From: a virus
Reading direction: 5' to 3' (one strand)
Length of the DNA: 24,215 nucleotides
Virus record (IMG/VR): IMGVR_UViG_3300029812_000162
Span: 1 to 24,215 of that record
A model generated the notes under the pieces. It did not search any database. It was not told where the DNA came from and was given only the letters and a program-made list of their open reading frames with translations. The first letter of the stretch is position 1; each line of letters opens with the position of its first letter. The translations under genes and the position numbers were made by a program. Shown in pieces: positions 1 through 24,215 of the stretch.

Positions 1-120
1 ATCATAAAGGTTATCACCTTCAACACAGAGCTTGTCGCCTTCAGCACATAATTTATCGCCTTCGGCGTAGAGCCTTACTCTTTGATCCCAAACATCTTGA
101 AGAGGTAATTTGTTTGCCAT
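1..120 (-). CDS. Partial CDS, N-terminal 40 residues of a heptad-repeat phage protein
   Basis: The reading frame opens with ATG at 120, preceded by AGGAAA six bases upstream, and runs off the left edge of the window. The visible residues begin MANKLPLQDVWDQR and then enter three tandem seven-residue units of the form (Y/C)(A/V)EGD(K/N)L. Short AEGDKL-type repeats are common in small uncharacterised phage proteins. I know no function for them. The regular heptad spacing could form a coil or a repetitive helix, but that is inference. It is the last visible gene of the leftward block. The reading frame is well supported; the function is unknown. Confidence 0.75.
   Translation of the reverse strand, partial: MANKLPLQDVWDQRVRLYAEGDKLCAEGDKLCVEGDNLYD
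4..66 (-). repeat. Three tandem 21-base units coding a heptad repeat
   Basis: Three consecutive 21-base units each encode a variant of AEGD(K/N)L followed by C or Y. They differ mostly at third codon positions, so the protein repeat is kept while the DNA has drifted. The array may continue beyond the left edge. Confidence 0.7.
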
Positions 121-163
121 TTTTATTTCCTAAAAAAATAAATGCATTCATTTTTATTCCTCA

Positions 164-262
164 CTATTCTCCAGTCAATCCGTGATATGCTGCTCTTGCG
201 TCTTCATCCTCTTTATCATTCCCTTGCTTCTCTTTACTTCTTGTAATTTCTTGGCCGGGCGC
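164..262 (-). pseudogene. Orphan C-terminal tail of an FmdB-like gene
   Basis: Read leftward from about 262, this stretch encodes PGQEITRSKEKQGN followed by an acidic tail ending LTGE and a TAG stop at 164-166. The same PGQEITRSKEKQGN sequence is in the C-terminal tail of the intact FmdB-type zinc ribbon gene at 7724-7987. No zinc-ribbon part precedes it here. Upstream the sequence belongs to a different ORF (234-443), whose last eight or so codons read the duplicated DNA in another frame. I therefore interpret this as the 3' end of a second, deleted fmdB-like gene onto which another gene has been joined. Confidence 0.6.
207..260. repeat. 54-base dispersed direct repeat, copy 1 (partner 7773-7826)
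   Basis: Bases 207-260 match 7773-7826 in 53 of 54 positions; the only difference is T at 216 against C at 7782. The last 44 bases are identical. Such identity over 7.5 kb indicates recent duplication or recombination between two fmdB-like tails. Confidence 0.9.
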
Positions 263-443
263 TTTCAACGAGCATCTTATGATTGGCAGTAATCATACTA
301 TTGCAAACACCGTGCAATAATTGTGCAATATAACCATAATCATCACCAGCATAACTATTTGCCATTGTAAATACTTGATGCCTTATCTTTTCAATTTGAT
401 CAGCATCCATTTGCAATTTATCGTGCATCTCTTTATTCACCAT
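234..443 (-). CDS. Small hypothetical protein, 69 aa
   Basis: I do not recognise this protein. The start is placed at ATG 443 (MVNKEMHDKL...) because AGGAG lies six bases upstream, and the same leader (AGGAGAAATGAAATG) precedes the neighbouring gene at 681. A longer reading from a GTG at 464 would swallow that ribosome binding site. The product is a soluble-looking, mainly helical small protein without cysteine motifs or membrane segments. Its last eight residues (ARPRNYKK) come from the duplicated fmdB-tail DNA read in a different frame, so the native C-terminus has been replaced. It probably forms an operon with the 70-aa gene just upstream, driven by the promoter at 716-743. Confidence 0.6.
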   Translation of the reverse strand: MVNKEMHDKLQMDADQIEKIRHQVFTMANSYAGDDYGYIAQLLHGVCNSMITANHKMLVESARPRNYKK

Positions 444-468
444 TTCATTTCTCCTAGTTATCACTTGT

Positions 469-681
469 CTAAACCACCACAGGCACTCTTAACCTACCAC
501 CTGCTGTAACCCTATAATCATTGGCTTCAACACATTTGATTATATGATCACATTCCTCAACTGAATGTTTCCAACCGGCTATTGTCTTTTCACCACCAAA
601 AAATGGCTTTCCTCTATCAATTTGCTCCTGAAGTATTTCCTTTCTTTCATAATAGATTTTTAAGATTTCTTTTTTAGTCAT
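469..681 (-). CDS. Small hypothetical protein, 70 aa
   Basis: The start ATG at 681 follows AGGAGAAATGAA, a good ribosome binding site. The protein is lysine- and glutamate-rich at the N-terminus (MTKKEILKIYYERKEIL) and ends in a hydrophobic LRVPVVV. No domain is recognised. It is the first gene after the promoter at 716-743, with a leader of about 30 bases, and is followed by the 69-aa gene. It is probably an early or accessory phage protein; this is inference from position and size only. Confidence 0.6.
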   Translation of the reverse strand: MTKKEILKIYYERKEILQEQIDRGKPFFGGEKTIAGWKHSVEECDHIIKCVEANDYRVTAGGRLRVPVVV

Positions 682-715
682 TTCATTTCTCCTAAATAAT
701 GTTCCTTATATTTAA

Positions 716-743
716 AGTATAATATATTTTAGAAGAAATACAA
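716..743 (-). promoter_or_regulatory. Promoter cassette type A, copy 1 (leftward)
   Basis: On the minus strand TTGTAT (743-738) and TATACT (721-716) are separated by exactly 16 bases. The spacer and flanks match six other sites in the window, with TTTTTCAT upstream and TTTAAATATAAGGA downstream. It lies just beyond the 3' end of folE and points at the genes at 681 and 443. Confidence 0.8.
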
Positions 744-751
744 ATGAAAAA

Positions 752-1342
752 TCAAAATTTTATGGTATCTTGAATATGACTCAAAAATTCTTCTCTTGTA
801 GACTGATCCTCCTTAAAACTCCCAGCAATAGAAGTAGTCACCATAACCGCCTCGGGTTTTTTAATCCCCCGCATACGCATGCAAAAATGCTGTCCTCGAA
901 CACGAGCAGCAGCACCCGTAGCATTTATTGACATCAAATACCTTGTTATCTCTTCTGTAAGTTGCTCTTGAATAACCGGGCGTTTTGCCAACAATTCAAC
1001 CAATCTGGGTAACTTAGAAAGACCAAGAACTTTTCCATTTGGAATATACGCAAGATCAATATACATTTCAGTTGGGAGGAAATGGTGAGGACACATAGAA
1101 AATGTATGTATATTTTTCACTACAATCATTTGATCCATATCATCCTCAAAAGCTGTAGATAAAATCTTTTCTACCTGTTGATCGGTATTCTTTATCCCTT
1201 GAAAAATCTCAGCATAGGCCTTTGCAACTCTTCTGGGAGTACCTATAAAATGTTGATCCTCTATCCTTAAACCAAAATCTTCTTTAAGTCCTCGCAAAAT
1301 GAGTTCCACTCCTTCTTCAATTAAATTCTTATTCTCGCACAT
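752..1342 (-). CDS. folE: GTP cyclohydrolase I (EC 3.5.4.16)
   Basis: This enzyme converts GTP to 7,8-dihydroneopterin triphosphate, the first step of folate synthesis and also of the queuosine/7-deazaguanine (preQ0) pathway. The 196-aa length fits the family. Visible motifs are GTPRRVAKAY (34-43), the zinc and catalytic block SMCPHHFLP (82-90, with C84, H86 and H87), the YIPNGKVLGLSKLPRLV core (99-115), and HFCMRMRG (152-159, with H152 and zinc ligand C154). The usual CEHH is CPHH here. Phage folE genes often belong to 7-deazaguanine DNA modification clusters, but no queC, queD, queE or transglycosylase (dpdA) gene is visible in this window, so its pathway here is open. Downstream lies a type A promoter. 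Upstream is a scar containing a fragment resembling codons 17-27 of this same gene. Confidence 0.95.
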   Translation of the reverse strand: MCENKNLIEEGVELILRGLKEDFGLRIEDQHFIGTPRRVAKAYAEIFQGIKNTDQQVEKILSTAFEDDMDQMIVVKNIHTFSMCPHHFLPTEMYIDLAYIPNGKVLGLSKLPRLVELLAKRPVIQEQLTEEITRYLMSINATGAAARVRGQHFCMRMRGIKKPEAVMVTTSIAGSFKEDQSTREEFLSHIQDTIKF

Positions 1343-1375
1343 CTGATTTCCCTTTTCTTAATTCATACTAACTAA

Positions 1376-1463
1376 CTCAAATACCCATCAAGTACATTCT
1401 GACAAGCACTAACATAATTCATGTCTTCACTAAAACTTCATACCCTACCCCCTCCACACACCA
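1376..1463 (-). pseudogene. Degenerate copy of the 3' end of the 159-aa gene
   Basis: Read leftward, this stretch matches the last 28 or so codons of the gene at 2733-3212 (TATGAAGTT..., TGTCAGAATGTACTTGATG...), but carries frameshifts and stops. The match is easy to see as CATCAAGTACATTCTGACA, which occurs both here and near 2765. The two copies flank the tnpB element, so this is a rearrangement scar rather than a gene. Confidence 0.7.
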
Positions 1464-1493
1464 TCTTCAAACCAAAATCCTCTTTAAGTCCTT
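1461..1493 (-). repeat. folE-like segment abutting the tnpB right end (candidate guide)
   Basis: Starting at the base after the TCAC that probably ends the element (1497-1494), the minus strand reads AAGGACTTAAAGAGGATTTT and continues into GGTTT. It matches the folE coding sequence at 1293-1261 in 28 of 33 positions, with 18 of the first 20 matching. In TnpB systems the bases directly 3' of the right end are transcribed as the guide of the omega RNA, so this is the expected guide position. Confidence 0.65.
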
Positions 1494-1533
1494 GTGAGCT
1501 ACCTATGAATCTTAGGATTCACAGGCTTCCTGC
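1494..1533 (-). mobile_element. IS200/IS605-type right end with hairpin (omega RNA scaffold end)
   Basis: The last codons of tnpB run into a 10-bp stem (CCTGTGAATC, loop CTAA, GATTCATAGG, at 1525-1502, with one G-T pair) followed by TAGCTCAC. A GAAGCC-stem-loop-stem-TAG-CAC layout overlapping the tnpB stop codon is typical of IS1341-like right ends. In such elements this hairpin forms the 3' part of the omega RNA scaffold and the guide follows it. The exact end after TCAC is inferred. Confidence 0.65.
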
Positions 1534-2726
1534 TTCAATAAAGCGTGTTTTTGCTTCTCCACAGGCATTACTTTTCTACACTCCATAGAAAGTTTTAATC
1601 CTTCATTCAAAATATTTCTTGCAGCATGAATATCCCTATCTTCTGAGTAACCACAACTACAAGAATACCTTCTTTTATCCAAAAAATGTTTGTTTAACAC
1701 ACCACAATTAGGACATAACTGGGTAGAAGGAAAATATCTATCAATCACGAGAGTCTCTGGTTTGTCTTTCAAACTAGAAATTATCCCTCCCATGATCGAA
1801 TGTTGTATTCTTCTACCCCAACCCCTCATTCTACTACTTTTCCATTCTGCTATTGATTCATCCTGAATCACAACCAAATCATTCTCCTTAACTAATTTCG
1901 ATACAAATTTATTTTTTGCATCTTTCTTCTTGTTTGTTAATTTTTCATATTGCTTATTCAATAATAACTTTTGTTTAAATCTATTATTGCTTCCTTTTCT
2001 CTTTCTATTCAATCTCCTACTAACTTTCTTTAATAATTTAAACTCCGAAAATCGAAAATTATATTTATTACCAGCCGAATCAACAATATTATCCTTAATT
2101 CCGAAATCAAGGCCAATTGATTTTCCCGTTTTAATTCTTTTCTCTTTTGAAACAAAACAAGTTATCTTCAAATAATAATCACCATTTCTAGAAATCAAAA
2201 TAGCATTAGCAATGTCAACACTTTCCGGAATTTGGTCTAAACCACTAACCCTAAACCGTTTTCTCCCAAAACCCTGAATCCTTATATATTTTCCATTAAC
2301 AATTTTATGAGTACTTCCAAACTGTACCAACGGGATAGAACCCACTTGACTCTTGAACTTCAATCTCCCTATCTTACACCCTTTCTTTTTAGCTTTTGAT
2401 AGGTTTAAAATATTCTGTTTTGTTTGCTCAATCAAAGATTGTTTCATCTGGGAAGATAAATACTTTATTTCTCTTTTCTCTTTCTGCTTCTCTCGGTTCA
2501 AGACTTCAACCTCTTTTGTCTTATAAGAAAAATCAAATATATCTTCAAGAGATAGTTGATAATTATATAACCACTTTGCCTCAACAAATAGCATCTTAAG
2601 ATGATGTAACTTTTCTTTTGATAAATGAGACTTATCAAGTTTTACTTCAAACACTTTACAATCCTGAGATTTTCTCTTCTCTCGTGTTTGTTGTCTAGTT
2701 TGTTTTATTTTTTCGTTCTTAGTCAT
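1512..2726 (-). CDS. tnpB: RNA-guided endonuclease TnpB (IS200/IS605 OrfB family)
   Basis: TnpB proteins are RNA-guided RuvC nucleases, the ancestors of Cas12. The 404-aa length is normal. The N-terminal region contains the conserved MLFVEAKWLYNYQLSLED (45-62). RuvC-I is GLDFGI with D207; RuvC-II is VVIQDESIAEW with the acidic pair D289-E290; the zinc finger is CPNC (338-341) with CSCG (356-359); RuvC-III is DRDIHAARNIL with D365. In RuvC-II the usual glutamate column reads Q; the QDE form is known to me from other TnpB branches, so this need not mean loss of activity. The start ATG follows AAGAGAAA and is six bases after the stop of the upstream gene, so translation may be coupled. The C-terminal end KQEACES overlaps the right-end hairpin. 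Confidence 0.93.
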   Translation of the reverse strand: MTKNEKIKQTRQQTREKRKSQDCKVFEVKLDKSHLSKEKLHHLKMLFVEAKWLYNYQLSLEDIFDFSYKTKEVEVLNREKQKEKREIKYLSSQMKQSLIEQTKQNILNLSKAKKKGCKIGRLKFKSQVGSIPLVQFGSTHKIVNGKYIRIQGFGRKRFRVSGLDQIPESVDIANAILISRNGDYYLKITCFVSKEKRIKTGKSIGLDFGIKDNIVDSAGNKYNFRFSEFKLLKKVSRRLNRKRKGSNNRFKQKLLLNKQYEKLTNKKKDAKNKFVSKLVKENDLVVIQDESIAEWKSSRMRGWGRRIQHSIMGGIISSLKDKPETLVIDRYFPSTQLCPNCGVLNKHFLDKRRYSCSCGYSEDRDIHAARNILNEGLKLSMECRKVMPVEKQKHALLKQEACES

Positions 2727-2732
2727 TTTCTC

Positions 2733-3212
2733 TTAATCTACATCATTTACTAGTTCAAAATGCTCATCAAGTACATTCTGACAGATATTAACATGACCCC
2801 TGTTCTCGTGGAAAACTTCGTATCTTTTGCCTCCTCCATATTGATCATCCTCACCAAAATACCCAATCTTATAAACTTCACCTACTAAAATTGGTGGATC
2901 CAACCAATCTACTTCTTGCAAACAACGATAATCTTGAGCCGTTTCAAAAGCATTTTCCAACCTCTCTTCCTCAGCCTCCTCTGCCAAAACCCTCCGAGAT
3001 ACCTCACGATAAGTATTCATAGCTTCCTGAAAAATTCCGAGAGCTTGATAATGATCATAACTACCCCAGTTTACTATTTCGTAGATAAACCGTTCTGCCG
3101 CGTATGCCTTCCAGTTCTCTGGAATCTGCGCAAAGAAATCCCGCACCTTATCAAGCTCTATCTCAATCTCTTCTTCAGTTAACTTTTTTCCAAATTCTTC
3201 TTCATTTTTCAT
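2733..3212 (-). CDS. Hypothetical protein, 159 aa, acidic
   Basis: No family is recognised. ATG at 3212 follows AGGAGATTACAGTC, a good ribosome binding site. The protein is rich in Glu and Asp, mainly helical in its first 100 residues, and ends with a stretch containing GGGKRYEVFHENRGHVN that looks like a small beta domain. It lies 20 bases downstream of the helicase gene, so it is probably co-transcribed with it. Its 3' end is duplicated, in decayed form, on the far side of the tnpB element (1376-1463). Confidence 0.7.
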   Translation of the reverse strand: MKNEEEFGKKLTEEEIEIELDKVRDFFAQIPENWKAYAAERFIYEIVNWGSYDHYQALGIFQEAMNTYREVSRRVLAEEAEEERLENAFETAQDYRCLQEVDWLDPPILVGEVYKIGYFGEDDQYGGGKRYEVFHENRGHVNICQNVLDEHFELVNDVD

Positions 3213-3232
3213 GACTGTAATCTCCTAAATAA

Positions 3233-4705
3233 TTATACGCCCTCATCTTCTAAACTTTTGTGGAAATCTCGTATGTGAACCATAGCCTCTTTCACAAGAT
3301 TAAATCTCTCACCTCGATTATCAACTACTCGTTCCTCTATTGAGTGTTCCACCACGAAATCTACAACCAATACTTTTTTCGTTTGACCCTTTCGATACGC
3401 CCGACCTGTACATTGTTTCCTCATCTTTGGTGAAGAAAGAGGTGAAAAATATACAACCACATTGGCAGCATAAGCATCAAACCCCTCACCACCAGCAGTA
3501 GATTGGGATAGCAGTACTTTAACGTCTTCATCCTCAGAAAACTTCCTAATCTGATTTTCTCTATCAAAATGACTCGAACAAAAAGTAATACCGGCTTTCT
3601 TAAGAGCTTCTGAAATAATCTTCCTCTCTTCAATATACCAGTAAAAAACAATAACTTTTGAATGAGTATCCTCAAGCAAGTCAAGTAGAGTCTCCACCTT
3701 CGGACTCTTTTTCATTCTATAGACTTCTCTGTCTTTTCCATAATAGAAAAATCCACTTGGAAGTTCACGCAGCACATGAGCTTTCGCCTTTATACAGTTC
3801 TCAATTAAGACTTCCTTATCTTTAGACTTCAATACTTTATTACTAATGATATCCTTTTGAAGTTCAAGAAATCGTTTTGACGGATGAATATACTTAACAA
3901 TCTCTTGAAGCGGAGGTAATTCAAAACACTCCTCCCTAGAAAAACTCAACGTTGTATCAGAAATTCTATCCAAAATTTCTTGCTCATGATCTCGCTTAAG
4001 ATCCCACTCAGTCCAATGTCTCCATCTATTCCCAGCAATACGTTTATCAAAATGACGAAAACGATAAGCAAAGAAATTCGTTCCCAATGATTTTCCCAAA
4101 TCTATAACCCGAAAAATATTAAAAAGCTCAAGATATGTCCTATCAATAGGTGTACCTGTCAATCCAACCAAATGTTTGGCTCTCTTTGATAACTCATAAC
4201 AAATCCTTGATTGTAATGACTCATAATTCTTCACCTTGTGAACTTCATCAAGAATAATACAATCAAAATCATGTATGAAAGAATCATCTTGTATTTGCCA
4301 ACCCTCTCCCTTTAGCAATTTTGAATACAAAACCTTCAAACCTTCATAATTTATCACAAAAATATCCTTATCTTTCTTAAGTACCCGCCTACGGTCTCTT
4401 CCGCTGCCGGTAAGAAAACCAAAAGAAAAATTAGTATGATTTTCAAGATCTCTTCGCCATGATCCAAATGCGGATGAGGGGCAAATTACCAACGTTTTCT
4501 TGCAGTCCCAAAGCTTAAGTGAGTACAAAGCACATAATGTTTTTCCCGTACCAACTCCGTGCAGAAATGCCACACGCTCCCTTGTAGCCGCGAAAGCTAA
4601 AGAGATATACTGATGCCTCATGGGCTTAAGAAGAAAATCCGCACCCTGAAAAACATAGTTTAATTCTTCATTTGATAATGATTTATATTCAAAATTATCC
4701 ACCAT
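3233..4705 (-). CDS. SNF2-like superfamily 2 helicase
   Basis: This is a DNA-dependent ATPase or translocase, probably in phage DNA replication, recombination or repair. The 490 residues hold both RecA-like lobes. Motif I is GVGTGKT (50-56); motif II is DEVH (153-156) in IILDEVHKVKN; motif III is LTGTP (182-186). Lobe 2 contains STAGGEGFD and the motif VI stretch QCTGRAYRKGQ, whose arginine-rich QxxGRxxRxGQ form is the SNF2 hallmark. No extra DNA-binding or nuclease domain is fused to it. The start at 4705 has GAGAG upstream. It follows three very small overlapping genes and precedes the 159-aa gene. Phage relatives are usually annotated only as DNA helicase. Confidence 0.9.
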   Translation of the reverse strand: MVDNFEYKSLSNEELNYVFQGADFLLKPMRHQYISLAFAATRERVAFLHGVGTGKTLCALYSLKLWDCKKTLVICPSSAFGSWRRDLENHTNFSFGFLTGSGRDRRRVLKKDKDIFVINYEGLKVLYSKLLKGEGWQIQDDSFIHDFDCIILDEVHKVKNYESLQSRICYELSKRAKHLVGLTGTPIDRTYLELFNIFRVIDLGKSLGTNFFAYRFRHFDKRIAGNRWRHWTEWDLKRDHEQEILDRISDTTLSFSREECFELPPLQEIVKYIHPSKRFLELQKDIISNKVLKSKDKEVLIENCIKAKAHVLRELPSGFFYYGKDREVYRMKKSPKVETLLDLLEDTHSKVIVFYWYIEERKIISEALKKAGITFCSSHFDRENQIRKFSEDEDVKVLLSQSTAGGEGFDAYAANVVVYFSPLSSPKMRKQCTGRAYRKGQTKKVLVVDFVVEHSIEERVVDNRGERFNLVKEAMVHIRDFHKSLEDEGV

Positions 4706-4724
4706 CTTAAACTCTCAAAATAAA

Positions 4725-4826
4725 TCAGGCAAACCCCGTGTTAGGATGTATCCGATGAAACATTGAGCAAGAATCTTTAGGTTCCATTTCCAGGAAGTCC
4801 TCTAAAATACATTCGGATTTTGTCAT
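4725..4826 (-). CDS. Small ORF, 33 aa, coupled to the membrane microprotein gene
   Basis: The ORF begins at ATG 4826, overlapping the stop of the preceding 37-aa ORF as TAATG, a classic coupling junction. AGAGGAAG lies about 12 bases upstream. The product starts MTKSECILEDFLEMEPKD and ends with HPNTGFA; no motif is recognised. It fills an otherwise empty gap and ends 19 bases before the helicase start. The junction supports it; the lack of recognisable homology keeps confidence moderate. Confidence 0.5.
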   Translation of the reverse strand: MTKSECILEDFLEMEPKDSCSMFHRIHPNTGFA

Positions 4827-4939
4827 TAAGAATAAATCTTCCTCTTAATCCATCGAAATATTTCCAAGAAAACGATAATTATCAAATTGCAAAACAAAAT
4901 AGTCAGAAACCAAACGCAAATGGCATTAATCAAATCCAT
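4826..4939 (-). CDS. Single-pass membrane microprotein, 37 aa
   Basis: ATG at 4939 overlaps the end of the 81-aa gene, with AAAGGGA upstream inside that gene's last codons. The product has a short N-terminus (MDLIN), a hydrophobic segment of about 23 residues (AICVWFLTILFCNLIIIVFL is part of it) and a basic C-terminal tail (RWIKRKIYS), typical of a small inner-membrane protein with its tail in the cytoplasm. Overlap at both ends with neighbouring ORFs argues that it is translated. Function unknown. Confidence 0.6.
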   Translation of the reverse strand: MDLINAICVWFLTILFCNLIIIVFLEIFRWIKRKIYS

Positions 4940-5171
4940 TTCTATCCCTTTCCATTAAATTCTCAATTCTTTGCTTAAGCCACTTATTTTCTCGCCGGGT
5001 CGCTTCAAGATCAAAAGTTTGATATTTAATACACACCCGTAAAACATCCAAGGAATCCTGTAACTCACTAAAACATTCAGTTAGTCGCTTAGGATTATTT
5101 CGAGCGTGCTCAATAAGTTTAGTGAATTCAAACAACCTCCCGTCCACCCCAGAATCTTTTTCACTCGCCAT
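4926..5171 (-). CDS. Small coiled-coil-like hypothetical protein, 81 aa
   Basis: The start is set at ATG 5171 (MASEKDSGVDG) because AGGAGG (5183-5178) ends six bases upstream; a longer reading would start inside the upstream gene and include that site. The product is helical and charged, with a leucine-spaced C-terminal half (ATRRENKWLKQRIENLMERD) that suggests a coiled coil. It overlaps the upstream 235-aa gene by 11 bases and the downstream 37-aa ORF by 14. Function not recognised. Confidence 0.65.
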   Translation of the reverse strand: MASEKDSGVDGRLFEFTKLIEHARNNPKRLTECFSELQDSLDVLRVCIKYQTFDLEATRRENKWLKQRIENLMERDRNGFD

Positions 5172-5868
5172 CATACACCTCCTGCTTCGTTTCATCTACG
5201 TCTTTAACTATTTCAGCAATCCACTTATCCCGCATTTCAGGACTCCCAGCAAAACTTATCTCACTTAAAACTGCAGATATCAACTCGCGCACTGAAAAAC
5301 AAGTAGTTCCTTTAACATAATTATAAGAAAATTTACTATTCCATTCCGACAAAGGTAAATGAATCCAATTTCGAAACCTTATGTAAGCTCTGAATAACTT
5401 TGAAGGAATCTTCATTTCACTGATGGTAAACTCTTTATTCAGCCGAAGTGGTAAATCTTTCAATACATAAAGTGGTGTAAACTCAATTGCATAGTGCCAA
5501 TCACTTGATTCACCTACACCATGAAAATCAATAGACAAATCAATATCCCCCCACTCCCAACGCTCCCCACATCTTTGAATCTCCAAATAATCCAACTTAT
5601 CCCCCGCATCCTCCGCCGGTGTTTTCATATCCTGAATATAAGACTTAAAAGGAAAATGACCAAGAGCTGAACCAAATATGCTATCTATAAGAGGCTCTCC
5701 AATCTTCTCCAAATGATAAAAAAGATCACCCAGGGTAAAATCATCGCTCAACTCTACCGAGTTTTCCAAAAAAAAGGTTAAATAGTGTACTTCTTTCTTG
5801 GCATACTTGTCACTATGTTCGCCATAATGATTTGTATACATAATTTTATCTTTTGTTAATTTAATCAT
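5161..5868 (-). CDS. Hypothetical phage protein, 235 aa
   Basis: No family is recognised. It is a soluble protein of mixed composition, rich in aromatic residues (ERWEWGDIDLSIDFHGVGE in the middle, FRNWIHLPLSEWNSKFSYNY later). It starts at ATG 5868, overlapping the stop of the DnaB-like helicase gene as TAATG with GGAGGA just upstream, so it is probably translated by coupling with that helicase. Adjacency makes a replication-associated role possible, but nothing in the sequence shows it. Confidence 0.75.
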   Translation of the reverse strand: MIKLTKDKIMYTNHYGEHSDKYAKKEVHYLTFFLENSVELSDDFTLGDLFYHLEKIGEPLIDSIFGSALGHFPFKSYIQDMKTPAEDAGDKLDYLEIQRCGERWEWGDIDLSIDFHGVGESSDWHYAIEFTPLYVLKDLPLRLNKEFTISEMKIPSKLFRAYIRFRNWIHLPLSEWNSKFSYNYVKGTTCFSVRELISAVLSEISFAGSPEMRDKWIAEIVKDVDETKQEVYDGE

Positions 5869-7250
5869 TATCCTCCTCCATTTTCACAATTGAATTTTAT
5901 TGGCCAACAATTTAATGCAAGCTGTCCAACTGCCAAATTCCGGGAAACAACGCACCCAAACTTTTGGGGTCCACTTCTATTCACAAGAACATAAGCTTGC
6001 ATCAAATTTCTTTGAGCTTGCATCCGGCTCATTCCAAAGAACAACCCAAGGTCGATATTACCTAACTTCCTGGCATCCTCAGCAGGTGCCCCTGCTTCAC
6101 TAATATTACTGCTTTCTAAATACTTTGTCTTTATCTGGCTGGCGGTAACAACAGCTATATTCCGCTCATCTGCTATTCTCTTGAGATTGATATATGTCTC
6201 ATTTATTTGATCTCTACCTTCCCCTGCCTTAGGCATCTTCATCTTTTCCACGTAATCGCTAATAAGCATATCTGGAATAAACTGCTTAAATGTCTCAAGA
6301 TAATCCAAATATCTCTCAAGTTCTCCAACGGAACAAGTCCCCATAGGATATTTTTTGATAATAGCTTTTCCGCCAAACTTTCGAATTCTATCACGCACAA
6401 TCTTTACCGCGGCAGTACTAAAAACACTTTCCCTAAGTTCTGTATGAGTAGCAACTTTAGTTCCTTCACCATCATACTCGGTAAACTCTACCTCCTTTGG
6501 ACCATCTGAGTCTACTAAACTTCCAAACATCATATCATGTCTCATTTCAACCTCATCCGCAGAAGCTTCATGAGAAACTTCAAGCACCTTCTTTCCAGCC
6601 ATAAGAGCTTCTTTTGCAAGTTGAATACAGCCCCAAGTTTTTCCAACCTTATAGCCAGCAAAAATACAAGTTAACGCAGTTCTTTTAATCCCCCCAATTC
6701 CCTTATCTATAATTCTAAACCCTGTTGGACAAATTACTTCCCTAAATCCTGCACTAATTTGATAAGTAGGTGGCCAATTACCCGGGTATTCTATTCCATC
6801 TTCCTCCTTAACCATCCCAGACCTGAGTGCTTTTTGGAGTAATCCTCGAGCGGAATCAAACTCACCCCGTTCTACAAGTGGGGCGGCATCAATCAAATAT
6901 TCTTCCAACTCTCGAGCTTGTACGAATTTACTGAAACTAGAAATAACATACTTCTGATTTGGAACATCCATCTGCTGTATACGTTCTACATACTTATGGT
7001 AAAGTTGCTTCTTATCCTCATCAAATTTATTGGTAAATCGCACTAATTCATCATAAAGGTGATTCTGGGGAGCTTCTTGAAACGCATCATAGTAATCATA
7101 ACAAAGATTAACAATATCCTCGGTTACCCGAGAACTAAAATAACTGGACTTAATTGCCATTCTGGCCATTCTAAGAAAAGTAACATCTGTAATGGCAAGG
7201 AAAAGAAAGCACTCCTGCACGTGTTGGGACACCACTTTGTGATTACTCAT
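5868..7250 (-). CDS. DnaB-like replicative helicase (RecA-type ATPase)
   Basis: This is probably the replicative helicase that unwinds DNA at the fork. The 460 residues divide into a helical N-terminal region (1-150), as in DnaB-type proteins, and a RecA-fold ATPase. The Walker A is FAGYKVGKT (197-205), with GYKVGKT matching GxxxxGKT. The next strand and helix (KKVLEVSHEASADEVEMR) resemble the DnaB H1a region. Walker B is MLISDYVEKM (about 333-342), followed by AVVTASQIKTKYL and a GxxAPAEDARKLGNIDLGLFF stretch typical of DnaB-family phage helicases. ATG 7250 follows GGGGGAG. It overlaps the upstream gene by 8 bases and the downstream gene by 1. No separate primase gene is visible in the window. 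Confidence 0.85.
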   Translation of the reverse strand: MSNHKVVSQHVQECFLFLAITDVTFLRMARMAIKSSYFSSRVTEDIVNLCYDYYDAFQEAPQNHLYDELVRFTNKFDEDKKQLYHKYVERIQQMDVPNQKYVISSFSKFVQARELEEYLIDAAPLVERGEFDSARGLLQKALRSGMVKEEDGIEYPGNWPPTYQISAGFREVICPTGFRIIDKGIGGIKRTALTCIFAGYKVGKTWGCIQLAKEALMAGKKVLEVSHEASADEVEMRHDMMFGSLVDSDGPKEVEFTEYDGEGTKVATHTELRESVFSTAAVKIVRDRIRKFGGKAIIKKYPMGTCSVGELERYLDYLETFKQFIPDMLISDYVEKMKMPKAGEGRDQINETYINLKRIADERNIAVVTASQIKTKYLESSNISEAGAPAEDARKLGNIDLGLFFGMSRMQAQRNLMQAYVLVNRSGPQKFGCVVSRNLAVGQLALNCWPIKFNCENGGG

Positions 7251-7746
7251 TGGTGCTCCCCCTTTTTCGCTTTTCTACAATGTTATCAATCATTTTTTGA
7301 GTAATGGGAATTGTGGCAATAGCTTTATCCCTTTCCCATGGCCATAATTTAATTCGCTCTCCATAAGTAGATTGAATTTTACACTCTTCATTTCTTTCTA
7401 GATGAGATTCTAAACATTGAGCAATATCCTCCACCTCATATTCTTTATCACAAGATACATAAAACAAATAATGGTAGAACGTATTTCCATCTTCTTTATC
7501 CATCTGTTCTATAATCTTACCGCATTGACCTCTCCCTCTTTTTAATTTTCTTTTCTTCAATATATCAACAAAGTTATTAAAAATTTCAAAATTATCATAC
7601 TCCAGATGGTTAATCAGACTATAGGACCGTACTTCTACAATATACTTATTCCGTTTACTTATAAAAGTGGGAGAACCGGTAACTTTAATATGTCCCAAGA
7701 TTTCTTTACTTTTCTTTGTCACTTCAAACACCACCCTCTTCAGCAC
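7243..7746 (-). CDS. Hypothetical protein, 167 aa, GTG start
   Basis: No domain is recognised. The start is GTG at 7746 (codons GTG CTG AAG AGG), with AAAGG six bases upstream, and overlaps the end of the fmdB-like gene by 23 bases. The product is basic, with a lysine/arginine patch (KKRKLKRGRGQCG, about 65-77) and a charged C-terminal tail (EKRKRGS). It is probably a nucleic-acid-associated protein given the basic patch and its place directly before the replicative helicase; this is inference. Confidence 0.65.
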   Translation of the reverse strand: MLKRVVFEVTKKSKEILGHIKVTGSPTFISKRNKYIVEVRSYSLINHLEYDNFEIFNNFVDILKKRKLKRGRGQCGKIIEQMDKEDGNTFYHYLFYVSCDKEYEVEDIAQCLESHLERNEECKIQSTYGERIKLWPWERDKAIATIPITQKMIDNIVEKRKRGSTNE

Positions 7747-7987
7747 CTTTTACCTTCTTTTTAGTCCTATTTTCCTCTTTACCATTCCCTTGCTTCTCTT
7801 TACTTCTTGTAATTTCTTGGCCGGGCCAACCCCCGCCTTTAAAAAGCACTCCACCGCCAGCCCCTATCAATCTCTGCAGCTTCAACTTACCACATTCTGG
7901 GCACTTCCGCTTGGGTTTCTTGGTTATACCTTGAAACACTTCAAATACATAACCACAATTCTTACATTTGTAGTCGTATGTTGGCAT
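7724..7987 (-). CDS. FmdB-type zinc ribbon protein
   Basis: FmdB-family proteins are small putative regulatory zinc ribbons that are widespread in bacteria and phages. Here MPTYDYKCKNCGYVFEVFQ is followed by KCPECGKL, giving CKNC (8-11) and CPEC (29-32), then a glycine-rich GAGGGVLFKGGGWPGQ and a long charged tail. The MPTYxYxCxxCG start is diagnostic. The last 37 or so residues are an extension, and part of the DNA coding it (7773-7826) is duplicated at 207-260. ATG at 7987 has only a weak ribosome binding site. Confidence 0.85.
   Translation of the reverse strand: MPTYDYKCKNCGYVFEVFQGITKKPKRKCPECGKLKLQRLIGAGGGVLFKGGGWPGQEITRSKEKQGNGKEENRTKKKVKGAEEGGV
7773..7826. repeat. 54-base dispersed direct repeat, copy 2 (partner 207-260)
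   Basis: This lies inside the fmdB-like gene, coding part of its charged C-terminal tail, and matches 207-260 with a single mismatch. This copy is in the intact gene, so it is probably the parental context. Confidence 0.9.
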
Positions 7988-8109
7988 AATCTACTTTCAA
8001 AATAATAATAGGCAAACTATCATGATGTGTACTTAGGAGCCCTACTTATACCATGCTCGACTCACTCGGAAAGAGCCCTATAAGGGTATCCTCTATAGTC
8101 TTAGAGAAC
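7988..8109. other. Intergenic stretch with a small hairpin, no convincing gene
   Basis: This 122-base gap lies between two leftward genes. It contains CCCTATAAGGG (8076-8086, 4-bp stem) and no run of T residues, so a terminator is not supported. No minus-strand ORF has both a start and a ribosome binding site. Confidence 0.4.
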
Positions 8110-8493
8110 TTATACCCCAAGTATGGATTGTGCTATATCATTTACCTGCTTCTCATATAACATTTGTAAAAGATCCAACATAATGCTCTGAATCTTTTGC
8201 TCCTGGATATCAAATGCCTCCTCCTTTTTCCTTATACACTCTTCAATACTAAGTACAGTTTTTGCCAATTCCTCTGTAAACAAAACTTTGTTGTAACCCA
8301 TTCGCCGACCCCATACCAAACTAAAAATAGTGGGGTAATCCACTCCAGATTTTATAAGAGAACATATAACCTCAGAATCACCAACCCGTCTATGGACCGA
8401 GGGGCCATCTACAAACTTAAAACCTGAATCTTTTGAATTCTCCGCAAACATAGTAACCCTCCAAATTGGAATTTTTCTATCTTTAAGTTTCAT
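8110..8493 (-). CDS. Hypothetical protein, 127 aa
   Basis: No family is recognised. The start is set at ATG 8493 (MKLKDRKIPIWRV) because AGAGGAAGAAA lies directly upstream; a longer reading from 8517 would include it. The gene overlaps the end of the 70-aa gene by 11 bases, so translation is probably coupled. The second half is a long, charged helix (TVLSIEECIRKKEEAFDIQE) that may form a coiled coil. It belongs to the short operon driven by the promoter at 8740-8767. Confidence 0.65.
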   Translation of the reverse strand: MKLKDRKIPIWRVTMFAENSKDSGFKFVDGPSVHRRVGDSEVICSLIKSGVDYPTIFSLVWGRRMGYNKVLFTEELAKTVLSIEECIRKKEEAFDIQEQKIQSIMLDLLQMLYEKQVNDIAQSILGV

Positions 8494-8695
8494 TTTCTTC
8501 CTCTTTCTTTGCTTCATAACCTACAACTCCGTAATGCTCATCAAATGCATCATCTAAAGCTTTTGTATCCACATTTCGAACTTTTGATTTCTTAGTAGTC
8601 ACCCTCACCCTTCTTGCATTTCCTTTTGCAATAGATCTACCTTCTCGTTCCGCCTCTAAATCAAATTCATCTAAATGTCGTTCGGGCTTTGCCAT
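8483..8695 (-). CDS. Small charged hypothetical protein, 70 aa
   Basis: ATG 8695 follows AAGGAGATAGTA, an excellent ribosome binding site. The product is strongly charged: an acidic N-terminus (PERHLDEFDLEAEREG), a basic middle (NARRVRVTTKKSKVR) and an acidic C-terminus, which suggests a flexible, possibly nucleic-acid-binding protein. It is the first gene after the type A promoter copy at 8740-8767. Function unknown. Confidence 0.65.
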   Translation of the reverse strand: MAKPERHLDEFDLEAEREGRSIAKGNARRVRVTTKKSKVRNVDTKALDDAFDEHYGVVGYEAKKEEENET

Positions 8696-8739
8696 TACTA
8701 TCTCCTTAAATATATTAAATAACCGCTTCTTATATTTAA

Positions 8740-8767
8740 ATTATACGATATTTTAGACGATTTACAA
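8740..8767 (-). promoter_or_regulatory. Promoter cassette type A, copy 2 (leftward)
   Basis: On the minus strand TTGTAA (8767-8762) and TATAAT (8745-8740) are separated by 16 bases, with TTTAAATATAAGA downstream as in the other copies. The tnpB remnant runs right up to the -35 box, so the usual upstream T-rich part is replaced by tnpB-derived sequence. Confidence 0.8.
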
Positions 8768-8773
8768 ATTATT

Positions 8774-9029
8774 TTTCTCTTTTCTTTCTGCCTCTCTCGA
8801 TTTATAATTTCAACTTCTTTTATTTATAAGAAAGATCAAATACATCCTCAAGAGACAACTGATAGTTATACAGCCATTTTGCCTCAACAAAAAGCATCTT
8901 AAGATGATGCAACTTCTTCTTTGATAAATGAGGCTTATCAAACTTTACTTCAAATGTTTTACAATTCAGGAATTCTCTCCTTTTCTGTATTCGTAATTTA
9001 GTTTGTCTTGTTCTTTCATTCTTATCCAT
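8774..9029 (-). pseudogene. tnpB: Truncated, frameshifted tnpB remnant
   Basis: The ORF starts at ATG 9029 (MDKNERTRQTK) and runs 69 codons to a stop at 8820-8822. About 48 of 69 residues match the N-terminus of the intact TnpB, including LHHLKMLFVEAKWLYNYQLS. At the stop a single-base deletion shifts the frame; in the shifted frame KEVEI-NREER-KEK continues to match TnpB until about 8774, where the homology ends at a promoter. All RuvC motifs and the right end are missing, so it cannot be functional. The start codon lies one base after the ligase stop, the same gene-end placement as the intact tnpB. Confidence 0.85.
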
Positions 9030-9030
9030 T

Positions 9031-10368
9031 TCACAGAACCTGGGAATCCAAAAACTTTTCTTCCATCCGACACTCTGTCCAACTTTTATCCTCTCGAAAT
9101 CCGCGATCCCAATCACACACCGCGTGCATAAACCTTTTCGACTTAGGAGAAACATCTTGACCATTTATAACCAGAACCTTTCTCAAAAACCGTGGATTCA
9201 AAACAGGCTTCCCTTCGCCATCATATATAGTCATTGCTTCACGCAACACCATAGTCATCGCTGACACTACGGCAATCACTGTCTCCCGCTCATTCCCATT
9301 TTCATCCACCAATGCAGTTGACATTTCAAGACCTCCTATCAAATGGGCCCAAGCATTTTTAGAATTTGAAGGAACAAATCCTGTAATATACGCGTCGATA
9401 TCCACGCCACCAGCCTCCTCCATTGACCTTTTCCTTTTTACAAAGCCCCGTTTTGAACGAGAAGAAGTTCGAATATATGGTGAATGCATATTCTTGAGTA
9501 CAATTCCCTCGTCACCCTCAGCAAGCATCTTTTCGTAGAATTCTTGTTTTGAATCACAATTAGAATCCACCTCGGATATTTCAATACCCACTCTATGCTT
9601 CAATTGATCAACAAGATATTCTCGAGTATTCAATCTATGCCAGAGGTCTTCTTTCCATGACATCTTCACTCCAGACTGCAAAACATCAAAAACTACCAAT
9701 CGAAGAGGAGCTTGTTCTCTTTGTATCCTATGACTGATGTCAGTTTCTATAGCCAGTATAGTTATGACCGCGTTGAGCTTCGAGCCAGTGACTGTTCCTT
9801 GCTTACCACGATAAAGAGTGGTGTTTATATCTACTTTGTCGCATAGAGCCTCTGCGTCAAGGACAAAAGAATATGGGAATACCCCCTTAAGTGACTTAGC
9901 ATTAACCAACCCCTCCCCTTCCAAATTACACCAGTCTGGCTGTAATCTCTTCAGCTTAATCAAAATCTTATTAGTATAATCTATCGGAAGAAAGTCTGTT
10001 ACTGATATATTACGTGAAAAGAATCCAAATCCTTCATCAGGGTGATAAGTAATAAGCATGCGACAACCATTAAGCTTCCTCTCAGCAATCCAATTATCAG
10101 ATTCCATACATTCCTGCTGTTCCTCAAGTTTCAAATGTTTATACGAATAACAAAGCATAAGATCATCCAATTTCAATCTTTGCTGCAAACCCCAGGATAA
10201 CTTACCCCATCCACCACGTTGCTCAATAGAATACTCAGCTAATAACTTTATCATCACCTTACTACTAATCTTACCTTCAGGAAGTTCAATTCCCCTTGAG
10301 AAACATTCCTCTCTTAATTCACTTATTTTTCTACCCATGTTTACTAACCATTCCCTTCTATTTGCCAT
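9031..10368 (-). CDS. ATP-dependent DNA ligase
   Basis: The enzyme seals nicks in DNA using ATP, probably during phage replication or repair. Nucleotidyltransferase motifs are in order: motif I KLNG with the adenylated lysine K98 (WIAERKLNGCRM), SRN at 118-120, motif III FVLDAEA (E173), motif IV DEGIVLKN (286-293) and motif V FVKRKR (309-314). A C-terminal OB-like region follows. The 445-aa length is normal for a phage ligase. The start is uncertain: ATG 10368 overlaps the upstream 46-aa gene by 25 bases with only a weak GGG upstream; ATG 10338 lies just after that gene's stop. The 3' end is followed at once by the tnpB remnant. Confidence 0.9.
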   Translation of the reverse strand: MANRREWLVNMGRKISELREECFSRGIELPEGKISSKVMIKLLAEYSIEQRGGWGKLSWGLQQRLKLDDLMLCYSYKHLKLEEQQECMESDNWIAERKLNGCRMLITYHPDEGFGFFSRNISVTDFLPIDYTNKILIKLKRLQPDWCNLEGEGLVNAKSLKGVFPYSFVLDAEALCDKVDINTTLYRGKQGTVTGSKLNAVITILAIETDISHRIQREQAPLRLVVFDVLQSGVKMSWKEDLWHRLNTREYLVDQLKHRVGIEISEVDSNCDSKQEFYEKMLAEGDEGIVLKNMHSPYIRTSSRSKRGFVKRKRSMEEAGGVDIDAYITGFVPSNSKNAWAHLIGGLEMSTALVDENGNERETVIAVVSAMTMVLREAMTIYDGEGKPVLNPRFLRKVLVINGQDVSPKSKRFMHAVCDWDRGFREDKSWTECRMEEKFLDSQVL

Positions 10369-10484
10369 TCACCCATTTGTAATTTCTTATGAGTTCGCTT
10401 CAACATAAAATATTCAATAATTGCATAAACTATGAAAAGCAATATCATAAAAATTACAAATCCTAAAGCTTCATAAGCGCTCAT
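10344..10484 (-). CDS. Single-pass membrane microprotein, 46 aa
   Basis: ATG 10484 is preceded by GGGAGATAGAATAG. The product has a short N-terminus (MSAYEA), a hydrophobic helix of about 18-20 residues (LGFVIFMILLFIVYAII) and a basic, hydrophilic C-terminus (LKRTHKKLQ). It lies in the gap between the 72-aa gene and the ligase and overlaps the ligase start in another frame. The good ribosome binding site and clear membrane segment support it. Function unknown. Confidence 0.6.
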   Translation of the reverse strand: MSAYEALGFVIFMILLFIVYAIIEYFMLKRTHKKLQMGEWQIEGNG

Positions 10485-10489
10485 CTATT

Positions 10490-10708
10490 CTATCTCCCAG
10501 GAATTATCTTCTTAGCTTTACCCTCTTTAGTTAGAACAACTTTATGAATTGTCTCATGATCTAATTTCATAAGACGAGCAGTTTGGCGTTTATTAAAAAC
10601 CTGAGCTTTGCTGATTTTATGAAAATATCCCCCCACAAAACAATAAAATCTACAATCCCCTTTAGAGAGAAACTTCTCTTGTAATATCCAACCGTGTTTC
10701 TTTTTCAT
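10490..10708 (-). CDS. Small basic hypothetical protein, 72 aa
   Basis: ATG 10708 follows TAGGAGATAAAT, a strong ribosome binding site, about 20 bases after the -10 box of the promoter at 10728-10755. The product is basic (MKKKHGWILQEKF ... KEGKAKKIIPGR) with two cysteines (CRFYCF) but no recognised fold. It is probably the first gene of the operon containing the 46-aa membrane protein and the ligase. Confidence 0.65.
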   Translation of the reverse strand: MKKKHGWILQEKFLSKGDCRFYCFVGGYFHKISKAQVFNKRQTARLMKLDHETIHKVVLTKEGKAKKIIPGR

Positions 10709-10727
10709 ATTTATCTCCTATATTTAA

Positions 10728-10755
10728 ATTATAATATACTTTTGAGGAAATACAA
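10728..10755 (-). promoter_or_regulatory. Promoter cassette type A, copy 3 (leftward)
   Basis: On the minus strand TTGTAT (10755-10750) and TATAAT (10733-10728) are separated by 16 bases, with TTTAAATATAGGA downstream. It begins two bases beyond the stop codon of the initiator-like gene and drives the 72-aa gene and the ligase operon. Confidence 0.82.
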
Positions 10756-10756
10756 A

Positions 10757-12046
10757 TTAAATCTCTAACATGTAATCAAGTTCTGGATTATCCGTATCAC
10801 CAATAGGTTTATCTGATTGAATACTCTGCTTCTGCAAATTTCTTTCAATATCTTTTGTCAGGTGTTCCTCCTCGGCTACTATACCATCAAACTCCTCTGT
10901 AGCTTGCTCATGATAATCATACATTTTCACTTGTGGAATGTTTTCGAAATACTGTGGCATATATTTCACCCAGGTAGCCTCAGAACAAAATGAACCGGGA
11001 TGAACAATTCCACCCTTATTGGTATAATGTTCTCTTAACACCATAACCAAATCAGATAGTAAAGAATCCACGCAAAATTCTGTTGGATCAGGCCCAAGCT
11101 TCTCTAACAAAATCTTAGTGGTTTCAATAAACTTATTATGATCCTTATTTGTAAGTCTATAATCCTTTCCCACGAAAGACTTATACTGTTTCACAACTTT
11201 TTGAGTTATATCAGGTCGAGGGTCATTAAGTAATTTTTCTTGTTGAGTATTACTAAAACTTTTAGAAGAATTATTCTTAGTGGCCAACTCTGTCTTAACA
11301 AGTAACTCATCATAGTTATCAACAATTTTCTTAGCTGAAAAGTGAAAGAAATTATTCCCCTTTGAAGAATATACATATTTCAACACTTTGATAGTTTCCT
11401 TGTAATCTCGTTGTCCTTTTTCAAGATGTCGTTTAAATTGTTTAGACCATTTTTGTAAAACTATTTCAATTCCTTTTGATTCACTAAAAGATGATTTGTT
11501 ATAATCTGGGTAAAGTTTAAGTACAATACAAAGCATGTCTTCCGCCAATTCATAGTGTTTTGTAATCTTCTTTACAGTAGCTTTTTTTGAGGAAGTATTT
11601 TTTGAAGAATGGTCTGCTGATTTCTTTTCAGCAAAACCTTTTTTATTAATATTATTTTTTATATTATGTATTAATGTATTATTATGTTCATGTTTTTCTG
11701 AACTATTGTTAAGATTTTTATTAAGTTCGGGTTCATGTTTTTCTGAACTATCATCAAGTATAGACTTAAGATTTTTATTAAGTGTGATAAGACGTTTTTT
11801 TCCATTTGATGGTATATCAAGTATGATTCCTTTTTTTCTAAAACTACTTATAATGTTAGCTACATGACCTTCAGAAATTTGAAGGTGTTCTGCAAAGTGC
11901 TTATTTGAAGCAAAGCATTTATTCTTTTTATCTAAATTATTAATTTCAATTAGAAGAATTTTTTCAGTCCAGTTAAATTCCTTACTTAAACAAAGGGAAT
12001 TTGGAATCCAGATTCCTCTAAATTTCTGTTTTTCATCTTGACTCAT
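10757..12046 (-). CDS. Replication-initiator-like protein with N-terminal winged helix
   Basis: This is probably a phage replication protein (replisome organiser or origin binding). Residues 25-80 read as a winged helix-turn-helix (FNWTEKILLIEINNL, then SNKHFAEHLQISEGHVANII and FRKKGII), a layout common in phage replication proteins. Next is an Asn/Ser/Lys-rich, repetitive linker (about 85-160) with two copies of a LNKNL/SSEKHE unit. The C-terminal half (residues 230-380) is a helical domain ending in SFCSEATWVKYMPQYF. The linker DNA carries direct repeats and an AT-rich tract that resemble an origin. ATG 12046 has GGAG about 12 bases upstream. The family cannot be named with certainty; a DnaD-like or lambda-O-like role fits the layout. 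Confidence 0.6.
   Translation of the reverse strand: MSQDEKQKFRGIWIPNSLCLSKEFNWTEKILLIEINNLDKKNKCFASNKHFAEHLQISEGHVANIISSFRKKGIILDIPSNGKKRLITLNKNLKSILDDSSEKHEPELNKNLNNSSEKHEHNNTLIHNIKNNINKKGFAEKKSADHSSKNTSSKKATVKKITKHYELAEDMLCIVLKLYPDYNKSSFSESKGIEIVLQKWSKQFKRHLEKGQRDYKETIKVLKYVYSSKGNNFFHFSAKKIVDNYDELLVKTELATKNNSSKSFSNTQQEKLLNDPRPDITQKVVKQYKSFVGKDYRLTNKDHNKFIETTKILLEKLGPDPTEFCVDSLLSDLVMVLREHYTNKGGIVHPGSFCSEATWVKYMPQYFENIPQVKMYDYHEQATEEFDGIVAEEEHLTKDIERNLQKQSIQSDKPIGDTDNPELDYMLEI
11630..11783. repeat. Direct repeats plus AT-rich tract inside the initiator gene (candidate origin)
   Basis: A 21-base sequence (GTTCATG...CTGAACTAT) occurs identically at 11686-11706 and 11731-11751. An 18-base sequence (TTAAGATTTTTATTAAGT) occurs identically at 11709-11726 and 11766-11783. 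Each 21-mer carries GTTCA/TGAAC as inverted arms, and each 18-mer CTTAA/TTAAG or TTAA/TTAA arms. Directly beside them (11630-11690) is an almost pure AT tract. Iteron-like repeats next to an unwinding-prone tract inside an initiator gene recall the lambda O arrangement. Confidence 0.5.
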
Positions 12047-12097
12047 AAAAATTCTACTCCTATCCCTACTTTTAACTCTTAGATTAACATATTATTT

Positions 12098-12595
12098 TCA
12101 TTTAATCTCTTGAATCATTTTAATATCCTCGTCTGAAAGTTCAAACCATTCTCCACTTATTCTTTTACTTGCAAAGATAGCATGAAATTCCATTTCATCT
12201 GCAACAATATCAATACTTGATATGGTATGAAGTACTTCTACAGCACTATTTGGGTGTGTACCTTTAATACTTGCAATCCTGATTTCAGGAGTCTGGGACG
12301 TTCTCCCAATTTTTACATACTCGTCTTTCTTTACAAAATAAATATACCCTGATTTAGGCTCTCGAATCGAAGGAGTACTACTTATAGCCTCAATCTGGTT
12401 CTCAAATTCTGATTGGGCTTTAAAATTATATAGGTCAATGAATTCCTGACCTTTTGTTTTAATAGATTTCAAATGCTTAATTGTCAAATCAATCATCTCT
12501 ATACTTGGAAGCAAGGATTTACCACAGTTATCATCAAAAGTATACAAAGAGTTGTCACTATCAATTCCCACTCCAAAACTACGTAAATTTTCCAT
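12098..12595 (-). CDS. T5orf172/Mug113-type GIY-YIG-like protein, 165 aa
   Basis: The C-terminal half fits the T5orf172/MUG113 family, a GIY-YIG-related fold: GYIYFVKKDEYVKIGRTS (83-100), RIASIKGTHPN, VLHTI, then EMEFHAIFASKRISGEWFEL (134-153). In such proteins the Y(I/V)Y, KIGRT, E-H and GEWF elements are the conserved core and a nuclease activity is suspected but rarely shown. The N-terminal 80 residues are not recognised; they may be a targeting or DNA-binding region. ATG 12595 lies directly after the stop of the NADAR remnant, with AAAGG upstream. It is the first leftward gene of the replication arm. Confidence 0.8.
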   Translation of the reverse strand: MENLRSFGVGIDSDNSLYTFDDNCGKSLLPSIEMIDLTIKHLKSIKTKGQEFIDLYNFKAQSEFENQIEAISSTPSIREPKSGYIYFVKKDEYVKIGRTSQTPEIRIASIKGTHPNSAVEVLHTISSIDIVADEMEFHAIFASKRISGEWFELSDEDIKMIQEIK

Positions 12596-12598
12596 CTA

Positions 12599-12895
12599 CT
12601 AAATTACCTTTCTAACTTCCATTAAAATGATACCCAACCAATTACTACCTTTTTGTTGTGAGCATCTATTACAATAACAATCTCCCCCAAAATTATCATG
12701 CTAATAATTTCCTTCTATCAGTTTTGCATTCCCAGTATCCAATAATTTATCTAACAACAAGGGACTCTGTTCAAACTTTAACCAAACAAGCTCGGCCATT
12801 ACTGAAACTTTTGTTTGTTCCCAATCATCTCTAAGTCCAGGTGTCTCAGCGTTCCCGATCTCTTTCTTCGGTATCTTTCTATAAAATCTAACATT
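12599..12895 (-). pseudogene. Broken NADAR-family (YbiA-like) gene
   Basis: The minus strand encodes a clear C-terminal NADAR domain: LRDDWEQTKVSVMAE, WLKFEQSPLLLDKLLDTGNA, LIEGNY, then an in-frame TAG (12703-12701), then HDNFGGDCYCNRC and GSNWLGIILMEVRKVI and a stop at 12601-12599. It aligns by eye with YbiA (LRKNWESVKEQVM, LLLATAPAKLVEH, YWGDG, LGYLLMELR). The amber codon sits where the family has Trp or a similar residue (NYWHDN), and the following conserved WG is GG. About 85-90 N-terminal residues, including the first conserved block, are missing, and no start codon is in frame. NADAR proteins are linked to ADP-ribose chemistry and can remove ADP-ribose from guanine in DNA, so an intact ancestor might have been an anti-defence gene. 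Confidence 0.8.
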
Positions 12896-12918
12896 ATAAT
12901 TATACTATTTCAATTCTT

Positions 12919-12960
12919 AACTTTAGAATTTTTTTAAGAAATTAAAAATTTTCTAAAGTT
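12919..12960. repeat. Perfect 10-bp inverted repeat in the divergent control region
   Basis: AACTTTAGAA (12919-12928) and TTCTAAAGTT (12951-12960) are perfect inverted arms 22 bases apart, and the pairing extends inward through T and A runs with a small bulge. It lies four bases before the -35 box of the first rightward promoter. An operator or an AT-rich hairpin is possible; no GC-rich terminator stem is present. Confidence 0.65.
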
Positions 12961-12964
12961 ATAC

Positions 12965-12993
12965 TTGAATTTATAGGATATATACTATATAAT
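12965..12993 (+). promoter_or_regulatory. Promoter type B, copy 1 (rightward)
   Basis: TTGAAT (12965-12970) and TATAAT (12988-12993) are 17 bases apart. TACTTGAATTTATAGGATAT is shared exactly with copy 2 at 13160-13179. It drives the 37-aa gene at 13024. Confidence 0.75.
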
Positions 12994-13023
12994 TAAATTA
13001 TATTCTACAGAAAGGAAACAAGA

Positions 13024-13137
13024 ATGGATGAACGGGCAGTTGAGAGATATTTCATTAACTGGTATTACAGCCGAGATAAGTTAAGTTATGAATGGGATCT
13101 ACTGATAGAATTTTGGATTGTACAGAGTCAAGAATAA
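13024..13137 (+). CDS. Small Trp/Tyr-rich protein, 37 aa
   Basis: This is the first rightward gene. ATG 13024 follows AGAAAGGAAACAAGA and lies about 30 bases after a type B promoter. The product (MDERAVERYFINWYYSRDKL ... IEFWIVQSQE) has three Trp and four Tyr in 37 residues, is amphipathic and has no clear membrane span. It is flanked on both sides by the same 20-base promoter repeat. Its position as the leading gene suggests an early-expressed host-takeover or regulatory peptide; this is inference. Confidence 0.6.
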   Translation: MDERAVERYFINWYYSRDKLSYEWDLLIEFWIVQSQE

Positions 13138-13162
13138 ATTCTAGAATTTTTAAAAATTTTAC

Positions 13163-13190
13163 TTGAATTTATAGGATATCTATTTATAAT
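13163..13190 (+). promoter_or_regulatory. Promoter type B, copy 2 (rightward)
   Basis: TTGAAT (13163-13168) and TATAAT (13185-13190) are 16 bases apart. The 20 bases at 13160-13179 are identical to copy 1. A perfect palindrome (AATTTTTAAAAATT) lies directly upstream. A type A promoter follows 28 bases later, making a tandem pair. Confidence 0.7.
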
Positions 13191-13217
13191 TATATTTATA
13201 AATTTGAAAAATTTAGT

Positions 13218-13245
13218 TTGTATTTCCTCCAAAATATATTATAAT
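13218..13245 (+). promoter_or_regulatory. Promoter cassette type A, copy 4 (rightward)
   Basis: TTGTAT (13218-13223) and TATAAT (13240-13245) are separated by 16 bases, followed by ATAAATATAAGAA. It drives the microprotein and sigma-factor cluster beginning at 13297. Confidence 0.82.
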
Positions 13246-13296
13246 ATAAATATAAGAAATGCTATTTAACAAATTGTGGGAGAGTAATAGATAACA

Positions 13297-13386
13297 ATGG
13301 TGGCAACTGCTGAAAAATTCTATTTATGGTCGTTTAGTCGACCAATATGGATCTTATTCTTTTGGGCCTATATTTCATTATGTTAA
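13297..13386 (+). CDS. Membrane microprotein, 29 aa
   Basis: ATG 13297 is followed by 29 codons: MVATAEKFYLWSFSRP, then a hydrophobic run IWILFFWAYISLC. GGAGAG lies 13 bases upstream, somewhat far. It ends ten bases before the next ATG. Small size makes it uncertain, but it fits the series of small membrane proteins that follows. Confidence 0.45.
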   Translation: MVATAEKFYLWSFSRPIWILFFWAYISLC

Positions 13387-13396
13387 GGAGCCTTGT

Positions 13397-13513
13397 ATGT
13401 CGAAGTTTATTGCCGGAATAATTACGGGCACTGCTATAACTGTAATTGGGTGGGGAGAAGCCACACAAGCAGTTACTAAATGGATACAGCAAATTATCGC
13501 AAATTGGCAATGA
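13397..13513 (+). CDS. Membrane-associated microprotein, 38 aa
   Basis: ATG 13397 follows AAGGAG at ideal distance (six bases), strong evidence for translation. The product is MSKFIAGIITGTAITVIGWG followed by an amphipathic helix (EATQAVTKWIQQIIANWQ), consistent with one membrane or membrane-surface helix. It lies between the 29-aa ORF and the sigma-like gene. Confidence 0.65.
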   Translation: MSKFIAGIITGTAITVIGWGEATQAVTKWIQQIIANWQ

Positions 13514-13553
13514 TAAGTGGATGCCCGTAGGAAGCACACCGGGGGGAAAGCTC

Positions 13554-14054
13554 ATGAATGAAACAATAGATGCATATACCGAATTAATTAATGAATACGC
13601 TTGGGTTGCTCTAAGAAAAGTAAAGAAACCCTCTGAATATGATTTTGAAGATTTCGTGCAAGAAGGGATAAAAATTCTATTGCACGTACAAAAAAACACA
13701 TATAGGGAGGATAAAAAATGCTCCTTCAAAACATTCTTTACTTTATGTCTTAGACACCATTTTGGAAGTTTAGTTTCACAATCTTATAAAAATAAAAAAA
13801 TGGATAACTTGAAGTTTAGGGATAAATTTCAATATGATATGAGTAAAATCCTATGTAGTGCCTTTGATATAGTATCCGTAAAACATATCCTGCAGGATTT
13901 TACACCCGATGAACTTTTGTATACTGAAACAATATTTTTGTTTATGGATACCCCAATTAAATTTAGAAGAAAACTTACAAGAAGGGCGCTTAAAATATCA
14001 TATGAAAGGGAAAGAGAATTGCGAAACAGCATACATGATAAGATATTAAAATGA
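13554..14054 (+). CDS. Sigma-70-family-like RNA polymerase sigma factor
   Basis: This probably directs RNA polymerase to a set of phage promoters. The 166 residues show a region 2 signature: YDFEDFVQEGIKILLHVQKN, then CSFKTFFTLCLRHHFGSLV, matching the sigma pattern D-x-x-Q-E-G...F-x-T. The C-terminal segment LTRRALKISYERERELRNSI resembles a region 4 helix-turn-helix. The start is set at ATG 13554 (MNETIDAYTEL) because GGGGGGAAAG lies directly upstream; a longer frame would run through the previous gene. It sits early in the rightward arm behind type A and B promoters, so it may switch on later genes. Family assignment rests on motifs read by eye. Confidence 0.7.
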   Translation: MNETIDAYTELINEYAWVALRKVKKPSEYDFEDFVQEGIKILLHVQKNTYREDKKCSFKTFFTLCLRHHFGSLVSQSYKNKKMDNLKFRDKFQYDMSKILCSAFDIVSVKHILQDFTPDELLYTETIFLFMDTPIKFRRKLTRRALKISYERERELRNSIHDKILK

Positions 14055-14067
14055 TTTGATTTTTCAT

Positions 14068-14095
14068 TTGTATTTCTTCAAAAATTGAAAGGTGA
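14068..14095 (+). promoter_or_regulatory. Type A promoter cassette that has lost its -10 box
   Basis: TTTTTCATTTGTATTTCTTC is identical to the 5' half of the other cassettes, but after AAAA the sequence turns into ATTGAAAGGTGAG, so where TATAAT is expected (14090-14095) the ribosome binding site of the next gene lies instead. It is probably a decayed or truncated copy without promoter activity. Confidence 0.65.
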
Positions 14096-14099
14096 GAAA

Positions 14100-14339
14100 A
14101 TGAAATTGATTATAATTACATTAGTATTAGGAATCATAGCACTTTTTGGACTTCTACATCATATGGATAACCAATTGGAGAAAGTACTATCCGGAGAATA
14201 TCTTCCTTCCATACAAATAGAGCAGCCTATAGAAGAAAATGAATCAGTTAATGAAGTAGTTCAAATTATTATTGAAGAAACAATTAAGGGTCTTGATGAT
14301 TTCATCAGAGAATCAGAAGAAATAATGGCAAAGAAATAA
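14100..14339 (+). CDS. Single-pass membrane protein, 79 aa
   Basis: The start is ATG 14100 after AAAGGTGAGAAA. One N-terminal membrane helix (LIIITLVLGIIALFGLLHH, about 3-21) is followed by a strongly acidic, helical domain (EENESVNEVVQIIIEETI...SEEIMAKK). This topology suggests a membrane anchor with an exposed acidic tail, either exported or cytoplasmic. No family is recognised. Downstream is a hairpin (14354-14377). Confidence 0.65.
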   Translation: MKLIIITLVLGIIALFGLLHHMDNQLEKVLSGEYLPSIQIEQPIEENESVNEVVQIIIEETIKGLDDFIRESEEIMAKK

Positions 14340-14353
14340 TAAGCGCCAAAATA

Positions 14354-14377
14354 GGATCGGACTCATCATCCGGATCC
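14354..14377 (+). terminator. Weak terminator-like hairpin
   Basis: GGATCGGA and TCCGGATCC can pair around the loop CTCATCA with one bulged base. Downstream bases (ACTTATTATTGTCTT) are T-rich but not a clean T-run. It follows the 79-aa gene by 14 bases. Confidence 0.35.
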
Positions 14378-14473
14378 ACTTATTATTGTCTTCTAAATAA
14401 AAACTAAGTACCCAAATTCTTACTGAGTACATAGTCCTACTGGAGAGAAAAATTGGTATACTATTTTTAAAAG

Positions 14474-14590
14474 ATGAAGAAAATGAAGAAGATATTAACT
14501 ACGATTTTAAGTATAAGTTTGATAGCAATACTGCTTTCTGCATTTGCAGTAGATATTATCTATCTAATTATTTTTCTCTCTAATCAATAA
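14474..14590 (+). CDS. Membrane microprotein, 38 aa
   Basis: The frame begins MKKMKKILTTILSISLIAIL and ends in IIYLIIFLSNQ, a lysine-rich start followed by a long hydrophobic span: either one membrane helix or a signal-peptide-like peptide. There is no good ribosome binding site close to either ATG (14474 or 14483). A TATACT box lies just upstream at about 14457. It is followed by a type A promoter. Confidence 0.4.
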   Translation: MKKMKKILTTILSISLIAILLSAFAVDIIYLIIFLSNQ

Positions 14591-14624
14591 ATTGAAAAAT
14601 ATTTTGTAAATTTTTGATTTTTGT

Positions 14625-14652
14625 TTGTATTTCTTCAAAAGTATATTATACT
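14625..14652 (+). promoter_or_regulatory. Promoter cassette type A, copy 5 (rightward)
   Basis: TTGTAT (14625-14630) and TATACT (14647-14652) are separated by 16 bases, followed by TTAAATATAAGGAACGTTAT, nearly identical to copy 1 on the other strand. It drives the 37-aa basic and 73-aa membrane genes. Confidence 0.82.
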
Positions 14653-14757
14653 TTAAATATAAGGAACGTTATTCTGGAGAATTAAATCAAGGTTTCAGTG
14701 TGTACAATGCCCGTTACCATCGCTGGGTTGATACAGAAAACAAAAGTGGGGAATAAT

Positions 14758-14871
14758 ATGGCAAAGAAATCGAATTCAAGACATGAAAGAAAATTAGCAA
14801 GGCGCAAGTTGCTTAAGGGTCTGGCTAAGGATTCACGTACTGGGTATACGGGGTATAAAAAACATGGCTAA
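14758..14871 (+). CDS. Small basic protein, 37 aa
   Basis: ATG 14758 follows GTGGGGAATAAT. The product (MAKKSNSRHERKLARRKLL ... GYTGYKKHG) is very basic and hydrophilic and probably binds nucleic acid or ribosomes; no family is recognised. An in-frame ATG at 14707 could add 17 residues but has no ribosome binding site. Its stop overlaps the start of the next gene by 8 bases, indicating coupled translation. Confidence 0.6.
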   Translation: MAKKSNSRHERKLARRKLLKGLAKDSRTGYTGYKKHG

Positions 14872-15085
14872 ACTTTTTAGAATATTGAAATGGACATTAC
14901 TTATCCTGGCATTTCCTCTGCTAAGTTTAACTATTTTTTTAGCAGGAACAGTGCTATGGAAACTCTTTAAACTTGTAACAGTTTGTATACTGTGGTTGGT
15001 TGAGGCAATTGGTCAAATTTTACTAGTTATTGGTTTCTTTTTACTCGTTGCTTACATGGCAAGTAAAGGATGGATTACAATTTAA
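14864..15085 (+). CDS. Two-span membrane protein, 73 aa
   Basis: The frame begins MAKLFRILKW and contains two hydrophobic helices (about 10-33 and 36-67) separated by a short KLFK turn, ending SKGWITI. It overlaps the preceding 37-aa gene. The small two-helix layout is compatible with a holin-like or membrane-remodelling protein, but no endolysin or other lysis gene is nearby, so no role is assigned. The 194 bases that follow (15086-15279) contain no supported gene. Confidence 0.65.
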   Translation: MAKLFRILKWTLLILAFPLLSLTIFLAGTVLWKLFKLVTVCILWLVEAIGQILLVIGFFLLVAYMASKGWITI

Positions 15086-15279
15086 GGTGCAGGATTTGTT
15101 GAATGATAGGAAGAAATAAGGCTCTGTGCTTGTTTTTGGTATGTTGAGGTATAAAGATATCCATTTTAATAGTTCTTCGAAGAGAGGCAGTGTTAGATAG
15201 GTTAAATCAAGTGTTAGGAAGTGGGTTGGGTACCAATTCAATAACAACAGAGCCCACAATAGAAAATAAGGGGATTGAA

Positions 15280-15537
15280 ATGAATTTAGTATCAATTTGG
15301 GAAAAGAAGATGAAAAAAGCGGGTAATCAGTTTGCTATGATTAGAACGAAAACGGCCATCTATGATAGAGTAGCTATTGTTGAAAATACTACGACTGCAC
15401 TTAAAATTCAATGGCCAAAAGGTACCTCAAAGAAAAGAAATCTCAATACCGCGGATTGTAGGCATGAATCTTTTACAATCAAACAGGAAGTCATTACAAA
15501 AACAGACATTAAGGATATCCGGTATTACAAGGATTAA
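15280..15537 (+). CDS. Hypothetical protein, 85 aa
   Basis: The start is chosen at ATG 15280 (MNLVSIWEKKMKK) because AAGGGGATTGAA precedes it; a longer frame from GTG 15190 lacks a ribosome binding site. The product is basic and probably beta-rich (FAMIRTKTAIYDRVAIVENT) and is not recognised. It is followed 31 bases later by the 121-aa gene. Confidence 0.6.
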   Translation: MNLVSIWEKKMKKAGNQFAMIRTKTAIYDRVAIVENTTTALKIQWPKGTSKKRNLNTADCRHESFTIKQEVITKTDIKDIRYYKD

Positions 15538-15568
15538 GAATGAAACAAATATAAAAAGGAGATTAAAA

Positions 15569-15934
15569 ATGAGATGGGTACTATTTACAGAAGTGCAAAT
15601 ACATCAAACAAAAGAAGAACAGATGCAAGTTATTGAAATTCCGAGATACGTTAACGCTGATAGAGTAGATGGAGTTACCCCGGGTGTAGTTCCAAGTGAA
15701 GTAGCCGGCCCTATGGGAGAAGCAGTTGCAAAACCCGCTGCATACATTCATACAGGTATAGAACATATCCTTGTGAAATGTACAATAAATGAAGCCCTTT
15801 ATATGCTTACCTGGGAAGGAATAGATGTAGAAGGTCCCAAGGGTTGCGTTCCGGGCGAATACATTACTACGTCAATTATGAAAAGATCCATGCCGGAAAG
15901 TGGGTCAGAAAATGAAAGTAAAATTATTTCATAG
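15569..15934 (+). CDS. Hypothetical protein, 121 aa
   Basis: ATG 15569 follows AAAAGGAGATTAAAA; the longer frame from 15377 overlaps the previous gene and is not used. The product starts MRWVLFTEVQIHQTKEEQM and is a compact, probably beta-rich protein with a glycine- and proline-rich middle (GVTPGVVPSEVAGPMGEA). No family recognised. It lies in the same operon as the 186-aa gene eight bases downstream. Confidence 0.65.
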   Translation: MRWVLFTEVQIHQTKEEQMQVIEIPRYVNADRVDGVTPGVVPSEVAGPMGEAVAKPAAYIHTGIEHILVKCTINEALYMLTWEGIDVEGPKGCVPGEYITTSIMKRSMPESGSENESKIIS

Positions 15935-15942
15935 GTAAGGAT

Positions 15943-16503
15943 ATGAAAGAAAAATCAAAAATAGATTGGAAAATTGAAGATATTGCTATAATCAAAGAAC
16001 ATTGTGAAAACGCAGGGGCATTTTTAAGAGTTCTCGGTCCAGCGGTATTTCTAAAGCAATGGTGGGTTCCCGTGGAAGATCCAGATGAAGAAGATCCAAC
16101 TTATCATAAAGAATCTTGTTTAGAATTATTTGAACCCGGAGAAAGCTATATTCCCACTTCTCTTCGTCAGATTATTGAAAAAGAAAAAATATTGAGAGAA
16201 ACAGGATATGGTATTGGACAATTGAAGGAGTATGATAATGAAATTGGTATGTGGCACGGTCCAAATTCTAATCTTATGGACATGTTAAATACCCCCGGTC
16301 AAGATGATAATTTTGTAGTAATTAAATTTGCTTCAGATGGTACAAATAGTATAATATACCGATGGTACTCTAAAGGAAATTGTTGGAGAAAAGCACGTAA
16401 AGTAGGAATATATGTAGATCCGGATTGGCAAGATTATCTTGATAGAAATCCTGATGCTTGTGACAGAACGAGTGCACCGTATAGGGATGGAGAAGAATTA
16501 TGA
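15943..16503 (+). CDS. Hypothetical protein, 186 aa
   Basis: ATG 15943 follows TAAGGAT, eight bases after the previous stop. The product is acidic, with an aromatic N-terminal part (LKQWWVPVEDPDEEDP) and a C-terminal stretch containing IIYRWYSKGNCWRKARKVG. No family recognised. Its stop codon overlaps the ATG of the next short ORF as ATGA. Confidence 0.65.
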   Translation: MKEKSKIDWKIEDIAIIKEHCENAGAFLRVLGPAVFLKQWWVPVEDPDEEDPTYHKESCLELFEPGESYIPTSLRQIIEKEKILRETGYGIGQLKEYDNEIGMWHGPNSNLMDMLNTPGQDDNFVVIKFASDGTNSIIYRWYSKGNCWRKARKVGIYVDPDWQDYLDRNPDACDRTSAPYRDGEEL

Positions 16504-16583
16504 AAGTCAGATGTAAAACTAATTTAGATGATTATAGAAATGAAGCATGGCCAGAAGAATTTTGTTGCCGCTCTATATATTGA
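16500..16583 (+). CDS. Short ORF, 27 aa, possibly the start of a frameshifted gene
   Basis: ATG 16500 overlaps the previous stop (ATGA) and has GGAG seven bases upstream. The frame reads MKVRCKTNLDDYRNEAWPEE then FCCRSIY and stops. In a neighbouring frame the sequence continues plausibly (ALYIDISIKCSGDDYYLKVS ... RKLFG, stop near 16664), so this may be one small gene broken by an indel. A third frame from 16545 gives a short hydrophobic ORF. Which of these is real cannot be settled here. Confidence 0.4.
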   Translation: MKVRCKTNLDDYRNEAWPEEFCCRSIY

Positions 16584-16723
16584 TATTAGCATCAAGTGTA
16601 GCGGTGATGATTACTACTTGAAAGTATCAACATATACAGGATGCTCGACAGTACGTAAGTTATTTGGCTAAAAGAATTGAATACAAATGTAGTTCTAAAA
16701 GTATAAAATTTTTAATTTTTCAT

Positions 16724-16751
16724 TTGTATTTCCACTAAAGTATATTATAAT
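16724..16751 (+). promoter_or_regulatory. Promoter cassette type A, copy 6 (rightward)
   Basis: TTGTAT (16724-16729) and TATAAT (16746-16751) are separated by 16 bases, with TTTTTCA upstream and TTAAATATAGGGA downstream. It drives the 112-aa gene and probably the DUF932-like gene. Confidence 0.82.
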
Positions 16752-16804
16752 TTAAATATAGGGATTAAAAAGAAACAACATTTAAAATATGGGTTTTATT
16801 GGCT

Positions 16805-17143
16805 ATGAAAATATTACGAGTACAAGATGCGTCTGGAAAAGGTCCATACTGGTGTTCAAGAAATGCTAAATCCCAGGCTGTGTGTGATATGCAAGATAAA
16901 CATGGTAGATCCCCGAATACACACCCTTCCACACAACAGGATCCCGGAATTGATAGATATCAAGAGCACGATGAACATTGTGGATTTTTAAATAGAAAAC
17001 AATTATACAACTGGTTTACAGATGATGAATTGAGTATACTTGCAGAAAGTGGTTTTCATACTGTAGAAGTGGAAGGTAAAATAACTGGAATAGGAAAATA
17101 TCAAGTTTTATTTAAACTAAATACACACCAGGACCATAGATAG
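16805..17143 (+). CDS. Hypothetical phage protein, 112 aa
   Basis: The product begins MKILRVQDASGKGPYWCSRN and includes a conserved-looking middle (DEHCGFLNRKQLYNWFTDDE) and a C-terminal VEGKITGIGKYQVLFKL. This composition resembles a hypothetical family that I associate with phage genomes; no function is known to me. The cysteines and histidines (WC, EHC) could bind metal, but no standard motif is present. The start is set at ATG 16805; the ribosome binding site is weak (GGG about 12 bases upstream), and TTG 16799 is an alternative. Confidence 0.65.
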   Translation: MKILRVQDASGKGPYWCSRNAKSQAVCDMQDKHGRSPNTHPSTQQDPGIDRYQEHDEHCGFLNRKQLYNWFTDDELSILAESGFHTVEVEGKITGIGKYQVLFKLNTHQDHR

Positions 17144-17211
17144 CAAAATAGGAATACTAATGAAAGCTAAGAAGGAATAAAATCAATCTAACATTATTTG
17201 GAGGTAGCAAA

Positions 17212-18234
17212 ATGAATAGTTTAGCAGAATTGAAAGGTGTAATAAGTCGGGAAGAATTACTAACTAAAGTTGCTGATTATGAGGTGGCATCTCCACTGGA
17301 AGTAGAATTGGGAGAGGCGGTAAACTTTTCTTTCAATGAAGAAGGAGAAGCTACAATACAGCACAGAAAAGGAGAAACTACATTGAGTCCTGCTGCATTA
17401 GGTAGTTTATTGACCCATATTGGATTCCCAAAACCCTACTTGCGAAAGATTCCAGCGGAACAGGTTAGTGCACTTGTTATGCCCCATCTCAATTATTGGT
17501 ATCAGGATGCCTTGGCTGGAAACATTCTCAGACTTCTAACTATAGATAATAATGCCATTGCGGCGATACCAAAAGCTAATTTCAAACACATTAAGGTATC
17601 AGAAGTAGTTGACGCCGCAGAAGCTACACTCGGCAAATCAGTAGCTGGGTATCATAAGGCGTGGATGTCACCCGAATCATTCAAAATCAGCATTCTGACG
17701 CCGGAACAAGTTGAGATAGGAAAAGATGATCTATATAATGCTGGAATACGAATTGAGCACAGTGTCTCAGGTGCAGTATCCACAAGTGTATCCCCCTATG
17801 TATTCCGTCAGTGGTGCTCGAATGGAGCCACAACTGAACATCAGTTAGGATCATGGAGACGGCGTAACGGAAAAGAGGATATCAGCACTTGGTTGCAGCG
17901 GACGATAATTGATGCCCGGAAACTTTTCAACCAAGAAATTGATAATCTCCGAGGATTACAAAACATCAAAATTGATAAGGATATTTCTCAAGTTTTGGAT
18001 TCCGTTCTTACACAGTCGTCAATTCCAGCTGGGTTACAAAAGGAAGTTCGGAATCAGTTGATTGATGATGGTGCTGAGAATTTACTTGACATTTATAATT
18101 GCATTACAAAGGTGGACACGCACAGTTCATTTTTTGATGATAAACCAAACAGTAAAGGCTTATTGAATGGTGTAGCGGCTCATTTGGCACATCATTCTAA
18201 GTTGTGTCCTGTGTGCCATAAGAATATGAATTAA
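17212..18234 (+). CDS. DUF932-like phage/plasmid protein
   Basis: The 340-aa product fits the DUF932 type found in phages and plasmids: an N-terminal region with GEATIQHRKGETTLS and LTHIGFPKPYLRKIP, then the typical central block SVSGAVSTSVSPYVFRQWCS followed by NGAT. The C-terminus ends in a single CPVCHK pair that could be half a zinc site. The biochemical role of DUF932 proteins is not established; some are thought to relate to nucleic-acid metabolism. ATG 17212 follows TTTGGAGGTAGCAAA, one of the strongest ribosome binding sites in the window, suggesting high expression. Confidence 0.75.
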   Translation: MNSLAELKGVISREELLTKVADYEVASPLEVELGEAVNFSFNEEGEATIQHRKGETTLSPAALGSLLTHIGFPKPYLRKIPAEQVSALVMPHLNYWYQDALAGNILRLLTIDNNAIAAIPKANFKHIKVSEVVDAAEATLGKSVAGYHKAWMSPESFKISILTPEQVEIGKDDLYNAGIRIEHSVSGAVSTSVSPYVFRQWCSNGATTEHQLGSWRRRNGKEDISTWLQRTIIDARKLFNQEIDNLRGLQNIKIDKDISQVLDSVLTQSSIPAGLQKEVRNQLIDDGAENLLDIYNCITKVDTHSSFFDDKPNSKGLLNGVAAHLAHHSKLCPVCHKNMN

Positions 18235-18266
18235 ATCCTATTTATTGGATGAAGAAAAACATAAAT

Positions 18267-18367
18267 CCCCCATTCGTTGAAAAGGAACCTTAGTGGGGGC
18301 AAGGAGGCCCCGTCTCGAGTCGATTAAATGAGAGGTAGTTAATATGGTTAATAACTCGAATAAGACG
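18267..18367 (+). other. Structured non-coding segment with mutually exclusive hairpins
   Basis: CCCCCA (18267-18272) can pair with TGGGGG (18294-18299). The same G run can instead pair as GGGGC (18296-18300) with GCCCC (18307-18311), leaving AAGGAG in the loop. A further bulged stem joins CGTCT-CGAGT (18311-18320) with ACTCG...AGACG (18354-18367). This resembles a switch or small structured RNA between the DUF932-like gene and the tRNA, but no known riboswitch is recognised. Confidence 0.4.
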
Positions 18368-18412
18368 TTTAGGATATGTTGATTTGAGGAATTGATTAAA
18401 TCAAGATACGAA

Positions 18413-18487
18413 AGCGGGGTAGAGCAGTCCGGTTAGCTTGTCAGCCTCATAAGCTGAAGGTCGTAGGTTCGAATCCTGCCCCCGCTA
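18413..18487 (+). tRNA. tRNA-Met (anticodon CAU)
   Basis: The acceptor stem AGCGGGG/CCCCGCT, the anticodon stem TCAGC/GCTGA with loop CTCATAA (anticodon CAT at 18448-18450), and the T arm GTAGG-TTCGAAT-CCTGC are all well formed. CCA is not encoded. The body (GCGGGGTAGAGCAG, GTTAGCT) resembles bacterial initiator tRNA, but the three G-C pairs of the initiator anticodon stem and the 1-72 mismatch are absent. A CAU anticodon could also mark an isoleucine tRNA if lysidine-modified. Confidence 0.92.
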
Positions 18488-18535
18488 TTATGAAAGAATT
18501 TCTAATAATATAACCATCGATTTGAAGGATTGATT

Positions 18536-19333
18536 ATGCCTATTCCAAAAGATATCTTAAGAAACAATCCGTGCTTATCGGAGTGGTCTATATTGACAGC
18601 ATATCGAGGGTCAATAGCCCACGGTATGTATATGCCTAAGAAAGATCCCAATTCTATTGATGATAAAGATGTTATAGGTATTTGTATACCCCCAGTTGAC
18701 TATTATTATGGCCTTAAAGAATTTGGTTCAAGAGGAACAAAAGAAATTAAGATAGATGAATGGGACATTGTTGTTTTTGAATACATTAAAGCTCTTCGCC
18801 TTCTTAAAGCCGGCAACCCAAACATTTTGAATATTTTATGGCTAGAACCACAGCACTATATAAAAATAACTCCGGCGGGACAATTGCTTCTTGATAACAG
18901 GGATTTATTTGCAGCAAAGCATGTGTACCATAGCTTTGTTGGATACGCCTGGGGACAGTTGCACGGAATGACTCACTCAGCTTGTAAAGGTTATATGGGA
19001 GAAAAAAGAAAGAAACTTGTTGAAAAATACGGATTTGATGTAAAAAATGGTGCCCACTGTATACGTATTCTTAAGATGGGAATTGAATTCTTAACCGATG
19101 GAGAATTACACGTTTTGAGAAAAGATGCTCAACAACTCTTAGAAATCAAACGTGGGGAATGGTCTTTAGAGCAGATTAAAGCTGAAGCAGAAAGATTATT
19201 TACTGTTGCTGAAACAGCCTTTATCTCTTCCAAACTTCCGGATATGCCGGACAAAGAAAAAATAAATAAACTATGTATTGATATAGCGGAATGTTGGAGA
19301 AAAGAAGGTGGAAGATACCAAAGATTGGCTTAA
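18536..19333 (+). CDS. COG3541-type nucleotidyltransferase (polymerase beta superfamily)
   Basis: The 265-aa product carries the minimal nucleotidyltransferase signature: YRGSIAHGM (23-31, with G25-S26), DDKD (42-45) as the acidic pair, and a third acidic position in DEWDIVVFE (74-82). The N-terminal GSxAHG...DDxD layout and the later FVGYAWGQLHGMT helix match the family often annotated as RNA repair pathway DNA polymerase beta family or YcgL-like. The substrate is unknown; an RNA or tRNA end-repair role is suggested by annotation habits and by its place 49 bases after a tRNA. ATG 18536 follows GAAGGATTGATT. Confidence 0.82.
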   Translation: MPIPKDILRNNPCLSEWSILTAYRGSIAHGMYMPKKDPNSIDDKDVIGICIPPVDYYYGLKEFGSRGTKEIKIDEWDIVVFEYIKALRLLKAGNPNILNILWLEPQHYIKITPAGQLLLDNRDLFAAKHVYHSFVGYAWGQLHGMTHSACKGYMGEKRKKLVEKYGFDVKNGAHCIRILKMGIEFLTDGELHVLRKDAQQLLEIKRGEWSLEQIKAEAERLFTVAETAFISSKLPDMPDKEKINKLCIDIAECWRKEGGRYQRLA

Positions 19334-19472
19334 AGTTGAATGGAGCTATGACGATGACGGATATTCAATTTGTCCTTCTTGTTTTGAATCAATGATATGG
19401 GGGATAGAGATTGCCCTCGAAATCATTCATCTGATTGTGAGTATATCTCATACATACGAAAGGGGAATGAAA
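19308..19472 (+). other. Overlapping frame with a CPSC motif, possible decayed zinc protein
   Basis: Starting from a GTG at 19308 inside the nucleotidyltransferase gene, the frame reads DWLKVEWSYDDDGYSICPSC and then becomes hydrophobic (SMIWGIEIALEIIHLIV). One base out of frame, the same DNA gives NDMGDRDCPRNHSSDCEY, which looks like the missing half of a zinc ribbon. A single-base indel near 19390 in a small zinc-binding gene would explain this. There is no proper ribosome binding site for the GTG. Confidence 0.3.
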
Positions 19473-19574
19473 ATGAGTAAACCAATGCAAGGAAACAAAA
19501 AAGAAAGAAGACAAGCAAGACGGAAGCGACGTATTGTCTCTGTTAGTAGATTTAAGAAAGCAAGTAGAATGTAA
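19473..19574 (+). CDS. Small very basic protein, 33 aa
   Basis: ATG 19473 is preceded by AAAGGGGAATGAAA, a good ribosome binding site. The product is MSKPMQGNKKERRQARRKRR followed by IVSVSRFKKASRM: 14 of 33 residues are Lys or Arg. It is similar in character to the 37-aa basic protein at 14758 and is probably a nucleic-acid-associated peptide. The frame is also the 3' part of a longer ORF from 19308, but the ribosome binding site favours this start. Confidence 0.55.
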   Translation: MSKPMQGNKKERRQARRKRRIVSVSRFKKASRM

Positions 19575-19580
19575 TTAAGA

Positions 19581-19718
19581 ATGACTCCTCTTGAAATACT
19601 ATATAAGGGTACCGGAAGTTTAGAAAAGGATCTTTTTATAGTATGTTTTCAATTTGTAGAGTTAATTGGTTACACAATGCTATTTCACTATTTCTTTCTA
19701 CTCGGGAGATGCCAATGA
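19581..19718 (+). CDS. Small hydrophobic protein, 45 aa
   Basis: ATG 19581 lies six bases after the previous stop; only a weak AATTAAG precedes it. The product begins MTPLEILYKGTGSLEKDLF and has a long hydrophobic, aromatic C-terminal half (IVCFQFVELIGYTMLFHYFF) that may span the membrane once. Homology unknown. Confidence 0.4.
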   Translation: MTPLEILYKGTGSLEKDLFIVCFQFVELIGYTMLFHYFFLLGRCQ

Positions 19719-19772
19719 AATAAATCTGTTGTTGAGAAGACAAAAATAAACTATTTATTGAGGAGAAGAAAA

Positions 19773-20288
19773 ATGAAGAAGTTGATTGTAGTACTTGCTT
19801 TAATTGTGCCCCTAATGTCGGTAACTGCCAGTAAGGGTGAAGTGGTGGAGTTAGCTGATGGTTCTGTTGCCATATCCTATCCTTTTGGGTCTGCAGCAAC
19901 TCTTCCTACGCAAACCATACCTATCAAAATGCGAGTAGGTATGCATGTACAAGTTATCACCCATGGAAGAGAAATATTACTTCAAAGTATTAGTTGTGGT
20001 GCAATAGGTAAAAATAATAATGACTACCCTTGTTACCACGGGTGCATTTCATTTGATGTGCGAACTAATTTTAAGGTGCAGCTAGGAGGAAGGCTTAAGA
20101 AACTTAGTGAAATTGTTAGTAGGTGGGAAGCCTATTATCCTGGCGCTGATGCGGGTGTTGTTCCCGGGGATGGGTTCTTTCATTCGGTGTCTGTTTGTGT
20201 TAAATCCTGGCAATCTAGAATATGGTTTGTCCATCCCGGGGAAGCAGAAGTTGGATCTTTGACAGTTACGGTAATGCCAGCTCCATAA
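19773..20288 (+). CDS. Exported protein with signal peptide, 171 aa
   Basis: The start is ATG 19773 after TTGAGGAGAAGAAAA; an upstream in-frame start would include the ribosome binding site. A typical signal peptide (MKKLIVVLALIVPLMSVTAS, cleavage likely after TAS) is followed by a mature domain of about 150 residues, rich in beta-prone segments, with four cysteines (CGAIGK, CYHGC, CVKSW) that could form disulfides outside the cytoplasm. No family recognised. It may act at the host envelope; that is inference from export. Confidence 0.7.
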   Translation: MKKLIVVLALIVPLMSVTASKGEVVELADGSVAISYPFGSAATLPTQTIPIKMRVGMHVQVITHGREILLQSISCGAIGKNNNDYPCYHGCISFDVRTNFKVQLGGRLKKLSEIVSRWEAYYPGADAGVVPGDGFFHSVSVCVKSWQSRIWFVHPGEAEVGSLTVTVMPAP

Positions 20289-20352
20289 TCAAAATAGTAA
20301 TCAGGTGGAGTGGGCATCCCCCATTGAAAATACCAATTTAAAGGAGACTAAA

Positions 20353-20736
20353 ATGATTACAGAAAGTACAATTTATTGGATTACGAGATTAGATGGTATC
20401 AAAGAAGGAATACTAATCGTGGGAATAATATTTGCCGCGGTAGGGGCTATACTACTTGCCAGGTCTGACGTTTTAAGATACGAGGATAGGTGTATAGAAA
20501 CAAGTAAACGCATACTAATATATGGATTATGGTGTGTAATCTCCATATTATTTGCCACATCTCATATATTTATACCCTCAACGAAAGAAATGTGTGCAAT
20601 TAAAATGATACCAGTAGTAATGAATGATGAAGAAGTTCAAAAATTACCTGACACTGTATTAGAATTAACTAATGAATGGATTGAAGAGCTCCGCCCAAAA
20701 AGTTCCAAAATTGATATACTGGATGGGGGACAATGA
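20353..20736 (+). CDS. Two-span membrane protein, 127 aa
   Basis: ATG 20353 follows AAAGGAGACTAAA; the earlier frame start at 20305 is not used. Two hydrophobic segments are visible (KEGILIVGIIFAAVGAILLA and RILIYGLWCVISILFATSHI), followed by a soluble, acidic C-terminal region (MNDEEVQKLPDTVLELTNEW). Function unknown. It overlaps the HAD gene by four bases. Confidence 0.68.
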   Translation: MITESTIYWITRLDGIKEGILIVGIIFAAVGAILLARSDVLRYEDRCIETSKRILIYGLWCVISILFATSHIFIPSTKEMCAIKMIPVVMNDEEVQKLPDTVLELTNEWIEELRPKSSKIDILDGGQ

Positions 20737-21095
20737 TGGCACATGAAAAAATAGTAATCATAGATTTTGACGGCACAATTTGTACCTATGAATTCCCGGG
20801 AGTGGGAACCCCACAACCGAGTGTACGAGAAGCTCTGCTAAAACTTAAGGAACTGGGCTATCAAATACATATCCATTCCTGCAGAACGGCGACATACTGG
20901 GGCAGGGGTGCGGAAGAACGAAATCACCAGATTACTGTAATACATGATTTCATGGAAGAAAATGATTTGCCTTACGACAAAATTATATTGAATGTAGATA
21001 AACCTGTTGCAGAACTTTACATAGATGATAGAGGTATAGGATATAGAGGTAGCTGGTTGGATGTAATTAGGCAAGTAGAATTATTGGGACAATAA
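20733..21095 (+). CDS. HAD-superfamily phosphatase, 120 aa
   Basis: Haloacid dehalogenase-like phosphohydrolases transfer phosphate through an aspartate. Motif I is DFDGT (11-15), motif II the serine in HIHSCRT (S49), motif III probably K90 in NVDKPVAE, and motif IV YIDDRG with D98 and D99. There is no cap domain, as in compact phage HAD proteins. The substrate is unknown; nucleotide or polynucleotide 3'-phosphate are possibilities for phage enzymes. It starts with ATGATG overlapping the previous stop and is followed 15 bases later by tRNA-Gln. Confidence 0.85.
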   Translation: MMAHEKIVIIDFDGTICTYEFPGVGTPQPSVREALLKLKELGYQIHIHSCRTATYWGRGAEERNHQITVIHDFMEENDLPYDKIILNVDKPVAELYIDDRGIGYRGSWLDVIRQVELLGQ

Positions 21096-21110
21096 AATAA
21101 TTCCGATAGT

Positions 21111-21181
21111 AGGCTGTTAGTATAGTGGAAACACGGTGGGTTTTGGCCCCGCAATCCAAGGTTCGATTCCTTGACAGCCTA
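21111..21181 (+). tRNA. tRNA-Gln (anticodon UUG)
   Basis: The acceptor AGGCTGT/ACAGCCT, anticodon stem GTGGG/CCCGC with loop TTTTGGC (anticodon TTG), and T arm CAAGG-TTCGATT-CCTTG are clear. CCA is not encoded. The D arm (GTATAGTGGAAACAC) is weak but typical of tRNA-Gln. It decodes CAA, a common codon in an AT-rich genome. Confidence 0.92.
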
Positions 21182-21216
21182 TTAAACCACTCTATCAGCC
21201 CTTGTAAGGGTTGAAT

Positions 21217-21275
21217 GCCAGGAGTGGAGAGCGTTTTTCAGCGTTTCGATGAAGCTCCTGGCTATTTTATTTTTT
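21217..21275 (+). terminator. Probable terminator after tRNA-Gln
   Basis: GCCAGGAG (21217-21224) pairs perfectly with CTCCTGGC (21255-21262), directly followed by TATTTTATTTTTTG. The loop is long (30 bases) but has an internal AGCG...GCG(T) element. A small hairpin (AGCCCTT-GTA-AGGGTT, 21197-21212) precedes it. It probably ends the tRNA/HAD transcript; the T tract also serves as the upstream part of the next promoter. Confidence 0.6.
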
Positions 21276-21277
21276 GT

Positions 21278-21305
21278 TTGTATTTTTTCAAAAGTATATT
21301 ATAAT
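21278..21305 (+). promoter_or_regulatory. Promoter cassette type A, copy 7 (rightward)
   Basis: TTGTAT (21278-21283) and TATAAT (21300-21305) are separated by 16 bases. Unlike other copies, the downstream TTAAATATAAGGA is replaced by TTGATAATT and the HNH start codon, nine bases after the -10 box. Confidence 0.82.
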
Positions 21306-21314
21306 TTGATAATT

Positions 21315-21611
21315 ATGGAACTAACTTTAACAAATTCAGATAAGAAAACAATTATTGATGCTAAGCACTATGCTCGAGTATCCCAATATCGTTGGTTTTT
21401 AAAAAAGGTAAATCCATATTCACAGTATGTTGCTACATCGATTCACCAAGATGGAAAATGTCAAACTTTGTATCTACATAGATTTATTATGAAAACTGAA
21501 CCCGGAATGGATGTGCACCATAAAAATTGTAATCCATTGGATAATAGAGAAAAAAATCTTGAAGAACGGCATTCTTTAGAACACAGATGTTGGCATCTTG
21601 CTAATAACTAA
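21315..21611 (+). CDS. HNH homing-type endonuclease, 98 aa
   Basis: Small HNH nucleases of this form act as homing endonucleases in phages. The motif is YLHRFIMKTEPGMDVHHKNC followed by NPLDNREKNL, matching the LHR...G-V-D/H-H-x-N...LDNR-x-NL pattern; H68, H69, N71 and N77 are in place. The start is set at ATG 21315 (MELTLTNSDKKT). The longer frame from 21249 would translate the terminator and promoter and is rejected. With the -10 box ending at 21305, the transcript would begin two to five bases before the ATG, so the mRNA would be almost leaderless. Confidence 0.82.
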   Translation: MELTLTNSDKKTIIDAKHYARVSQYRWFLKKVNPYSQYVATSIHQDGKCQTLYLHRFIMKTEPGMDVHHKNCNPLDNREKNLEERHSLEHRCWHLANN

Positions 21612-21947
21612 AGATTGCAAATAGTAACATTTCGTTTCCCGCATGGAGACCAGACCTAACCATTCGGCTTTTTTCATGTATACCTATACAAGGACGAATC
21701 ATATCAATAACACTGTCAAGAAGGTGCCCAACACTGTCTCTCTTCGATTATCTTAGTAGATAGATATAAAGTTAGGGGTTAGAAACTACAAACGATTTTA
21801 GACGGTATGTCGAGTAATAAAAGAAAGGTACCGACCATCCTAGCCGGCACCATTCCAAGAGAAAAAGTAAGAGATTTTATAAACGCGTGTTAAGGCGTAT
21901 AATTTTTTCTATCAACAATTTAGGTTCCTTTAATCTAAACATCATTT
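21612..21947. other. Convergent intergenic region, mostly without genes
   Basis: This lies between the rightward HNH gene and the leftward phosphoesterase gene. The only notable frame is a 28-aa ORF at 21807-21893 (+): MSSNKRKVPTILAGTIPREK followed by VRDFINAC, protein-like in composition but without a good ribosome binding site; it may be the remains of a gene. AACACTGTC occurs twice at about 21708 and 21732. No strong bidirectional terminator was found, although ACGC-GTGTTAAG-GCGT before a T-run (21882-21907) is a weak candidate. Confidence 0.4.
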
Positions 21948-22652
21948 TCATTTCTTAAAATTTGAATCATGATATTTTTCACCCGGACCACAAGGCATAA
22001 CCTCATGATATGGTATTCCATCTAAAACCACTGCTGCCGCCAGGAATGGACGTATAGGATCATCTTTTCCATAGATAAACTGGAAAGCCTTCTCATCAAT
22101 TCCACAACCTACATCCATCGCAAACATCCGAGTATCTTCGTTACAAGACCACTTAATACCCGCCCTTCCGTGAAGATGACCAATAACTATCGACTTGTGT
22201 ATTTTATTCATTAAATTCCATGCAGGATGAATACCACCCTTAATTCCTGTACCATGTCGGTAAGAAACATTATCTATTGTATGCCGATAATCCCAATCCC
22301 ATCCAGGAGTATCCCATAGATCACTATATGTTCGTAGCAGGATGCCCGGAATCTTCACAGTTTTTGCCAAGCGAGCGGGCCTTTCATCATGATTACCAAT
22401 GCAAATTTTTGCTTTAGGAAATGCTTTATACCATTTTGCTACTTCAATTTTTGCTAACTGATATTCATCTATTGGACCTGGACAACTAGGTTCTGCTGTC
22501 CAAAAACTAATAGCATGCCAATCTACCACATCTCCAATAAACACCACTTGGTTACATCCCCACTCTTTATATAAATCTTGACAAAATTGTAGATATCCTT
22601 TTCTTACTGCAGGAAGATGAAGGTCTCCTATTACAAGTACGTTATTTAACAT
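21948..22652 (-). CDS. Calcineurin-like metallophosphoesterase, 234 aa
   Basis: This is a metal-dependent phosphatase or nuclease. All signature blocks are present: GDLH (9-12), GDVVDWH (40-46), GNHDERP (86-92), YRHG (131-134) and GHLHG (158-162), providing the two-metal site. The substrate is unknown; phage members act on nucleic acids, nucleotides or protein phosphates. ATG 22652 follows AGGAGATAGATTG; an upstream TTG at 22655 is ignored. It lies downstream of the glycosyltransferase gene in a leftward cluster. Confidence 0.88.
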   Translation of the reverse strand: MLNNVLVIGDLHLPAVRKGYLQFCQDLYKEWGCNQVVFIGDVVDWHAISFWTAEPSCPGPIDEYQLAKIEVAKWYKAFPKAKICIGNHDERPARLAKTVKIPGILLRTYSDLWDTPGWDWDYRHTIDNVSYRHGTGIKGGIHPAWNLMNKIHKSIVIGHLHGRAGIKWSCNEDTRMFAMDVGCGIDEKAFQFIYGKDDPIRPFLAAAVVLDGIPYHEVMPCGPGEKYHDSNFKK

Positions 22653-22684
22653 CAATCTATCTCCTAATAGTTTAATTTGATTTT

Positions 22685-23353
22685 TTACCGAGGACTCATT
22701 CTCTTAGTACGTATTTTACCACTTTGTGAAGCTATTCTGGGGCTTTGCTGAAATACTGGAACAGGTATTCTTTTCTTTTTTCTCCTTTCTTCTCTGGAAG
22801 CTTGAAAATGCTTAATCACGGGGTTCTTAACATCTGACATGTAATCGTAAATCATACAATATTCCTCCGGGAGTTCAGCATATCTATACTTAGGATTTTT
22901 AAGAACCCGAGCTAAAGCATGCTGATCCCATAAATTTCCTCCCACGCTACATCTTGAAATCCACTCATCTACAATTTGATTTGTTATTTCCGTATTCTTA
23001 AGAAAAATTGTTCCACTTAACATCTCAGGAACATGATTACCTCGTCTACGTTTACTGTGATCAAGTATGTGTACCGCTATATCTATCCTACCCGTCTTAT
23101 CAAGTATATCAAAATAATCAGGAAATCTGCAAACTATGGCATCACAATCTAGATAGACTATACTTTCTGGATAGTGTTTTTTAAGCATCTGCTTAAGAAA
23201 CGTTGGTTTGTATTGGGTATTCTTATACCAGTTTCCACGCCCCTCTATCTTTACAATATCAAAAGGTATATCAAGAGCTTTTAAAGATTTTTTTAATCGC
23301 TTAGCGTAATCTTGATATGCTTTCCCCGTATAGTATCCACATACTATCCACAT
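22685..23353 (-). CDS. Glycosyltransferase-like protein (DxD type), 222 aa
   Basis: The protein resembles a GT-A nucleotide-sugar transferase: IVCGYYTGKAYQDYAKRLKK at the N-terminus, IVYLDCDAIV with the metal-binding DxD (69-71), LSGTIFLKNT (nucleotide-sugar pocket style), a WDQHALARVL segment, and IKHFQ near the C-terminus, where GT8-like enzymes have a metal-binding His. The extreme C-terminus is basic and low complexity. ATG 23353 is preferred over 23359 because AGGG sits seven bases upstream of it. It may modify phage DNA bases, virions or host surface sugars; with the FkbM-like gene next door, a glycan or virion modification role is likely but not shown. Confidence 0.75.
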   Translation of the reverse strand: MWIVCGYYTGKAYQDYAKRLKKSLKALDIPFDIVKIEGRGNWYKNTQYKPTFLKQMLKKHYPESIVYLDCDAIVCRFPDYFDILDKTGRIDIAVHILDHSKRRRGNHVPEMLSGTIFLKNTEITNQIVDEWISRCSVGGNLWDQHALARVLKNPKYRYAELPEEYCMIYDYMSDVKNPVIKHFQASREERRKKKRIPVPVFQQSPRIASQSGKIRTKRMSPR

Positions 23354-23391
23354 TTCCATACCCTATACTATAATTATACTGATCTAAGCAT

Positions 23392-23511
23392 CTACTTAAG
23401 GAAATACTTACCTTTCTCATACTTTAATCTATCATTTCTCAATTTTCTAACAATCCGGCGCACATGCCACCGATAGTACATTCTACGAAAATAACTATAG
23501 ATTCTTTTCAT
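23392..23511 (-). CDS. Small very basic protein, 39 aa
   Basis: ATG 23511 lies one base after the stop of the FkbM-like gene, with GTGGAGT upstream. The product (MKRIYSYFRRMYYRWHVRRI followed by VRKLRNDRLKYEKGKYFLK) is rich in Arg, Lys and Tyr and forms a plausible amphipathic helix. It fills the gap before the glycosyltransferase. Tight coupling supports it; function unknown. Confidence 0.55.
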   Translation of the reverse strand: MKRIYSYFRRMYYRWHVRRIVRKLRNDRLKYEKGKYFLK

Positions 23512-23512
23512 A

Positions 23513-24076
23513 TTACTCCACAAATTTTTTAAATGCCCAATCATGTTTATGTATTTTTTTAGCCGTGAATTTTGATTTTAATTTTTCAATACATTTTAGC
23601 ATATCTTCTTGTGTAATAGATAAGAAAGGAATAAATGTATGAAATTGTATGAAGATAAAATCACATTTTTCAAAAAGAGAAAGATCAGTTTCCATCACTA
23701 TTGGAATCTCAGAACCCTCACAATTTATATGAAGCTCATCAATTCTATCAAAACGTTCTAGAATTGATTGCATTGAAACAACTGAAACATTTTTTAAATG
23801 ATCCTTATCTATCACCACATCTGTGTTAATAGGACATATAGTACTTTTTGTAGTTTTTGCATAAAGATAGCTTTCTCCAAATTCCGCAGATACGGCATTG
23901 TTACTGGGAACAAATCGTTTAGGATATTTTTCTGCAATTTTAAGATACTTTTGATACACTTTTTCTAACGGATCATAAGCTTCAATATAACATAAGTTAT
24001 CATTTTCTAAACGATCAATAATATCTTGATCTGTAAAACGTCCTACGCTAATAATTATTTTTTTCTTTGATTCCAT
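23513..24076 (-). CDS. FkbM-like methyltransferase-fold protein, 187 aa
   Basis: The C-terminal half fits FkbM-type methyltransferases: VVSMQSILERFDRIDELHIN followed by CEGSE (about 139-143), the site where FkbM proteins have K(I/L)DxEGxE. The N-terminal part has an IEAYDP segment like the FkbM (V/I)xAFEP motif, but the glycine-rich SAM loop (DxGAxxG) is poorly formed (SVGRFTDQD), so activity is uncertain. FkbM enzymes often O-methylate sugars, matching the adjacent glycosyltransferase. ATG 24076 follows AGGAGATAGT. Confidence 0.6.
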   Translation of the reverse strand: MESKKKIIISVGRFTDQDIIDRLENDNLCYIEAYDPLEKVYQKYLKIAEKYPKRFVPSNNAVSAEFGESYLYAKTTKSTICPINTDVVIDKDHLKNVSVVSMQSILERFDRIDELHINCEGSEIPIVMETDLSLFEKCDFIFIQFHTFIPFLSITQEDMLKCIEKLKSKFTAKKIHKHDWAFKKFVE

Positions 24077-24094
24077 ACTATCTCCTATTATCTC

Positions 24095-24215
24095 TTATCT
24101 ATGACTTATTTTAAATGGGCATACTTCATATAATTTATCTAAATCAATATTAAGTTTATACTCGTAAAATTGATCTAATATCTTTTGAATAGTTATATCT
24201 TTCTTAATAACTAAA
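24095..24215 (-). CDS. Partial CDS, C-terminal 39 residues
   Basis: The frame enters from the right edge (first full codon at 24214) and ends with TAA at 24095-24097. The residues (LVIKKDITIQKILDQFYEYK, then LNIDLDKLYEVCPFKISHR) do not identify a family. It lies 18 bases upstream of the FkbM-like gene in the same orientation, so it probably belongs to the same operon. Confidence 0.6.
   Translation of the reverse strand, partial: LVIKKDITIQKILDQFYEYKLNIDLDKLYEVCPFKISHR

What the first reader, a model, noticed from the sequence alone, without database searches (positions are those of the whole stretch)
1474..1531. The tnpB element carries a candidate guide aimed at the genome's own folE
Immediately after the right-end hairpin and TCAC, where TnpB omega RNAs take their guide, the first 20 bases (1493-1474) match folE (1293-1274) at 18 of 20 positions; positions 1 and 14 differ. 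Over 33 bases 28 match. TnpB is known to cut DNA matching this guide next to a TAM. The intact folE 130 bases away would then be a near-target, perhaps protected by mismatches or by lack of a TAM (its 5' flank is CATTTTGC). A phage using a TnpB guide against folE-carrying rivals, or a homing-like element that once sat in folE, would be new to me.
Basis: partly seen in the sequence, partly recalled or inferred. Interest (0 to 1): 0.78.

Follow-up and report, generated by a model that had tools for sequence, protein, structure and literature searches.

The report
Phage TnpB with folE-like guide
In this uncultured phage genome, a TnpB nuclease gene stripped of its transposon parts carries, where it normally takes its RNA guide, a scrap of a sister copy of the phage's own folE gene; this looks like the scar of an old insertion and rearrangement at folE, and whether it still cuts folE genes of related phages is open but testable.

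Summary
The match is real: minus strand 1493-1474 matches folE at 18/20 and 1493-1461 at 28/33, never reached in shuffles. The guide slot is placed correctly: 22 aligned phage TnpB right ends share a covarying hairpin followed by TAGTTCAC, and PMC11043419 shows that guides start directly after UUCAC. TnpB is intact (RuvC D207/E290/D365).

The folE-like piece runs into a decayed copy of the 3' end of the gene on the other side of tnpB. tnpB has no left end, and no TnpA is in the record. Relatives carry other genes in this slot: HNH endonuclease (L006), DNA methylase (L005).

The order ORF159, tnpB, folE' scrap, ORF159 tail, folE is what a tandem join of two ORF159-folE units, with tnpB in the first folE, would leave. 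The resident folE has none of the inferred TAMs (it reads TTTGC) and differs at guide position 1, so self-cutting is unlikely. No exactly matching allele and no tnpB-interrupted folE was found.

Verdict: observation confirmed; origin in folE probable; weapon or homing function unproven.

The parts
1512..2726 (-). tnpB, 404 aa, IS605-type RNA-guided nuclease gene with intact RuvC residues D207, E290, D365
   Evidence: Pfam OrfB_IS605 and Cas12f1-like_TNB; NF040570 guided_TnpB above cut-off; alignment to ISDra2 TnpB
1494..1533 (-). Right end / 3' part of the predicted omega-RNA scaffold: hairpin overlapping the tnpB stop, ending TAGCTCAC
   Evidence: Hairpin fold; shared with phage TnpB relatives, 8 of 9 pairs with two-sided changes
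1474..1493 (-). Predicted 20-nt guide
   Evidence: Position directly after TCAC; 18/20 to folE 1293-1274
1461..1493 (-). folE' scrap: relic of a diverged folE allele, about codons 17-27
   Evidence: 28/33 to folE 1293-1261; codon-wise 2 synonymous and 2 conservative changes
1357..1461 (-). Decayed copy of the 3' end of ORF159 (ORF 2733-3212), frameshifted; boundaries approximate
   Evidence: Repeat D1, 78% over 46 nt; alignment score 97 vs maximum 64 in 1000 shuffles
752..1342 (-). Resident intact folE (GTP cyclohydrolase I, 196 aa)
   Evidence: PF01227 E 6.5e-55
1274..1298 (-). Near-target in the resident folE with its 5' flank TTTGC (no inferred TAM)
2733..3212 (-). ORF159, gene of unknown function whose stop lies 6 nt before the tnpB start; its tail is duplicated at 1357-1461
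8769..9031 (-). Second tnpB copy, truncated after about 265 bases, starting at the ligase stop codon; no right end, so no guide
   Evidence: 80% identity to 2465-2728; sequence

Best explanation
This is an IS605-type TnpB gene in a phage replication module that kept the nuclease and its omega-RNA scaffold but lost the left end and any transposase. Its guide slot is filled by about 30 nt of a diverged folE allele. Most likely the element once sat inside a folE copy at about codon 17, so its guide was recorded from folE in the usual TnpB way. A recombination event (tandem duplication or a cross with a related phage) then joined that locus to a second ORF159-folE unit at a short homology (ATTTTGGT..GARGATG), leaving an ORF159 tail relic and an intact folE downstream; the left part of the insertion was lost up to the tnpB start codon. 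If the omega RNA is still made, TnpB would be aimed at folE alleles close to the relic, while the resident folE should be spared (TTTGC at the TAM position, mismatch at guide position 1). Shown: sequence anatomy, scaffold, intact active-site residues, past selection on the protein. Inferred: insertion in folE, order of events, TAM, escape of the resident folE, any present activity.
For: 18/20 and 28/33 match. The scrap starts at the first base after the right-end motif, a boundary fixed by many relatives and by PMC11043419. Differences from folE are codon-like. Order ORF159, tnpB, folE' scrap, ORF159 tail, folE. Similarity of the ORF159 tail and folE at the joint. Element without left-end hairpin and no Y1 transposase in the record, whereas relative L049 has one directly before tnpB. 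RuvC triad; dN/dS about 0.18 between the two tnpB copies. At the homologous codons the folE of L022 reads TTTAA and of L006 TTTGA, the strong and weak TAM of SisTnpB7.
Against: No folE interrupted by tnpB and no matching intact allele was found. No folE 5' part remains on the left of tnpB, so a further deletion has to be assumed. Left ends of related viral elements mostly end in AC, which no known folE allele of this group shows at this place, so the TAM evidence points two ways.
Confidence: 0.5

Rival explanations
1. Active intronless homing: TnpB with this folE guide cuts folE in co-infecting relatives that lack tnpB, and repair from this genome copies tnpB together with the resistant folE allele, as free-standing phage homing endonucleases do.
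For: Intact nuclease and scaffold retained after loss of the transposon parts; the slot before folE holds an HNH endonuclease in L006; the resident folE differs at the TAM position and guide position 1; TnpB can drive itself through plasmids (PMC11870625).
Against: No relative with a matching target is known; L005 and L006 match at 14 and 13 of 20. None of about 45 other phage TnpB flanks has an 18/20 match within its own locus. The flank is short and abuts decayed sequence, as a scar would.
Confidence: 0.2
2. Passive hitch-hiking: tnpB arrived by illegitimate recombination and the folE scrap is only a chance breakpoint beside its right end; the element never sat in folE and the guide has no meaning.
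For: Short homologies at the joint; left side cut exactly between the ORF159 stop and the tnpB start; second tnpB copy also truncated and flush with a stop codon.
Against: A chance breakpoint would have to fall on the first base after the right-end motif; an insertion explains this directly.
Confidence: 0.2
3. No folE origin: the whole flank is a decayed ORF159 tail that resembles folE by chance.
For: A gapped alignment of the flank to the ORF159 tail runs through the folE-like stretch; 17 of 500 random window 33-mers reach 28/33 elsewhere.
Against: The folE match is ungapped, 27/30, BLAST E 2.7e-4 over the whole window, same strand and 200 bases away; the ORF159 match there needs several gaps; 0/600 shuffles; codon-like changes.
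Confidence: 0.1

Closest known systems
IS200/IS605 TnpB with omega RNA (ISDra2 TnpB, SisTnpB7)
   Same: OrfB/RuvC protein, right-end hairpin overlapping the gene end, guide slot directly after (U/C)UCAC
   Different: No left end and no TnpA in the record; guide slot holds a scrap of a gene that also exists intact 200 bases away
Intronless homing by free-standing endonucleases of T-even phages (seg, mob; PMC2988022)
   Same: Endonuclease gene set between phage genes next to its possible target gene; an HNH gene occupies the same slot in L006; resident target apparently resistant
   Different: Would be RNA-guided; cutting, target alleles and biased inheritance not shown
TnpB gene drive in plasmids (PMC11870625)
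   Same: TnpB guide recorded from an insertion site could cut copies that lack the element
   Different: Phage, no transposase, target would be a gene allele rather than the exact empty site
TldR, phage-encoded nuclease-dead TnpB relatives (PMC13418256)
   Same: Phage-encoded TnpB relative whose guide points to a gene
   Different: Catalytic triad intact here; not a repressor of that kind

Membership tests
IS200/IS605-type TnpB nuclease | TnpB protein with RuvC D/E/D triad and zinc-finger domain | tested here: met
IS200/IS605-type TnpB nuclease | Right-end hairpin scaffold ending in UUCAC followed by variable guide | tested here: met
   Window ends CUCAC, as L047; covarying hairpin in 22 right ends
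Complete IS200/IS605 transposon | Left-end hairpin with target motif upstream of the genes | tested here: not met
   tnpB starts 6 nt after the ORF159 stop; relatives have left-end hairpins
Complete IS200/IS605 transposon | Y1 transposase TnpA | tested here: not met
   No PF01797 match in the 24-kb record; the record may be a fragment
TnpB target recognition | Guide matches an empty site next to a TAM | tested here: inconclusive
   No exact target in viral contigs; TAM of this TnpB unknown; own folE TTTGC, L006 TTTGA, L022 TTTAA, L005 TCTAG
Intronless homing endonuclease | Gene absent from relatives whose neighbouring target gene is intact | tested here: inconclusive
   L005, L006, L022 have folE without tnpB, but their folE is not a good match to the guide
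Intronless homing endonuclease | Cleavage of the target allele and biased inheritance in mixed infection | not testable with these tools
   Needs bench work
TldR | Inactivated RuvC site | tested here: not met
   D207, E290, D365 present
IS607 TnpB with RAGATH-18 RNA | RAGATH-18 match above gathering score | tested here: not met
   30.8 bits vs gathering 44.9, E 0.031

The most novel reading that the evidence does not exclude
A phage has turned a transposase-less TnpB into an RNA-guided free-standing homing endonuclease: its omega RNA carries a frozen guide against folE of sister phages while its own folE differs at the TAM position and seed, so tnpB and the resistant folE spread together in co-infection.
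Probability: 0.18. Interest if true: 0.78.

Novelty: new variant of a known kind. Interest (0 to 1): 0.46.

Why it matters
TnpB genes are common in large phages, often without an obvious transposase. This locus is a concrete case in which the guide slot records a neighbouring metabolic gene that is still present and intact. If active, it would join TnpB biology to the long-known intronless homing of phage endonucleases and show how a guide can outlive its transposon; if not, it is a readable fossil of a TnpB insertion in folE and of its repair by recombination.

Tried and rejected
Exact right-end pattern, degenerate guide pattern and degenerate LKGLKEDFG pattern (three hits, none in folE) in viral contigs: no sister locus or target allele. 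Phage isolates: all folE matches under 60% identity (best about 42%), one weak tnpB DNA match. Genome collection: two TnpBs in one Spirochaetaceae bin only. Empty-site search with right flanks of huge-phage TnpBs to fix a TAM: nothing usable. TAM from left ends: T-rich and ending in AC in most readable relatives, but this element has no left end, so its own TAM stays unknown. TldR rejected (active site intact). IS607 rejected (RAGATH-18 score below threshold). A 17/20 match of the L007 guide 1 kb downstream was judged chance (AT-rich; best 33-nt match on that strand 21/33). No structure prediction was run because family and active site were clear from sequence.

Full report
The window is a 24,215-base virus record without a close relative among phage isolates. 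It is a phage replication module: SNF2 helicase, DnaB-like helicase, ATP-dependent ligase, replication initiator and folE.

Observation. On the minus strand the 20 bases after the tnpB right-end motif (1493-1474) match folE 1293-1274 at 18/20, with mismatches at positions 1 and 14, and 28/33 over 33 bases. Shuffles never reach this (0/600 for both lengths; 0 in 100 for up to 3 mismatches). The real window contains repeats, and 17 of 500 random 33-mers also find a 28/33 match elsewhere, but this match is ungapped, on the same strand and 200 bases away. Over the ten full codons the differences are two synonymous changes, R to K and I to M, as between two functional folE alleles; K is the residue of L006 at that column.

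Is it a guide? In other phage TnpBs the tnpB end overlaps or precedes a hairpin followed by TAGTTCAC and then a flank that differs from locus to locus. In 22 aligned right ends 8 of 9 hairpin pairs show two-sided changes. The window ends TAGCTCAC, a variant also seen in L047. For SisTnpB7, whose scaffold also ends in UUCAC, the guide is the sequence immediately after it; TTTAA is the cognate TAM and TTTGA a weak one, behind which single mismatches strongly reduce editing, and the native TTCAC-flanked copy is not cut (PMC11043419). So 1493-1474 is the predicted guide. TnpB is full length, with D207, E290 and D365 aligned to ISDra2 D191, E278 and D361.

First, directly after the folE-like 33 bases lies a frameshifted copy of the 3' end of ORF 2733-3212 (here ORF159), the gene just upstream of tnpB (alignment score 97 against a maximum of 64 in 1000 shuffles). 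Second, tnpB starts 6 nt after the ORF159 stop without the left-end hairpin seen in many relatives, and no Y1 transposase is in the record; relative L049 does have a Y1 TnpA directly before tnpB. Third, a second tnpB copy, truncated to its first 265 bases, begins at the ligase stop codon; the two copies diverged under selection on the protein (dN 0.15, dS 0.86). Fourth, the slot before folE is occupied differently in relatives: ORF159 homologue, DNA methylase, folE in L005; helicase, HNH endonuclease fused in frame to folE in L006. Neither these nor two further relatives carry tnpB in the records held.

Reading. The order ORF159, tnpB with right end, folE' scrap, ORF159 tail relic, folE is the order left by joining two ORF159-folE units in tandem when tnpB sits in the first folE. 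The joint falls where folE' and the ORF159 tail are alike (ATTTTGGT..GARGATG), so one illegitimate crossover could make it. Because the scrap starts at the first base after the right-end motif, an insertion inside a folE copy, with the guide recorded from folE, is more likely than a random joint. A further deletion on the left must be assumed. This origin is inference, at about 0.5.

Would it cut its own folE? The resident folE reads TTTGC before the near-target and mismatches guide position 1. Left ends of related viral elements mostly end in AC (TTGAC, CTTAC, ATTAC, TTAAC); SisTnpB7 uses TTTAA, weakly TTTGA. TTTGC is none of these, so self-cutting is unlikely, but the TAM of this TnpB is unknown. 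Other folE alleles at the same codons read TTTGA (L006), TTTAA (L022) and TCTAG (L005); L005 and L006 match the guide at only 14 and 13 of 20 (counted). No exactly matching allele was found, and no folE interrupted by tnpB.

Function. The nuclease and scaffold outlived the transposon ends, the slot before folE holds different mobile-type genes in relatives, and the own folE differs at TAM position and seed. These facts fit an RNA-guided version of intronless homing (PMC2988022; plasmid drive by TnpB, PMC11870625). But none of about 45 other phage TnpB flanks (a few with an uncertain right end) has an 18/20 match in its own locus, no target is known and nothing was assayed. I put active homing at about 0.2. 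The literature searches returned no report of phage TnpB homing into a neighbouring gene; the library lacks most subscription papers, so this is no proof of novelty.

Noticed in passing
window 8769-9031 (-): Truncated second tnpB copy, 80% identical to the first 265 bases of tnpB, starting one base after the ligase stop codon.
   Followed up: partly
L006 3127-4299: HNH endonuclease gene fused in frame to the 5' end of folE, at the slot that holds tnpB in the window.
   Followed up: partly
L005 285-1022: N6_N4 DNA methylase between the ORF159 homologue and folE, split by an in-frame stop (285-578 and 603-1022).
   Followed up: no
L043 2693-3478: HNH-type ORF directly before the SNF2 helicase in a related phage contig.
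   Followed up: no
L051-L084: Many huge-phage contigs carry tnpB of one related group with left-end hairpin and right end, up to two copies per contig, each with a different flank; left ends mostly preceded by TTGAC or TGAC.
   Followed up: partly
window 703-763, 10703-10761, 13182-13288, 14591-14681, 16703-16775, 21265-21307: Family of AT-rich promoter-like repeats (TATAATTTAAATATAAG core) upstream of several genes on both strands.
   Followed up: no
window 207-260 and 7773-7826: 54-bp direct repeat, 98% identical, 7.5 kb apart.
   Followed up: no
window 12098-12595 (-) and 21249-21611 (+): Further possible mobile nuclease-type genes: T5orf172/MUG113 domain protein and an HNH_3 protein.
   Followed up: no
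window 18530-19333 (+): RlaP-like nucleotidyltransferase of the RNA repair type close to two tRNA genes (18413-18487, 21111-21181).
   Followed up: no
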